Assembly (NCBI GenBank): GCA_029547025.1
Contig: JAKPQA010000131.1
Location: forward strand, 1 to 53,019
Reading direction: 5' to 3'
Length of the DNA: 53,019 nt
DNA from: Armatimonadota bacterium
Lineage (GTDB): Bacteria > Armatimonadota > Zipacnadia > UBA1398 > JAKPQA01
Below the pieces are notes generated by a model, which saw only the letters and a list, made by a program, of their open reading frames with translations, did no database searches and was not told the DNA's origin. This document shows positions 1 through 53,019 of the stretch, one piece after another. The position numbers were made by a program, and so were the translations under genes. How positions within the stretch are numbered: the first letter of the stretch is position 1; every line of letters begins with the position of its first letter.

Positions 1-741
1 CAGGTGCCGGGCGACTGGACCCTGGTGGGCTCGGCGAGCCGCGACGGCGGCAAGATCGTCATCACACCGGACGAGGGGGAACAGATCGGCGCCGCCTGGT
101 ATTCGAACCCGGTCGACCTGAGCCGCGATGCCGACCTGCGGTTCCGCGTCTACCTGGGCGACAAGGACGAAGAGGGCGCGGACGGCCTGACCTTCATCCT
201 CGCCGCCGAGCGAGGCGGAACCGATGCCGGCCAGGGCCTCGGCTATCAGGGCGTTGAGAAATCGCTAGCCATCGAGATCGACACCTACCCGAACGACGGC
301 GAGCACCTGGGCGACGATCTGGCCGACCCGGCGGCAGACCACGTGACGGTCGACATCGATGGGTCGGTAGACCATCACGACTCCGACCGCCCCCTGGCCG
401 AGCTCGACAACATCGAGGACGGGCGGGAACACGTTCTGCGGATCCAGTGGGTGGCGGCGGAGAAGATGCTCCGCGTGTTCATCGACGACATGGAGACACC
501 GAAGATCGAGTACGGTGCGGACATCGTGGCCGATCGGCTCGGCGGGCAGTCGGCAGCCCGGCTGGGCGTCGCCGGGTCCACCGGCATGGCGACGAACCGC
601 CAGTATTTCATTGTGCAGAAGCTGGCGGTGGGAGAGATCGATGGCGGAGGCGGCCAAGCGGGCGGTGGCGAGGCGGGTGGCGAGACCGATGGCTGGATCG
701 TCTGCCCCAACTGCGGGCATCGGTTCAAGCTCGACCAGTAG
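1..741 (+). CDS. L-type lectin-domain protein with C-terminal CxxC zinc knuckle (5' partial)
   Basis: The frame is open from the first base, so the true start probably lies outside the window; a GTG at 4 is only a possible start. The visible part looks like a bacterial L-type (legume-like) lectin beta-sandwich: hydrophobic strands, the acidic signature AIEIDTYPN near residue 95 and DHVTVDIDGS near 115. It ends with a strand typical of such domains, VFIDDMETPKIEY. A Gly-rich linker (about residues 213-230) leads to a C-terminal CPNCGHRF knuckle. Only one CxxC pair is visible, so a complete zinc ribbon would need a partner knuckle upstream or dimerisation. The role is unknown; carbohydrate binding is inferred from the fold. 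The next gene starts 64 bp downstream on the same strand. Confidence 0.7.
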   Translation, partial: QVPGDWTLVGSASRDGGKIVITPDEGEQIGAAWYSNPVDLSRDADLRFRVYLGDKDEEGADGLTFILAAERGGTDAGQGLGYQGVEKSLAIEIDTYPNDGEHLGDDLADPAADHVTVDIDGSVDHHDSDRPLAELDNIEDGREHVLRIQWVAAEKMLRVFIDDMETPKIEYGADIVADRLGGQSAARLGVAGSTGMATNRQYFIVQKLAVGEIDGGGGQAGGGEAGGETDGWIVCPNCGHRFKLDQ

Positions 742-805
742 CGATGCGGGAACCGGGTCCTTCGCGCCGGTCCTCCCGGGCGTCAGATACTCGGGAGAGT
801 TGGCC

Positions 806-2344
806 ATGACAGATAGACGGGTCGATGTACTGATCGCCGGGGCCGGGGCGGCTGGTTTGAGGGCCGCCCTGGCCGCGCGTGAGGCGGGGGCCGAGCGGGT
901 TCTGATCGTCTCGAAGACCGAGAGCGGCGTCGACAACTGCAGTGGCATTGCGTGGGGCGGGCTGAGCGGCGCCGTCGGCGGGGCCGATGCCGACCACTAT
1001 GCTTCGGTGCTGGCCGAGTACTCTGAGGGGATCGCGCAGCCGGAGCTGGCGCGGAAGCTGGCCGAGGCCAGCGGTCCGGCTCTCCAGGAGCTGGCGTCGC
1101 TGGGTGTGCAGTCGCAGGTGCATCGAGCGCACCTGACGGTCTCGGCCCGGCCCCGGCATCCGGGAGAGGGCCTGACGCTCCCGCTGCTGAGGCGGTGCCA
1201 GGAAGCTGGGGTCGAGTTCGCCGAGCCCGCCATGCTGGTGCAACTGCTCCGCGATGACCGGGGCTGCCGCGGGGCGATGGTCCTCGATCTGGCCAGCGGC
1301 GACTACTGCCGCGTCTGGGCGGGGGCCACGATTCTGGCCACGGGCGGCTTCGCCGGACTACACGCGCGCAACGACAATCCTGCCGGTACGGTGGGCGACG
1401 GCGTGGCGCTGGGGCTGCTGGCCGGGGCCCGAGCCATCGACCTCGAGTTCGTGATGGTCTTCGAGCTCGGACTCGCGGAGGACGGTTGCCCGCAGGACGG
1501 GTGCTACTTCGGGCCGGCGGTGTCTGCCGGACTCGTGACCGACGACAGCGGGCTGCCGCTGGATCGTGCTCAGCGTGACGAACACTGGCGTGCTGCCAGC
1601 CTCGATACCGCACGCCGCGATGGTCGCTACGACCTGTGGCTGGATCTGACCCGGGTCACACCGGAGCAGTGGCGCGAGGAGAAGCTCGCGCTGGTGCGCC
1701 GCGAGATCCTGCTCGATCTGCCCGTAGCCGACCGGCCGGTCCGGGTCTCGCCGCTGGCTCACTTCACACCCGGGGGCCTGATGATCGACGAGCGGGCACG
1801 CACTGCTGTGCCGGGTCTTTTCGCGGCGGGAGAGGTTGCCGGAGGCGTGTTCGGGGCGGGTCGACCCGGTGGGGGAGCGCTCACCGATGCCATCGTGTTC
1901 GGTGCCGTTGCCGGGCGCGAGGCTGCGGAGTACGCTGCGGCGCGGCCGCAGGCTGGCTCGGGCGATGCGGTCCTCGATCTGCCATTCGTCGAGCCCGGCG
2001 AGAAAGGCCGCCTGCCGTCCGAGGTGCTGAGCGAGATCGGTTGGGCGCTGTGGAACTACGTCTCGCTGTGGCGCAATGGCCGCGGGCTGGAAGCCTGCCT
2101 GGCGTGGCTTCGTGCACTGGAGCTCCCCGCGTCGGCGGGATCGGTTGCCGAGCTGCGGGCCCTGCATGAGGGCCGTCTGGGCCGCATCGTCGCCGAGGCG
2201 GCGGCGCGGGCCGCACTTCTGCGCGAGGAGACGCGCGGCCGGCACCACCGGCGGACCGACTTCCCGGAGCCCGATGCAGCGTGGCAGCGGAACATCATCT
2301 GGCGTCTGAGTGAGGACGGGCAGCTGGCACACGAGGAGGTGTAG
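806..2344 (+). CDS. FAD-dependent oxidoreductase, fumarate reductase/succinate dehydrogenase flavoprotein type
   Basis: A 512-residue flavoprotein. The Rossmann dinucleotide motif GAGAAG lies at residues 12-17, the second FAD signature ATILATGGFAG near 175, the H-x-T-x-GG substrate-loop motif (HFTPGG) near 319, and a C-terminal FAD motif with the conserved Arg (GAGRPGGGALTDAIVFG) near 345. These are the hallmarks of the FrdA/SdhA/NadB superfamily. No signal peptide is visible, so it is probably cytoplasmic. ATG 806 was chosen because it begins directly before the FAD motif and has a GGGAGAG ribosome-binding site 7 bases upstream; the frame stays open further up but that part is not protein-like. 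No iron-sulphur partner gene lies nearby, so it may be a stand-alone dehydrogenase. The substrate is unknown. Confidence 0.88.
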   Translation: MTDRRVDVLIAGAGAAGLRAALAAREAGAERVLIVSKTESGVDNCSGIAWGGLSGAVGGADADHYASVLAEYSEGIAQPELARKLAEASGPALQELASLGVQSQVHRAHLTVSARPRHPGEGLTLPLLRRCQEAGVEFAEPAMLVQLLRDDRGCRGAMVLDLASGDYCRVWAGATILATGGFAGLHARNDNPAGTVGDGVALGLLAGARAIDLEFVMVFELGLAEDGCPQDGCYFGPAVSAGLVTDDSGLPLDRAQRDEHWRAASLDTARRDGRYDLWLDLTRVTPEQWREEKLALVRREILLDLPVADRPVRVSPLAHFTPGGLMIDERARTAVPGLFAAGEVAGGVFGAGRPGGGALTDAIVFGAVAGREAAEYAAARPQAGSGDAVLDLPFVEPGEKGRLPSEVLSEIGWALWNYVSLWRNGRGLEACLAWLRALELPASAGSVAELRALHEGRLGRIVAEAAARAALLREETRGRHHRRTDFPEPDAAWQRNIIWRLSEDGQLAHEEV

Positions 2345-2363
2345 GGGAATCCGGCGGCGCCCC

Positions 2364-2771
2364 CTACGGCTTCGGCGCTGGCGCTGTGCGCTCCAGAACC
2401 AGCCTACGCGCACGCCGGAGCGCGGCGCTCTCACTGCCCACGGCGCCCGCCGGAGCCGGCATGGCGGCCGTGTTGCCCCCAGGTGCTGGCACAGGCGAGG
2501 CGCCCTCGCACTGGGCGGTGCAGATGATCTCGCCCGGCCACGGGTCCACGAACGCGCTGCGGTCAGGCACGCAATGGAGGGGTCTGTCTTTCGGGCCGAG
2601 CTTCACCATGACGTTCCACGCCGGGCCTCTCCGGGTCGCTTCGGCCTCCGCACAGAAGTCCCTGGTCGTCTCGATCCAGCCGCCCTTCAGGTCGCCCAGC
2701 TTCGGACGCACGATCTCCTCGGCTGGCTCCGCCGTCACCGTGGCCGGCCGCCGAGCACATCCCGGGGGCAC
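2364..2771 (-). CDS. hypothetical protein, end of a degenerate-looking cluster
   Basis: A 135-codon frame starting with GTG and running to a stop 20 bp from the converging flavoprotein gene. Third codon positions are strongly G/C and the central part (residues about 20-80, containing GGWIETTRDF, WNVMVKLGPK and DPWPGEIICTA) reads like genuine protein. The C-terminal 40 residues are Ala/Pro/Arg-rich. I recognise no family. It lies 31 bp after the preceding small ORF in a different frame, so the two could be separate genes of one operon or pieces of a longer gene broken by a frameshift. No strong ribosome-binding site precedes the GTG. Confidence 0.45.
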   Translation of the reverse strand: MPPGCARRPATVTAEPAEEIVRPKLGDLKGGWIETTRDFCAEAEATRRGPAWNVMVKLGPKDRPLHCVPDRSAFVDPWPGEIICTAQCEGASPVPAPGGNTAAMPAPAGAVGSESAALRRARRLVLERTAPAPKP

Positions 2772-2802
2772 GGCAGCCGTTCTCAGCGATCACCTGGCGC
2801 CA

Positions 2803-3162
2803 TCAGGCCCCGACGTCGGCCGACCTCGGCGGCACCATGGTGAACCACGACTCCATCTCGGCTATGTCGAAGTCGGGGAGGACCTTGGCCACCAGGTCCC
2901 GGCCCGGGGCGTCGATCTGTTCAGACGTGGGTTGGGTCTCGATCCGGTGCTCGGCGTGAACGGACCTGGGAAAGCCCCGGTCTGACCCGATGGCCGGCTC
3001 ACCGTCCATGCGGTTCACAGCCACCCACCAGCCCCCATCGATGTTGAGGGTGTAGCCCCTGCCATCCCGCTCCCGCGAAGTGACCGCGCCGACTGGTGCT
3101 CCCATGCGCTTCGCGGCTGAGACCGCAGTGGCGACCGCCTGCTCCTCACTCGCTCGACACAT
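2803..3162 (-). CDS. hypothetical protein, possibly 3' part of a frameshifted gene
   Basis: A 119-residue frame from ATG 3162. It contains a helical opening (SEEQAVATAVSAAKRMG), then GYTLNIDGGWWVAVNRMDGE and a C-terminal segment DLVAKVLPDFDIAEMESWF. Codon use is coding-like. The pattern of helix, then strand with adjacent tryptophans, is vaguely reminiscent of PepSY-like small domains, but I would not assign a family. Its ATG overlaps the end of the upstream fragment, which terminates 16 bases inside this ORF. Removing a single T near 3149 would join the two frames into one continuous protein (SSE followed by EEQAVA). It may therefore be the intact half of a broken gene. Confidence 0.45.
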   Translation of the reverse strand: MCRASEEQAVATAVSAAKRMGAPVGAVTSRERDGRGYTLNIDGGWWVAVNRMDGEPAIGSDRGFPRSVHAEHRIETQPTSEQIDAPGRDLVAKVLPDFDIAEMESWFTMVPPRSADVGA

Positions 3163-3299
3163 ACGGCGAGTACCGCGAGTGGCAGTCCTCGTCGACCTCA
3201 GTCGCGCTCTCGTTCGGGGCATAGATGGGCGGGATGACTGGCGGCGGGATCAGAGGACCCGTGTATTCGCCTCCCCCACCGAGTTGCCGGCTGGGCCAT
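3146..3299 (-). pseudogene. short frameshifted fragment upstream of the hypothetical ORF
   Basis: From an ATG at 3299 the frame begins MAQPATR. After a GGGGG run near 3271-3279 the coding-like signal moves to the adjacent frame, reading GEYTGPLIPPPVIPPIYAP and on to EVDEDCHSRYSPYVSSE before a TGA at 3146. Neither frame alone gives a sensible protein with a start, but one base removed in the G run restores about 50 residues. A second single-base change at the stop would continue into the ORF at 2803-3162. This is either a decayed gene or two assembly errors. The function is unknown. Confidence 0.35.
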
Positions 3300-3344
3300 G
3301 CTCGGCAGTGCCGACGCGGTGTGATGTGCGCCCTGAGCCTTGCT

Positions 3345-5777
3345 CTATGGCTTCAGCGTCACGCGGATGTGGGTGACGGGTGGCCTGGCATCGACATCGG
3401 CTTGCGCGTAGCGACTGCCCTCGATCGGCCGGACCGCTGCCCCCACTCGCTCGCCGTCTACCTCGACCCGAGACAGCTCCCGGCCATCCGGCAGCAGTGC
3501 GTCGAGGTGAATGTGTCGCGCGTTCCCGGCCACGGTCAGGTCGATGGCATCTGGCCCGGCGGAGTACTGCAGGGCCACGTAGGCTTTCGAGGGGCCATAG
3601 GGGAGGCACACCGTGGCCTCGGACACGCCCGCGGCGGCGAAGCGTGGCGCCACGGTGATGTCCTCGTACTCCGTGGCGTCGTCGACGATGCCCGCCAGCC
3701 CCTCGGCCATGGCCGAGAGCACCGCGGCGGCGCTCCAGCCCGATGGCCCGCCGCCCTGGTCCTGGCCGTCACGCGTGTAGAGGAACCCGAGCATTCCGCG
3801 CTCCGCAACGAGCTGGGCCACTCGGTCGATGATGTCCGCCCCATAGGCCTCGCGGCCATGGGCGAGGGCTGCCTTGGCCAGTTCACCCGCCACGAAGCCG
3901 GCTACGCCGCCGTTGATGTACGCCCCGGCCGGATAGGGCCCGAACTGCGGGTACGGCGGGTCGAGCGCGTACCACTCAGCGAACTGGGCCGAGGCCTTCC
4001 GCGAGTGGTAGGCGTCGATGATCCTCACCGCCATCTCGTGCGTCGGCATGCCGCGGTTGATGTCGTAGGTGTTCGACAGGCTCAGGATCTGCGACTCATC
4101 GACTCTGGTATCGACTGGCTGCAGGTAGAGCTGGTGGAGGTAGTGATCGCCCGTCCAGAGGAGTGCGTTGGCACGGGCGCGGATGGCCTCGCCCTGCCGC
4201 TGCCACTCCTCGGCCCGTTCCTCGTGCCCCAATGCACGATGCATCTTGGCGAGCTGCACGCAGGCCTGGTAGAGCCCGCTCTGATCGCCGTGCATGATGG
4301 CCATGGGCGTGTAGTCCGAGACGGTGCGGTCCTGATCCGAGAGCCCAAAGGTGAAGTCCCACGTGTCGGGCGTCAGTGGACGCTTCATGAGCTGGTGCTC
4401 TGCATCCCACCGCATGGGATCCTCGAGGCAGAACTGCATCCCGGCCTCGAGCGCGGCGAGGCGCCTCTCCATGGCTGCGTCATCGCCGGTGGCCTGCCAG
4501 GCGGTGTAGACGCCCTCGACCATCAGATACTCCACATCGGCCTCGAGCTCGAGCCGGACGAACGCCAGCGAGTCGCCGGGCTCGATCCGCACGAACTCGG
4601 GGTGCACGAAGGTGGTGTGGCTGTCTGTGGGCACGGTGAGGATCTCATGGAAGAACCCGCGCGCGGGCTGCAGCTCGATGAGAGTGTCGATGAAGCTCGT
4701 CAGGTCCTCGGCCCACCACTTGTAGGCCTTCATCTCGTGCACGTGGTCACGCACCCATGTCGGGTTCGCACGGATGCGCCCATCCTTCCACCAATAGAAG
4801 GACTCATCACCCTTCACCTGGCTGACGAGGGTGTCGAACAGCCTTTCGTGGCCGCGGTCGGTCCGGAACCTCGGCTGTGGCTGCAGGAGCACCGTCGCCC
4901 GTGCCACCTCGTGGTCGCCAACGGTGAGAGTCAGTGTCATCGGACCCGTGGTTCCCGCGGGTAGCAGCTCGATCGATCCGGCGGAGAGGTCCACCTTCTT
5001 CCGGTCGATGGTGCGGCCGCCAGTGTCCAGTAGGGCCACGTGGCCGCGCCCCTTGCCGCCCCGGACCACCACTCCGAACGGCTCAAGCGGCTGAGCCCGA
5101 TCGGCGGACTCGATGGTCACCGTCCGGCCGTGGACCTCCGCCGACAGCCTCAGCGGCTCGGGCTGGCCTTGTGCGGACATCGAGTCATAGCGGCTCATGG
5201 AATCGCCCACCTCTCGGACACTCAGGTCGTCATAGAGCGTCACCGCTCGGCCCACCCGCAGTCCGAGCCGACCCGGGTCCGCGATGGGGTTAGTGGCACA
5301 GAGCAGGGGCTCACCATCGAGCCCGGCGGCGAGCCTTCCGCCGGCGCAGACGATCTCGAGCGTGTGCCACTCGCCGAGCCGGACTCGTCGCGGTGCCAGT
5401 GCCTGGCCCAGTGGCTGCCAGACGCCACCGGTGGCCGCCACCACTCGGACGGCGCTGCTTCGACCCTCCAGGTACACTTGCACGAAGCGCGAGCCATCGT
5501 CGGAGGCGCAGACGATCACGGGCGCCTCGCACTCACCCCGGTCCTCGGCAAGCAGGCACCGCACGGTCAGCGAGAACTCGGCAGGGAGCCGGAGGCCTTC
5601 GGCATAGACTGCTGTCGCTGGCTCGAGCCGGAGGCAGTGATTGGCCGGGTCTATCGGGTCGCCAACCACGGTGGCCCCGGGCGCGACCAGCAGCGGCGCG
5701 GGACCTTCAAACGTCTCGGCCACAGCCAGGCCGGGCGCAGCGATGAGCAAGCAGGCGAGCGGGACGATCCGAACCAC
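3345..5777 (-). CDS. secreted LamG-like plus alpha/alpha-toroid glycosidase-like protein
   Basis: An 810-residue protein with a signal peptide (MVRIVPLACLLIAAPGLAVAE). Residues about 22-190 form a concanavalin/LamG or 3-keto-disaccharide-hydrolase (DUF1080)-like beta-sandwich (EFSLTVRCLL, GEWHTLEIVCAGG, GRLGLRVG). Residues about 300-700 read as an alpha/alpha toroid of the six-hairpin glycosidase class, with DSHTTFVHPEFV, RPLTPDTWDFTFG and the tail GYVAGEL-like helices. A C-terminal beta-sandwich ends VTHIRVTLKP. The fold points to glucosidase, trehalase or unsaturated-glucuronyl-hydrolase-type activity, but I cannot place it in a numbered GH family and did not identify catalytic acids. It starts 123 bp from the divergent membrane-protein gene at 5900, sharing that intergenic region. 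Confidence 0.82.
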   Translation of the reverse strand: MVRIVPLACLLIAAPGLAVAETFEGPAPLLVAPGATVVGDPIDPANHCLRLEPATAVYAEGLRLPAEFSLTVRCLLAEDRGECEAPVIVCASDDGSRFVQVYLEGRSSAVRVVAATGGVWQPLGQALAPRRVRLGEWHTLEIVCAGGRLAAGLDGEPLLCATNPIADPGRLGLRVGRAVTLYDDLSVREVGDSMSRYDSMSAQGQPEPLRLSAEVHGRTVTIESADRAQPLEPFGVVVRGGKGRGHVALLDTGGRTIDRKKVDLSAGSIELLPAGTTGPMTLTLTVGDHEVARATVLLQPQPRFRTDRGHERLFDTLVSQVKGDESFYWWKDGRIRANPTWVRDHVHEMKAYKWWAEDLTSFIDTLIELQPARGFFHEILTVPTDSHTTFVHPEFVRIEPGDSLAFVRLELEADVEYLMVEGVYTAWQATGDDAAMERRLAALEAGMQFCLEDPMRWDAEHQLMKRPLTPDTWDFTFGLSDQDRTVSDYTPMAIMHGDQSGLYQACVQLAKMHRALGHEERAEEWQRQGEAIRARANALLWTGDHYLHQLYLQPVDTRVDESQILSLSNTYDINRGMPTHEMAVRIIDAYHSRKASAQFAEWYALDPPYPQFGPYPAGAYINGGVAGFVAGELAKAALAHGREAYGADIIDRVAQLVAERGMLGFLYTRDGQDQGGGPSGWSAAAVLSAMAEGLAGIVDDATEYEDITVAPRFAAAGVSEATVCLPYGPSKAYVALQYSAGPDAIDLTVAGNARHIHLDALLPDGRELSRVEVDGERVGAAVRPIEGSRYAQADVDARPPVTHIRVTLKP

Positions 5778-5899
5778 CTCCGCTGGCGGCCACAGGAGTG
5801 CCCCCTGCGGCCGCCGAATACACCGGCCAGGTACAGTGCGGCGTCCCGCGGAACCTCGACTCCCCCGGAACGCGGCGCGAGGAAGGGGACACGAATCCC

Positions 5900-6181
5900 G
5901 TGCGTCGAAACGCCCTCAACTACTGGATCGACCTGGCCATGTTTCTCTTGATGATCGGGATCGCGTTCATCGGAATCCTGCTTGGGTTTGTGATCCCCAA
6001 GGGGGAAAGGTTCTCGGACAAGGCCAAGTCGTTCTGGGGCATCGGCCGCCATGACTGGGGCGACATTCACCTGTGGCTGTCGCTGACCTTCGTGGTTCTG
6101 TTGATCGTGCACCTGTGGCTGCACTGGGGCTGGATCGTGGCGACCACCAAGCAGGTTTTTCGGCCGAAGCGGCCATCATGA
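5900..6181 (+). CDS. DUF4405-family membrane protein
   Basis: A 93-residue protein with two transmembrane helices (LAMFLLMIGIAFIGILLGFVI and LWLSLTFVVLLIVHLWLHW). The histidines in GRHDWGDIHLW and VHLWLHW are spaced as in the DUF4405 family, which resembles cytochrome b-type haem-binding helices. GTG 5900 is preceded by AGGAAGGGG; a longer frame from 5798 is open but reads as non-protein. Its end overlaps by 6 bp the end of the converging HTH-thioredoxin gene. Next to a thioredoxin and CcdA, a role in membrane electron transfer is plausible but inferred. Confidence 0.8.
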   Translation: MRRNALNYWIDLAMFLLMIGIAFIGILLGFVIPKGERFSDKAKSFWGIGRHDWGDIHLWLSLTFVVLLIVHLWLHWGWIVATTKQVFRPKRPS

Positions 6182-6796
6182 GGCGGGCTCTTCGTGGGGG
6201 GGTATATGCTTCCGGACCATCTCCGCCAGCGCCCGGTCCTTGGGAATTCGGCCGCTGACGAGAACCTGACCATTCACAATCAGCGCTGGGGTCAGTATGG
6301 GGCCGAACGCGGCAATCTCGTCAAGGCTCTTGATGTAGCGGAGGTTGATGTCCGGCCGGTCGAGTGCGGACAGGATGCGCGACACCGTCGCGTGTAGGGC
6401 ATCGCACCGGCGGCAGCCCGGGCCGAGCACGAGGACCTCGCAGGGAGCGTCGCCTTCCGGCCCCAATGGGCGCACTTCCTCTCCGATGGCTCTGGCGAGG
6501 TACTGGGCCATCACCTGCAGCGACGCCGAGAGCCGCTCGACCTCGCTTTCGAGGTCGGTCACCCAACGCTCCAGGAGGGTGATTCGGCAGGCTGGGTCAT
6601 CGGCGTCGCTGCCGGCCCACCCTTCCGGGGAGGCGGTGTGGGGATCCAGGAGCCTGGCGACCTCGCTCTCGGCGATCCGGTGCCGCCCTCCTGGCAACTT
6701 CGTCGAAGCGATCTTGCCCTCGTAGATATACCGCTTGACGGTGGGGACACTCACGTTGAGCGCCTCTGCCACCTCGGTGCATGTGAGATACCGCAT
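6176..6796 (-). CDS. MerR-type HTH fused to a CxxC thioredoxin-like domain
   Basis: A 206-residue fusion. Residues 1-55 are a MerR/excisionase (BldC-like) helix-turn-helix: YLTCTEVAEALNVSVPTVKR, then a wing KLPGGRHRIAESEVARLL. Residues about 73-103 form a short coiled coil (LLERWVTDLESEVERLSASL). Residues about 118-200 are a small glutaredoxin/thioredoxin-like domain with the redox pair C128-R-R-C131 and the cis-proline motif ITPALIVNG around P170, as in 'redox-active disulfide' proteins. ATG 6796 has GGAGG five bases upstream; an upstream extension is not needed. It is the last gene of the thioredoxin-CcdA operon (26 bp after ccdA). A DNA-binding protein whose activity responds to thiol state is the natural reading, inferred from the domain pairing. 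Confidence 0.82.
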   Translation of the reverse strand: MRYLTCTEVAEALNVSVPTVKRYIYEGKIASTKLPGGRHRIAESEVARLLDPHTASPEGWAGSDADDPACRITLLERWVTDLESEVERLSASLQVMAQYLARAIGEEVRPLGPEGDAPCEVLVLGPGCRRCDALHATVSRILSALDRPDINLRYIKSLDEIAAFGPILTPALIVNGQVLVSGRIPKDRALAEMVRKHIPPHEEPAS

Positions 6797-6822
6797 GGGG
6801 GCCTCCATACCATCGGTCCACG

Positions 6823-7512
6823 CTAGGCACTCCAGATGATATAGAAGCCGACGGCAATCAGCAGCCACCCACCGGCAATCTGTAGCCCGCGGCCATAGGG
6901 CGCGAACCGCTCAAGCCCAGCCAGAGACGCGGCCAGGAGCCCGACGAGTACAGCCGGCAGGGCGTGCCCCACGGCATAGGCCAGCATCAGAAGGGCCGCC
7001 AACCCCACGGTCCCCTGGGCCGATGCGACCGATAGGATGGCGATCAGCGGCGGGGTGGCGCACGGTGTCGCCACGAGGCCCATCAGCACGCCGATGACCA
7101 AGGCGCCCGGCACACCGTTCATCCGAGCCCAGCAAGACACCAGCGCCGATCCGCCGCCGAACTCGATGTGGATCAGGCCGGCCATGATGGCACCGGCGGC
7201 AAGGCAGATGCCGCCGGCGATCCACGACCAAGCCGCTCGGGATAGCCCGAGGCGAGGCAGCACCAGGCTCCCCACTACGCCCATGCCCACATACACGGCA
7301 GCGAGTCCAACCACGAAGGCAATGCCCAGGATTGCCGTCCGGCGGGGCGAGCGGTCGCTCCGAGACCACATGTAGCCCGCAATGGCGCCGATCATCGGGT
7401 ACGCACATGGGTTCAGAGACGTGCAGAGGCCGGCGATGAACGCCAGGGGCACCAACCACGGACTGCCGGAGGCGAGCCCGTCCGAAATGGCCTGAGCGAT
7501 GTCGGACTGCAC
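6823..7512 (-). CDS. ccdA: CcdA/DsbD-type thiol electron-transport membrane protein
   Basis: A 229-residue six-helix membrane protein. The two hallmark half-site motifs are present: TSLNPCAYPMIGAI (C36) and LVATPCATPPLIAIL (C151). In the CcdA/DsbD family, these cysteines pass reducing equivalents from cytoplasmic thioredoxin across the membrane. The start is ATG 7512, two bases after the stop of the upstream thioredoxin gene, so the two are co-translated. The partner on the outer face is probably that thioredoxin, which has an N-terminal membrane anchor. Length is normal for CcdA. Confidence 0.9.
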   Translation of the reverse strand: MQSDIAQAISDGLASGSPWLVPLAFIAGLCTSLNPCAYPMIGAIAGYMWSRSDRSPRRTAILGIAFVVGLAAVYVGMGVVGSLVLPRLGLSRAAWSWIAGGICLAAGAIMAGLIHIEFGGGSALVSCWARMNGVPGALVIGVLMGLVATPCATPPLIAILSVASAQGTVGLAALLMLAYAVGHALPAVLVGLLAASLAGLERFAPYGRGLQIAGGWLLIAVGFYIIWSA

Positions 7513-7514
7513 GA

Positions 7515-8000
7515 CTACTTCGTTTCGCCCTGCCGAGTGGCACTGGCCGCCACGGCCTGATCGATCTCCGCCTTCAGTTCATCGAGTGGGATGAACCCCT
7601 CGTGGCGCCAGAGCTCCTGGCCCTTCCCATCGACGATGACCTGGGTGGGGATCAGCCGGAGACGGAAGCGGCTCACCACGTCGGTGTGCACATCGGTGTC
7701 GACGCGGACCACGTCCACCTTGCCCGCGAGCACCGGCTCGAGCTCGGCCAGCACTTTCTGCATCTTCTGGCACTGCTGACACTCGTCCGAGCCGAGCTCG
7801 ACGAGCGATGGTCGATCGGGGTTGGCCGGGATCGCCGGCGCCGCAGCGGTGTCCGCCGCCGGTCCGCCCACGGGCACGCATGTGTCACAACCCTCTGCCC
7901 CGGCGGCAGCTACCTGCCGGCGCGTGCTGAGCTGCGTGCCGGCCACGAACCCCACGGCCGCGGCGATCACAACGAGACCCACTACGCGATATGTGCCCAC
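7515..8000 (-). CDS. membrane-anchored thioredoxin-family protein
   Basis: A 161-residue protein with an uncleaved-looking N-terminal anchor (VVGLVVIAAAVGFVAGT). After a short linker, a thioredoxin fold carries the active pair C74-Q-Q-C77 and the cis-proline loop RLIPTQVIVDGKG. A second CxxC (C38-D-T-C41) sits between the anchor and the domain, which is not standard for the family and could bind metal or shuttle electrons. It is the first gene of the thioredoxin-ccdA-HTH/thioredoxin operon. The likely role is extracytoplasmic disulfide reduction or cytochrome c maturation, driven through CcdA. Confidence 0.87.
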   Translation of the reverse strand: MGTYRVVGLVVIAAAVGFVAGTQLSTRRQVAAAGAEGCDTCVPVGGPAADTAAAPAIPANPDRPSLVELGSDECQQCQKMQKVLAELEPVLAGKVDVVRVDTDVHTDVVSRFRLRLIPTQVIVDGKGQELWRHEGFIPLDELKAEIDQAVAASATRQGETK

Positions 8001-8009
8001 GGGTGCCTC

Positions 8010-8660
8010 CTAGTCGAGGTTCTTCCACATGTTGTGCGGAGCGAGCGTGCTCGAGTACTTCATCCACTTCGCGTGGCCATCGAAGAACGTGTAGTTGCTC
8101 CCGCCCTGATGTCGTTCCTGAACGGGCCACACCGGGGGAGCACTGGGCGCGCCGTGCGTATGGTACTTGGGGCACACCCGGCATGTGGCCTTCTCCGATT
8201 CGCCGAGCATGATCATCTGCGAGGGATACCGGATTTCGGCGAGCGACCCGATGCCGCGGTACGGCAGACCCGTGTAGTTCACATCGTTCGGGTCCAGTGT
8301 GAACCCGTCGCAGATGTAGCCGTAGCTCCCGAGTATGTTGTGTCCGCCGATGGCACCCGCGTGTGAGGGGCACACGTTGATCTGGATGTTCTTCACGTAC
8401 GGTTGCAGGAGCTCGAACCAGTAGGCGGAGACGGGACCCAGCGTGTCGAAGTCACGCAAGCAGTGGGGTACGAACATCTCGTCATAGTCTCCCGCGTACA
8501 TCGTCGCTGCGAGCCCCCACTGCTTGAGGTTGCTCAAGCAGGACACGGTGCGTCCCTTCTCCCTGGCCTGGGCGAACACGGGGAACAGGATGGCGACCAA
8601 AATGGCGATAATGGCAATGACGACAAGCAACTCGATGAGGGTGAAGCCCGTTCTCCTCAC
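8010..8660 (-). CDS. prepilin-like protein with N-terminal methylation site and H-X9-DG C-terminus (DUF1559 type)
   Basis: A 216-residue protein. It opens with a class III prepilin signal (RRTG, cleavage, FTLIELL with Glu at +5) and a hydrophobic helix, followed by [10 protein letters not shown] and SCLSNLKQ, the pattern seen in very large paralogous families of Armatimonadota and Planctomycetota. Near the C-terminus, H184 is followed after nine residues by D194-G195, the H-X9-DG motif. It would be processed by a prepilin peptidase and act as a pseudopilin or surface protein. GTG 8660 was chosen because TGGAGGGA lies directly upstream and it places the prepilin signal at the N-terminus; ATG 8687 is an alternative. 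It is 9 bp upstream of the thioredoxin gene. Confidence 0.88.
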
Positions 8661-8845
8661 GGTGATCCCTCCAGAGAATCGGATCATGGCGCTCCATCTA
8701 GTACTGAAGCGCATCACCGTGGATCATAGCGTATCATTGCGAGTCAGTCAATGCATTTGGCACCTGCCGTTGGCGCATCTCCCAACCGGAGCCTGACAGG
8801 CCAACGCAGAAGCAGACTTAGTACTCATCTAGTGGAGACGTGACC
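8661..8845. promoter_or_regulatory. divergent promoter region with two TAGTACT boxes
   Basis: This 185-bp gap separates the prepilin-like gene (minus) from the PadR-type regulator (plus). The heptamer TAGTACT, with a palindromic AGTACT core, occurs at 8699-8705 and at 8819-8825, and CATCTAG sits beside both (CCATCTAGTACT on one side, AGTACTCATCTAG on the other). The paired arrangement flanking the region suggests an operator, plausibly for the PadR protein itself. No convincing -35/-10 pair could be fixed by eye. Confidence 0.35.
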
Positions 8846-9277
8846 ATGCCTCGTGGACACTGCCATCGACACGGCGCCCAGTTCGGGCCCTGCTCCTGCT
8901 CGCTCGGGAGGCTCTCTCGCCTTGTCGAGCCCGCCGTTTTGTACCTCCTGGCCTCGGGCCAGGCCCGCTACGGGTATGAGCTTCTCGATCTGCTTCGCGA
9001 GGAAGCGATGACCGATTCTGAGATCGACGCCGGCGTTGTCTACCGCACCCTCCAGCAGGTGGAGCGCGCCGGGTGTGTGGTCTCGGACTGGGAGCCCGGC
9101 CACGGGGGGCCCAAGCGGCACGTGTACCGGATCACGGAGCTGGGCCGGACCCACTTGGCGGACTGGACCACCGTGCTCCAGCGACGCGCAGAGCAGATGC
9201 TGTCCTTCGTTGAGCGGTGCCGCCCCCTGCTGGCGGAGCCCGGCATCGCGGCCACTGGGCCGGACGAGCGGAGCTAG
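8846..9277 (+). CDS. PadR-family transcriptional regulator with Cys/His-rich N-terminus
   Basis: A 143-residue protein. The winged helix of the PadR family is clear: LVEPAVLYLLASGQARYGYEL, VVYRTLQQVERAGCVVS, a wing with GGPKRHVYRITELGR, then a C-terminal dimerisation helix. The first 20 residues carry H5, C6, H7, H9, C16 and C18, a metal-binding-like cluster not found in ordinary PadR proteins. ATG 8846 has GGAG eight bases upstream; a GTG at 8840 is too close to that site. It is divergent from the prepilin-like gene and probably controls it or itself. Metal or redox sensing is inferred from the cysteine cluster only. Confidence 0.85.
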   Translation: MPRGHCHRHGAQFGPCSCSLGRLSRLVEPAVLYLLASGQARYGYELLDLLREEAMTDSEIDAGVVYRTLQQVERAGCVVSDWEPGHGGPKRHVYRITELGRTHLADWTTVLQRRAEQMLSFVERCRPLLAEPGIAATGPDERS

Positions 9278-9278
9278 A

Positions 9279-9422
9279 CGGGCCCCGTGGTGCGTGCCCG
9301 GCCAGAACGCGCCGTTCCTGCACCGGATTCCCAAGTGGAGCTTCACGAACGTGGCGTCCATGGACGGTCACGTGAGGGCAATGAACGTTCGATCGGTGAC
9401 CGCCTTCAGGCCTTGGCGGTGA
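9279..9422 (+). pseudogene. probable C-terminal remnant of an H-X9-DG prepilin-like protein
   Basis: Directly after the PadR stop, one frame reads NAPFLHRIPKWSFTNVASM then DGHVRAMN before a stop at 9422. The pattern of a histidine followed by an aromatic-rich strand and DGHV resembles the C-terminus of DUF1559-type proteins, such as FFDGHAKWM in the gene at 8010. It has no start and no N-terminal prepilin signal, and the spacing from His to DG is 13 rather than 9. It could be a decayed duplicate of the neighbouring gene. The following stretch to 9616 shows nothing coding-like. Confidence 0.3.
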
Positions 9423-9616
9423 CTTGGGACTCCCGCGGGCCCTTGGGCCTGGTTGTGGCGCGTTGCCATGGGGGGAACCAGACGGCTGTGGGCATGACCC
9501 GGGCAGACGCAGGGCGGGGGTTGGAGGGTAGGAGCGGGCCGCGTGCATCTCCGCGGTGGCCAGGCGAACGGCGGCCGCGGGAGATGCGTCATCCCGCGGC
9601 CGCCCAACCCCATGCG

Positions 9617-10014
9617 CTACGCTCCATTGCCCAGCATACCCGTGAAGGCGTCCTCCGAAACGCGGATCGTCTCAGTGGGCCGCTTCTCGAGGCCCAAGGC
9701 CTTGGTGGCTCTGCGCTGGTTGGCACGCAGCAGCGTCAGGGGCACCTCCGCGAAGCTTGTGCACCTTCGGCCCCTCACGGTCGGGCCATCCGAGGGGAAG
9801 GTCAGAGGGACCTCGGTATCGTGCTCCCTGGCGAGTGCCTGGACCTGGCTCGCCGGCTAACCTGCTTTTTCGCGAACCCGACGACGGCACGGGCCTTCTC
9901 CGCCTCGTGCTCGGCCACGAATGCGTCGATGGCCTCGACCCAGCTGGCCGAGTCGCCGTCCCGGGACGGCGCGGACACGATGGCCTTGGGCGCGCCCCGA
10001 CCCGGGCTTGTCAT
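9617..10014 (-). pseudogene. frameshifted hypothetical gene
   Basis: From ATG 10014 the minus frame reads MTSPGRGAPKAIVSAPS then SWVEAIDAFVAEHEAEKAR and VVGFAKKQV. Just after an AAAAA run near 9870 the coding-like signal passes to another frame (QVQALAREHDTEVPLTFPSD, FAEVPLTLLRANQRR, ETIRVSEDAFTGMLGNGA) and ends at a TAG at 9617. Both halves have G/C-rich third positions, so one indel in the A run would restore about 130 residues. No family is recognised. The 283 bp between 10015 and the next gene holds no clear gene. Confidence 0.45.
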
Positions 10015-10297
10015 CCGCAGTGGCCGCGACCACGCAGCAGAGCCGCTCACATGCTCCAGCTCACTTCTCTGCCGGGTCTCGAAACGTTCCGGGTGGCAAG
10101 GAGGAGGGGAGGATGCGTGGCCGCGCCCCGGGCGTTCACGCGCACCCTCCCGCGTCTGCCTGTTGGATGCAGTGCTTCGCCGGTCCGAAGGCCGATCCTC
10201 TCGCCTCAGGCTTGGCCGGGAGGCTTTCGTGGACGGCTGCCGGAAGAGCGCTGCGCAAGCGTGCATCAGGCTCATCCGTGATGGGTGGAGGTTCACG

Positions 10298-11119
10298 ATG
10301 AGGCTGTTGGTTCTCGGGAGTGCGGCGGCGGAGGCGATCCCCGGCGTGTTCTGCCGGTGCCGCGTGTGCGACACGGCGCGCCGCGAGGGGGGCCGCGAGA
10401 TACGGTCGCGGACCGCCTATATGCTGGGCGACGAGATTCGGATCGACTTCGGGCACGACGCCTTCTGGCACACCGTGCGGTATGGCTTGGACCACACGCG
10501 CCTCAAGCACCTGCTATTCACGCATAGCCACGGGGATCATATGGATACGCCCGACCTCTGGTACCGCAAGCCCGGCTTCTGCCAGGTCCCCGACGATGCC
10601 GTGCTGCACATCTGGGGTAACGAGCACGTGATGCGGCGCGTCGAGAGCGAGGTGGCGCCCATCGACGCGCTCAGGGTCATCCCCCACCGGCTGCGGGCCG
10701 GCGGGGCCGCCGAGCTGATGCCCGGGTTCCAAGTCATGCCGTTGGAGGCGTCCCACGCCTCCGAGGACGAGCAGGCGCTGAACCTGGTGATCCAGACGCC
10801 CGGGGGCACCGTGCTGATCGGCAACGACACGGGCTACTACCCGGAGTCGACCTGGGCCCGGGTCGCGAGCCTGAAGCTCGACATTGCCTTCATCGACTCG
10901 ACCTACGGCACCGTCGATAGCTGCGGGGGCCATATGGGCCTGCCCTGGGTGGTGAAGACGCGCGACCGCATGGCCAAGTTGGGCGCACTGAACCCCGGGT
11001 GCCGCGTGATCGCCAACCACTTCTCACACAACGGCGGGGCGACCCACGCCGAGCTCGTGGAGGCCTACGCGCCCCACGGCATCGAGGTCGCGTACGATGG
11101 CATGGAGATCGAGCTGTAG
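10298..11119 (+). CDS. MBL-fold phosphodiesterase, PhnP-like
   Basis: A 273-residue metallo-beta-lactamase-fold hydrolase. The metal motif is H76-S-H78-G-D80-H81. The N-terminal cysteines C19, C21 and C24 (FCRCRVC) match the structural zinc site known in PhnP, the phosphoribosyl cyclic phosphodiesterase. Later MBL elements are present: NDTGYYPES, DIAFIDSTYG, GHMGLPW and ANHFSHNGG. No other phosphonate (phn) gene is nearby, so the substrate may be another cyclic phosphodiester. ATG 10298 has GGTGGAGG upstream; the long open frame before it is not protein-like. The next gene begins 14 bp downstream, suggesting an operon. Confidence 0.88.
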   Translation: MRLLVLGSAAAEAIPGVFCRCRVCDTARREGGREIRSRTAYMLGDEIRIDFGHDAFWHTVRYGLDHTRLKHLLFTHSHGDHMDTPDLWYRKPGFCQVPDDAVLHIWGNEHVMRRVESEVAPIDALRVIPHRLRAGGAAELMPGFQVMPLEASHASEDEQALNLVIQTPGGTVLIGNDTGYYPESTWARVASLKLDIAFIDSTYGTVDSCGGHMGLPWVVKTRDRMAKLGALNPGCRVIANHFSHNGGATHAELVEAYAPHGIEVAYDGMEIEL

Positions 11120-11133
11120 CAGAGGGATGGCGC

Positions 11134-13884
11134 ATGGTCAGTGCGGCACTCGCGCTCACGATAGCCTTCGGCGCCGCTGTTGCGGTGGACGAGCCGTTCA
11201 ACTACTTCCGAAACCCGTGGACACTGGTAGGGCTGCAAGACTACCCCGATGGCACGCGCATCTCGCCGCGCGGTTCGCTGGTGTTTGCCTCCGGCGCCGA
11301 GGTGTCATTGCTGGCCGGAGCGCCGCCGCGAGTGCTGGGCGCGGAGAACCTGTGGACGCTGACTCGTGGCCGCCTGCCGATCGCGAAGCTCGCGCTCAAA
11401 CGCGACGGCGTGCGGTACGCCATCGAGGTGTTCGCGGCGCCGATGCCGCAAGGCGGCGAGTGGCGCTACTCGGGCGGGGACACGAACTATGTCACGCATG
11501 TGTGGGTGCGGGCCGCGAACCCGGGCCGGGAGGCGGCCGACTCGGGATTCGCCATCCGGTGGAATGAAGTGGGCGCGCCGACCCGCTGCGACATCCGCGG
11601 GGACCGTGCTGCATTGACGAATGAGCGGGGCGATGTGGCCTATGCGATGCCCGCGCGAAGTCTCGAGACGAGCGTGGACCGACGAGCGGCGTCGTGGAGG
11701 CTGCGACTGGCCCCCGGGCAAGCCGTCGATCTGGCCATCGCGCTCCCTGCGCAACCCGTGAGCCCCGATGCCGGGGTCGTCGAAGCCAGCCCGTTGGCCT
11801 GGCGCGAGCAATGCCTGCGGTACTGGGAGCGGACCCTCGCCCGGGGCTCGCGGTTCTCGTTTCCCGAGGCCAAGGCCGAGGAGACCTTCTACGCTTCGCT
11901 GGTGTACCAGCTTATCGGCAACGACGAGGGTGTCGTCAAGGCGGGCGAGGGGTTCTACGACGCCTTCTTCCTGCGTGACGGGTCCTACCAGATCTGGTCA
12001 TACCACCTGGCGGGATTTGGGGCCGAAGCCCATCGAGCCATAGAACATCTGCGGACCTACCAGAAGCCCGATGGGCAGTTCGTGAGTCAGGAGCCCGAAC
12101 TGGACGGCAATGGCCAGGCTCTATGGGCGATCTGGAACCACTATGCCTTCACACGAGACCGCGCATGGCTGGCGGCCGCGTATCCGCAGATGCGTCGAGG
12201 CGTCGAATGGCTCCGGGCCAACCGGGTGACGCAGGCCTCGGGCGACCTGGCGGACGGCGTGCTGCCCAAGGCCGCCGCCGATGGCGAGAACCTTTGGGCC
12301 GGCAACAACCAGATCGTCGGCTACGATGTGTGGAACCTCCGCGGTGTTCAGGCCACGGCCTGGGCGGCCGAAGCACTCGGCCGCAGGGAGGAGGCCGCCG
12401 AGTACGAGGCGCTGTTCGAGGAGTACCGTCAGGCGATCATCGACGCCGTCCGCCGCACTGGTTTGGGGCGCTTCCCGCCCAGCTACCAGCCGGGCGGGAC
12501 CTCATGGGACAACCTCTCGTGGCTGCACCCAACGGTGTTGATCGACCCCCAAGACCCGCGGGTCGGGTACACCTTCGACCACGAGCGCTACGGCCGCTAC
12601 GGCTTCGTCGAGGGGACCATCCGCTGGTCGCCCTGGGCCGGGCCTCTCATCCACCCCTACATGTCGACCTTCCTCACGAACAGCGCGCTGGTGCGCGGCG
12701 AGCAGGAACGGGCGGTCACTGACTTCTACTGGTACTTGCTGCACACCACATCGGCCCACGCGTTCTGTGAAGGGCTGGACTATGTAACCAAGCTGGGGTG
12801 GGGTGACGTCATCCCGCATCTCTGGGCGGCCGCCGACTACATCATCCTCGCTCGGAACATGCTCATCCGCGAGCAGGGGGACGACCTGCACCTGCTGTCG
12901 GCGATCCCGCCGTCATGGCTCGAGCCCGGCAAGCGAACAGCTGCCGAGCGCGCGCCCACGCAGTTCGGGGAGATGAGCATGGCGGTGTCGGCCGAAGCGG
13001 TGGGGTTGTGGATCACGCTGGATCCGCCGCGGCGCAATCCGCCGGGTCGCATCATTCTGCACCTGCCTCCGCAGTTCGCGGTACGGTTCGTGACCGCCGA
13101 TGGCCGGAGCATCGTCCGCCAGACCGATGGCTCCTATGTACTCAACCCGGCCACGCGCAACGTGCGGGTCACCGGCCGTCTCGGCGCCGGCATGCCGCTG
13201 CGGACCTTCGCCTCCACCGTGGCCGAGTACCGCGGCAGAGAACAGACGAGCGCGGTCTTGCCTCCACTGGTGCGGCTTCCGCTGGCGGAGGCCGTGCCCG
13301 AGTCGGCCTGGCAGTCGCTCGACCTGCGCGCCCAAGCCACCACGGACCCGTTCCGCGCTCCGTTTGGCGTGACGGTGGCGCCGGGGCCGGGCGCGTATCT
13401 GTTCACCGGCTTGCAGACAGGGCAGGTGGTGCTCGAGGGCGTGCCCTTTGAGGTGATCGATCCGTCGACCAACGATGGGCGGGGGCTGGTGGTGCTGAAC
13501 GGCGCGTCGGCCTGTTCCGGCCTGCCGCGGGTCGCCGAGATACCTGTCAATCAGCCGGCCCGGCGCGTGTTCCTCCTCGGCGCCGTGGGCGGATGGGCCC
13601 CGGCCGACTCGGGGTCCGACGGGCACGGCCTGGTGGCCCGGATCGTGATCGACTTCACCGACGGTAGCGCCAGGACGATCCCACTGATCAACGGGAGGAC
13701 CATCGACGACTGGGCCTCGGCGCCGACGGCGACGGACGTATCGACGGTGCTGCACGGCCCCGAGAGGTGGCACCTGAACGTGCTCGGAGTCGAGACGGGC
13801 GGCAAGCAGGTCCGCCGCCTCCGGTTCATCGATGAGGGCACCCCGACCAGCCCCGTGCTGGCCGCGGTGACCGTGCAGAGATAG
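11134..13884 (+). CDS. secreted six-hairpin glycosidase-like protein
   Basis: A 916-residue protein with a short signal peptide (ALALTIAFGAAVA). An N-terminal beta-supersandwich (about 20-240) precedes an alpha/alpha-toroid region (about 250-620): YDAFFLRDGSYQIWSYHLAG, helices ending GEFVSQEPE-like, WNHYAFTRDRAWLAAAYPQM, NNQIVGYDVWNLRG and GYTFDHERYGRYGFVEG. A C-terminal beta-sandwich follows, and the last 200 residues look like an additional carbohydrate-binding module. This architecture is that of GH15/GH63/GH78/trehalase-like enzymes. I cannot fix the family or the catalytic acids. ATG 11134 has GAGGGATGG upstream. It follows the PhnP-like gene by 14 bp. Confidence 0.83.
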   Translation: MVSAALALTIAFGAAVAVDEPFNYFRNPWTLVGLQDYPDGTRISPRGSLVFASGAEVSLLAGAPPRVLGAENLWTLTRGRLPIAKLALKRDGVRYAIEVFAAPMPQGGEWRYSGGDTNYVTHVWVRAANPGREAADSGFAIRWNEVGAPTRCDIRGDRAALTNERGDVAYAMPARSLETSVDRRAASWRLRLAPGQAVDLAIALPAQPVSPDAGVVEASPLAWREQCLRYWERTLARGSRFSFPEAKAEETFYASLVYQLIGNDEGVVKAGEGFYDAFFLRDGSYQIWSYHLAGFGAEAHRAIEHLRTYQKPDGQFVSQEPELDGNGQALWAIWNHYAFTRDRAWLAAAYPQMRRGVEWLRANRVTQASGDLADGVLPKAAADGENLWAGNNQIVGYDVWNLRGVQATAWAAEALGRREEAAEYEALFEEYRQAIIDAVRRTGLGRFPPSYQPGGTSWDNLSWLHPTVLIDPQDPRVGYTFDHERYGRYGFVEGTIRWSPWAGPLIHPYMSTFLTNSALVRGEQERAVTDFYWYLLHTTSAHAFCEGLDYVTKLGWGDVIPHLWAAADYIILARNMLIREQGDDLHLLSAIPPSWLEPGKRTAAERAPTQFGEMSMAVSAEAVGLWITLDPPRRNPPGRIILHLPPQFAVRFVTADGRSIVRQTDGSYVLNPATRNVRVTGRLGAGMPLRTFASTVAEYRGREQTSAVLPPLVRLPLAEAVPESAWQSLDLRAQATTDPFRAPFGVTVAPGPGAYLFTGLQTGQVVLEGVPFEVIDPSTNDGRGLVVLNGASACSGLPRVAEIPVNQPARRVFLLGAVGGWAPADSGSDGHGLVARIVIDFTDGSARTIPLINGRTIDDWASAPTATDVSTVLHGPERWHLNVLGVETGGKQVRRLRFIDEGTPTSPVLAAVTVQR

Positions 13885-13902
13885 GCGGCCCGGTCGGGCG
13901 CG

Positions 13903-14262
13903 CTATCCCGGCGGCCAGCGCATGGGGCGTCCGCCCAGGATGTGCAGGTGCAGGTGATCGACCGATTGCCCGCCGAAACGGCCCACGTTGGCGACAACCC
14001 GGTAGCCGTCGACGGCAAGCCCCAACTGAGCGGCGACCATCGGCGCCGCGGAGACCAGTGCCCCCACCAGGCCCCTGTCGTCCGGCGTCAGGCCGTTCAG
14101 GTTCTCGATGTGTTTCCGCGGGACAAGCAGCACGTGTACCGGAGCCTGCGGGTTGAGGTCGCGGAAGGCGACACACTGGTCGTCGGAGTAGACGATGTCG
14201 CTCTCGAGCTCGCCTGAGGCGATCTTGCAGAAGATGCAGCTGGGCGGTTGGTCTGGGCTCAC
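13903..14262 (-). CDS. HIT-family (histidine triad) nucleotide-binding protein
   Basis: A 119-residue protein of normal HIT length. It has the N-terminal CIFCKIASGE with a CxxC pair, the core VLLVPRKHIENLN, and the C-terminal catalytic histidine triad DHLHLHILGGRPM. HIT proteins of this type hydrolyse adenosine phosphoramidates and related nucleotides in the cytoplasm. GTG 14262 has AAGGAG eight bases upstream. It is the last gene of the sigma/anti-sigma/RseB-like operon, 32 bp after the preceding stop, and its link to that pathway is unclear. Confidence 0.93.
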   Translation of the reverse strand: MSPDQPPSCIFCKIASGELESDIVYSDDQCVAFRDLNPQAPVHVLLVPRKHIENLNGLTPDDRGLVGALVSAAPMVAAQLGLAVDGYRVVANVGRFGGQSVDHLHLHILGGRPMRWPPG

Positions 14263-14294
14263 GGGCGCAACTCCTTCGAGCGCGGGGCCACAAT

Positions 14295-15308
14295 CTACCC
14301 CATCGAGTTCCGCATCTGAACGAGCTCCTGAGGGAGAATATCCCCGATCAGCGTAAGGCTCAGGTTGCCGGATGTCCAGGACAGCGCATGGGCCCCCGGC
14401 CCCCCCGGGGCCCAGCCCGCGCGGCCGCGAGAGCGTGTGGGCTCCTCGAAGAGCGAGATGGTGCTGAGGCCATCGAAGTACATGAGATGAACGGCCTTGG
14501 CGCCGTCCGCGCCAATGATGTGTGCCCCAGCGAACACATAGCCCGCGGGGACGTACTGGGGCATGACGGGCCGGAACCCCAGCTGAGCGCTGAGTGACGC
14601 ATCGGCCTGAAGGGCGCCACTGCGATGCACGGGATCGGACTTCACCGTGGTACCCGGGGGGAGGCTGAAGAACCCCTCCGGGGGCCGGAAGGCGTAGTCC
14701 ACACTGGTGACGGCCTTTGTATTGACCAAAAGCCCCGCGCCATTGGCGTTCTCGATGCGTAGCGGGAAGGCCGTGCGCTTGTCGATGAACAAGCGGCGCC
14801 ATGGGTTGCCGGCGCGATCGGCGTTGGGCATGATCTCGACAATGGCGCACTCGCGGCCCGCGATGACCCGCGTGCCCGCGATGGTTGCCGAGTAGTTCCG
14901 TCGCAGGAGGTCGATACGGGAACCTTCGACCGATGGCAACATACTGCCCGCGGCCGCCGACTGCTTGAGGGCGATCCGGCGCTTCTTGTCGACTTGGTAG
15001 ATGAACTCACGGTCTTCGAGCACCATGGTGTTCACCAACTCGGGCGGCGCCATGTACTCGGTGCGCGTCCGGCCCGACGGCCCATCGCAGCACTCGACGA
15101 ACTGGGCTTTGAGGGCCCGGGCGGCCGATTGGGTGAATGGGTCATGGTTCTCGGCGACGCACTGGGCGCGATAGGTCAGTAGATCCCCCGCCTGCAACGC
15201 CCGCTCGAGCCAGGCGTAGACATCGCCCGACTGGGCACGGGCTGGGCCGGCCCAGGCACCGCCCAGGACGGCCAGACAGGCTAGAAGACCGCGGTTCGTG
15301 ACTGGCAT
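14295..15308 (-). CDS. RseB/MucB- or LolA-like periplasmic regulatory protein
   Basis: A 337-residue exported protein (signal MPVTNRGLLACLAVLGGAWA, cleavage near ARA-Q). Residues about 30-230 match the RseB/LolA half-barrel pattern: TRTEYMAPPELVNTMVLEDR, FIYQVDKKRRIALK, AGRECAIVEIMP, WRRLFIDKRTAFPLRIE and VDYAFRPPEGFFSLPPG. The C-terminal third (GFRPVMPQYVPAGYVFAG, then a strand-rich tail) matches the second RseB-type domain, often annotated DUF4367-like. Following an ECF sigma and a zinc-finger anti-sigma, it probably senses envelope or lipid state and tunes the anti-sigma. It lies 46 bp after the anti-sigma gene. Confidence 0.82.
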   Translation of the reverse strand: MPVTNRGLLACLAVLGGAWAGPARAQSGDVYAWLERALQAGDLLTYRAQCVAENHDPFTQSAARALKAQFVECCDGPSGRTRTEYMAPPELVNTMVLEDREFIYQVDKKRRIALKQSAAAGSMLPSVEGSRIDLLRRNYSATIAGTRVIAGRECAIVEIMPNADRAGNPWRRLFIDKRTAFPLRIENANGAGLLVNTKAVTSVDYAFRPPEGFFSLPPGTTVKSDPVHRSGALQADASLSAQLGFRPVMPQYVPAGYVFAGAHIIGADGAKAVHLMYFDGLSTISLFEEPTRSRGRAGWAPGGPGAHALSWTSGNLSLTLIGDILPQELVQMRNSMG

Positions 15309-15354
15309 CGTGCGGTGGATCCCCCTGTTGATGGTCAGCTTTGCCCGCCAGGAC

Positions 15355-15891
15355 CTACTCCAGTAGGGACAGGCTCTCGAGGTTCACGGCCACCGTCCAC
15401 AAGTTGCGGTCGAAGGCGGTTCCGGCACGGGCGAAGAGTGCGTGCTCACGTCCGGGCACGTCCACGTCTGGCAGAACCTCCTCGAAGGTTCGCTGCGGCG
15501 CCCCGGGCGCGAACCGCGCCACCGAAAGCGGTTCACCGGCCCTCCCGGGACCCCGGAGGCTGGGGATGACCAGAGCGCCGGCCGCGGCCAGGAGCAGCAC
15601 GCCGCAGACGGCGGCAACTCGCAGCGCGGGCGTCGACCCGAGGCGGCCCCAGAAAGGGACGCGTTGTCGGGATGCCGCGTAGGCCACCTCGGCCGCCAGT
15701 GAGCGGGGCATGGCGGGCCGAGGGATGGCCGAGAACCCGGCGCGGAGCCGCTCCCACGACTGAAGCTGCCGGCGGCACTCGGGGCACTGATCTGTGTGCG
15801 CGCGCACATAGCTCGCACGGGCCTCGTCCAGAGTGCCATCGACCAGATCGTAGATCAGCTTCTTGTAGTCTTCGCACCTCATGGTCCTCAC
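15355..15891 (-). CDS. zinc-finger (zf-HC2) transmembrane anti-sigma factor
   Basis: A 178-residue protein. The N-terminus has the zf-HC2 zinc motif H32-x3-C36-x2-C39 (HTDQCPEC), preceded by C6. A transmembrane helix lies near residues 88-110 (VAAVCGVLLLAAAGALVI), and a short extracytoplasmic tail follows. This is the standard build of an anti-sigma factor that holds a cognate ECF sigma at the membrane. GTG 15891 overlaps the sigma factor stop by four bases (GTGA), a strong sign of translational coupling; ATG 15882 is an alternative start. Confidence 0.9.
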   Translation of the reverse strand: MRTMRCEDYKKLIYDLVDGTLDEARASYVRAHTDQCPECRRQLQSWERLRAGFSAIPRPAMPRSLAAEVAYAASRQRVPFWGRLGSTPALRVAAVCGVLLLAAAGALVIPSLRGPGRAGEPLSVARFAPGAPQRTFEEVLPDVDVPGREHALFARAGTAFDRNLWTVAVNLESLSLLE

Positions 15892-16589
15892 GCCTCAACA
15901 TAAGGGGCCAGGAGCGCCTGAAGGCGCTCTCGGGCGCGGAAGAGCCGCGACTTGACCGTTCCTTCCGAGCAGCCGAGCACTTCGGCGATCTCCTCGATGG
16001 CCATGCCCTCGATCTCGCGGAGCACCACCACCGTGCGGAGCTTCGGCGATAGTGAGTCGACCGCCTCGCGTATCTTCCCACCCAGCTCCCTGTTCTCAAC
16101 TTCCCGATCCGGCGGCATCGACGGATCCGGGAAATCCCGGGACAGCTCGCCGCCTTCGGTCTGGAGAGGGTCGTCGATGTTCTCGATCCTCAGGTTCTTG
16201 GCTCGCCGGGTGAAGTCGATGCTCTTGTTGATCGCGATCCGGCAGAGCCAGCTCGAGAACCTCGCCGTCCCCCGAAACCTCCCAATGGACCCATAGGCCT
16301 TCAGGAGCACGTCGCGCGTAATGTCGAGCGCATCGTCCTGATTCTTCACGTACTGGTAGACGATGCCGTAAATCCGGCCCTCGTGCCGCCTCGCCAGCTC
16401 GGCAAATGCCTCCGCGTCTCCCCGCTGGCTTCGCAGGACCAGCTCGTCATCGGACTGGCGCGCCGGCCGTCGATAGGTCGGCGGTCCCTGCGAGTCAGTT
16501 GAGCCAAAACCCCCGGACGAGCCAGGCCCGCCGGCGAACTGCGCCCACAGAAACCGCTTCGCCTTCCGTCCTACGACGAGTACCGTCAC
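15888..16589 (-). CDS. ECF-type RNA polymerase sigma factor
   Basis: A sigma-70 family protein of about 233 residues. Region 2 is clear (AFAELARRHEGRIYGIVYQYV, DDALDITRDVLLKAY, FSSWLCRIAINKSIDFTRR), with a variable linker, then region 4 (LRTVVVLREIEGMAIEEIAE and GCSEGTVKSRLFRARERL). About 45 extra residues precede region 2, so the start is uncertain: I use GTG 16589, but a later start would also keep the domains intact. It is the first gene of an operon with anti-sigma, RseB-like and HIT genes, and is presumably autoregulated through them. Confidence 0.9.
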   Translation of the reverse strand: MTVLVVGRKAKRFLWAQFAGGPGSSGGFGSTDSQGPPTYRRPARQSDDELVLRSQRGDAEAFAELARRHEGRIYGIVYQYVKNQDDALDITRDVLLKAYGSIGRFRGTARFSSWLCRIAINKSIDFTRRAKNLRIENIDDPLQTEGGELSRDFPDPSMPPDREVENRELGGKIREAVDSLSPKLRTVVVLREIEGMAIEEIAEVLGCSEGTVKSRLFRARERLQALLAPYVEA

Positions 16590-16652
16590 ATCGGGTTCCC
16601 TAAGCGCGCAATGATTCCAGCCCAATGGGGCCGGTGCCCTGTTCCCAGTTGC

Positions 16653-18932
16653 CTAAGGCGCCAGCGGCCAGTGAAGGGGCCGGCCGATCTCGTCCATCTG
16701 GCGCAGGCCGAGGTACCCCAGAATCGACACAGTAAGCATACCATTACTCTCTGTGCGGCCACAGCCACCCGCCGGGGCGCGATCGAGGAAGTCCCGCCAG
16801 CCGCGCTCCACGCGCCAGCGGCGGTCCAGAGTTGTCAGCCAGTCCTGCAGGCGTGCGTCCGGGCCGATGGCGTCCTGGTACTCGGTGAACAGCCAGTACA
16901 CGTAGGGCCCGACCCAGAACTCGAGCGGGTACTCGTACTTGGTCCCCTTGATGTAGCAGTGGTCGGTCACATAGTGGTAGGCCCTCAACGTGGCCTCGGC
17001 CGCCCGGGCCGCTGCTTCCTCACGGCCGGCCACCTTGCTGGCCAGGTAGCAGCCGAACAGCCCCTCGCCGATGTAGATGTTCCCAAGAAACGTGTGACAG
17101 CCACCCTCAACGATGTCCTCGCACTGCCAGTCGAACCAGCCGTCGTCCCTCATCTTCCGCGCCGACCACTCGACGGTGTTGTCCAGCACCGGCCACCAGT
17201 CATCGGGCACGCGCTCGCCCAGAAGCTGCATCGCATAGGCGTAATACGAGAGCCCAGAGAGTGCCCGGCCGAGATACACATCGCACTGCCGGCCCTCCTG
17301 CCGGTAGATGGTCTGCTGCACCGAACCGTCTTCCCTCTCCGCCAGCGCGAGATGGCGGATGACGCTTGGCAGGCCGTCGGAGTCCTGCGTCGAGTGGGCC
17401 ACCAGGTAGTCGGCGGCCCGCCGGCAGGCGGCGCTCAACCCTCGGGCATAGGGCTCGCGGCCGGGCACGTCGCGGTAGTAGATGATGCCGTAGGCCAGCG
17501 GGCGCATCCACTCGCCGATCTGGTTCGAGTCGTACACGCCGAACGGATAGCTCCCGCCCGAGCCGGCCGCGCCCATCCCCGCGTCGGCCAGCTCATCGGT
17601 CCACATGATGGTCGCCCCGGAGGGCGCTTGCATGCGGTCGACCATGTGACGGAAGCTATCCTCGATCAGTCGCTGGGCATAGCGACACCGTTCGGCATCG
17701 CCCGACTTCCGGAGTGCCTCGGCGGCCAGGAGCAAGCCGGTATCGCCGGCCTCGTTCCCCTCGGTGTGCTTGCCGGTGGCGTATGCGAACCGCCGCACGA
17801 ACTCGGGATAGGTGGACGTGTCGAGCGGGTCGTACACATGCGGCAGCGCGATGCGCGTCGAGCACATGATGTCGCCGAAGATGAGGTCGCGCACCCACTC
17901 GACCATGCCGAGGCGGATCGAGAGCACCGAGTAGGTCATGCTCTCTCCGGCACGGCGGATGTAGAGGTCATCGCTCCCCACTCGGCCCCCGAGAAGCGAG
18001 CGGCCCCCGCGGCGGATGTCGGCCACCACCAGATAGTAGCCGGGAGCGAGACCCGCCGTCGGCAGTGAGGTGGTGACTCGGGCCATCTGCCCGGGCGCGA
18101 CCTCCTGGCCGAGCCGGAGTGAGGCCGTCCGGTCCTCGCCCGAGAACACGCTGTGGTAACGCACAGCCAGCTCGTCCGACGCGCGAAAAGCGACCGCGCT
18201 ACCGGTCTCGACTGCGAGCAGGCCGGGAATCCTGGCGGTCCCCTGGTCGATGATCACGGCCTGGTCGCCCGTGTCGGCGCGCTCGCCGACCCAAAGCCCC
18301 GCGGCGGCCTGCCCGGGCGGAAGGCGTGAGGCCGAGCGGTCGAGGTCGCACAGGCGGAAGCCGCCGACCTGGAAGCGGAGCTGGTCGCCGTGGGCATAGT
18401 CGCTCTCGCACAGGAAGAAGTGGATTCGGTCGACCCGGTCCATGTGGGGGATGCCGTCCAACCTCTGCGTCACCTGAACCCACTCGCCTCGGCGCAGCCC
18501 CGCGATGGGCTGATTGACTCGCCCCGCGCCATCCGTCCAGAGGATGAACCGCAGCGTGAAGGGCTTGGCCGTAGCCCCCTCGCAGCGCACCCAGTACTGC
18601 AGGGCATCGTAGCCCGATAGGTCCATCGGCGGGTCGGGCCGGAGCTCGAATGAGGGCCACCCCATGGGGTATGCGCCGGCATCGAGGTGATCGATCTCCA
18701 CTCGGAAGTCGAGGAACCGCCCGCCCCAAGGCCCCGGACTCTCTGAGACCCCAAGCCGTCCTTCCTTGCCGCCCGAGTTCTGCCACGGGAGATTGGTGAG
18801 GGTGCCCAGATCGCGCACCTCGGTGGTCGAGGGCTCGTAGACCCACTCCTGCCAGGGGAGCAGCGTCTGGGCCGACCCCGGGACGACCGACAGAGCAAGT
18901 ACGAACGAGGTCAGTTGCGCCGGGCCGCTCAT
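16653..18932 (-). CDS. secreted carbohydrate-active protein with N-terminal CBM-like and C-terminal alpha/alpha domain
   Basis: A 759-residue protein with a signal peptide (LTSFVLALSVVPGSAQ). Residues about 50-210 resemble a galactose-binding/CBM-type sandwich (FRVEIDHLDAGAYPMGW, SGYDALQYWVRCEGA, RIHFFLCESDYAHGD). A middle beta-domain follows, and residues about 330-740 are helix-rich with paired motifs such as GKHTEGNEAGDTGLLLAAEAL, YRDVPGREPYARGLSAACRR and FEYPLEFWVGPYVYW-like segments. This suggests an alpha/alpha-toroid lyase or glycosidase. The family cannot be fixed by eye. ATG 18932 has GGAGG nine bases upstream; the longer frame to 18992 is not needed. Confidence 0.78.
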   Translation of the reverse strand: MSGPAQLTSFVLALSVVPGSAQTLLPWQEWVYEPSTTEVRDLGTLTNLPWQNSGGKEGRLGVSESPGPWGGRFLDFRVEIDHLDAGAYPMGWPSFELRPDPPMDLSGYDALQYWVRCEGATAKPFTLRFILWTDGAGRVNQPIAGLRRGEWVQVTQRLDGIPHMDRVDRIHFFLCESDYAHGDQLRFQVGGFRLCDLDRSASRLPPGQAAAGLWVGERADTGDQAVIIDQGTARIPGLLAVETGSAVAFRASDELAVRYHSVFSGEDRTASLRLGQEVAPGQMARVTTSLPTAGLAPGYYLVVADIRRGGRSLLGGRVGSDDLYIRRAGESMTYSVLSIRLGMVEWVRDLIFGDIMCSTRIALPHVYDPLDTSTYPEFVRRFAYATGKHTEGNEAGDTGLLLAAEALRKSGDAERCRYAQRLIEDSFRHMVDRMQAPSGATIMWTDELADAGMGAAGSGGSYPFGVYDSNQIGEWMRPLAYGIIYYRDVPGREPYARGLSAACRRAADYLVAHSTQDSDGLPSVIRHLALAEREDGSVQQTIYRQEGRQCDVYLGRALSGLSYYAYAMQLLGERVPDDWWPVLDNTVEWSARKMRDDGWFDWQCEDIVEGGCHTFLGNIYIGEGLFGCYLASKVAGREEAAARAAEATLRAYHYVTDHCYIKGTKYEYPLEFWVGPYVYWLFTEYQDAIGPDARLQDWLTTLDRRWRVERGWRDFLDRAPAGGCGRTESNGMLTVSILGYLGLRQMDEIGRPLHWPLAP

Positions 18933-19274
18933 CACGCATCGCCTCCAAGTGCACGGGTAGCGCAGGGCATTGTGCGCGCCGGTCGAGCGCAAGACCTCCC
19001 TGGGTCCGGCCGACGAGCAGACACCCCGGGGGTTCCGCCCCAGAACCCGGCCCGAGGAGCCATCGGCTCCCGCCGCCCTTCGTCACGCCGCGTGGACGCG
19101 GCGGCTCAGGGTCGGCGGGTTGGGGGCTGGCGCGGCCCCCCGGCGCGGAGACCGCGAGCTACGGCAAGGGGTTGTCGCATCACGCCCGCCGCTCGCGCAG
19201 CGGCCTACCACGTGTCGCTCCTTCGGCGGCTTGAGGCAGGCTGATGTCAGCCCCATAGGGTCGGTACTGGCCGA
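18933..19274. other. 342-bp intergenic stretch with two GC hairpins
   Basis: Between two minus-strand genes. No convincing ORF is seen. Two perfect stem-loops occur: 19086-19103 (7-bp stem CGCCGCG, loop TGGA) and 19188-19204 (6-bp stem GCCGCT, loop CGCGC). Neither is followed by a T run on the minus strand, so they are not classical terminators, but they lie downstream of the GH2 gene and may stabilise or terminate its transcript. Confidence 0.4.
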
Positions 19275-22200
19275 CTACCTGGCCGGGTACGCCTTCAGAG
19301 CATCGAGCCACACGTTGCGGTCCTCGGGCGGGCTGTAGAGGTCATTCACGAACCGGACGACTAGCCTGTGGATCCCCCCGGGCAGCTCGGCCTCGCCCAG
19401 TGTGTGGCTGGACAATCTCGTGCTCGCCACAGCCACCCTGCCCAGGAGCCGATCGTCGAGCAGGATCTCGACGATGGGGAACTCGCCGGCCGCGGGAGTC
19501 CCCCAGCCGGTGATCTCCAGCGCGTAGCGGCCGGCCCGCACGACCTCGATCTCCCCCGACGCCGCTCCCGAGGAGCCAAAGTGCAGCGTCCCGCCATCGG
19601 TGCCGCCATAGGCCACGCCGGGGTCGACGGTCAGTCCGCTAAGCTGGACCGATTCCGCGTCGGCCCGCGCCTCCATATCCGCATCGAGAGCGGTAAGAAG
19701 CCCGCAGAGGTACCGCTGCGCACGAACGCGGTTGCTGCCGGGCGCATCCCAGCGGACACAGTCGAGCACAACGCGTCCCGCACCAACGGGTATGACGGCG
19801 ACCCCTGCTGGCTCGGTGATCGCTTCCATTGACGCGTCGCCGAGCTCGCAGGCTCCCCACAGGACCTTGTCGACGAAAAGGTTGCGGTCCTCGGTGCCAC
19901 TAGACCCGTCGTTGACGAAGCTCAGCGTCACCCGGTGGGTGCCACCGGGCACGCGCATGAGGGCGACGTAGTCGTCGTAGGCTTGGCCGGCAGTCGAGAT
20001 CTGGACGGCGGCGGCCCCGTCGACGGAGATCCGGCACTGGGGCCAGGTGCCGCCCGCCGGCGTGCCACCCAATCGGCCGCCGATGAGGAGCGGTCCGCCC
20101 GGGCCGAAGTCGATCTCGGCAGTGAGGTCGCCGTTGGTGAACATGCCCACGGCGCTGCCATTCTCGATAAGTTGGACGATGGGGCCAGACACGGGTAGCG
20201 TCTCGGCCTCGATGGCGTTCAGGTTCCGCCCGCGAGAGGTCGGCACCAGGGCCTGGTCGATGATGTTCGGCGCCGGTGGGGCCTGGCTGTAGCTCGCACC
20301 GACATGCGGGCCCAGCCAGTAGAGGTCCTCCCGAGCCAGGTGCTGAGCCAGATGACCCTCGGACACCCGGGCCAGTGGGCCAGAGGCCGGCCGGAAAGAC
20401 CACGGCCCCAGGGCATCGCCGGCGGTCTGGGCCAACAGCTCGGGCGAGGGGCAGTGGAGAACGACGGTGCCGCCAGAAGCCGCCAGGGCGTGCAGGGCCG
20501 CGCCATCGGCCGTCGGTCCGTCCGCGATGGCCAGCCCGGGACGCTCGAGGCCGGCGGGTGGGCGGCTCAGACGCTGGTCTGTGTAGCGCAAGCCTGCGTC
20601 GGTCAGCGCCGCCGCGGCCTCGTCCGACCCGGCAACCAGAACGGCCTGGCGAGGCGCCGGCGAGTAGTTGGCTGCGTAATCCAGCAGGTTGGTCAGCAGC
20701 TGGGCGGCCACGGGTTCGAAGGCGCTCTTCTCCTGGACGAGCATCTGGCACAGAAGCACGGTGCCCTGGCCGCAGGGCAGCTCGAGCAGCGGTGCATGCG
20801 CGATGCCGCTGGCGCTGCCGGACACGACGATGGCCCGGAAGGCCCCCGACTCGGGACGAGCACACTCCTGGCCCGTGACGAGGTGATCGGCGGGCGCGCC
20901 GGGGGGTGAGGCCCACCACTTGAGGTCGCGGTCAGTGATGCCCCGCAGGGCGGGGTGATCCGGCATCTGCGCGAAGGTCATTGTCGAGGCGTGGCTCGTG
21001 AGGCGGCCAGTGCCGATCCAGCTTGGATAGGCCCGTTGGTGGAGCACGATGACGCGCCCGCCCTGGCGGACGAACTCGACCATGGCCTGATCTCGGTTAC
21101 TCAGGACGCCCAGCCGCTGGCGGCCTTGGGGCGGCGGCGGGAAGGCCTCGGCGCCGACCACGAGCACCGCGGGTGGCGCGGGAACCGACTGGAGCGACGC
21201 AATGCGCGGGACGTCGGGGCCGATGACCCCGTCGAGCCCGCCCGCGGGGTCGTATACGACGACGCGGGACCCCCTCGGAACCGCGATGCCGCCGCGCGGC
21301 CATGCGGTGCCCGGGTGGTGCTCCTCGAAGCGCAGTTCACCGTCGCGATGGATCTTCAGCACCAGCTCCAACGGGGTCCGGACGGCGACGCGTGGCACAC
21401 GGAATCGGATCCGCGTGTGCATGCGCTCGCCGGGCGCCATGTTGAGGCGCTCGTGCCCCGAGGCGGCGCGCTGTCCGTCGAGGAGGAGCTCCCATGTGAG
21501 CACCAGGGTAGAGGGCGAGAGGATGTCGTTATAGACGGTCAGGAGCCGTTCGACCTCGTCGTCGGCGTAGAAGCGGGCGTTGTACTCACGAGGGAAGGCG
21601 GCGATGGGGCGGAAGGCCTGCCGCTGAGCCACATAGAGTGGATTGGTGTCATCGAGAGCACCTCCCTCCACGAGCGTCCATGGACAGATGCCGTTCACGC
21701 CCTGGTCGCGGTAGGCCTCGATCTGCATCGACCAGGCCTGAGCCTTGGCCAGGTTGTGGTACCGAGGCGGGTCCGAGTAGGCCTGATCGCCCACGAAAAC
21801 CGTGTCCCACGACGGATCGGGCGACGGGACCCACAGGAACTCACCGATGTACAGGGGCTTGAGCCGGTCCCAGCGCCACAGGCCGTCCGTCTTGCCCCCG
21901 TACTGCCCGACTCCGCGGGTTCCGTCTTCAAGCCACCAACCGGTATTCGGGTACTGGGTGAAGTCGGGATACTCGTGCGGATAGTGGATCCCGACCACAT
22001 CGGCCACGCCCAGAGGGTCGCCATCGGACTCGTAGGTGATGGGTCGCGTGGGGTCCCAGCGCTTCACGCGCCGGCCGAGCTCGGCGAGCTGTTCGGTGGC
22101 GAAGACGTTGCGCTCGTTCTGCCGAGCGCCATACATCTCGTTCTCGAGGCTGTACATCACCACTGATGGGTGGTTCCGGTACTGCTCGACCATGGCGCGG

Positions 22201-23384
22201 AGGTGCTCGGCATAGTTCTCCCAGAATGCCGGATCGTTGACGCGGTACGACTCATCGTCATTCCAGACAGCGCCTTCAGGGATGACCAGGATGCCGACCT
22301 CGTCGGCAACATCGTAGAACACGCGGCGCCAGGGCTGCGTGTGAGTGCGGAAGGCGATGTTGTTCCCCGCCCGGATGCGTGTCCAGAAGTCGCGGACGGC
22401 GTCGCGATCCTTCAGCGAGTGCATGGGCCAGGCCGAGCTGGCCAGCAGGTGAACCTTCGAGCCGTTGAGGTACAGCTCGGCCCCGTCGACCCAGAACTCG
22501 CGAAAGCCGAAGCGAGTCCGGAGCGCGTCGACGTCCTCGTTACCGCGGCGAAGCTCGGTAACGAGGTGATATAGCTGGGGGTCCTCATGGGACCAAAGAC
22601 GGGCATTCGGCCACGGTGCACCGGCCTGGACGCGAGCCGAGCCTCCGGGGCGGATCCGTATGCCTTCTGCCCTCAGGCCCTGGGGGCCCGATGGGTCCTC
22701 CACTCGGGCGGCCAGGTCGACCGTGATGGCATCAGGGGTGGCGTTGCGGAGCGTGTACTCGACGTCGATGCGCCGCTGGCGGACGGACGTGGTGATGGCG
22801 ACGCGATCGACATACACGAAGGGCTGGGCCCGGAGCTCGACGTCATCCCACGGGCCGAACTCGCTGAAGATGCCACCGATGGGGGCGAGGATGGCGTCCT
22901 TCGGATACGCTCGGAGCGAATCCCAGTCTGCCGGAGCCTTTGCGAAGTCGACTGGGTGGCTGAAGATGCCGGTCCAATCACGGCATCCGACGAGAAGCTC
23001 GTTCTCCTCGCCGACCCATGCCACGGCGGTGATGTCGACGTCGAACGGGTCGTAGCCGCCGAAGTGGCCCCCGACGTGCTGACCGTTCACGAGCACGCGG
23101 CTGTTGTACTTAACGCCACCGAAATGCAGCAGCAGGCGGCGGCCTGCCATACTCGTGGGTATGGTGAACCGCGTGCGGAACCAGGCACACCGACCGTCCG
23201 TCCCCGAGATGGTGCCCGGAACGGTGACCGTTCCCCATGCATCGGTGACGGGCAGACCGAGTGCCGGGACCACCTGCACGTCCCACTCGCCATTGAGCGA
23301 GATCGCCTCGCGCAAGAGGGCAGCCTGTACCTCCAGCGCGAGGCAGAAGGTGAGGGCAAGAGCCAAGTGGATGGTCCGTGTCAT
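19275..23384 (-). CDS. very large secreted GH2-family glycosidase with two C-terminal CBM60-like domains
   Basis: A 1369-residue exported protein (signal TIHLALALTFCLALEVQA). The N-terminal 700 residues follow the GH2 plan: jelly-roll (SLNGEWDVQVVP, AWFRTRFTIPTSMAG, RVLVNGQHVGGHFGGYDPF), immunoglobulin-like domain, and TIM barrel with acid/base Glu in YSLENEMYG (about residue 415) and nucleophile Glu in YIGEFLWVP (about 514). A glutamine-amidotransferase/ThuA-like region (about 750-1050) follows. Two copies of a sandwich ending FVNDxxxxxxDRNxxxD lie at about 1070-1177 and 1253-1369, like calcium-dependent CBM60/CBM36 xylan-binding modules. Substrate is unknown: a beta-galactoside, glucuronide or mannoside. 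ATG 23384 has GGGAGGG upstream. Confidence 0.87.
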   Translation of the reverse strand: MTRTIHLALALTFCLALEVQAALLREAISLNGEWDVQVVPALGLPVTDAWGTVTVPGTISGTDGRCAWFRTRFTIPTSMAGRRLLLHFGGVKYNSRVLVNGQHVGGHFGGYDPFDVDITAVAWVGEENELLVGCRDWTGIFSHPVDFAKAPADWDSLRAYPKDAILAPIGGIFSEFGPWDDVELRAQPFVYVDRVAITTSVRQRRIDVEYTLRNATPDAITVDLAARVEDPSGPQGLRAEGIRIRPGGSARVQAGAPWPNARLWSHEDPQLYHLVTELRRGNEDVDALRTRFGFREFWVDGAELYLNGSKVHLLASSAWPMHSLKDRDAVRDFWTRIRAGNNIAFRTHTQPWRRVFYDVADEVGILVIPEGAVWNDDESYRVNDPAFWENYAEHLRAMVEQYRNHPSVVMYSLENEMYGARQNERNVFATEQLAELGRRVKRWDPTRPITYESDGDPLGVADVVGIHYPHEYPDFTQYPNTGWWLEDGTRGVGQYGGKTDGLWRWDRLKPLYIGEFLWVPSPDPSWDTVFVGDQAYSDPPRYHNLAKAQAWSMQIEAYRDQGVNGICPWTLVEGGALDDTNPLYVAQRQAFRPIAAFPREYNARFYADDEVERLLTVYNDILSPSTLVLTWELLLDGQRAASGHERLNMAPGERMHTRIRFRVPRVAVRTPLELVLKIHRDGELRFEEHHPGTAWPRGGIAVPRGSRVVVYDPAGGLDGVIGPDVPRIASLQSVPAPPAVLVVGAEAFPPPPQGRQRLGVLSNRDQAMVEFVRQGGRVIVLHQRAYPSWIGTGRLTSHASTMTFAQMPDHPALRGITDRDLKWWASPPGAPADHLVTGQECARPESGAFRAIVVSGSASGIAHAPLLELPCGQGTVLLCQMLVQEKSAFEPVAAQLLTNLLDYAANYSPAPRQAVLVAGSDEAAAALTDAGLRYTDQRLSRPPAGLERPGLAIADGPTADGAALHALAASGGTVVLHCPSPELLAQTAGDALGPWSFRPASGPLARVSEGHLAQHLAREDLYWLGPHVGASYSQAPPAPNIIDQALVPTSRGRNLNAIEAETLPVSGPIVQLIENGSAVGMFTNGDLTAEIDFGPGGPLLIGGRLGGTPAGGTWPQCRISVDGAAAVQISTAGQAYDDYVALMRVPGGTHRVTLSFVNDGSSGTEDRNLFVDKVLWGACELGDASMEAITEPAGVAVIPVGAGRVVLDCVRWDAPGSNRVRAQRYLCGLLTALDADMEARADAESVQLSGLTVDPGVAYGGTDGGTLHFGSSGAASGEIEVVRAGRYALEITGWGTPAAGEFPIVEILLDDRLLGRVAVASTRLSSHTLGEAELPGGIHRLVVRFVNDLYSPPEDRNVWLDALKAYPAR

Positions 23385-23486
23385 GGCAGGTCCCTCCCGG
23401 GGGTGTGGGAACTGAAGGGGGATTCCCCCGGGTGGCCCAGGCTCCTGCCGCAAGACGAGTGGCCCGGCGATGAGTGAGGGAGAGCG

Positions 23487-24332
23487 ATGGCCGTGCGAAC
23501 CGTGCCCAAGATCGAGCCCCCGTTCCCGGGGCTAGGCGAGATCGTTGCCGTGATGGGTGAGGCCGGCCATCGGCTGGCAGAGATTGGAGCCAGCGAGGGG
23601 GCCGCGGGGAACATCTCGGTCTACATCGGGTGGCCCCTTGACCCCCGGCGGCGCTTCCCGGTCGAGGAGGAGATCGAGCTTCCTGAACCCGCTCCAGAGC
23701 TCAGCGGGGGGCTGCTGCTGGTAACGGGATCGGGCCGACGGCTTCGGGAGATCGCCCAAGACCCGGAGGCCAACATCGGCGCGCTGATCGTGAACCCCGA
23801 CGGTCGAACGGGGCGGTTCTACGCGTCGCACCGACGGCTGTTCGCCCGGTTCACGAGCGAGCTGAACTCGCACCTGGCCGTGCATCGGCAGCAGGTACCG
23901 GCCGACGACCTGAACTTCCACGCCGTCATCCACGGCCAGCCGATCCACCTGACCTATCTGAGCCATCTGCCCGAGTACCAGGACAGCCTCTACCTGAACC
24001 GGCATATCTTGCGCTGGCAGCCGGAGCTCATCGTGAATCTGCCCGAAGGGGTGGCCGCGCTACCCTTCCGCGTCCCAGGGTCCCCCGAGCTGATGGAGCT
24101 CACGCTGGCCGCCATGCGTGACCACCGTGTCGTGGTGTGGGGCAAACACGGCGTGATGGCGCGGTCGGCGTTGTCGGTGAAGCGCGCGGCCGACCTGATC
24201 GAGTACGCCGAGACCGGTGCCCGATACGAGTACCTCAACCTGGCGAACCACGAACGAGCCCAGGGTTTGGCCGTCGAGGACATCCAGGCCATCTGCCGGG
24301 CGTTCTCGATAGAGCAGAGCATCTTCGGCTGA
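23487..24332 (+). CDS. class II aldolase, rhamnulose-1-phosphate aldolase-like
   Basis: A 281-residue cytoplasmic protein. It has the class II aldolase/adducin motifs GAAGNISVY, GGLLLVTGSGRRLREI, the general-acid region TSELNSHLAVH (E125), HAVIHGQPIHLTYLSH and WGKHGVMARS. The order and the LVTGSGRR loop are closest to RhaD, which splits L-rhamnulose-1-phosphate to dihydroxyacetone phosphate and lactaldehyde. The exact zinc ligands do not align perfectly with E. coli RhaD (the HxH pair reads HAVIH here), so related substrates are possible. GAGGGAGA precedes ATG 23487. The gene is followed after 26 bp by a peptidase and is not in a recognisable rha operon. Confidence 0.82.
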   Translation: MAVRTVPKIEPPFPGLGEIVAVMGEAGHRLAEIGASEGAAGNISVYIGWPLDPRRRFPVEEEIELPEPAPELSGGLLLVTGSGRRLREIAQDPEANIGALIVNPDGRTGRFYASHRRLFARFTSELNSHLAVHRQQVPADDLNFHAVIHGQPIHLTYLSHLPEYQDSLYLNRHILRWQPELIVNLPEGVAALPFRVPGSPELMELTLAAMRDHRVVVWGKHGVMARSALSVKRAADLIEYAETGARYEYLNLANHERAQGLAVEDIQAICRAFSIEQSIFG

Positions 24333-24358
24333 CACCGACACGAGGGGGAACCACTCCT

Positions 24359-26974
24359 ATGGCTCCGACACGGGCTTCGCGAGGACTCGCGCTTGCCGCT
24401 GTCCTGCTGGTGGCCGGGTCGGCACTGGCCCAACAGGCGCCCGAGCCCACGATCCAGGTGCTCGACAACGGGCTCACAGTCATCGTGCAGGAGCAGCACG
24501 CGAGTCCCGTGGTGGCGGTCCGGTTCCTGGTGGGGACGGGGAGTGCCTACGAGGGCCGGTACCTCGGGGCCGGGCTCTCGCACCTGGTCGAGCATGCCAT
24601 CGACGGCGGCACGCCAACCCGGAGCCGCACCGACATCCAGAAGCTGATCGAGTCCATCGGGAACGCGTCCAACGCGATGACCGAGTACGACACGACGCAG
24701 TATTACATCACCACCAGTGCTCCGTGCTGGAGCCAGGCGCTGGAGGTGCTGGCCGACTACGTCCTTCATCCGACCTTCCCCGAGGAGATCGTCCAACAGG
24801 AGCAAGGGGTAATCCGGCGTGAGATGGCCATGTCGGATGACAATCCCGCCGACCGCGCGTGGGACCTGGCGCTGGAGACCGTGTTCCTGGTGGACTCGTC
24901 ACGCCACCGCATCCTGGGCTATCCCGCCCTGTTCGATGCGTTGACGAGAGACGATCTGGTTGCCTACCACCAGGATCGGTATGTACCTGAGAATGTCACC
25001 ATCGTCGTGGCGGGGGACGTGACGACCGCTGACGTGATCGATCGAACCCGGGAGCTGCTGGGCTCGCTGCCACGCCGGGCGCTCAAGGCCGTGGCTCGGG
25101 AGAGCGAGCCGCCGCAAACGGCTCCCCGACGCCGCACCATAGTGGACCCCGATCTCGACACGGCGTACCTCATTATGGCGTACCGCAGCATCGACCTACT
25201 CCATCCGGATCTCTACGCCCTTGATGTGCTGTCGTATGTGCTCTCGCAGGGCGCGAGTTCGCGGCTGGTGCGGACCCTGCGGGATGAGCAGTCGCTGGTG
25301 TCGCACATCGAGACCCACTCGTACACGCCGCCGCGCCGGCCCGGCGTGTTCGCCGTCGAAGCGATGGTAGACCCGGCGAACCTGGTGCCCGCCGAGGCGG
25401 CCATCGCAGACGAGTTGCTCCGCTGCCAGACTGAGGAGGTAACGCCAGAGGAGCTGGACCGGGCCAAAGCTCAGAAATCGGCCGAGCTCGTGTTTGCCCG
25501 CGAGACCGTCGAAGGCCTCGCGTCGCAGCTCGCGTTCGACTACTACGCCACGGGCGATGTGCGTTTCAGCGAGAGGTACGTCGAGGGCATCCGCCGGGTT
25601 ACGGCCGAAGATGTGAAGCGGGTGGCCGCGACGTATCTGCGCCCGGAGGCGCTCTGCGTGGCCCTGCTCACGCCCACTGAGTCCGAAGCGTCCCAGGAGG
25701 CCGTCGGGGCGCCGTCGGCCGCCCCGGTTCAGAAGGTAACACTCGACAACGGCCTGACCCTGCTCTTGGGCGAGGACCACGCGGTGCCCATGGTCTCAGT
25801 GGTCAGTGCTACGCTGGGCGGCCTTCGCGCCGAGACCAGGGAGAACAATGGCATCTGCAGTCTGACGGCCCAGACCATGCTGCGGGGCACGGCGTCGCGT
25901 AGTCGGGTGCAGATCGCCCGGGCGCTCGAGGACGTGGGCGGCCATCTCGAGGTCTCCTCTGGACGCAACAGCATCACCGTGACGGCCACGGTGTTGGCGC
26001 AGAACCTGGACACGGCGCTCGACACGGTGGGCGACGTGCTGCAGCACGCCACATTCCCCGAGCAGGAGCTCGCCGCCGAGAAGCAGCAGGCACTCGAGGG
26101 CTTGGCCCAGGAGCAGGATGATGCCTTCGCCGCGTCTGAGCGCCTGTTCCTGCCCTACGTCTACACGCGGCACCCGTACGGCATGGAGCCGTCCGGCACA
26201 CCCGAGTCCGTGGGGGGACTGACTCGCGAAGCAGTGGTCAGCTTGTATGACCAGTTGGTAAGGCCCGAGCGAACGGTTCTCGCTCTCTATGGGGACTTCG
26301 ATGCGACCGCCGCCCGCGCGGCCGTGGAGAAGGCGTTCGCAGGCTGGGCTCGGGGCGACCATGCCTTTGTTGCCCCCGAGCCGGAGCGGCCGCTTGCGGA
26401 GTTGCGGTCGGCGACGCTGACTCGGCCCCAGGGCCAGACGATGGTGATGTTCGGGTTCCCGGGCCCTCGGCTGGCCGACGACGACTTCTATGTGCGCGAG
26501 GTGCTGGACGCCATGCTCTCGGGGAAGGGGCTGCCGGGGGGGCCGCTGCACAACACGCTGCGGGAGCGGGGGCTGGTGTACATGGTGCACGCGTGGTCGG
26601 CAGACGGTCTGGAGCCGGGGCACTTCACCATCGTCGCTGCCACGGCGCCGGAGACCGCCGACCAGGCCAAAGCGGCGATCGAGGAAGTCGTGATGAACTT
26701 CCTTTCTACGGTACCTTCGGAATCAGATTTGGCTGCAGGAAAGCAGATGTGCATCGCCGAACATACTCTGTCCTTACAGCAGCTCTCGAGCCGTGCGCAG
26801 GAGGCGGCTCTGAATGAGCTCTACGGCCTGGGCTTCGATCGGTCAGCCCACTACGCCGAGCGGATCCAGGAGGTCACTGCGGACGACATCCTGCGGGTGG
26901 GCAGGCAGTTGCTGGACCTGAAGCACTGTGTGACTGTGGTGGTGGGACCGGAGCGGGCGGCACCCGCGCCGTAG
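24359..26974 (+). CDS. M16 (insulinase/pitrilysin) zinc peptidase, two-domain
   Basis: An 871-residue secreted peptidase. After a signal peptide (GLALAAVLLVAGSALAQ), the first M16 domain carries the inverted zinc motif H75-L-V-E78-H79 and a distal Glu in VIRREMAM (E155). The second half, from about residue 455 (VTLDNGLTLLLGEDHAVPM), repeats the fold but has no HxxEH, so it is the usual inactive partner domain that closes the chamber; RERGLVYMVHAW is the conserved R/Y motif region. It probably degrades peptides outside the cytoplasm. ATG 24359 follows an AGGGGGAA site. Codon use is like that of its neighbours. Confidence 0.93.
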   Translation: MAPTRASRGLALAAVLLVAGSALAQQAPEPTIQVLDNGLTVIVQEQHASPVVAVRFLVGTGSAYEGRYLGAGLSHLVEHAIDGGTPTRSRTDIQKLIESIGNASNAMTEYDTTQYYITTSAPCWSQALEVLADYVLHPTFPEEIVQQEQGVIRREMAMSDDNPADRAWDLALETVFLVDSSRHRILGYPALFDALTRDDLVAYHQDRYVPENVTIVVAGDVTTADVIDRTRELLGSLPRRALKAVARESEPPQTAPRRRTIVDPDLDTAYLIMAYRSIDLLHPDLYALDVLSYVLSQGASSRLVRTLRDEQSLVSHIETHSYTPPRRPGVFAVEAMVDPANLVPAEAAIADELLRCQTEEVTPEELDRAKAQKSAELVFARETVEGLASQLAFDYYATGDVRFSERYVEGIRRVTAEDVKRVAATYLRPEALCVALLTPTESEASQEAVGAPSAAPVQKVTLDNGLTLLLGEDHAVPMVSVVSATLGGLRAETRENNGICSLTAQTMLRGTASRSRVQIARALEDVGGHLEVSSGRNSITVTATVLAQNLDTALDTVGDVLQHATFPEQELAAEKQQALEGLAQEQDDAFAASERLFLPYVYTRHPYGMEPSGTPESVGGLTREAVVSLYDQLVRPERTVLALYGDFDATAARAAVEKAFAGWARGDHAFVAPEPERPLAELRSATLTRPQGQTMVMFGFPGPRLADDDFYVREVLDAMLSGKGLPGGPLHNTLRERGLVYMVHAWSADGLEPGHFTIVAATAPETADQAKAAIEEVVMNFLSTVPSESDLAAGKQMCIAEHTLSLQQLSSRAQEAALNELYGLGFDRSAHYAERIQEVTADDILRVGRQLLDLKHCVTVVVGPERAAPAP

Positions 26975-27043
26975 CAGTAGGGATAGGCGCGGCGGTGAAC
27001 AGCCTGAAGGAGAGCGTCGCTTAAGGCGCGGAGCTGAGGTCGG

Positions 27044-27232
27044 GTGAAGAAGCCCAGCAGGAGCCCGTTGTCCGAGATCCAGCTTCTCATGCTTGAGGAG
27101 ATCCTGGCCGATCTGGACGCGTACATGTTCCAGCAGCGCAGTATCCATCGCCTCGACCCGGAGACGGGTGCCGCAGAGGACGAGATGGATCTGGGTGACC
27201 TCGAACCCCCATCGATGCGCGAGGCGGGGTAG
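27044..27232 (+). CDS. small hypothetical protein
   Basis: A 62-residue frame from GTG 27044. It reads KKPSRSPLSEIQLLMLEEIL, then a helix with DAYMFQQRSIHRLDPETG and an acidic tail. Codon third positions are G/C-rich, as in the neighbouring genes. I recognise no family. The upstream GAGGTCGGGTGAAG is only a weak ribosome-binding site. It sits alone between the M16 peptidase and the URO-D-like gene, all on the plus strand. Confidence 0.45.
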   Translation: MKKPSRSPLSEIQLLMLEEILADLDAYMFQQRSIHRLDPETGAAEDEMDLGDLEPPSMREAG

Positions 27233-27369
27233 CCGGCAGGGACTGAGCACTTTGTCTCGCGTGTCGTGTCCGACCGAGGGGGCAGAGCCGTTGGCCACCC
27301 AGGCCGTGCCGGAGGCCAGACGGGTGCGGGCGAACGGCTGAGTGCCCGGGCGAGAGGGAGTCCCCTGCC

Positions 27370-28362
27370 ATGACCAGTCGTGAGCGCGTCATTCGCACCC
27401 TCCGCTTCGAGGGCCCTGATCGGATCCCGGTCGATCTGTGGTCGTTACCGGCCGCTTGGGACCGGCACGGCGAGGGCTTGCGCCGACTTCTTGAACGACA
27501 CCCCACCGATTTCGGCGGGTCGGGCTATGAGGATCCGTTCTACGACCCCCGCGCCTATCAGGTGGGCGAGTACGAAGACGTATGGGGCTGCCACTGGCTT
27601 CAGCTCCGGCCGGGTATGATCGGCGAGGTGAAGCGGGCGCCGCTTGAGGACTATGCCGCGCTCGAGTCGTACCGGCCGCCCGTGCACTTGCTGGACAGGG
27701 GATTCGAGCGCGTGCGAGAGACGCTGGCCGCAGACCACACCCGGTTCGTCAACGGCTGGGGCGGCAACCCCTTCGAGCGCATGCAGTTCCTCCGCGGGCC
27801 CGAGAACCTCTACATGGACATCGCCAGCCCCTCGGACCAGTTCGTGGCGCTGCGCGACATGGTCTTCGGCTTCTTCGAGGCGCTGGTCGACCGGTGGGTC
27901 GAGACCGATGTGGACGGCATCACGTTCCTGGACGACTGGGGTAGTCAGAGGGGGTTGCTGATCCGGCCCGAGGCCTGGCGCAGCCTGTTCCGGCCCAGTT
28001 ACGAGCGGCTCATCGGCCGTGCCAAGGCGGCGGGTAAGTTCGTCTTCTTCCACAGCGACGGTCACATTTTCGACATCTACGGCGACCTCATCGACATGGG
28101 CGTCGATGCCATCAATTCGCAGCTTTGGTGCATGGACGTCGGGGCCATCGCGGCCCGCTACGCGGGGAAGGTCACCTTCTGGGGAGAAGTGAGCCGCCAA
28201 GACACGCTGCCGCGGGGCACGCCAGACGACGTGCGCGCGGCAGCGCGGAGGATGCGCGAGCTGTTCTTCGCCAACGGCGGCCTCATCGGCGAGGGCGAGG
28301 TAGGCGGCGATGTGCCACTCGCCAACGTCGAGGCCCTGCTGACGGCGTGGAATGAGCCCTAG
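27370..28362 (+). CDS. uroporphyrinogen-decarboxylase-like (MtaA/CmuA-type) protein
   Basis: A 330-residue protein of the URO-D superfamily. Typical segments are the N-terminal TSRERVIRTLRFEGPDRIPV, DGITFLDDWGSQRGLLIRPE, WRSLFRPSYERLIGRAKAAG, the HSDG loop (FFHSDGHIFDIYGDLIDMG) and the GGLIGEGEVGGDVPLANVEA tail. The opening and the HSDG histidine fit the MtaA/CmuA branch, which transfers methyl groups between corrinoid proteins and thiols, more than haem-pathway HemE. No corrinoid protein gene is adjacent, so the substrate is unknown. ATG 27370 follows AGAGGGAGT. The end overlaps the converging lipoprotein gene by 4 bp. Confidence 0.85.
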   Translation: MTSRERVIRTLRFEGPDRIPVDLWSLPAAWDRHGEGLRRLLERHPTDFGGSGYEDPFYDPRAYQVGEYEDVWGCHWLQLRPGMIGEVKRAPLEDYAALESYRPPVHLLDRGFERVRETLAADHTRFVNGWGGNPFERMQFLRGPENLYMDIASPSDQFVALRDMVFGFFEALVDRWVETDVDGITFLDDWGSQRGLLIRPEAWRSLFRPSYERLIGRAKAAGKFVFFHSDGHIFDIYGDLIDMGVDAINSQLWCMDVGAIAARYAGKVTFWGEVSRQDTLPRGTPDDVRAAARRMRELFFANGGLIGEGEVGGDVPLANVEALLTAWNEP

Positions 28363-28544
28363 CGCGTCGCGCCGGGGGCGGGGGTGCTGCCCTGCAGGCC
28401 GCCACCCGTGCGCTTCTCGTTCAGGTCTAGCACCTTGGCGTCGGAGTCCTTATCCCCACCCTTCTTGCATCCGGCGGCCAGTGGGACGGCCACGACTAGC
28501 AGGGCGAGACATCCGGCCAATGCGATACGGGACCAGTTCTTCAT
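28359..28544 (-). CDS. small lipoprotein
   Basis: A 61-residue protein starting MKNWSRIALAGCLALL. It has a hydrophobic signal and a lipobox at LAAGC (Cys27), then a charged, Gly/Lys-rich mature part (KKGGDKDSDAK, ending STPAPGATR). It would be lipidated and anchored to the membrane. AGGAAG lies upstream of ATG 28544. It is 120 bp after the radical SAM gene on the same strand and might be the last member of that cluster, but no functional link is visible. Confidence 0.65.
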   Translation of the reverse strand: MKNWSRIALAGCLALLVVAVPLAAGCKKGGDKDSDAKVLDLNEKRTGGGLQGSTPAPGATR

Positions 28545-28664
28545 TCGTGCCACTTCCTGTCGTCTGAGTTCGCGGAACCGGCAGCCCTTCTGCGGCGCCG
28601 GGCACGAAGGTTCCAGTTGGGTAACTGGTTCGGGCGGGCCTCGCACGACTCCTTGCCGCCAACA

Positions 28665-30140
28665 CTACGCCCTGAGCTGTGCGGTCCCCATGTGCGGCGA
28701 GTGGGCGCCGCACGACTCGGTGTCGGCGCTGGTCGCCAGAGCCGATACGTCGTCGCGGATGTAGAACCCGAACTCCTGGAGCACCGCGAGCTTGGGCAGT
28801 ACGTTCCCCGCCAGGTCGTAGTGGAAGAAGCCGGGGAAGATGTCCTTGTGCTGGCCGATGAAGTCGAAGATGGGCCGGTGCGAGTCGGCAATGCGCACCC
28901 GGCTGCCGCGGCACTCCTCGTGCCCGGTGAGCATGTACTCGGGGAGGAGCTCGTCGCAGAACTCGAGCGCCTCCGGGTTCTCCAGCTCGGCGTAGATGTC
29001 GGTCTGCGGCAGGAAGCACAGCAGCGAGGGGAGCACTCGAGCGCCCAACATGCGAGCGGAGACCATCTGGAAGACAGTCTGGTGGAAGTCGTCGAGAGTC
29101 TCGAAGGGGAACCCCCACATGTAGAAGGCATCGGTTCGCGGGAACACGCGGACAGCTTTCCCGAGCACGGGGAGCACGTCGACGGCGCGGAAGCCCTTCT
29201 TCGTCCGACGGAGCACTTCGTCCGAGCCCGACTCGATGCCGAACCGCAGCTCGACGCAGCCGGAGTCGGCCATCATCTTCATGGCGTCCTCGTCGACCAG
29301 ATCGACCCGCCCGAAGGCCTTCCACATGACCTGCAGGCCCGAGGCCATGAGGTCACGTGAGAAGCTTCGAGCGCGCTCGGCGCTGGCCACGAAGAACTCA
29401 TCCTGGAAGAGGAACAGGCCCACGCCGTGCTCGGAGTTGAGGTAGCGCATCTCGTCGATGACATCGGCGTTGGACCGGACCATGGGTTGGCGGCCCCAGA
29501 TGGGCGCCACGCTGCAGAAGGTGCAGGGGTAGGGGCATCCGCGCGAGGTCATCATGCCGTAGCCTGCGTACTTCGACAGGTCGACCTTGTGGTAGGCCGG
29601 GCGCGGGGCCGAGTCGAGCGGATCGATACGCGCCGCCGCGGGTGTCCGCACGATGCTGCCGTTGCGGCGCAGCACCAGGCCCGGTTGCCCTACCAGATCC
29701 TCGCCGGCTTTGAGTGCCCGCAGCCAGGCGGGCACGCTGCGCTCGCCCTCGCCGTGTGCGATGAGGTCAATCCACGGGAAGCGCGTGAGGAGCTTCTCTT
29801 CGACCCACGCAGGCCCCACGCCACCGAGAACGGTGGTGACGCCGGGGTAGGCCTCCTTGACCTTCTGCAGTGCCAGTACGGCGAAGGGGAGCAGGTTGGC
29901 CATGCAACTGAAGCCGACCACCGGCGCCGGGTCACGGGTGAACTCGAGAATGGCCTCGGCGGAGAAGGGCTCTGGGTGGTCGTTGAGCTGGTAGTCGCGG
30001 AAGTCGACCTCGAAGCCCGCCTGCTCCAGCGCGCTCGTGAGGTACAGCGACCCGAGCGGCACGTGCAGCTCTCGCTCGACCTTGTCGTAGTAGCGCATGT
30101 AGAGCATGTTGAGGTTGACCAGCGTGATGTCCGCGCTCAT
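28665..30140 (-). CDS. B12-binding-type radical SAM protein
   Basis: A 491-residue enzyme. The N-terminal Rossmann domain (about 1-160) has the pattern of the cobalamin-binding family (HVPLGSLYLTSALEQAGFEV, VVGFSCMANLLP, VTTVLGGVGPAW, DLIAHGEGE) but lacks DxHxxG, so base-off cobalamin binding through His is unlikely. The radical SAM 4Fe-4S site is C202-PYP-C206-TF-C209. It continues with DEFFVASAERARSFSRDLM, CVELRFGIESGSDEVLRRTK, and a C-terminal region of unknown role. Such enzymes methylate or rearrange unreactive carbons. ATG 30140 has GGAGG nine bases upstream and overlaps the zinc-ribbon gene stop by four bases (ATGA), so the two are translationally coupled. It is a candidate modifying enzyme for the two leader-like proteins upstream. 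Confidence 0.9.
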   Translation of the reverse strand: MSADITLVNLNMLYMRYYDKVERELHVPLGSLYLTSALEQAGFEVDFRDYQLNDHPEPFSAEAILEFTRDPAPVVGFSCMANLLPFAVLALQKVKEAYPGVTTVLGGVGPAWVEEKLLTRFPWIDLIAHGEGERSVPAWLRALKAGEDLVGQPGLVLRRNGSIVRTPAAARIDPLDSAPRPAYHKVDLSKYAGYGMMTSRGCPYPCTFCSVAPIWGRQPMVRSNADVIDEMRYLNSEHGVGLFLFQDEFFVASAERARSFSRDLMASGLQVMWKAFGRVDLVDEDAMKMMADSGCVELRFGIESGSDEVLRRTKKGFRAVDVLPVLGKAVRVFPRTDAFYMWGFPFETLDDFHQTVFQMVSARMLGARVLPSLLCFLPQTDIYAELENPEALEFCDELLPEYMLTGHEECRGSRVRIADSHRPIFDFIGQHKDIFPGFFHYDLAGNVLPKLAVLQEFGFYIRDDVSALATSADTESCGAHSPHMGTAQLRA

Positions 30141-30583
30141 CCGAAGTACCTCCGTTGCCATCTGCCCACCGTCGTCGACAGGCCATCGTCCATGGCATCT
30201 CGCACGAAGTCCCAGGCGAGGAACCCCACGAGCAGCCCGAGCAGCACGCCGGTCAGCAGAGCCGGCTCTGCGGAGAGTTCGAGCGGGCCATCGCGGTAGT
30301 TCCTCTCGGTGCTCTGGATGATCTGCACCATCCAGAAGAGCGCCAGGGCATCGCCCAGGAGCGCTCCCACGATGTCCGATGCGTGCTTGTTGTACCAGAC
30401 GTGGCGGTCCAGCAGCTCGCGCCCACAGTGCGGACACCACCGCGTGTGCAACGGGATGCGCTCCCCGCACATCAGGCATTTCGCGAACGCCTCTTGCCTC
30501 AGTGGCACCTCGCGGCTGGCATAGCCATCGCAAGCATGGTTGCCAACCCCTACGAGCACGCGGGCCAGAGGACACGGCGGCAC
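30137..30583 (-). CDS. zinc-ribbon protein with transmembrane helices
   Basis: A 148-residue frame. A zinc ribbon is formed by C36-L-M-C39 and C50-P-H-C53. Two hydrophobic segments follow (IVGALLGDALALFWMVQII and LLTGVLLGLLVGFLAWDFV), then a basic tail. The cytoplasmic ribbon plus two helices suggests a membrane-bound adaptor; no family is recognised. The start is uncertain: GTG 30583 lies 6 bp after the upstream stop with GGAG nearby, but a start further in (GTG 30508) is possible. It overlaps the radical SAM gene by four bases. Confidence 0.72.
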   Translation of the reverse strand: MPPCPLARVLVGVGNHACDGYASREVPLRQEAFAKCLMCGERIPLHTRWCPHCGRELLDRHVWYNKHASDIVGALLGDALALFWMVQIIQSTERNYRDGPLELSAEPALLTGVLLGLLVGFLAWDFVRDAMDDGLSTTVGRWQRRYFG

Positions 30584-30589
30584 GATGAC

Positions 30590-31186
30590 CTACTCTCCGG
30601 CCGGCCTGTCGGCGGGAGGCGCGTTCGGGCCCCGCTTGCCCGATCCGCGCAACGGGTCATCAGGCCGGATGCCCTGCAAGCGAGACATGTCGGGGCTGAT
30701 ACCCATGGTTGCCGGGAAGTCAGGGGTGATGCCGAGCGTGGTGGTCTCCCTCTTCCGGCACCCCATCTGACTGGTCGCGCCGGCAACGCCGAAGAGGGCA
30801 ATGCCCGCGGCCGCGGCCAGCCTTCGGAGCAAGCCACGCCGTGCTGGGCTGCTCGGGGCAAGCTGGGCGATCATGGCCTGCAGGTGCTTAGCCGGTATGG
30901 CCAACAGGATGGCGTGCTCGGAGACCGAGAGCTCGAGACCGGAGCGCTCCAGCGCGCCGGCGCGGTCAGACATGAGCCGCGTGCGGAACCGGCCATCGGC
31001 CGCGGCCTTGCGGAGCACGCGCTCGATGCCCATGGGGACATCGACGACGGCGTCATCGCCCGGTGGCCGTCCGCCCACAATCGTCGTCCGCACGCCGTTG
31101 CGCAGCCGGTCGATGGCGTCGCCAGCCTTCAGCTCCTGCAGTGCGTGGCGCAGGTCGCGCGACTTACGTCCGAGCCAGCCTGGCAT
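30590..31186 (-). CDS. NHLP-leader-like protein with C-terminal 10-residue repeats (candidate RiPP-type precursor)
   Basis: A 198-residue protein. Residues 1-50 include the motif VRTTIVGGRPPG (32-43). Residues about 53-110 resemble the NHLP-clan (Os1348-like) leader: GIERVLRKAAADGRFRTRLM, then ALERSGLELSVSEHAILLA. Residues 114-140 start with SPARRGLLRR, a double-arginine run before a hydrophobic helix (LAAAAGIALFGVAGA) that ends at C143. Residues 151-180 are three contiguous 10-residue repeats: LGITPDFPAT, MGISPDMSRL, QGIRPDDPLR. Its paralogue at 31282-31815 aligns without gaps for the first 133 residues. ATG 31186 has AGGAGG eight bases upstream. Next to a radical SAM enzyme this looks like a precursor peptide, but a membrane-anchored protein is an alternative. 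The leader assignment is from pattern only. Confidence 0.72.
   Translation of the reverse strand: MPGWLGRKSRDLRHALQELKAGDAIDRLRNGVRTTIVGGRPPGDDAVVDVPMGIERVLRKAAADGRFRTRLMSDRAGALERSGLELSVSEHAILLAIPAKHLQAMIAQLAPSSPARRGLLRRLAAAAGIALFGVAGATSQMGCRKRETTTLGITPDFPATMGISPDMSRLQGIRPDDPLRGSGKRGPNAPPADRPAGE
30647..30736 (-). repeat. three tandem 30-bp units encoding xGI[TSR]PDxxxx
   Basis: Codons 151-180 of the leader-like protein form three exact 10-codon units with the shared core G-I-x-P-D. The first unit spans 30707-30736, the second 30677-30706 and the third 30647-30676. The DNA differs at many third positions while G, I, P and D are kept, which suggests selection on the peptide rather than recent slippage. 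Confidence 0.8.
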
Positions 31187-31281
31187 GTCCAACCGCCTCC
31201 TGGGGACGGCGTCCGGTTGAGAGAGGCTATCACCAGTGTGTCGGTGGCTCTCCGCGCGCGAATCGTTGGGTCAGCACTGCG

Positions 31282-31815
31282 TCAGGGGTCGCTGGAGTCC
31301 GCCGTGATGCCTCGGGTCTTGGGCGGCGCGCTGGCGTCGGCTGCCTCGACGCCCTCAGGCAGATCGGGCTGCGCTCCCGTCGCGACCGTCACCGCGCAGC
31401 CCGGCTGGGTGACGGCGCCGAAGATGACGATGCCGGCGGCAGCCACCAGTCGGCGCAACCAGCTTCGTCGCGACGGGCTGGTGGGTGCGAGCTGAGCCAC
31501 CATGGCTTCGAGCTGCTCGGCCGGGGCGGCCAACAAGATGGCGCGCTCGGCGGGTGTCAGCGCCAGGCCGGACGCGCGCAGTGCGCCGTCGCGGTCAGTC
31601 CACAGCCGCGCGCGGAAGGCGCCGTCAGCCGCCGCACGGCGCAGCACGCGTTCAATGCCGATGGGCACCTCGACCCGGGCATCATCGCCGGGCGGTCGCC
31701 CCCCCACGATAGTGGTGCGCACGCTGCGGGTACTCCAGCCGACTCCGTCGCCGACCCGGATCTCCTGGAGTGCGTGGCGCACATCGCGCGCTTTGCGTTG
31801 GATCCAAATCCGCAT
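31282..31815 (-). CDS. second NHLP-leader-like protein, paralogue of the 30590 gene
   Basis: A 177-residue protein. Residues 1-133 align gap-free to the neighbouring paralogue, including VRTTIVGGRPPG (32-43), GIERVLRRAAADGAFRARL, ALTPAERAILLAAPAEQLEAM and SPSRRSWLRRLVAAAGIVIFG. After the hydrophobic segment ending at C140 the proteins diverge; this one ends KTRGITADSSDP, with a single degenerate copy of the GIxPD motif (GITAD). ATG 31815 was chosen because the paralogue begins at the same alignment position; the ribosome-binding site is weak (GGGGGTG). It is the first gene of the cluster and is divergent from the GH42-like gene, with 115 bp between. Confidence 0.72.
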   Translation of the reverse strand: MRIWIQRKARDVRHALQEIRVGDGVGWSTRSVRTTIVGGRPPGDDARVEVPIGIERVLRRAAADGAFRARLWTDRDGALRASGLALTPAERAILLAAPAEQLEAMVAQLAPTSPSRRSWLRRLVAAAGIVIFGAVTQPGCAVTVATGAQPDLPEGVEAADASAPPKTRGITADSSDP

Positions 31816-31930
31816 GGCCGACACCCCCGCAGAAGGTAATGGTGCCGGAGCATTCGCCAGTGGGCAGGAAGGTCCTCGCGCGGGAGGAAAGGGGGACGAG
31901 CGCCGCTTCCTGGAGGGTGGGAGTCTCGCC

Positions 31931-34693
31931 ATGCGTACGGCATGCCTTGTGATAGCGGGCCTCGCCTGCGCGGCCGTGGCGGCCGCCATCGATGTGCCCA
32001 ACGCCGGTATGGAGGTTGGAGCCGAGGGCCCGGAAGGCTGGACTTGGGCGCCGGGCGAGGGCGGCCAGGGCCATTTCGCCGTCGACACCGAACACGCCCA
32101 CTCGGGTGCCCGTTCGTTCCGGGTCACGCGGGTCGGAGCGGCGGGCTACCTTGATCTCACCAGCCCTCGTCTGGCCGTCGAGCCGGGCAAGACCTATGAG
32201 GTGGCGGCCTGGGTGTATCCGCTGTCGCGCGTGAAGCGCGGGGTCTACTTCATGGTGAACCAGTTCGCCCAGGCTGACGGCGCGCTCACCCTCCCGAACA
32301 CCTTCGGCTTCACCGGGCAGACACTCGCGGTCGGAGAGTGGCAGCGACTAACGGTTCGAGTCACCATCCGCGAGGGCATGGATCACATCGCCATCCATTG
32401 CATCCACGCCATGGCGCCCTCGGATGTGTGCTGGGACGACTTCACGGTGACCGAGGCCGGCGAGCTGCCGCCGCCACGGTACGAGCGCCCGGCGCCGGAG
32501 GCGCTTCCCGACCTGGCGCCGGCGGTGGAGACGGTGCGCCAGCGCGAGCGGGCCCGCGCGGCCATCGAGATCCGTCAGGGCCGGCCGCGGCTGGTGATCG
32601 ACGGCCAGACCGTTCCGTGGAACTTCTACGTCGGGCCGGTGTGGGACACCAACCAGTGCCAGATCGCCGACTTCCGCGATGCCAACATCCGCGTCTACTG
32701 CGTCCCCCTGGTGATGGGCCGCAACGTGTGGGGCGACCGAGGCCCGTGGCGAGGACCGGGCCAGTTCGACTTCGCCGAGGTCGACGACCTGCTGTGGCGT
32801 GTGCTGCGCGTCGATCCTGAGGGCTACATCATCTTCTACATGGGCTGCGACCCCTATGCGAGCTGGGGAGCGGAGCATCTGGACGATGTGACCCAGGACC
32901 AACACGGCCAGCACGCGATTGTCGACATGCACCCCAAGCGCTGGGGCGAGGACCCGGGGCCGGGCGAGCGGTTTGGTCCCTCGCCCGTGTCGCCGACGCT
33001 GCGGGCCGACATGGCCGACGCCATGCGGCGACTGGTGGCGCACGTCGAGTCCAGCGAGCCGGGCAAGGCGGTCATCGGCTATCACGTGGCCGGCTTCAAC
33101 GACGGCCAGTGGTTCCAGTGGGAGCGCCTTGTCGAGGGCGACCTGCACCTTTCCGATTACTGCCCCGGCGCCGTGGCCAGCTTCCGCGAATGGCTGCGGC
33201 GGCGCTACAACCACGACGAGGAGGCGCTGCGGCGGGCGTGGGCACGTCCGGACGCCTCCTTCGACACCGTGACGGTCCCGAGCGAGGCGCGGCGCATGGG
33301 CCCCGGCTTCTTCCTCGATCTGCCTCAGGATCAGGACATCGCCGACCACACACGCTTCTACAGCGAGGGCGTGGCCGAAACGGTCGAGATGCTGGCGGGA
33401 GTGCTCAAGGCCGAGACGAAGCGGCCCATCATCTGCGGAACCTACTATGAGGACATCACCTGCAACAGCGCCAACCACATCGCCCTGGGCCGGCACCTCG
33501 ACAGCCCGGCCATGGACTACCTCACCGGCCCGGCCGCGTATGGGATCCGCATGGCGGGCCACCAGGGCGCGGTGCGCAACGTGCACGGCTCGACGCTGCT
33601 GCACGGGAAGATGTACCTGACGGAGCAGGACTGGCGATCGTGGCACTCCGAGCCGAATGAGCCGGAGCAGAACTTCGATTGGGGCCGCGCCGAGGACGCC
33701 GAGACGCACAACGCCATGGTCCGCCGCGAATCGGGCATGATGCTGGCCTTCGGCCTCGGCACCTGGTGGTATGACATGGGCGGAGGCTGGTTCCACGATC
33801 CGGCCATCATGTCGGCCGTCGCTGAGGCGCGGCGGGCCTTCGACCGGGATCTGGCTGTCGGTCCGAACCGGGCCGACTTGGCCGTAGTGGTCAGCGAGGA
33901 AAGTGACGCCGTCGTCAGGCCCGGCGCCGGCGGCTTCGCCCGGTTCCGTGGCGTGCTCGAGCAGATCCACGAGATCAACACGGCCGGGGTGCCCTACAAG
34001 GTCTACCTGCTCCCCGACCTGGCACGCGACGACATCCCGAAGCACCGCGCCTACCTGTTCTTGAACGCCTATCAGCTCACCGAACGCGATCGCGCGGCCA
34101 TCGACCAGCTCAAGGGTGAGGGGCGCCTGCTCGTGTTCCTGCACGCTCCGGGATACGCCGGCGCGGCGGACCCGGCCGCGACCATATCGGAGTTGACGGG
34201 CATCGGCGTGCGAAGGTTGCCGGAGGATGCCCGGCTCTCCTTGGAGCCTATCGGAGCGACGCACCCGGCTGTTCCCGGTCCGGCGAACTGCCTCACGGTC
34301 TGGCCAGGGCCCATCGCGCCGGCATTCGAGATCGCGGACGAGGCGGCCACACCACTGGCCAAGTACGCAGGCCTTCCGAACCTGGCCACGGCCGCGAAGG
34401 ACATGGGCGAGTGGAAGTCGGTCTTTATCGGCGGGCTCGGGCTCACGGATGAGTTCGTGCACGCCATGGCGCGATGGGCCGGGTGCTGGTGCACGGCGGA
34501 GCCGGGCGATGCGGTATACGCCAACGAGAGCTTCATCACCATCCACGCGCTGTATCCCGGCCACAAGGTGCTGACGCTGGCTCGGCCGTCGCGGGTCGTG
34601 GACCTGACCTCGGGCGAGACGCTTGGCGAGGGGCTATCGATCATCGAGCTGGACATGGAGCGGGCCGAGACACGGTGGTTCGCGCTCGAGTGA
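31931..34693 (+). CDS. secreted GH42-like beta-galactosidase-family protein with N-terminal CBM
   Basis: A 920-residue exported protein (signal TACLVIAGLACAAVAAA). Residues about 20-165 form a CBM4/9-type sandwich (GHFAVDTEHAHSGARSFRVT, TYEVAAWVYPLSRVKRGV, DVCWDDFTVTEAG). A TIM-barrel-like region (about 195-600) shows GH42 features: IADFRDANIRVYCVPLVMGR, YIIFYMGCDPYASWGAE, a barrel helix with FREWLRRRYNHDEEALRRAW, and MYLTEQDWRSWHSEPNE. A glutaminase-like trimerisation domain follows (LAVVVSEESDAVV, KVYLLPDLARDD, ANESFITIHAL). Activity is probably a beta-galactosidase-like glycosidase. ATG 31931 follows GGAGGGTGGGAG. Confidence 0.84.
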   Translation: MRTACLVIAGLACAAVAAAIDVPNAGMEVGAEGPEGWTWAPGEGGQGHFAVDTEHAHSGARSFRVTRVGAAGYLDLTSPRLAVEPGKTYEVAAWVYPLSRVKRGVYFMVNQFAQADGALTLPNTFGFTGQTLAVGEWQRLTVRVTIREGMDHIAIHCIHAMAPSDVCWDDFTVTEAGELPPPRYERPAPEALPDLAPAVETVRQRERARAAIEIRQGRPRLVIDGQTVPWNFYVGPVWDTNQCQIADFRDANIRVYCVPLVMGRNVWGDRGPWRGPGQFDFAEVDDLLWRVLRVDPEGYIIFYMGCDPYASWGAEHLDDVTQDQHGQHAIVDMHPKRWGEDPGPGERFGPSPVSPTLRADMADAMRRLVAHVESSEPGKAVIGYHVAGFNDGQWFQWERLVEGDLHLSDYCPGAVASFREWLRRRYNHDEEALRRAWARPDASFDTVTVPSEARRMGPGFFLDLPQDQDIADHTRFYSEGVAETVEMLAGVLKAETKRPIICGTYYEDITCNSANHIALGRHLDSPAMDYLTGPAAYGIRMAGHQGAVRNVHGSTLLHGKMYLTEQDWRSWHSEPNEPEQNFDWGRAEDAETHNAMVRRESGMMLAFGLGTWWYDMGGGWFHDPAIMSAVAEARRAFDRDLAVGPNRADLAVVVSEESDAVVRPGAGGFARFRGVLEQIHEINTAGVPYKVYLLPDLARDDIPKHRAYLFLNAYQLTERDRAAIDQLKGEGRLLVFLHAPGYAGAADPAATISELTGIGVRRLPEDARLSLEPIGATHPAVPGPANCLTVWPGPIAPAFEIADEAATPLAKYAGLPNLATAAKDMGEWKSVFIGGLGLTDEFVHAMARWAGCWCTAEPGDAVYANESFITIHALYPGHKVLTLARPSRVVDLTSGETLGEGLSIIELDMERAETRWFALE

Positions 34694-34755
34694 TCGACCG
34701 GGGGCGTGCCGGGGCTCCACTGCCTTCTGGGCAGTCATGCACGCCCGTCTTGGTC

Positions 34756-34917
34756 CTAGCTTCCCGTCGAGCGGTAGTGACGGACGCCGAACTGCCAGGT
34801 CCAGAGGGATGCGAGGAGGAAGCCGAGGCTGGCCACGGCAATGGCGCGGCACTGCAGCAGCATGCGGAACTGGGCGGTGAAGACGAAGAGGTAGGGTCTC
34901 AGAGAGCCGCGCCCCAT
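34756..34917 (-). pseudogene. internally deleted ABC-2 transporter permease relic
   Basis: A 53-codon frame starting ATG 34917: GSLRPYLFVFTAQFRMLLQ then CRAIAVASLGFLLASLW and TWQFGVRHYRSTGS. The first 30 residues look like the N-terminus of an ABC-2 permease of the multidrug type (cytoplasmic start, xRPYLxxFxAQFRxLLQxRA). The last 20 look like its C-terminus (hydrophobic helix, then WxxGxRxYxSxGS). Everything between is gone, about 200 residues, with the frame kept. It overlaps the tail of an ATPase remnant by 19 bp, the usual order for this operon. Confidence 0.5.
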
Positions 34918-34994
34918 CCGGTGCTCGCCTCGCCCTCGTAGAACCGGCCGATGATCCCCTCGATGGGCGGGCTCTCGACGAGGATTTGCGGCAT
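34899..34994 (-). pseudogene. C-terminal tail of an ABC transporter ATP-binding subunit (remnant)
   Basis: A 31-codon frame from ATG 34994: MPQILVESPPIEGIIGRFYE then GEASTGWGAAL and stop. The sequence (hydrophobic residue)xVExPPIExIIxxxYEG is the typical end of ABC-2-type ATPases that pair with the permease found just downstream. Walker motifs and the rest of the protein are absent upstream. It is therefore the last 30 residues of a deleted gene. Confidence 0.45.
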
Positions 34995-35183
34995 GGGTGT
35001 CAAGGTCGAGCTGCCGAGCGAGGCGCGGGCGCGATTCTCGGTTCGGGGCCCTTCTGCTATACTCCCCCGGGGCCCGCGCGGCCCTTTCCCAGTGTTCTGT
35101 GGAGCCTGATCGGGCTGTCTCGCGTCTAACCAATGGCGTCGGCCCTGGACGACCCGGCCGCTTCGCCATCTCACCCATATCAT

Positions 35184-35199
35184 GCTGCCGCGCGGCAGC
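35184..35199. promoter_or_regulatory. 16-bp perfect palindrome before the TolB-like gene
   Basis: GCTGCCGCGCGGCAGC reads the same on both strands. It ends 14 bases before ATG 35214, just upstream of the AGGAAGAGGG ribosome-binding site. It could be an operator, or in RNA a 6-bp stem with a GCGC loop that affects translation. No other copy was noticed. Confidence 0.4.
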
Positions 35200-35213
35200 C
35201 AGGAAGAGGGACG

Positions 35214-36746
35214 ATGACCGTGACGAGACACTGGGCGGCGCTGCTGGCTGGGTGGTGCATTCCGCTGGTGCTGGCCGCGGCGCCGGATCCAGCGGCCGCC
35301 GTCAACGTGGCACTGATCACGGAGAGAGCGGGGGCGAACTCCGTCGAGGTGGCCACTGAGGCCGGACTGGGCCGGAACATCGTTCCGGCCTGCAAGATGA
35401 AGGGCTTCCAGTGGAGCTGGGATGGTACCCGTCTGGCCTACGTGACGCCCAAGGACGATTCGCTGGAGCTCCATGCGGTGGATATCCCTGCCGCCATCGA
35501 CACAGTTGTCGCGGCAAGCAAAGACCTGGTGTCGATGCGCTGGGCACCCGACTGCAAGCATCTGGCCTACGCGACCTATGATGCCGCGGCGAAAGTGGGG
35601 CATATTCGGGTGACCGATGTCACCGCGCCCGCGGGCACGGCACCGTTGGATGCGAGTGGTACACTGAACCCGGGGATCTCTGGTGACTACGCTTTCTCCC
35701 ACGATTCACGCTTCCTCGTGTTCGGCGTGCCCAAGGCGACCGATATCACAGTCGGCGAGCACAAGATACCGCAGCGCACGTGCGCCATCGCCGACCTGGC
35801 GCGGGGAACGGTGTTGGAGCTGCCCAGGCTGAACGCCCTCTACTGGGCCTGGTCGCCAACGGCCCCCGAGTTTGGGCTTCTGGCGACCGTGGGCGAGGAC
35901 CTGACGCGCCAACTGATGATCGTCGACGTCACCGATGGCCAGGTGAAGCCCCCCGTGCGAGTCAGCAAGCTCGGAGATCAGCTTCTGGCGGATGTCACGG
36001 CCTTTGATTGGTCGCCGGTGGGAGGGCACCTTGCTTTCCGGACGGCGCTGCGGACGTCGAGGGAAGACGAGAGGGCCACCGAGGGACGCGTGTTCCTCGT
36101 GAACACGCGAACCAAGGTATCGACCATGGTGCAAGGCACCAAGAACGCCATCAACTTCGCCTGGGCGCCCAACGGTCAGGCATTCCTGCTTGAGGACGCG
36201 GACCCCGAGAGTGGAGCGGGCAAGGAGCGGCTTCGCATCGGCCAGCTCAGCGATCCACTGACCGGCGACTCGTGGCTGGTACCGGAGGCAGTGGGGATCG
36301 CCACCACCAAGCTGGCGTGGTCGCCCGACAGTTCCGCACTGGGGTACATTCGGCAAGGGGCCATCTACGTGGTCGATCTGGCGACGCGGAAGACCCGCCT
36401 GTGGTGTGACAGCGTCAACGTCGAAGCGATTTCATGGGTGCCGGACGGAAAGTCTGTGGTGGCGATCATGCGCAGTCCGAAGGGGGACTCGCTCAGCATA
36501 TCGCAGGTGGTCCCCAGGGAGGCCGAAGGCTCGGCCACAGTGCGCCGCGTCAGCGGCGAGTTCCGATGCTCGGTGAGCATGGACTGGGCCCCCGACGGCG
36601 TTCACCTGTTGGCGCTGGCGCATCTGAACGCGGATACGGCCAAGGGGCTGCTGTTCTCGTTGCGTCGCGAGGGGGAGCGGCCGCTCGAGGTGTCGCTGTC
36701 CAACGCGGTGGTCTCCGCCTCGTGGTTCCCGAAGGTTAAGCCATAG
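35214..36746 (+). CDS. secreted TolB-like beta-propeller (PD40) protein
   Basis: A 510-residue exported protein (signal HWAALLAGWCIPLVLAAAPD). It is made of repeated propeller blades, each with a tryptophan strand such as GFQWSWDGTRLAYVTP, SMRWAPDCKHLAYATY, YWAWSPTAPEFG, FDWSPVGGHLAFRT, FAWAPNGQAFLLED, LAWSPDSSALGYI and ISWVPDGKSVVAIM. This is the WD40-like PD40 pattern of TolB. It probably binds a periplasmic partner; no enzymatic motif is visible. ATG 35214 has AGGAAGAGGG upstream. An unknown secreted protein follows 43 bp later, so they may be co-transcribed. Confidence 0.83.
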   Translation: MTVTRHWAALLAGWCIPLVLAAAPDPAAAVNVALITERAGANSVEVATEAGLGRNIVPACKMKGFQWSWDGTRLAYVTPKDDSLELHAVDIPAAIDTVVAASKDLVSMRWAPDCKHLAYATYDAAAKVGHIRVTDVTAPAGTAPLDASGTLNPGISGDYAFSHDSRFLVFGVPKATDITVGEHKIPQRTCAIADLARGTVLELPRLNALYWAWSPTAPEFGLLATVGEDLTRQLMIVDVTDGQVKPPVRVSKLGDQLLADVTAFDWSPVGGHLAFRTALRTSREDERATEGRVFLVNTRTKVSTMVQGTKNAINFAWAPNGQAFLLEDADPESGAGKERLRIGQLSDPLTGDSWLVPEAVGIATTKLAWSPDSSALGYIRQGAIYVVDLATRKTRLWCDSVNVEAISWVPDGKSVVAIMRSPKGDSLSISQVVPREAEGSATVRRVSGEFRCSVSMDWAPDGVHLLALAHLNADTAKGLLFSLRREGERPLEVSLSNAVVSASWFPKVKP

Positions 36747-36789
36747 CCTGATGTCATTCTGCGGCTCACCGACTCGTGGGGATTCGTTC

Positions 36790-37809
36790 ATGACTAGACA
36801 AGGTACGCGCTGGCGCAAGGTGCGCTGGCTCGCGGTCGCGGCCATGGCCTGGTGCGGCGTCCACGGCGTGGCCACGGCTCAGACGGCCATGCAGCCTGGT
36901 CCGCCCTTCGATCTGCGTTACGTGGCTCGCCTCGCGAGCCAGCGCGGCGGGCAGCCCATACAGGACGTCGCTCTGATCAACCCGCTCAACCAGAAGGAGA
37001 ACGCCATCGGCTGGGTGGGCACGCCGACCAACCGGGATGCCGTGCTGAACTACGCGGTGGAACTGCGCCGCATCGACAATGGCGGGCAGTACCTGGCCGT
37101 CTTTCACCTGCGTGCCATTCGGTATGAGGGCGTCGACGAGCCTCCCCGGGCCATCGCGACGGTCAGCGGGCCGGATGGGCGCGAGCTGGTTCAGCAGGAG
37201 CTGCAGACCACGGGCAATGTGCAGCTCGCCGCGGTGCCGGTCAACGCCCCCATGCCCGGGGAGTATCGCCTTCGGTTGCGCTGCGGTGGCGCGCGGTACT
37301 TCATGGGAGCGGCCGCTTCGTGCGCCTACCTGCTGCCTGCAGAGTCGCCCTCGGACTCGCCTTCGGAGGGACTGGCACGGATGGGCATCAGTGCCCGGAC
37401 GCTCTACCAGGTCGCAGAGGGTGTCACGGGTGAGGTCACGCCGGCGAGTCTGCGCGAGCTGGTCGACCCACTCAAACAGGCGCAGAACGCGCTCATGTGG
37501 TCCTACAGGGGTTTCGACCGTCACCGCTTCGGCGTCCACTGGCGGTTCACGGCCGATGCCAACATCGCTGACAGGAAGCTACGAATGGGTCTGCAGATCC
37601 GGGTGCCGGTGGGCACGCCGCAACTGGTTCTGCGTGGCCCAGGCAGGGCCGAGATCTGCCGGTGGGAGGTCTACGCATCGCCGGAGCTACGCACGCTCTG
37701 GTTCGAGGTGCGCTTCCCCTCTGTCGGCGAGTACACCCTGGAGCTTCTGGATGAGGGCGTCGGGCGCGCCGATGTCTGCCTGTACAACGCGCTAATGTTC
37801 GACGGCTAG
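36790..37809 (+). CDS. secreted protein of unknown function
   Basis: A 339-residue protein with a signal peptide (KVRWLAVAAMAWCGVHGVATA). It appears beta-rich: VLNYAVELRRIDNGGQYLAV, RLRLRCGGARYFMGAAAS, FGVHWRFTADANIADRKLRM and WFEVRFPSVGEYTLELLDEG. The ALINPLN segment and a fairly even strand pattern suggest two sandwich domains, but I recognise no family. ATG 36790 is used instead of an upstream ATG at 36751 because it places the signal peptide first. It lies between the TolB-like and PfkB genes on the same strand. Confidence 0.7.
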   Translation: MTRQGTRWRKVRWLAVAAMAWCGVHGVATAQTAMQPGPPFDLRYVARLASQRGGQPIQDVALINPLNQKENAIGWVGTPTNRDAVLNYAVELRRIDNGGQYLAVFHLRAIRYEGVDEPPRAIATVSGPDGRELVQQELQTTGNVQLAAVPVNAPMPGEYRLRLRCGGARYFMGAAASCAYLLPAESPSDSPSEGLARMGISARTLYQVAEGVTGEVTPASLRELVDPLKQAQNALMWSYRGFDRHRFGVHWRFTADANIADRKLRMGLQIRVPVGTPQLVLRGPGRAEICRWEVYASPELRTLWFEVRFPSVGEYTLELLDEGVGRADVCLYNALMFDG

Positions 37810-37860
37810 CCGGCGCGGCGGGTGCGAGCCGGGGCCTGGGGTAGGGGGATGGTGGCGCCG

Positions 37861-38778
37861 ATGCGCCTGCTGGTGGTCGGCGACCTGAACGTTGATCTGA
37901 TCATCGCCGGACTGCCTGCGCTGCCGGCTCTTGGTACCGAGCAAGTAGGCACCGATTGCAGCCTGTCACCGGGGGGATCGGCAGCCAACGTGGCGGCTGG
38001 ACTGGCGGCCCTGGGGGCCGAGGTCTCATTGGCGGCCCGTGTGGGTGAGGACCTGTTCGGTGATTATCTCGTTCAGGCGGTTGCGGAGCTGGGCGTGGGC
38101 ACCGCGCCGATCTCGCGGGACGCAAGGCACCGTACCGGCATCACCGTGGCCCTGGCGTGCGCCAGCGATCGGGCCTTCGCCACGTACTCGGGCGCCGTTC
38201 GGGAGTTGGTGCCCGAGCACATCGCCGACTCCGCTCTGGCCACGTCCGACCATGTGCACGTGGCCAGTGTGTACCTCGTTCCGGGCGTGGGGGGGCGCAT
38301 CGAGGAGCTCCTGGCCCGGGCGCGCCACTACGGCTGCACGACGAGCCTCGATACGGGCTTCGACCCAGCCGAGGAATGGGAGGCGGAGCGGATCCGGCGG
38401 GCACTGCGCCACTGCGACGTGTTCCTCCCCAACGAGGTCGAGCTCCGTGAGTTGACGGGAGAGTCTGACGCCGAGACCGCAGCAGGCGGCCTTGCCGCGC
38501 TGGGCCCCACTGTGGTGGCCAAGCTGGGAGCCGAGGGATCCCTGGCGTGCTCCCCGGATGGGTGCGTGCGGCGAGCTCCGGCGAAGCCCGTGCGGGCCAT
38601 CGATACGACCGGCTGCGGCGATACCTTCAATGCGGCATTCCTGCTGCGCTGGCTCGAACGCGCTCCGCTGGACGACTGCATGCGCTTCGCCAACGCGGCG
38701 GGGGCGCTGTGCGCCACGCGCCTGGGCGGAAGCGGTGTGCTGCGCGGGCGTGACGAGGTCGAGGCATTTGCTGGGTGA
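37861..38778 (+). CDS. PfkB-family carbohydrate kinase
   Basis: A 305-residue ribokinase-type kinase. The N-terminal substrate motif is LLVVGDLNVDLIIAGLPALP with the GGSAANVAAGLAALG diglycine loop. The C-terminal PfkB signature DTTGCGDTFNAAF contains the catalytic Asp and anion hole, and VVAKLGAEGSLA is the third element. The substrate cannot be read; ribose, 2-keto-3-deoxygluconate or fructose-type sugars are possible. It is cytoplasmic. ATG 37861 is chosen as the first codon before the conserved strand; an ATG at 37849 in the same frame is an alternative. It fits downstream of the exported glycosidases. Confidence 0.9.
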   Translation: MRLLVVGDLNVDLIIAGLPALPALGTEQVGTDCSLSPGGSAANVAAGLAALGAEVSLAARVGEDLFGDYLVQAVAELGVGTAPISRDARHRTGITVALACASDRAFATYSGAVRELVPEHIADSALATSDHVHVASVYLVPGVGGRIEELLARARHYGCTTSLDTGFDPAEEWEAERIRRALRHCDVFLPNEVELRELTGESDAETAAGGLAALGPTVVAKLGAEGSLACSPDGCVRRAPAKPVRAIDTTGCGDTFNAAFLLRWLERAPLDDCMRFANAAGALCATRLGGSGVLRGRDEVEAFAG

Positions 38779-38794
38779 GGACGGCCGTTGCGCC

Positions 38795-41700
38795 TCAGTC
38801 GACCGGCCCCGGGCGAACCACCCGCGGCGCCGTGGCGATGCGCGGACGGATCGCCAACCAGTCGATGCCCTGGAAGTCCGGATCGGGAATTGCCCGCACT
38901 TCCTCCTCGCCCAGATAGGGACACATGGTGTCGACCCACAGGATCAGCCGCAGCAGGCTCTCGGCGTCGACCTTCACCCCGTGGTGCTCGCCGCTGCTGG
39001 CGCGCTGGATTAGACGGCTCCGGTAGGAGAGCCTCTGCATCGGCTCGGGTGTCACGTAGGCCTTGGGATCCACGGTGCTATAGGCCTCGGTCATGATCGT
39101 GTCGGCGATGCCCCATCCCGGGGGCTCGGGGTCGGGCCTCTGGTAGGGCGCCGCCCAGGTTGGATGGCCGGTGAGGGTGACATAGGGCTCATCGAAATCG
39201 AGGAATCCGGGGCGCCGCGTAAGGTCCAGCACCTTGCGGGCCTCGCCCTCGCCCTGGTGGCACGCACCGCAGTAACGATCGAGCACCGGCTGCACGTACC
39301 GGGCGAAGCTCACGGTGTCCTCGCCCCATGGCGGCGGCGTGATCCGTTCGGGCTCGCTGATGACCGCATCGGCCAACGACTCATAAGCGGGGGCCGTGCT
39401 GTGAAGTTCATGGCAGCCCAGACAGCCCCTCTTCTCGCCGGGCATGACGCCGACGAAGCTACGCATGGTCTGCAGTGCCCGTTGCTCACCATCGAGCAAC
39501 TGGAAATGCAGCGGCCTGCCCGACGGGGCCCAGAACGATACGGAGCCATCCGGGCGGATGGGCACGGTGCCGAGCACCCTCTTGACCCCCTCGGACTGGA
39601 GGATCGACACAACCGGTCCGGTGGAGATGTATGGCCGCCGGTTCCAGTAGGTGTATGTCTTGGCGTCCACCTGGAGGACCCGAAGAAACTTGGCCTTGCC
39701 GCGCAGCGCCTCTGGCGCTCCGCTGTACACGTTGCTGCTGTAGATGATGCCAGGCTTGGGGTTCAGCCGCTCCTCCCGTGACGGCCAAGCCACCGAGTCG
39801 GGGAGTACTGGCGGCCGGGTCCGGGGCCTCAGCGGGATGGCATGCAGAATGTGGTGAGTGCCCTCGTAGATGAGCTCGCGGTTGCCGTCGACATCCATTA
39901 GATAGAGCACGAACTTGCCGTTGCGGTTGGCCGAGACCAGAAAGTCCTTCTCGGTCAGCGGGTACGGCGAGTAATAGGCGCTGTAGACGCCGCTCGAGTG
40001 GTAGTGAGGTGACTCGACGGGATCGACTGGGCCGTTTCCCGACTCGGGCCACTCGACGTCGGCCGTGACCTTGGTCAGACCATTCGGGAAGTTGAACCCC
40101 TTGCTGGGATCGATGATACCCACCGAGCCACTGAACCAGCCATGGTGCGCACTGCCGGTGAACATGACCCGCGAACTCCCGGGAATGCTCCTGACATCCT
40201 TCAACAGATCCGGCCACACGCTCTGGTTACCCCACAAGGTGCTGGTGTGTGTGCCATCGGGGTTGATGGTCCAGAGCCCCTGAGCCCGCCACAGAGGTTT
40301 GTCGGTGTACTCCCATCTGGTGTACATCACACGGCCATCACTCGCCACGGCGGGGAGGTACTCCGGCTCGACATTCGGGGAAACCAGATAGATGTTACGA
40401 CCGTCCCCGTCACACCGGGCCAGCATGTAGGCGTTAGTAGGGGGCATACACCGAACATACGCGTTGCCGCGAGTCGTGCAGAACATGATGTGGCCGTCGG
40501 GCAAGTAGATGGGGTCCAGGTCGTCATAGGGGCCGTCCGTGAGCTGCCTCAAGCCCGTCCCATCGGCGTGGATCTCGTAGAGATGGAACGACTTCTCGTT
40601 GTGCGGCTTGAAGCAGAACAGCACGCGCCGGCCATCGAAGGACACATCGGGCCGCCAGAACGACCCGTGCAAGGGCGCCTTCGGCATGAGCTGAGTCGGC
40701 ACTCCATGGGGAGAGAGGCCATCGAGCACCATCAGGCGAGCTCCGGGCACCGCCATGTAGCCCAGGCGATGCCGGGTCTCGTGTGCCCACTCGGATCCCT
40801 GCGGGTAGGGCATGTCGACGAACAGCACGCGGGCGAAATCGAGCGCCGGGTTCGCGAACACGATGCGGCGCTTCGCCGCGCGGACCCGGAAGTAGAGCTC
40901 CGCGTTGGGCGCAGGCAGGTCCCGCGCGGCGTCCTCGCACTCATCGAGCTCGGCCACAGCCGCGTCGAGGACCCGAACGTCGGCCCCTGACCACCGCAGG
41001 CGCTGAGCCAGGTCACGGGCCCAGCCGATCTCCTGCCGAACCCGATCAGGGGTGGGCGCGCCTCCGGCCTGGTGGAGCCAGTCGCGCTCGAGGGCCTCCC
41101 GCGCCTCGCTCTCGCTCAGCCGCCCAGTCTTGGGCGTCTCGGGCTTCACGTAGGGCGCCACGGGCTCGGCGAGGTATGGGCGGAAACTCACCCGGCTGCC
41201 GAGATCCAGTGCGACCTCGACCCACTCGGCCCAGTCATGCTCGCTTCTGTCGTCAGCCAGGAGTCTGTCGACGCGCTCCTTGATGGCGTCGACCTGGGCC
41301 CACCGGCGCCGGTCTTCATCGGTCTGGCGCGACCACTGCTCATCGGTAAGAGGGCGATACTCGACCGCCAGATCGGCGAGGCGCTCGACGGCGCCGGCCA
41401 GGGCATCGCCCCGGCGAGAGGCGACGCATTCCAGGGGCGTCATCCCGGTCCACGCGGTGAAATCGCGAACCTCCCGTGGGAACGCCGAGGCAAGTTGCCG
41501 CGATACGGCATCAGCGACGTCCTGGTCCACAGGCATACGCTCATCGATGATCCGCCGCCTCAGGCCGGCCAAGGTCCGGGCGAATGTGTCCTCCTGCGTG
41601 TACAGGGCCTGGAGCCGACTCTGGATCGCCACGTCTCGTTGCTGCAGGACCCGAGTCCCCGCACGGTACAGAGCGGCCACGTCGTCGCCGGTGAGCGCCT

Positions 41701-43075
41701 CGGCGTAGACGCGAACCTCGTCGAGGTCTCCCTGGAAGTGCTCCGACTCACCGCTCGAGGATCCAATGAACACCGGCGCATCGGCATCGACGGACACGGG
41801 GCCCGTCCGCTCCAGCGATCCAATCTCGGACCCATCGAGGAACACCCGCATCGTCTGGCCGTCGAACGTGCCTGCGCAATGGTGCCACCTGCCGTCAGCG
41901 ACACGGGCCGGGTCAATGGGGGCGTCGCACTCGATGTAGCCGCCGACATTGAGGCCGAGCGAGAGCACCGTGCCGCCCTCCTGGAACGAGAAGAGCAGAC
42001 GCCGAGCGCACTCCTGCCGGAGGATCTCACGGAAACCGCTCAGGTCCGTCGGCCGTACCCAGGCGGAGCAGGAGAGCGCAACCACCGGTTCGGTGAGGAG
42101 CCCCCGATCCGTCGACACGGCGTGCGGACCGTGCAGGGCCAATGCGCTGCCATGAACTCCTGGCGCGCGGAACAGTGGAGTGCCCGGCTGTGCGGCGGCG
42201 GGATGGTCTCCCTCGGCATCGCGCAGCTCGGCCGCGCCGCTGGGCTCATCCATGGTCCAATGGGCGGCAAGACGTTTCGCGATGACGGGCCCAGCATCCG
42301 GCTCTGCTGAGCCCTGGCGAGCGAGAGCATCGGTGCCAGAGCGGTACAGCTCCGCGATCTCGGCGGCCGAGAGGGCCTCGGCGTACACCGTTAGCTCATC
42401 CATCTGCCCCTGGAAGCACTCGCCGCCATCGGACGAACCGATGCAGGTGGGCGCCGGACCGCCTGCAGCGATGGTCCCAGGCCGATCGAGCGACCCGATC
42501 TCTGCGCCATCGAAGTAGACGCGAATCGTCCTGCCGTCGAAGGTGGCCGCGCACAGATGCCATCGCCCGTCCGCGACTTGGCTCGGCTCCACTGGGGCAT
42601 CACACTCGACATAGCCGCCGATGTTCAGGCCCAGAGAGAGGATGGTGCCGTCAGCCTGGAAAGAGAAGAGGATCCGCTGATCAGCATCCTCCTTGCGGAG
42701 GATCTCGCGGAAGCCGGTGAGGTCGGCGGGCAGGACCCATGCGGTGATAGAGACAGCCGAGGTGCCGCCGACGGCCGGCCCGCCGACCACGCGCAGCTTG
42801 TGGTTGCCCGAGAAGCCCTGGGCCGAGCCGAACACGCCAGACACACGGCGCAGACCGGGCGCCGGATACTCGAGAGCCGCGTCCAGAGCCGCAGGGCCGT
42901 CGTCGAGGCACAGGGGACCGATGGCGTCGTCAAAGGCCCAGTGCGCGAGGACCGTTCGTCCAGGGGCAACGGCACCCGCAGGGGGGAGATCAGCGCCGGG
43001 AAGAGCTGTGGCACCCGCCACAAGACCGAGACCCAATGCCAATCGCGCCACGAGCCGGAACCATGAGAGACGCAT
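38795..43075 (-). CDS. HzsA-like protein with two LamG domains, beta-propeller and two CxxCH haem sites
   Basis: A 1426-residue exported protein (signal LVARLALGLGLVAGATAL). Two LamG domains lie at about residues 40-250 and 270-475. A helical linker region (about 480-750) precedes a propeller-like region (about 770-1150: RPDVSFDGRRVLFCFKPHNE, DGTGLRQLTDGPYDD). The C-terminal part has two c-type haem motifs, GCLGCHELH and YCGACHQGE (DNA near 39410-39424 and 39259-39273). The order propeller then multihaem C-terminus matches hydrazine-synthase alpha-like proteins spread through Planctomycetota and relatives that do not do anammox, so hydrazine synthesis is not implied. Probably a periplasmic or surface redox protein. 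The gene converges on the PfkB gene, 16 bp away. Confidence 0.87.
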   Translation of the reverse strand: MRLSWFRLVARLALGLGLVAGATALPGADLPPAGAVAPGRTVLAHWAFDDAIGPLCLDDGPAALDAALEYPAPGLRRVSGVFGSAQGFSGNHKLRVVGGPAVGGTSAVSITAWVLPADLTGFREILRKEDADQRILFSFQADGTILSLGLNIGGYVECDAPVEPSQVADGRWHLCAATFDGRTIRVYFDGAEIGSLDRPGTIAAGGPAPTCIGSSDGGECFQGQMDELTVYAEALSAAEIAELYRSGTDALARQGSAEPDAGPVIAKRLAAHWTMDEPSGAAELRDAEGDHPAAAQPGTPLFRAPGVHGSALALHGPHAVSTDRGLLTEPVVALSCSAWVRPTDLSGFREILRQECARRLLFSFQEGGTVLSLGLNVGGYIECDAPIDPARVADGRWHHCAGTFDGQTMRVFLDGSEIGSLERTGPVSVDADAPVFIGSSSGESEHFQGDLDEVRVYAEALTGDDVAALYRAGTRVLQQRDVAIQSRLQALYTQEDTFARTLAGLRRRIIDERMPVDQDVADAVSRQLASAFPREVRDFTAWTGMTPLECVASRRGDALAGAVERLADLAVEYRPLTDEQWSRQTDEDRRRWAQVDAIKERVDRLLADDRSEHDWAEWVEVALDLGSRVSFRPYLAEPVAPYVKPETPKTGRLSESEAREALERDWLHQAGGAPTPDRVRQEIGWARDLAQRLRWSGADVRVLDAAVAELDECEDAARDLPAPNAELYFRVRAAKRRIVFANPALDFARVLFVDMPYPQGSEWAHETRHRLGYMAVPGARLMVLDGLSPHGVPTQLMPKAPLHGSFWRPDVSFDGRRVLFCFKPHNEKSFHLYEIHADGTGLRQLTDGPYDDLDPIYLPDGHIMFCTTRGNAYVRCMPPTNAYMLARCDGDGRNIYLVSPNVEPEYLPAVASDGRVMYTRWEYTDKPLWRAQGLWTINPDGTHTSTLWGNQSVWPDLLKDVRSIPGSSRVMFTGSAHHGWFSGSVGIIDPSKGFNFPNGLTKVTADVEWPESGNGPVDPVESPHYHSSGVYSAYYSPYPLTEKDFLVSANRNGKFVLYLMDVDGNRELIYEGTHHILHAIPLRPRTRPPVLPDSVAWPSREERLNPKPGIIYSSNVYSGAPEALRGKAKFLRVLQVDAKTYTYWNRRPYISTGPVVSILQSEGVKRVLGTVPIRPDGSVSFWAPSGRPLHFQLLDGEQRALQTMRSFVGVMPGEKRGCLGCHELHSTAPAYESLADAVISEPERITPPPWGEDTVSFARYVQPVLDRYCGACHQGEGEARKVLDLTRRPGFLDFDEPYVTLTGHPTWAAPYQRPDPEPPGWGIADTIMTEAYSTVDPKAYVTPEPMQRLSYRSRLIQRASSGEHHGVKVDAESLLRLILWVDTMCPYLGEEEVRAIPDPDFQGIDWLAIRPRIATAPRVVRPGPVD

Positions 43076-43200
43076 GGGTTACCTCCGAGACATGCGGCGG
43101 CCGAAGGCGCCATCGTACCGCCAAGCTTCGCTTGGTTCCCCCTATCGGGCCGCTCCGTAAGACGAGGTAAGGCGGCGCCAGGAGCAGCCCCCTCCCCAAC

Positions 43201-43256
43201 CCTCCCCGCGGACGGGGAGGGAGCCGGCTCCTCACCTCCCCCGTTCGCGGGGGAGG
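43201..43256. repeat. two GC-rich stem-loops in a gene-free stretch
   Basis: The 319-bp gap 43076-43394 has no ORF. It contains two perfect hairpins: 43201-43220 (stem CCTCCCCG, loop CGGA) and 43235-43256 (stem CCTCCCCCG, loop TTCG). The near-identical stem CCTCCCC(C)G suggests an interspersed repeat rather than a terminator, since no T run follows. The rest of the gap shows nothing. Confidence 0.7.
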
Positions 43257-43394
43257 CCGGGAGAGGGCTTCCCCTCCTACAAGCCCAGGACGAGTGCGCA
43301 CCAGCCCGGCGCACGTCATCGTCAGCCTCCGACCTAGCCGATGCCGGGCGACGGCGAGCCAGACCGCCCACCTCACGCGGCAGCCCCCGCCCCT

Positions 43395-44015
43395 CTACCG
43401 CGCCCTGTAGATGGCGGCCGGATCCACACCCAGGTCGGCGAGCCACTCGCCCGAGGGCGACAGCGCGAATCCGCCGAGCCCGCCCGGAGCAGTGGCTCGC
43501 GGCCGCGCGTCGCGCATGCGCCAGAGGGGCTGCCCGTAGATATCGTAGCACACCAGTAGGCAGCTGCCCTCGGGCTCGACACCGGCGAGAACGTACACGC
43601 GGTCGCCCGCCGAGTTCTCCTGGCCCGACGGTCCCGGGAGTAGGACGACTGCCCCGTCTTTCCCGTAGAAGCCCGTACAGCCGCCCTCGACGGGCGACAC
43701 GATGACCGCCTCGGCCGCGCCGAGGATGCTGAACTGCACGTGCAGGCCCGGGGCGCGTGTGTCCGGTGTCTGCCAGAGCACGCGCCCGTCACGAGCGTCC
43801 CCCACGATCACCCACGTCGAGAAGGGGCGGTCTGGATAGTCCGATGCGGCCACGCCCCAGTACTTGCCGTCGGTCGTGAGCGACATGCGGAGGCCGGCCT
43901 GCTCCACTCTGGCCGACCAGGCCCTTTTCCACTCCACATCGCCGCCCGGGCGGAAGAGGGCGATCTCGCGCAGGTCGAAGAAGTCGGCATTCGGGGGACG
44001 CGGCAACGGCGTCAC
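43395..44015 (-). CDS. beta-propeller-like hypothetical protein, possibly truncated
   Basis: A 206-residue frame from GTG 44015. It reads as repeating strands: EWKRAWSARVEQAGLRMSLT, STWVIVGDARDGRVLWQTPD, LHVQFSILGAAEAVIVSPVEG, and a last blade LLVCYDIYGQPLWRMRDAR, resembling three PQQ- or PD40-like blades. A complete propeller needs more, so it may be a fragment or work as part of an oligomer. It has no signal peptide. Hairpins flank it on both sides (44019-44063 and 43201-43256). The function is unknown. Confidence 0.55.
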   Translation of the reverse strand: MTPLPRPPNADFFDLREIALFRPGGDVEWKRAWSARVEQAGLRMSLTTDGKYWGVAASDYPDRPFSTWVIVGDARDGRVLWQTPDTRAPGLHVQFSILGAAEAVIVSPVEGGCTGFYGKDGAVVLLPGPSGQENSAGDRVYVLAGVEPEGSCLLVCYDIYGQPLWRMRDARPRATAPGGLGGFALSPSGEWLADLGVDPAAIYRAR

Positions 44016-44018
44016 ATC

Positions 44019-44063
44019 GCGGGGCTCCGCCCCGCCCCCCGCGCGAGGGGCCAGCCCCTCGCG
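44019..44063. repeat. two adjacent GC-rich stem-loops
   Basis: Directly upstream of the GTG at 44015: 44019-44035 has a 7-bp stem GCGGGGC with loop TCC, and 44042-44063 a 10-bp stem CGCGAGGGGC with loop CA. Such GGGGCTCCGCCCC and GAGGGGC hairpins recur in genomes of this type as interspersed elements. They sit where the ribosome-binding site of the 43395-44015 ORF would be. Confidence 0.65.
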
Positions 44064-44142
44064 GCTCCCATCCGGCTGCCGCCCGACCGGCGATGGCCCT
44101 GCCAGAGCATGAGGGCGGCCGTCCCGCTACGCGGCCCGCCCC

Positions 44143-44853
44143 TCACTCCGCGGGCTGCGGCTGCCCCTCCCTCGCCCCCTGGCGCACCTCTTCTGGACGC
44201 AGCGCCCGCTGGTAGATCCGCACCTCGTCGATAGCGCCTCCGAACGCCCCGCCGTGGCAGCTCGGGTACTCGAAGTTGCCGATCATGACGGGGTATGGGT
44301 TCGGGTTGGGGGAGCCCGAACGATCTACTTCGCCCTGCGCGTCACCGTCGACGTACAAGCGCAGCTTGCGTCCGTCCCACGTGCCAGCGATGTGGTGCCA
44401 TACGCCGGGCGAGATGGGGCCCACGCTGGACACCCTCGGCTCCCACGTCACGCCGGGGCTCCCGACGTGGACGAAGAAGGAGACTCGCCCGCCCTCGGAA
44501 GCCTTATCGATGCGCAGCAGGTACTCATCGTTCTTGGCGATGATGACGCGGGACTCGTCGGAGATGGGGCCGGGCAGGACCCACGCCTCGAGGGTGATGG
44601 CCCTGTCGAGACTCAGGCTCGGGCGCGACGCGACCCGGACGACGGATCCGGCCTCGGCGAAGCGCAGCCCCCACCCGCCGTGCCCGCGCACCCGCTCGAC
44701 GCCGGCGGAACGCGCCTGTTGCCCGAGCCCGGACGCGTCGACGGGTCTGCGCGCTCCACCTTCCTCGAACTGGAACTCGGCCACCAGGCCATCGACCGGG
44801 ACAGCCGGGGCTGCCGGTAGCGCCAGGCAGGCTAGCAGCACCCACGTGTGCAC
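44143..44853 (-). CDS. secreted single-LamG-domain protein
   Basis: A 236-residue exported protein (signal TWVLLACLALPAAPAVPV). One LamG/laminin-G domain fills the rest: LVAEFQFEEGGARRPVDASG, GWGLRFAEAGSVVRVASRPS, SLDRAITLEAWVLPG, GVWHHIAGTWDGRKLRLYVD, and FGGAIDEVRIYQRALRPEEV. The domain is of the kind that binds carbohydrate or protein. GTG 44853 has GGAGG eight bases upstream; another GTG at 44862 is less well placed. It is divergent from the sulfatase gene, with 219 bp between. Confidence 0.82.
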   Translation of the reverse strand: MHTWVLLACLALPAAPAVPVDGLVAEFQFEEGGARRPVDASGLGQQARSAGVERVRGHGGWGLRFAEAGSVVRVASRPSLSLDRAITLEAWVLPGPISDESRVIIAKNDEYLLRIDKASEGGRVSFFVHVGSPGVTWEPRVSSVGPISPGVWHHIAGTWDGRKLRLYVDGDAQGEVDRSGSPNPNPYPVMIGNFEYPSCHGGAFGGAIDEVRIYQRALRPEEVRQGAREGQPQPAE

Positions 44854-45072
44854 GGGCCACACCTCCAGATAGTGGCATGATACGGCGGCCGAGCCGACAA
44901 GCCTGCCTGGGAACACAGGCCAGGCGCCTCTCGTCTCGCGGTGCCGGAAAGGCAGGTAGCGGCGACGCCCTTCCGCCAGCCCACGCCACGGAACCAGGCG
45001 TCGCTCGTTCCCACGGCGAAGCAGCCCGCGCGGCTGGGCCCCAAGGGCCCGACGCGATAGGGAGTTCTGGAC

Positions 45073-46689
45073 ATGAGCGACACGATGAGCCGCCGGACCT
45101 TCATCAGGGGAATGGGCGCGGCCGCCGCCTCGGCTCTGGCGGGGCGCGCCCATGCCCAGACAAGGGAGGCCACAGTGGGTAACCGGCCCAATGTGCTCTT
45201 CATCATGACCGACCAGCAGCGCGCGGACACCATCGCCGCGCTGGGGAATGACCGGATCTACACACCGAACTTGGACCGTCTGGTCCGCCGCGGCGTGTCC
45301 TTCACCAACGCTTACACGACATGCCCGGTCTGCGTCGCGGCGCGATTGACCATCCGAACGGGCCGCCAGCCGCGCCGTACCGGCGTCTATGGGAACTCAC
45401 CTCCGACGCTGGTGGATGGCGAGCCGCTCGCTCCGGAGGAGCGCTGCGGGCCGTACCTCGCCCGGACCATGCGGGGTCTCGGCTACCGCACGTTCGGGAT
45501 CGGCAAGTTCCACTCGATGCCGTGGGACGAGGACCTCGGGTATGACACCCAGCTCCACAGTGAGGAGCTCTACGGTTCACCGGACCAGCGCGGCCGCGAT
45601 GCCTACGCGGCTTTCGTCGCCAGAGAGCACCCGGAGTATGACTTCATCGAAGGCCTAATGGGCGAGCGCACCGAGATGTACTACATGCCCCAGATGAGCC
45701 CCATGCCCAAGGAGTGCACCGTCGAAGCCTGGGCGGCCGACCGGGCCGTCGAGAGCATCGGTGCCGACGACGACAGGCCTTACTTCGGCTTCGTGTCCTT
45801 CGTCGGCCCGCACCCGCCTTTGGCACCGCCGATACCGTTCAACCGCATGTATGACCCCGACCGGATGCCGAACCCGATCAGGGGTGACCGCGACACCGAT
45901 CTGGCGGACGAGCAGATCCGCTGGATGAACTACGCGATCTGGGCGGAGGACATCAACGACCCGCACGCGCGCGTGCTGAGAGCACGCTACTACGGCGAGG
46001 TGTCCTACATCGACTGGTGCCTGGGGCGGATCCTCGATGCCGTCGACGCACGATCGGACGCGGACAACACGGTCATTTGCTTCTTCAGCGACCATGGTGA
46101 CCACCTGGGCGACCACCATGCATGGCAGAAAGAGAGCTACTTCGAGCAATCGTGCCGGATCCCGTATCTCGTGAGTTGGCCGGCCCGGCTCCCGCAGGAC
46201 ACTCGCCGTGCAGACTTGGTCTGTCACAGTGACCTGTTCGGGATCGCCACCGGCGCCGCGGGGGCACGGGACACGCGGGACGGCGTGGACCTGCTCGGTG
46301 CCATCGAGGACGGGGCGCCCACGAGGGAGACGCTGGTCGGGACGTATAGCGACCCAGGGACACCGGAGTTCAAGACCATGGTTCGGCACGGCCACTGGAA
46401 GTACATCTACATGGCCAACGGCGCGCGCGAGCAGCTCTTCGACCTGGCGGAGGACCCCGGTGAGCTGAGGGAGCTATCGGCGCGCCACCGGAGCACGACG
46501 AGGCGCCTGCGTGAGCTGGCCGTCGACTACCTGGCGGGATCGCCCAACTCCGCTCGGGCGCTCGACGGCGCGGACCTGCTCGGCTTTCCCCCCACCGAGA
46601 GGCCCCTGCAGCGGATCTACCAGTTCGACTACTCGCGCGGCGTTCGAGGGTTCCCAGAGAGCCCCGCCGACGTGCTGAAGGGGCTCTAG
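45073..46689 (+). CDS. Tat-exported type I sulfatase
   Basis: A 538-residue sulfatase. The N-terminus has a twin-arginine signal SRRTFIRGMGAAAASALA (R7, R8). The sulfatase core follows: PNVLFIMTDQQRADTIAAL, the formylglycine site C87-V-A-A-R91 (CxAxR form, accepted by FGE-type maturation in known sulfatases), TGRQPRRTGVYGN, and the later GDHLGDHHAWQKESYFEQS and KYIYMANGAREQLFDLAEDP segments. It would hydrolyse sulfate esters, likely of polysaccharides, outside the cytoplasm. ATG 45073 has GGGAG upstream. No anaerobic maturase gene is in this window. Confidence 0.93.
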   Translation: MSDTMSRRTFIRGMGAAAASALAGRAHAQTREATVGNRPNVLFIMTDQQRADTIAALGNDRIYTPNLDRLVRRGVSFTNAYTTCPVCVAARLTIRTGRQPRRTGVYGNSPPTLVDGEPLAPEERCGPYLARTMRGLGYRTFGIGKFHSMPWDEDLGYDTQLHSEELYGSPDQRGRDAYAAFVAREHPEYDFIEGLMGERTEMYYMPQMSPMPKECTVEAWAADRAVESIGADDDRPYFGFVSFVGPHPPLAPPIPFNRMYDPDRMPNPIRGDRDTDLADEQIRWMNYAIWAEDINDPHARVLRARYYGEVSYIDWCLGRILDAVDARSDADNTVICFFSDHGDHLGDHHAWQKESYFEQSCRIPYLVSWPARLPQDTRRADLVCHSDLFGIATGAAGARDTRDGVDLLGAIEDGAPTRETLVGTYSDPGTPEFKTMVRHGHWKYIYMANGAREQLFDLAEDPGELRELSARHRSTTRRLRELAVDYLAGSPNSARALDGADLLGFPPTERPLQRIYQFDYSRGVRGFPESPADVLKGL

Positions 46690-46773
46690 CGCGGCGGGCC
46701 GAGGCCTCTGCACTCACGGGTGGAGTGGCCTGGAGTGCCAGCGCGGCACGTGGGGCCGGGCACTGCGGGTCGG

Positions 46774-47766
46774 CTAGTACTGCACGAACAACACCTTGCC
46801 GCATTCCTGCCGCGCCATGAGGTCGTAGCCCTTCTGCGCTTCCTCGAGAGGGAACCGGTGGGTGATGACCCTGCGGGGCTTCAGCCCGCGGCTGCAGAGC
46901 TCCACCATGGCGGCGAACTCGCTCAGGCGGAAGTACCAGGCTCCGAAGACGCTCAGTTCCTTGTGGATCAGGTGACCGCTGGGGCTGAACGAAGCCAAGG
47001 GCTGCTCACCCACGATCCCCACCTTACCGCCCTTACGGACCGCATCGAATGCCGCTTCGATGGCCAGGGGGTTGCCGGAGCACTCGAGGCAGGTGTCGGG
47101 CCCGGCGCCCCCGGTGAGCTTCCTCAGCCGGTCGACGGTACCGTGCTTCCCGGCGGCGACGGTCCGCCAGGCGCCGAGCTTGAGGGCCAGGTCGCGGCGG
47201 TAGGCGCTCATATCGACGCCGATGACGCGGGCGCCCAGGAAGCTCCACAGCAGCACGGCCCCCAGACCGACGGGGCCGCAGCCGAAGACCGCCACTGTGT
47301 CATGCGCCTGCAGACCGACTCGCCGCGTCAGGTGGTAGGCCACGCCCATGGCATCGCCGGCGACCATCACCCCGGTGTCCCAGTCCATGCCGTCGGGGAC
47401 TCGAAGGCAGTGCCGTGCGGACAGCGCGATGTATTCGGCATGGGCGTATCCGCTGGGCAGCATGTTGGGACAGAACACGTGGTTGCCCTCTTGGCAGTGT
47501 GGGCAAGTGCCGCAGCCCACGATGACGTGCGCGCCCACGCGGTCGCCCACGGCGAACTCGGGGTGGCCGTTGGGATCCACGACTTCGCCCACGAACTCGT
47601 GTCCGGGGTTGCCGTGCCGGCCCTCGGGGCTCCGGAAGACGCCCATCTCGCTCCCGCAGAGCGCGGAGACCTTGATGTCGATGACGACCTGGTCGGCTGT
47701 CGGCCGGGGCTCAGGCACATCCTCGATCTCGACCTTCGAGTAGCCCGCGAATCGCAGCGATTTCAT
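46774..47766 (-). CDS. zinc-dependent alcohol/polyol dehydrogenase (MDR family)
   Basis: A 330-residue medium-chain dehydrogenase. Catalytic zinc residues are the Cys in KVSALCGSEMG, His in GNPGHEFVGEVVDPNG, and Glu-type ligand downstream; the structural zinc is bound by four Cys in VGCGTCPHCQEGNHVFCPNM. The NAD(P) Rossmann motif is VAVFGCGPVGLGAVLL. Threonine, sorbitol and similar dehydrogenases share this plan; the substrate is not defined. It is cytoplasmic. ATG 47766 follows GGAGG. It is divergent from the next glycosidase-like gene, with 139 bp between. Confidence 0.92.
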   Translation of the reverse strand: MKSLRFAGYSKVEIEDVPEPRPTADQVVIDIKVSALCGSEMGVFRSPEGRHGNPGHEFVGEVVDPNGHPEFAVGDRVGAHVIVGCGTCPHCQEGNHVFCPNMLPSGYAHAEYIALSARHCLRVPDGMDWDTGVMVAGDAMGVAYHLTRRVGLQAHDTVAVFGCGPVGLGAVLLWSFLGARVIGVDMSAYRRDLALKLGAWRTVAAGKHGTVDRLRKLTGGAGPDTCLECSGNPLAIEAAFDAVRKGGKVGIVGEQPLASFSPSGHLIHKELSVFGAWYFRLSEFAAMVELCSRGLKPRRVITHRFPLEEAQKGYDLMARQECGKVLFVQY

Positions 47767-47819
47767 GGCTCGCCTCCGGCTGCCGGCGTGGTGGGACGTG
47801 GAGTATGTCGTTCTCCGCG

Positions 47820-47851
47820 CTGCCGCGCGGGCCTGCCGCGCAGGCCGGCAG
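47820..47851. repeat. hairpin in a divergent intergenic region
   Basis: In the 139-bp gap, GGCCTGC (47830-47836) pairs with GCAGGCC (47840-47846) across the loop CGC, with an outer CTGCC/GGCAG pair extending to 47820 and 47851 around a 5-base bulge. It has no T run and is in the spacer between two divergent genes, so it is more likely an interspersed repeat or regulatory element than a terminator. Confidence 0.55.
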
Positions 47852-47905
47852 AGGACGGCGGAGAAGCTAAAGGCGGCAACCGTGCCTAGCCCCTAGGAGG
47901 TCCCC

Positions 47906-50158
47906 ATGCGCGCTCTACTCCTTGTGACCGCCCTCTGCACCCCCGCTGCACTCGAGGGTGAGAACCTGTTGCGCAACGGCGACTTCGAGTCCGGCCTGGA
48001 GGGCTGGGCCCTGCTACACCCTCCAGCGAACGCCGTCACCATCGAGCCAGGCCCGTCGGGCAACTGCGCCTGCCTCAGCGCCACCGACCGCAGTGGCTCC
48101 ACGTACATCACACAGGCGCTTGATCCTGAGCGAATCCGGGGACGGACCGTGCGACTCGAGGCCTCGATGCGGGCCGAGAACGTCGTCCTTGGCACCTATC
48201 CCTACTCACAGGCCAAAGCGACGTTGGTGTGGACCGACGGGCTGGGCGACCACAACCCCGAGACGCGCTTCCTTTACACATTTGGCTGGCGGCGCATGAG
48301 CGCGACGTGGGCCATCGGCCCCGAGTGCACGCAGGCGACGCTCTACCTCGGCATGCACACGACCACCGGCACGGTCTGGTTCGACGACGTGGCACTGACG
48401 GTGTGGGATACCGGGACTGGCGAACCGTCGCCCGATGTCGTGAGAGGCACACCCGGCACCGCAACGGCTCTGGAAGTCGACGGGCGCGAGTTCGTCCCGG
48501 TGCAGGTGAACGCGCCGGAGGAGGCAACTCCCTTCGCGGCGACGGCGGACGAGAAGGCACGAGGGTTCGTGCCATTCCGCACGCCAGACCCCAGCGCCAT
48601 CTTCCCCGGTACGGTGCCCCTGCGCGGTGAGGTGGTCCGGTCGTTCAGGCTCCTGGCGGCGCCGGGGCAGTACGAGCCGATCGCCTTCGCCGTGCACGCG
48701 CTGCGTCATCTGCGACGACTCACCGTGACTCCCGGACCCCTGGCCGGGCCAGGGGGGGCGACGATCCCGGCCACCGCGTTCGACCCGCGGATGGGGCGGT
48801 ACGTCATCCAGCGCATCGGGTACACAAGCTCGGACTACTACATCGTCCCGAAGCTGCTGGTCCGCGCCGCCGAGGTGCCCGTCGCGCCTGAGCGCCCGCA
48901 GCTCTTCTGGCTCACTCTCCATGTTCCCGAGGACGCGCGCCCGGGCGAGTACCGGGGTGTGGTGCGCATCCGAGCCGACGGCGCCGAGCTCTCCATCCCC
49001 GTGGCCGTGAGTGTCCCGGCAGTGCGCCTGAGCCGCGGAAAGCCGTGGATGCTGTTCTTCTACGACAGCAACCCGAAGGACGCGGAGCGGTACTTCCGCG
49101 ACATGCGCGAGCACGGCATGACCTCGGTGATCCTGGCCCAGGTGCAGGCTCCACTGCGGCGCGAGGGCGACCGCGCCCTCGTGGACTTCGCCACATCGGA
49201 CGCGTTCGTCGATGCGTATCGCGAGGCCGGCTTCACCGATCCCCTGGTGTACAACCCGTTCCACGACCGGCTAGCAACGCTCTTGCTCGAGCAGTTCGGG
49301 CTGGCCGAGCGCTTCCCGTCGATCGAGAACTACGGCGAGACGATCCGCGTGTTCGGCGAGGACGAGTACCCGCCGGTCCTGCACGAGATCTACCGGCAGG
49401 TTGTGCGGGACATCCGCAACCACGCACGGGAAGCCAACTGGCCGCCGATGCTGTTCTACCCGGTGGACGAGCCGAACGAGCTCGGTGACTGGCGCATCCC
49501 TGCCGCGCGCCTCGAGTACCGCCTCACTAGGGAGGCGGTGCCAGGGCTGCGCACGTTCTGCACGGCGTACTCAGTTCCCGCGATGGAGCGGCTCGATCCG
49601 TGGCTCGACGTGCGGACGGTCCCCATCAGCTCACTCATCGCCGATGAGAGGACGAACACTGAGTTCCGCGACTACCTCCGTCGCGCTGGCGGAGAGATCT
49701 GGGGGATCGAGTGGCCGGCCATGTGGGACGACTTCTGGCGCGCACGGGAGATCGCCGGGTTCCTGCCCGCGAAGGCAGGTGTGACCGGGATGACATCCTG
49801 GACCTACTACACCCCGGCGCCTGTGGCGGATGAGTACGATGACCTGCGTGGGGAGTTCAAGCACTGCCTGTTCGTCTACCGTGACACCGATGGGAGCCTC
49901 GTTCCGACCGTGACCTGGGAGGGCATCCGGGCCGGCGCCACTGACTGGCGGTACTTCGCGACGCTCGAGGAGGAAGCCGCGCGGGCCACGGGGTCGGAAC
50001 GTGATCGCGCGATGCGAGCGCTTCACGAGGTGCGCGATGCTGTGCCGTGGAGCGTCGACGGCCGGGAGGGGTGGGGCGACGACCGCGCCACGCAACTCCG
50101 GGCGAAGCTGGCTGAGGCCATCGCGCGTTTGCAGAGGCGGGCGGCGCGGGAGGGGTGA
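47906..50158 (+). CDS. secreted GH123/DUF4091-like glycosidase with N-terminal CBM4/9
   Basis: A 750-residue exported protein (short signal RALLLVTALCTPAALEG). Residues about 20-150 form a CBM4/9-like sandwich (NLLRNGDFESGLEGWALLHP, DGLGDHNPETRF, TGTVWFDDVALTVWD). From about 240 a beta-domain (YEPIAFAVHALRHLRRLTVT) leads into a TIM-barrel region of the DUF4091/GH123 type: WMLFFYDSNPKDAERYFRDM, HGMTSVILAQVQAP, PPMLFYPVDEPNELGDWRI (a likely acidic pair D-E), GIEWPAMWDDFWRAR and GMTSWTYYTPAPVADEYDD. GH123 enzymes act on N-acetylgalactosaminides, but family placement is tentative. ATG 47906 has a perfect AGGAGG upstream. Confidence 0.84.
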   Translation: MRALLLVTALCTPAALEGENLLRNGDFESGLEGWALLHPPANAVTIEPGPSGNCACLSATDRSGSTYITQALDPERIRGRTVRLEASMRAENVVLGTYPYSQAKATLVWTDGLGDHNPETRFLYTFGWRRMSATWAIGPECTQATLYLGMHTTTGTVWFDDVALTVWDTGTGEPSPDVVRGTPGTATALEVDGREFVPVQVNAPEEATPFAATADEKARGFVPFRTPDPSAIFPGTVPLRGEVVRSFRLLAAPGQYEPIAFAVHALRHLRRLTVTPGPLAGPGGATIPATAFDPRMGRYVIQRIGYTSSDYYIVPKLLVRAAEVPVAPERPQLFWLTLHVPEDARPGEYRGVVRIRADGAELSIPVAVSVPAVRLSRGKPWMLFFYDSNPKDAERYFRDMREHGMTSVILAQVQAPLRREGDRALVDFATSDAFVDAYREAGFTDPLVYNPFHDRLATLLLEQFGLAERFPSIENYGETIRVFGEDEYPPVLHEIYRQVVRDIRNHAREANWPPMLFYPVDEPNELGDWRIPAARLEYRLTREAVPGLRTFCTAYSVPAMERLDPWLDVRTVPISSLIADERTNTEFRDYLRRAGGEIWGIEWPAMWDDFWRAREIAGFLPAKAGVTGMTSWTYYTPAPVADEYDDLRGEFKHCLFVYRDTDGSLVPTVTWEGIRAGATDWRYFATLEEEAARATGSERDRAMRALHEVRDAVPWSVDGREGWGDDRATQLRAKLAEAIARLQRRAAREG

Positions 50159-50161
50159 CCT

Positions 50162-50290
50162 CCGGGGCGCCCCGGGGCTTGGGCGGAGTTCCCGTGGATG
50201 CCCGCGAAAGACACGAGAGAGGATAGGGAGCGACAGGGCAGGGCTTGGTGGGTGTCGGGGTTCCTTTCGTGTGTTTCGCGTCTTTCGTGG
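50162..50290. repeat. palindrome and inverted CGAAAGACACGA-type repeat
   Basis: Right after the stop at 50158 is a 14-bp palindrome CCGGGGCGCCCCGG (50162-50175), a possible terminator hairpin without a T run. GCGAAAGACACGAGAG at 50204-50219 is mirrored by TTTCGTGTGTTTCGCG at 50265-50280, which continues TCTTTCGTGG to 50290. The TTTCGTGTxTTTCG type is a common intergenic repeat in many bacteria; it also causes spurious ORFs on both strands. The rest of the 224-bp gap (50159-50382) shows no gene. Confidence 0.55.
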
Positions 50291-50382
50291 ACAAGAGCGG
50301 AGCAAGCGCGGCAGCAGACAATGGCTCCGATCACCTGCTCCCCGCCGCACCCAACCCGATCTCCGCGGAGTCGGCCACCTCC

Positions 50383-52677
50383 CTACCTGCCCACCATCTC
50401 GGGCTCACCCGCCATCCGAATCCGCAGCTTCGCCGCCGGCGATGGCCCTGCCATCGGCGACGACGAAAACGTGACCTTCTGCGCGCCCGAACGAAGCATG
50501 GGCGGCGGGGTGTCGGCCTCCACCGTGCCCACTGGCTTCCAGTTCGCATCGCAGATCGTGGCCGCGCGCTCGCCCTGGCACACCAGATACCGGCCCGCGC
50601 TCAGGCTGCAGCGAAAGGTCACCGTTCGCCCGGCGACCTGCAGCGACGGGTCCTGCAACGGCCCGACGGCCGTGGGCGAGGCCTGGAGTGCGAACCACAA
50701 CGGCTGCTCGGCGAACGGGTTCGTGACGTCCCACACCGACTCCATCGGCTGCCCCGGCTGGCCCGCCTGCGGCGTGTGCGCCAACGAGGCAAACACCAGC
50801 GGCACGAGCTGCCATCGGCCCTCGCCCGCCGGTTCGAGGTGCCACTCGCCCGCCCCGCGGAGCCGCTCCCGCTGCTCGGCGCTGAAGGCTCCGGCCAGGC
50901 GGGCAGTTTCCCATTCGCGGACGGCCGCGAGGATGGCGTCGGTCTGCCCGTTGGCATCCATCTCGGCGAGGCTGCTGACCAAAGCGAATCCGGCGTCATA
51001 AGCGGCCGCCTTCGACAGCACCCACTCGATGTCATCCAGCGAGGTGGCCTCGACGCCATCGCCCGCCAACCTGAGCTGGAACCACCCGAGCATCTTCGGC
51101 CACAGGTTGCGCTCGAAGTAGTCCTGGTTGGCGAATCGGTACTCCGCCATGCCGTCGCGCGTCGCCTTGCCCCACGGCTCGCCCCAGTTCATCCGCGTAT
51201 GGATGTGCCACAGATAGTGCAGAAGATTGCTGGCGTCGCTGATGACCTCGCCCTGCCAGCCGTCGTAGCACTGCTTCACGAACCGGTTCCGCGCGTACTC
51301 GCCGTAGCCGTAGGTCGAGAGCCCCTCGAGGCCATCGAACGAGATCTGCCTTAGCCCGGTATCGTTGAACAACCGCACGAGCCGGTCGGTCAGCTCGTCC
51401 ATCAAGCCGTTGTCGATGCCCGGGTAGAGCGTGCGGTATGCGTGGTCGGCCAGGTGGCCGATGTCCGCTCCCGCTTCGTGCGCGGCTGCCATGGTCCCGA
51501 ACGCTCCGCGCGCGCAGTCGAGTAGCCGCCACGGCTCGGTGTCCGAGACCGAGCCGTACTGCACGAGCTCCGGGCCGATGATCGCCGCCCCGAGCGTGCC
51601 CCTCTCACGGAAGGACGCCGGGTCGGCGATGGGCAGCTCCGTGGCCACGGCGTCGATGGCCGCCGTCAGCGTCGACGAGCCCCACCGGGCGAGACGCGAA
51701 TCGGGCACGGGGGACACATAGGGGTCGTTGGTCGTGATGAAACCCGTCAGCGTGTGCACCCCGAGCCGGACCCCGCGCTCCGCCGCGGTCTCGACACAGC
51801 GGTTCATGCTTGCATCGCCTTCCGGGAACTCGACCTGGTTGAGCTCGAAGTGCCCCCAGTTGAGGAACGGTCCCGGGTGGTAGACATAGGTCAGCCCGGC
51901 AGCCTCGGCCCGATCGAGCACCGCCCCGATGGTCTGCTCGCCGAAGGGCGAGATCAGATACGAAAGCTTGGCGGTCCGCGACACCTTGCCCCATTCGCCA
52001 TCGAGCATGGGGTGGGGGAGGCCCTCGGCGACTTCTATCTCGCCGATCCGCGCCAACGCATCGGTCGCCGGGCACGCAAACAGGGCGATGGCGGATCCGA
52101 CCACCCCGCCGTCGTGCTCGATGGCGTAGGCGAATAGCGCGCTGCCGCCCCCTTCGGCTCGCGCGCCGCCGATGGTCTCGATGCCGAGACTCTGGATGCC
52201 GACAGCGATCTGGCTGTCGCGGACCACACCCACCGTCTCGCCGATGGTATCCGCGGTCGTGCAGGGAAACGGCCCCCAGTGCGCCTGCTCGGGTCTCTCG
52301 CCCTCGAGTACCTCCAGGCGGAACGTCAGATGACTGGGCTGGACCGCGACGACCACCGTCGCGCTGATGCCGCCCTCGAACTCCAGCGCCAGCTGGCTCT
52401 CTCGCTCGGCTCGAGTCATCGAGACCGGTGCGAGCTGGCGGTCTGCGAACACCAGTCGCAGCAGGGGCGGTGTGACGCCCGCAGGCAGAAGCTCGCGGCC
52501 GCCAGCGCGGTCGAGGAGGCTGATCAGGCGCCCGGTGTGGTCCAGGCTGAGAGAGAGCTCGGTTGTGGCGAGCACCAGTTCCTCCCGGGCCTTGGCCGTG
52601 CCCGAGCCTGCCACGACGCCCATGACCACCACCCCCGCCGCCTGAATGAACTCCCTGCGTGTCGAGCCGGATTCCAT
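50383..52677 (-). CDS. Tat-exported glycosidase-like protein of unknown family
   Basis: A 764-residue protein with a twin-arginine signal STRREFIQAAGVVVMGVVAG (the RR lies at residues 7-8). The N-terminal 250 residues are beta-rich (ELSLSLDHTGRLISLLDRAG, ATVVVAVQPSHLTFRLEVLE). From about 260 a barrel-like region follows: FGEQTIGAVLDRAEAAGLTY, YHPGPFLNWGHFELNQVEFP, EFPEGDASMNRCVETAAERG-like helices and RLFNDTGLRQISFDGLEGLS, suggesting a TIM barrel with acidic residues. A helical and beta C-terminal part ends KLRIRMAGEPEMVGR. No numbered GH family can be given. ATG 52677 has GAGGGTG upstream. Confidence 0.72.
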   Translation of the reverse strand: MESGSTRREFIQAAGVVVMGVVAGSGTAKAREELVLATTELSLSLDHTGRLISLLDRAGGRELLPAGVTPPLLRLVFADRQLAPVSMTRAERESQLALEFEGGISATVVVAVQPSHLTFRLEVLEGERPEQAHWGPFPCTTADTIGETVGVVRDSQIAVGIQSLGIETIGGARAEGGGSALFAYAIEHDGGVVGSAIALFACPATDALARIGEIEVAEGLPHPMLDGEWGKVSRTAKLSYLISPFGEQTIGAVLDRAEAAGLTYVYHPGPFLNWGHFELNQVEFPEGDASMNRCVETAAERGVRLGVHTLTGFITTNDPYVSPVPDSRLARWGSSTLTAAIDAVATELPIADPASFRERGTLGAAIIGPELVQYGSVSDTEPWRLLDCARGAFGTMAAAHEAGADIGHLADHAYRTLYPGIDNGLMDELTDRLVRLFNDTGLRQISFDGLEGLSTYGYGEYARNRFVKQCYDGWQGEVISDASNLLHYLWHIHTRMNWGEPWGKATRDGMAEYRFANQDYFERNLWPKMLGWFQLRLAGDGVEATSLDDIEWVLSKAAAYDAGFALVSSLAEMDANGQTDAILAAVREWETARLAGAFSAEQRERLRGAGEWHLEPAGEGRWQLVPLVFASLAHTPQAGQPGQPMESVWDVTNPFAEQPLWFALQASPTAVGPLQDPSLQVAGRTVTFRCSLSAGRYLVCQGERAATICDANWKPVGTVEADTPPPMLRSGAQKVTFSSSPMAGPSPAAKLRIRMAGEPEMVGR

Positions 52678-53019
52678 ATGGGCACCCTCTTCGCCGCTGT
52701 CGGGTCCGGTGAGGCAGCAGAGGGTTTCGGCAGCGGCCCTGGTAGTCCTCGCAGGGCACTGGCGGCAGCTTGGGCCAGGGCGGTGCGCGCGACGGCCCGT
52801 ACAACGACCTGCCCTGTCTGGTGGCGGGGCCGCACAGGGGTGCGCCCGAACGGCGCGTAGGTGGAGCGTCCCACTCCACACCTCACAGCCGACCGGTACG
52901 GCCGGCCTGGGGCCGACCAGCTGGGTCTCGCGAAGGTCGCGCGGACCGCCCGCCTGGTCTTTCGGAGGGGCCGCACAGGGGTGCGCCCAGAGGGCGCGGG
53001 GCCCCTGACCGGCCCAGTC
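52678..53019. other. intergenic end of window with a 22-bp direct repeat
   Basis: Upstream of the Tat-exported gene. No ORF of coding quality is seen to the window end. A 22-bp sequence beginning GGGGCCGCACAGG and ending GTGCGCCC occurs identically at 52826-52847 and 52967-52988, 141 bp apart. Each copy runs into a hairpin: GCGCC-CGAAC-GGCGC in the first and GCGCCC-AGA-GGGCGC in the second. Confidence 0.6.

Follow-up and report, generated by a model that had tools for sequence, protein, structure and literature searches.

A putative leader-guided B12-radical SAM module for the modification of exported proteins in an Armatimonadota bacterium

In the window analysed here, i.e., the whole stretch of 53,019 nucleotides of contig JAKPQA010000131.1 from an Armatimonadota bacterium, two tandem paralogues are followed by the genes for a zinc-ribbon-like membrane protein and a B12-binding radical SAM enzyme, all on the minus strand (Table 1). 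The question raised by this locus is whether these genes constitute a peptide-modification system that has not been described so far, as the original prediction had it, and, if so, what is being modified. The observations behind that prediction can be upheld and its interpretation for the most part as well, with the set-up appearing broader than assumed and unlike an ordinary natural-product cluster. In particular, with a probability of about 0.6 the locus is here taken to encode a compact protein-modification module in which a leader-guided B12-dependent radical SAM enzyme would modify the tail of its partner protein and a signal peptide would export the product.

The paralogues and the radical SAM enzyme

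The two paralogues align without gaps over their first 133 residues with 88 identities, in agreement with the length of about 133 residues given originally. The aligned part includes VRTTIVGGRPPG as well as GIERVLRxAAADGxFRxRL and is followed in both proteins by the expected RRxxLRR run, a hydrophobic helix, a cysteine and divergent tails. Likewise, a profile search for leader similarity, which had been proposed as a check that could refute the prediction, found the Os1348 NHLP leader model NF038399, with paralogue 1 scoring over its curated cut-off of 40 bits and paralogue 2 a hair under it, and with 56 of 57 homologues matching at E ≤ 0.01. The closest solved relatives of the leader domain are Os1348 (6lk7) and NHLP leaders: the leader profile matches 6lk7 with an E value of 4.7e-6, and the same structure came top in a fold search, with a Foldseek probability of 0.99 but an E value of only 0.05. 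In the AF2 model of paralogue 2 the leader helices (pLDDT of about 97) are accompanied by a long helix spanning residues 114-136 and a disordered tail. No match that would link the paralogues to phages was obtained in a PHROGs search.

Table 1. Positions of the module's features in the window
Feature	Positions	Strand	Basis
Leader-lipoprotein paralogue 1, 177 aa	31282..31815	-	NF038399 45.2 bits, E 7.6e-12; family adjoins same radical SAM clade in many phyla
Conserved N-terminal motif VRTTIVGGRPPG, paralogue 1	31687..31722	-	TIVGG-type motif in 66/101 homologues; column frequencies
Os1348/NHLP leader domain, paralogue 1, residues 54-110	31486..31656	-	NF038399 profile match
Twin-arginine pair of Tat-like n-region, paralogue 1	31465..31470	-	Family consensus R64 R50 x F71 L50/M23
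Lipobox-like Cys140, paralogue 1	31396..31398	-	Family Cys frequency
Tail motif GAQPD, paralogue 1	31363..31377	-	Family motif G-x-x-P-D
Tail motif (TR)GITAD, paralogue 1	31297..31311	-	Degenerate GIxPD motif
Leader-lipoprotein paralogue 2, 198 aa	30590..31186	-	NF038399 39.8 bits, E 3.6e-10; AF2 model
Conserved N-terminal motif VRTTIVGGRPPG, paralogue 2	31058..31093	-	As for paralogue 1
Os1348/NHLP leader domain, paralogue 2, residues 53-110	30857..31030	-	Profile match; closest solved fold Os1348, 6lk7
Twin-arginine pair of Tat-like n-region, paralogue 2	30836..30841	-	Same family consensus
Hydrophobic helix 114-136, paralogue 2, predicted signal peptide h-region	30779..30847	-	Family pattern, AF2 model
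Lipobox-like Cys143, paralogue 2	30758..30760	-	Family Cys frequency
Tail motif GITPD, paralogue 2	30719..30733	-	Family GIxPD motif
Tail motif GISPD, paralogue 2	30689..30703	-	Family GIxPD motif
Tail motif GIRPD, paralogue 2	30659..30673	-	Family GIxPD motif
Zinc-ribbon-like membrane protein, probable passenger gene of operon	30137..30583	-	Within operon; missing from relatives' pair
B12-binding radical SAM enzyme, 491 aa, putative modifying enzyme	28665..30140	-	PF02310 and PF04055 over cut-off; 65 orthologue loci
Radical SAM CxxxCxxC (C202, C206, C209)	29514..29537	-	≥98% conserved in 66 sequences
SCGAHSP signature, flexible C-terminal tail of enzyme	28695..28715	-	95-100% conserved although disordered

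With respect to the enzyme, the B12-binding (PF02310, 50.9 bits, cut-off 32.1) and Radical_SAM (PF04055, 53.4 bits, cut-off 29.5) domains both score over their Pfam cut-offs, and, as judged from these domains together with the CxxxCxxC motif, the protein is of the cobalamin-dependent radical SAM class, as predicted (AF2 model pLDDT 86.8). It belongs to an unnamed clade of 52-66% identity with an invariant C-terminal SCGAHSP, which is absent from the nearest outgroup enzymes, as is a neighbouring leader gene. Among the matches listed, none of the named B12-radical SAM equivalogs (ApyD, BchE, HpnJ, PhpK and others) reaches its cut-off, the best curated match being ApyD with 156 of 750 bits, and the nearest solved structure is MgmA (9ccb; profile E 1.9e-23, fold E 1.7e-20, about 21% identity); the likeness to both is at the superfamily level and far under curated cut-offs.

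Linkage, tail motif and export

With the enzyme as probe, its orthologues were found on 65 contigs from uncultured genomes belonging to at least ten phyla, and 57 of these contigs also carry a leader protein gene, mostly immediately upstream. Since paralogue and enzyme thus recur together across phyla, the pair is more than a chance arrangement, and the proposed neighbourhood check, in which leader homologues almost always adjoin this radical SAM gene, turned out in favour of the original prediction. In a set of 577 genomes from three phyla, each of the 22 that encode the enzyme also has leader proteins. A leader gene without the enzyme occurs in one further genome only, where a deletion has fused what is left of this gene pair. 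By this co-occurrence and by the adjacency across phyla, the pair combines a ribosomal precursor carrying a leader with a dedicated putative modifying enzyme, which is one of the features expected of a RiPP system. The distances among enzymes and among leader proteins are correlated (r = 0.78, 0 of 5000 permutations), a mirror-tree signal uncorrected for shared species history. Individual loci contain one to six linked leader genes, and unlinked copies exist in addition.

Both divergent tails carry G-I/A-x-P/A-D motifs. In the family, G-x-x-P-D is observed 181 times against 12.6 expected and T-x-G-I-R-P-D-x-P 139 times against 1.0, i.e., about 140-fold over chance, and patterns derived from GIRPD rank top in an unbiased motif scan. 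This enrichment strengthens the earlier suggestion that the tails are the substrates, a role which we still infer. In the open-licence literature, no relevant paper was found for the GIRPD-type tail motif, nor any for the combination of RiPP, twin-arginine, radical SAM and lipoprotein.

Between leader and tail, a lipobox-like cysteine is present in 70% of the family members and its position is preceded by G, A or S in 90%, with [GAS]C occurring in 65 of 101 leader proteins; position -3 is not the usual Leu, and in some proteins an AxA site takes the place of the cysteine. Both TatC and LspA are encoded in the genome. However, a twin-arginine pair is found in only 46 and a Tat-like pattern in 38 of the 101 proteins, and the curated TAT model TIGR01409 matched two of 57 homologues, so that export could also proceed via Sec. 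Some leader proteins carry whole domains of an exported type in their tails. A Pfam scan of ten such inserted domains recognised only TonB_C and CarboxypepD_reg; others, without a Pfam match, may be read by eye as thioredoxin-, hydrolase- or pilin-like. Such whole domains argue for a maturation of exported lipoproteins rather than of a small secreted antibiotic, and, together with the internal, usually lipoprotein-like signal peptide, make a modified exported protein a more probable product than a small secreted peptide.

In the mechanism proposed here, each paralogue would use its N-terminal Os1348/NHLP domain as a leader that recruits, within the cytoplasm, the B12-dependent radical SAM enzyme encoded next to it. 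The repeated T-x-G-I-x-P-D-x-P motif would be where this enzyme modifies the tail, most likely by C-methylation at an unactivated carbon of the motif or beside it, given that ApyD, as the nearest curated family, methylates Tyr at C-beta and that the nearest structure, MgmA, is a protein Gln methylase. Export would follow by way of the internal Tat-like signal peptide, which usually bears a lipobox-like cysteine. Signal peptidase II, or signal peptidase I where AxA replaces the cysteine, might remove the leader along with the signal peptide, so that a modified tail or domain, usually anchored to lipid, would remain on the outer side of the cytoplasmic membrane. Several substrates may be served by a single enzyme, including some encoded elsewhere in the genome.

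Comparison with known systems and alternative explanations

The leader family is shared, by profile and by fold, with the Os1348/PosA and PflA precursors of Pseudomonas (NF038399; 6lk7). In these systems, too, the leader guides modification near the C-terminus, with specificity determined by the short C-terminal motif ARMD, to which the short tail motif of the present family might correspond. Unlike the module described here, they employ HEXXH and MNIO-nitroreductase enzymes, and the precursor Os1348 is a small protein of 85 residues for which the literature consulted describes neither a signal peptide nor a lipobox. An antibiotic function by analogy with the solved Os1348 relative was considered but not adopted, since the two proteins are built differently behind the leader.

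As to the enzyme, ApyD, the aminopyruvatide B12-radical SAM and a peptide C-beta methyltransferase, has an RRE of its own and a P450, an MNIO and a methyltransferase as partners, whereas no Pfam match to an RRE (PqqD-like) was found in the enzyme under study. MgmA, the glutamine C-methylase of methyl-coenzyme M reductase, also modifies a protein, but one that is a folded enzyme of the cytoplasm, and it is not known to depend on a leader peptide. The CUAEP/CCAEP-tail B12-radical SAM proteins (NF040546) are named for a conserved cysteine-containing C-terminal tail, which is, however, unrelated in sequence to SCGAHSP, and the enzyme studied here scores 54 of 500 bits against their model.

The combination of an NHLP-clan leader with a B12-radical SAM enzyme recalls the proteusins (PoyB/PoyC), and the original prediction had drawn this analogy. 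A classical proteusin-type RiPP, in which a protease would free the modified tail from its leader for release as a secreted bioactive peptide, would fit with Os1348-clan leaders being known from RiPP pathways with characterised enzymes (PMC7726476, PMC12636437), and with B12-radical SAM enzymes modifying proteusins (PMC5682303). However, the curated proteusin models do not bear this out (TIGR03793, 14.7 of 50.9 bits for 30590-31186; TIGR03975, 99.2 of 281.85 bits for the enzyme), and no protease, transporter or other tailoring gene, including epimerase or lanthionine-type enzymes, was found as a recurrent neighbour of the pair. Moreover, in contrast to proteusins the tails repeat the GIxPD motif behind a predicted signal peptide, and they hold lipobox-like cysteines or AxA sites as well as whole exported domains, so that a proteusin-type pathway appears unlikely. 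Hardly more probable, if not slightly less so, is that the enzyme modifies the leader proteins elsewhere, e.g., at TIVGGRPP, in the lipobox region or in an inserted domain, with the GIxPD repeats serving, e.g., surface binding. TIVGGRPP is indeed strongly conserved in 66 of 101 proteins (column frequencies T83 I93 V91 G97 G79 R66 P79), and 16 of the 101 leader proteins lack GxxPD, some of them bearing a hydrolase-like domain instead. Yet many paralogues adjoining the enzyme lack TIVGGRPP, which would moreover be lost with the discarded part of the protein, whereas GxxPD occurs more widely than any other tail feature (in 85 of 101 proteins and at 52 of 55 loci).

That the HpnJ, HpnR and BchE models of lipid and cofactor enzymes match at the superfamily level might indicate that the substrate is a lipid or another small molecule, the leader lipoproteins being partners or carriers; this is improbable in view of their RiPP-type leader, unstructured repeat tail and variable copy number, all of which resemble substrates. 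The gene of the zinc-ribbon membrane protein, finally, is placed between those of paralogue 2 and the enzyme, the previously noted 6-bp gap and 4-bp overlap both being exact on recomputation, and its product could in principle be an essential third component, e.g., a docking or export factor. The protein has CxxC-CxxC and hydrophobic helices, its zinc-ribbon Pfam matches being under curated cut-offs. The gene is, however, missing from the pair in the three nearest relatives (G001, G002 and G031), one of which has only weak matches of 33% at unlinked places, and it is no recurrent neighbour; it was therefore rejected as a conserved component and is probably incidental to the module, an essential role being very improbable.

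The wider proposal, for and against which the odds appear even, is a hitherto undescribed maturation pathway in which a RiPP-type leader precedes a Tat or lipoprotein signal peptide. The enzyme would place a new modification on GIxPD motifs in exported lipoproteins, of which some include entire folded domains, and the signal peptidase would double as leader protease. The module appears to have reached uncultured bacteria in at least ten phyla. The sequence data point to a widespread and apparently undescribed chemical modification of exported proteins. As one enzyme and one substrate suffice, the module is small, its short motif can be tested, and the invariant cysteine-containing tail SCGAHSP offers a specific and equally testable clue to the enzyme mechanism. 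If true, leader-guided radical enzymology would also decorate exported proteins and not only small antibiotics, an ordinary signal peptidase would dispose of the leader, and an unnamed B12-radical SAM clade of many uncultured phyla would have been given a function.

Leader, signal peptide and tail of the paralogues

The pair of leader-protein genes and radical SAM gene lies on the minus strand of the window, start codons being assigned by simple rules. The 6-bp gap and 4-bp overlap claimed between the genes were borne out on the window sequence, and the gap-free alignment of the two paralogues was confirmed, with 88 identities in the first 133 residues. Directly downstream of the enzyme gene, at 28359-28544, is a small lipoprotein-like frame (MKNWSRIALAGCLALLVVAVPLAAGCKKGG...) with no family match over cut-off, and at 24137-26974 there is an M16-type zinc peptidase-like frame (HxxEH) whose start as called is probably too early.

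Coordinates of the gene run in the window and of the fusion frame in planctomycete genome G502
Feature	Position	Strand	Remark
Paralogue 1	31282-31815	minus	first gene of the run
Paralogue 2	30590-31186	minus	after paralogue 1
Zinc-ribbon-like membrane protein	30137-30583	minus	between paralogue 2 and enzyme
B12-radical SAM enzyme	28665-30140	minus	after the zinc-ribbon-like protein
G502 fusion frame	L122:3722-4198	minus	leader-lipoprotein N-terminal half and radical SAM C-terminal end

The leader-like nature of the paralogues proposed in the original prediction is supported by profile search, as NF038399 (Os1348 family, NHLP clan) yields 45.2 and 39.8 bits at a curated cut-off of 40 and matches 56 of 57 homologues at E ≤ 0.01. 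In the PDB, the family profile matches the Os1348 crystal structure 6lk7 as well as nitrile hydratase alpha chains, and 6lk7 is also the best fold match (probability 0.99 but weak E-value of 0.05) of the predicted paralogue structure, which comprises leader helices with a pLDDT of about 97, a single long helix at 114-136 and a disordered tail. Judged by these similarities, both paralogues carry a RiPP-type leader. Passages in the literature put the Os1348 protein forward as an antibiotic-related precursor (PMC7726476) and, in later work, report that the homologous pos and pfl pathways modify an Os1348-type precursor (PMC12636437).

Between leader and tail, the alignment shows an n-region of the form R (64%)-R (50%)-x-F (71%)-L/M, followed by a hydrophobic helix; a Cys comes next in 70%, and the residue right before it is G, A or S in 90%; in Riflebacteria and others an AxA-like site (by eye) replaces the Cys. 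By its sequence, this segment is a predicted signal peptide. Some tails contain exported-type domains (TonB_C, carboxypeptidase-regulatory-like), and the genome of the window encodes TatC and LspA. As some members lack twin arginines and only 2 of 57 are matched by the curated TAT model, Tat would be the likelier export route but is not established. A handy Tat yardstick from the window's own genome is the frame at 45073-46689, sulfatase-like by eye, which opens with a clear twin-arginine signal (SRRTFIRGMGAAAASALAGRAHA).

With respect to the tails, G-x-x-P-D was observed 181 times in 101 tails (12.6 after shuffling) and G-[IVAS]-[RQSTGH]-P-D 139 times (1.0 after shuffling), the former being carried by 85 of the 101 proteins and 52 of 55 loci. 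In a motif-free scan of all spaced triplets the top ranks were pieces of G-I-R-P-D; Gly stands three residues ahead of Pro at 129 of 137 PDxP sites, and the motif extends to both sides, with T-x-G before and D-x-P after it. Myxococcota tails often have GxGPD and then Asp-Thr-Asp repeats. Three myxococcal loci (L078, L079, L083) each encode several leader paralogues, all with Asp-Thr-Asp repeat tails, that start with TIVGGQP in some and with another conserved sequence, G-x-KGSWKRRG, in others. Leader lipoproteins lacking GxxPD, with an exported part that is alpha/beta-hydrolase-like by eye, were seen at L109:1505-2596, L110:2125-3222 and L081:5956-6990; Pfam gave no match for the exported part from L081, the one of the three tested.

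Linkage of enzyme and leader proteins

Both Pfam domains of the enzyme (B12-binding and radical SAM) exceed their cut-offs, while none of the NCBIfam models listed for it does so, the top one being ApyD (156/750 bits); by sequence it is a cobalamin-dependent radical SAM protein without a family name of its own. Its model is confident (pLDDT 86.8) except for the final 27 residues, and the nearest solved relatives are MgmA, TsrM, CysS, TokK and AprD4. In the disordered C-terminus SCGAHSP is nearly invariant, mostly followed by LATR; its Cys may serve as thiol or ligand in the reaction, a guess from conservation. At L117-L121, the loci of the closest non-clade enzymes, both SCGAHSP and a leader neighbour are lacking. 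At two of these loci, in planctomycete genomes, three related radical SAM genes lie in a row (L117:1191-5289, L118:1708-5830), with no leader proteins nearby.

Two short patterns of the enzyme, run against 84,980 species genomes, retrieved 65 loci (52-66% identity), which do not amount to a census and come from Armatimonadota, Planctomycetota, Riflebacteria, Myxococcota, Thermodesulfobacteriota, Elusimicrobiota, Lentisphaerota, Verrucomicrobiota, Zixibacteria, Coatesbacteria, Aminicenantes and Chloroflexota. All are titled MAGs, so that binning errors are possible, yet the gene pairs share single contigs. Contrary to what would be expected if the paralogues' homologues were never near radical SAM genes, 57 of the 65 loci have one to six leader proteins on the enzyme's contig. 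As to the others, the contig starts inside or at the enzyme in four (L074, L087, L092, L094) and opens inside an apparent precursor tail (IRPDAPGM) in L064; precursors are present on other contigs of the genome for L068 and L082, and L089 has a shortened enzyme in a genome without precursor.

At the genome level, strong leader-profile and enzyme matches fall in the same four of 291 Armatimonadota genomes, adjacent in each, a count that leaves out weaker Os1348-domain matches in nine other genomes. The enzyme occurs in 11 of 40 Riflebacteria genomes, the leader protein in the same 11, and in 7 of 246 sampled Planctomycetota genomes (E below 1e-240), all with the leader; together, 22 of 22 enzyme-bearing genomes have it. 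The only other leader match of that strength in the three phyla is in G502, where a single frame joins leader, helix and Cys to the C-terminal end of the enzyme (ESCGAHSPRGQDLATR); this frame looks like what an internal deletion has left of the gene pair, or a chimeric assembly. Several genomes encode additional leader proteins distant from the enzyme. Distances between enzymes and those between their adjacent leaders show a correlation of 0.78 over 53 loci (0 of 5000 permutations), a value that includes shared species history.

When all frames around the pair in the 65 loci and in the window were clustered, the leader proteins formed the one large family; the other recurrent neighbours were common, unrelated genes, none of them in more than seven loci. 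The zinc-ribbon membrane protein, originally included as a component of the system, is not among them; because it is missing from the pair in the window's three nearest relatives and its matches elsewhere are weak and unlinked, it is probably a passenger gene.

Proposed maturation of the leader lipoproteins

No description of the module was found among open-licence papers, which is not proof of novelty. According to the best-supported reading, the Os1348 domain would recruit the enzyme, which would modify the GIxPD tail, whereupon the signal peptide would direct export of the protein; signal peptidase would therefore remove leader and signal together. The likeliest chemistry would be C-methylation, since both the nearest curated relative, ApyD, which forms beta-methyltyrosine (PMC10635010), and the closest relative among solved structures, MgmA, are C-methyltransferases, albeit distant ones.
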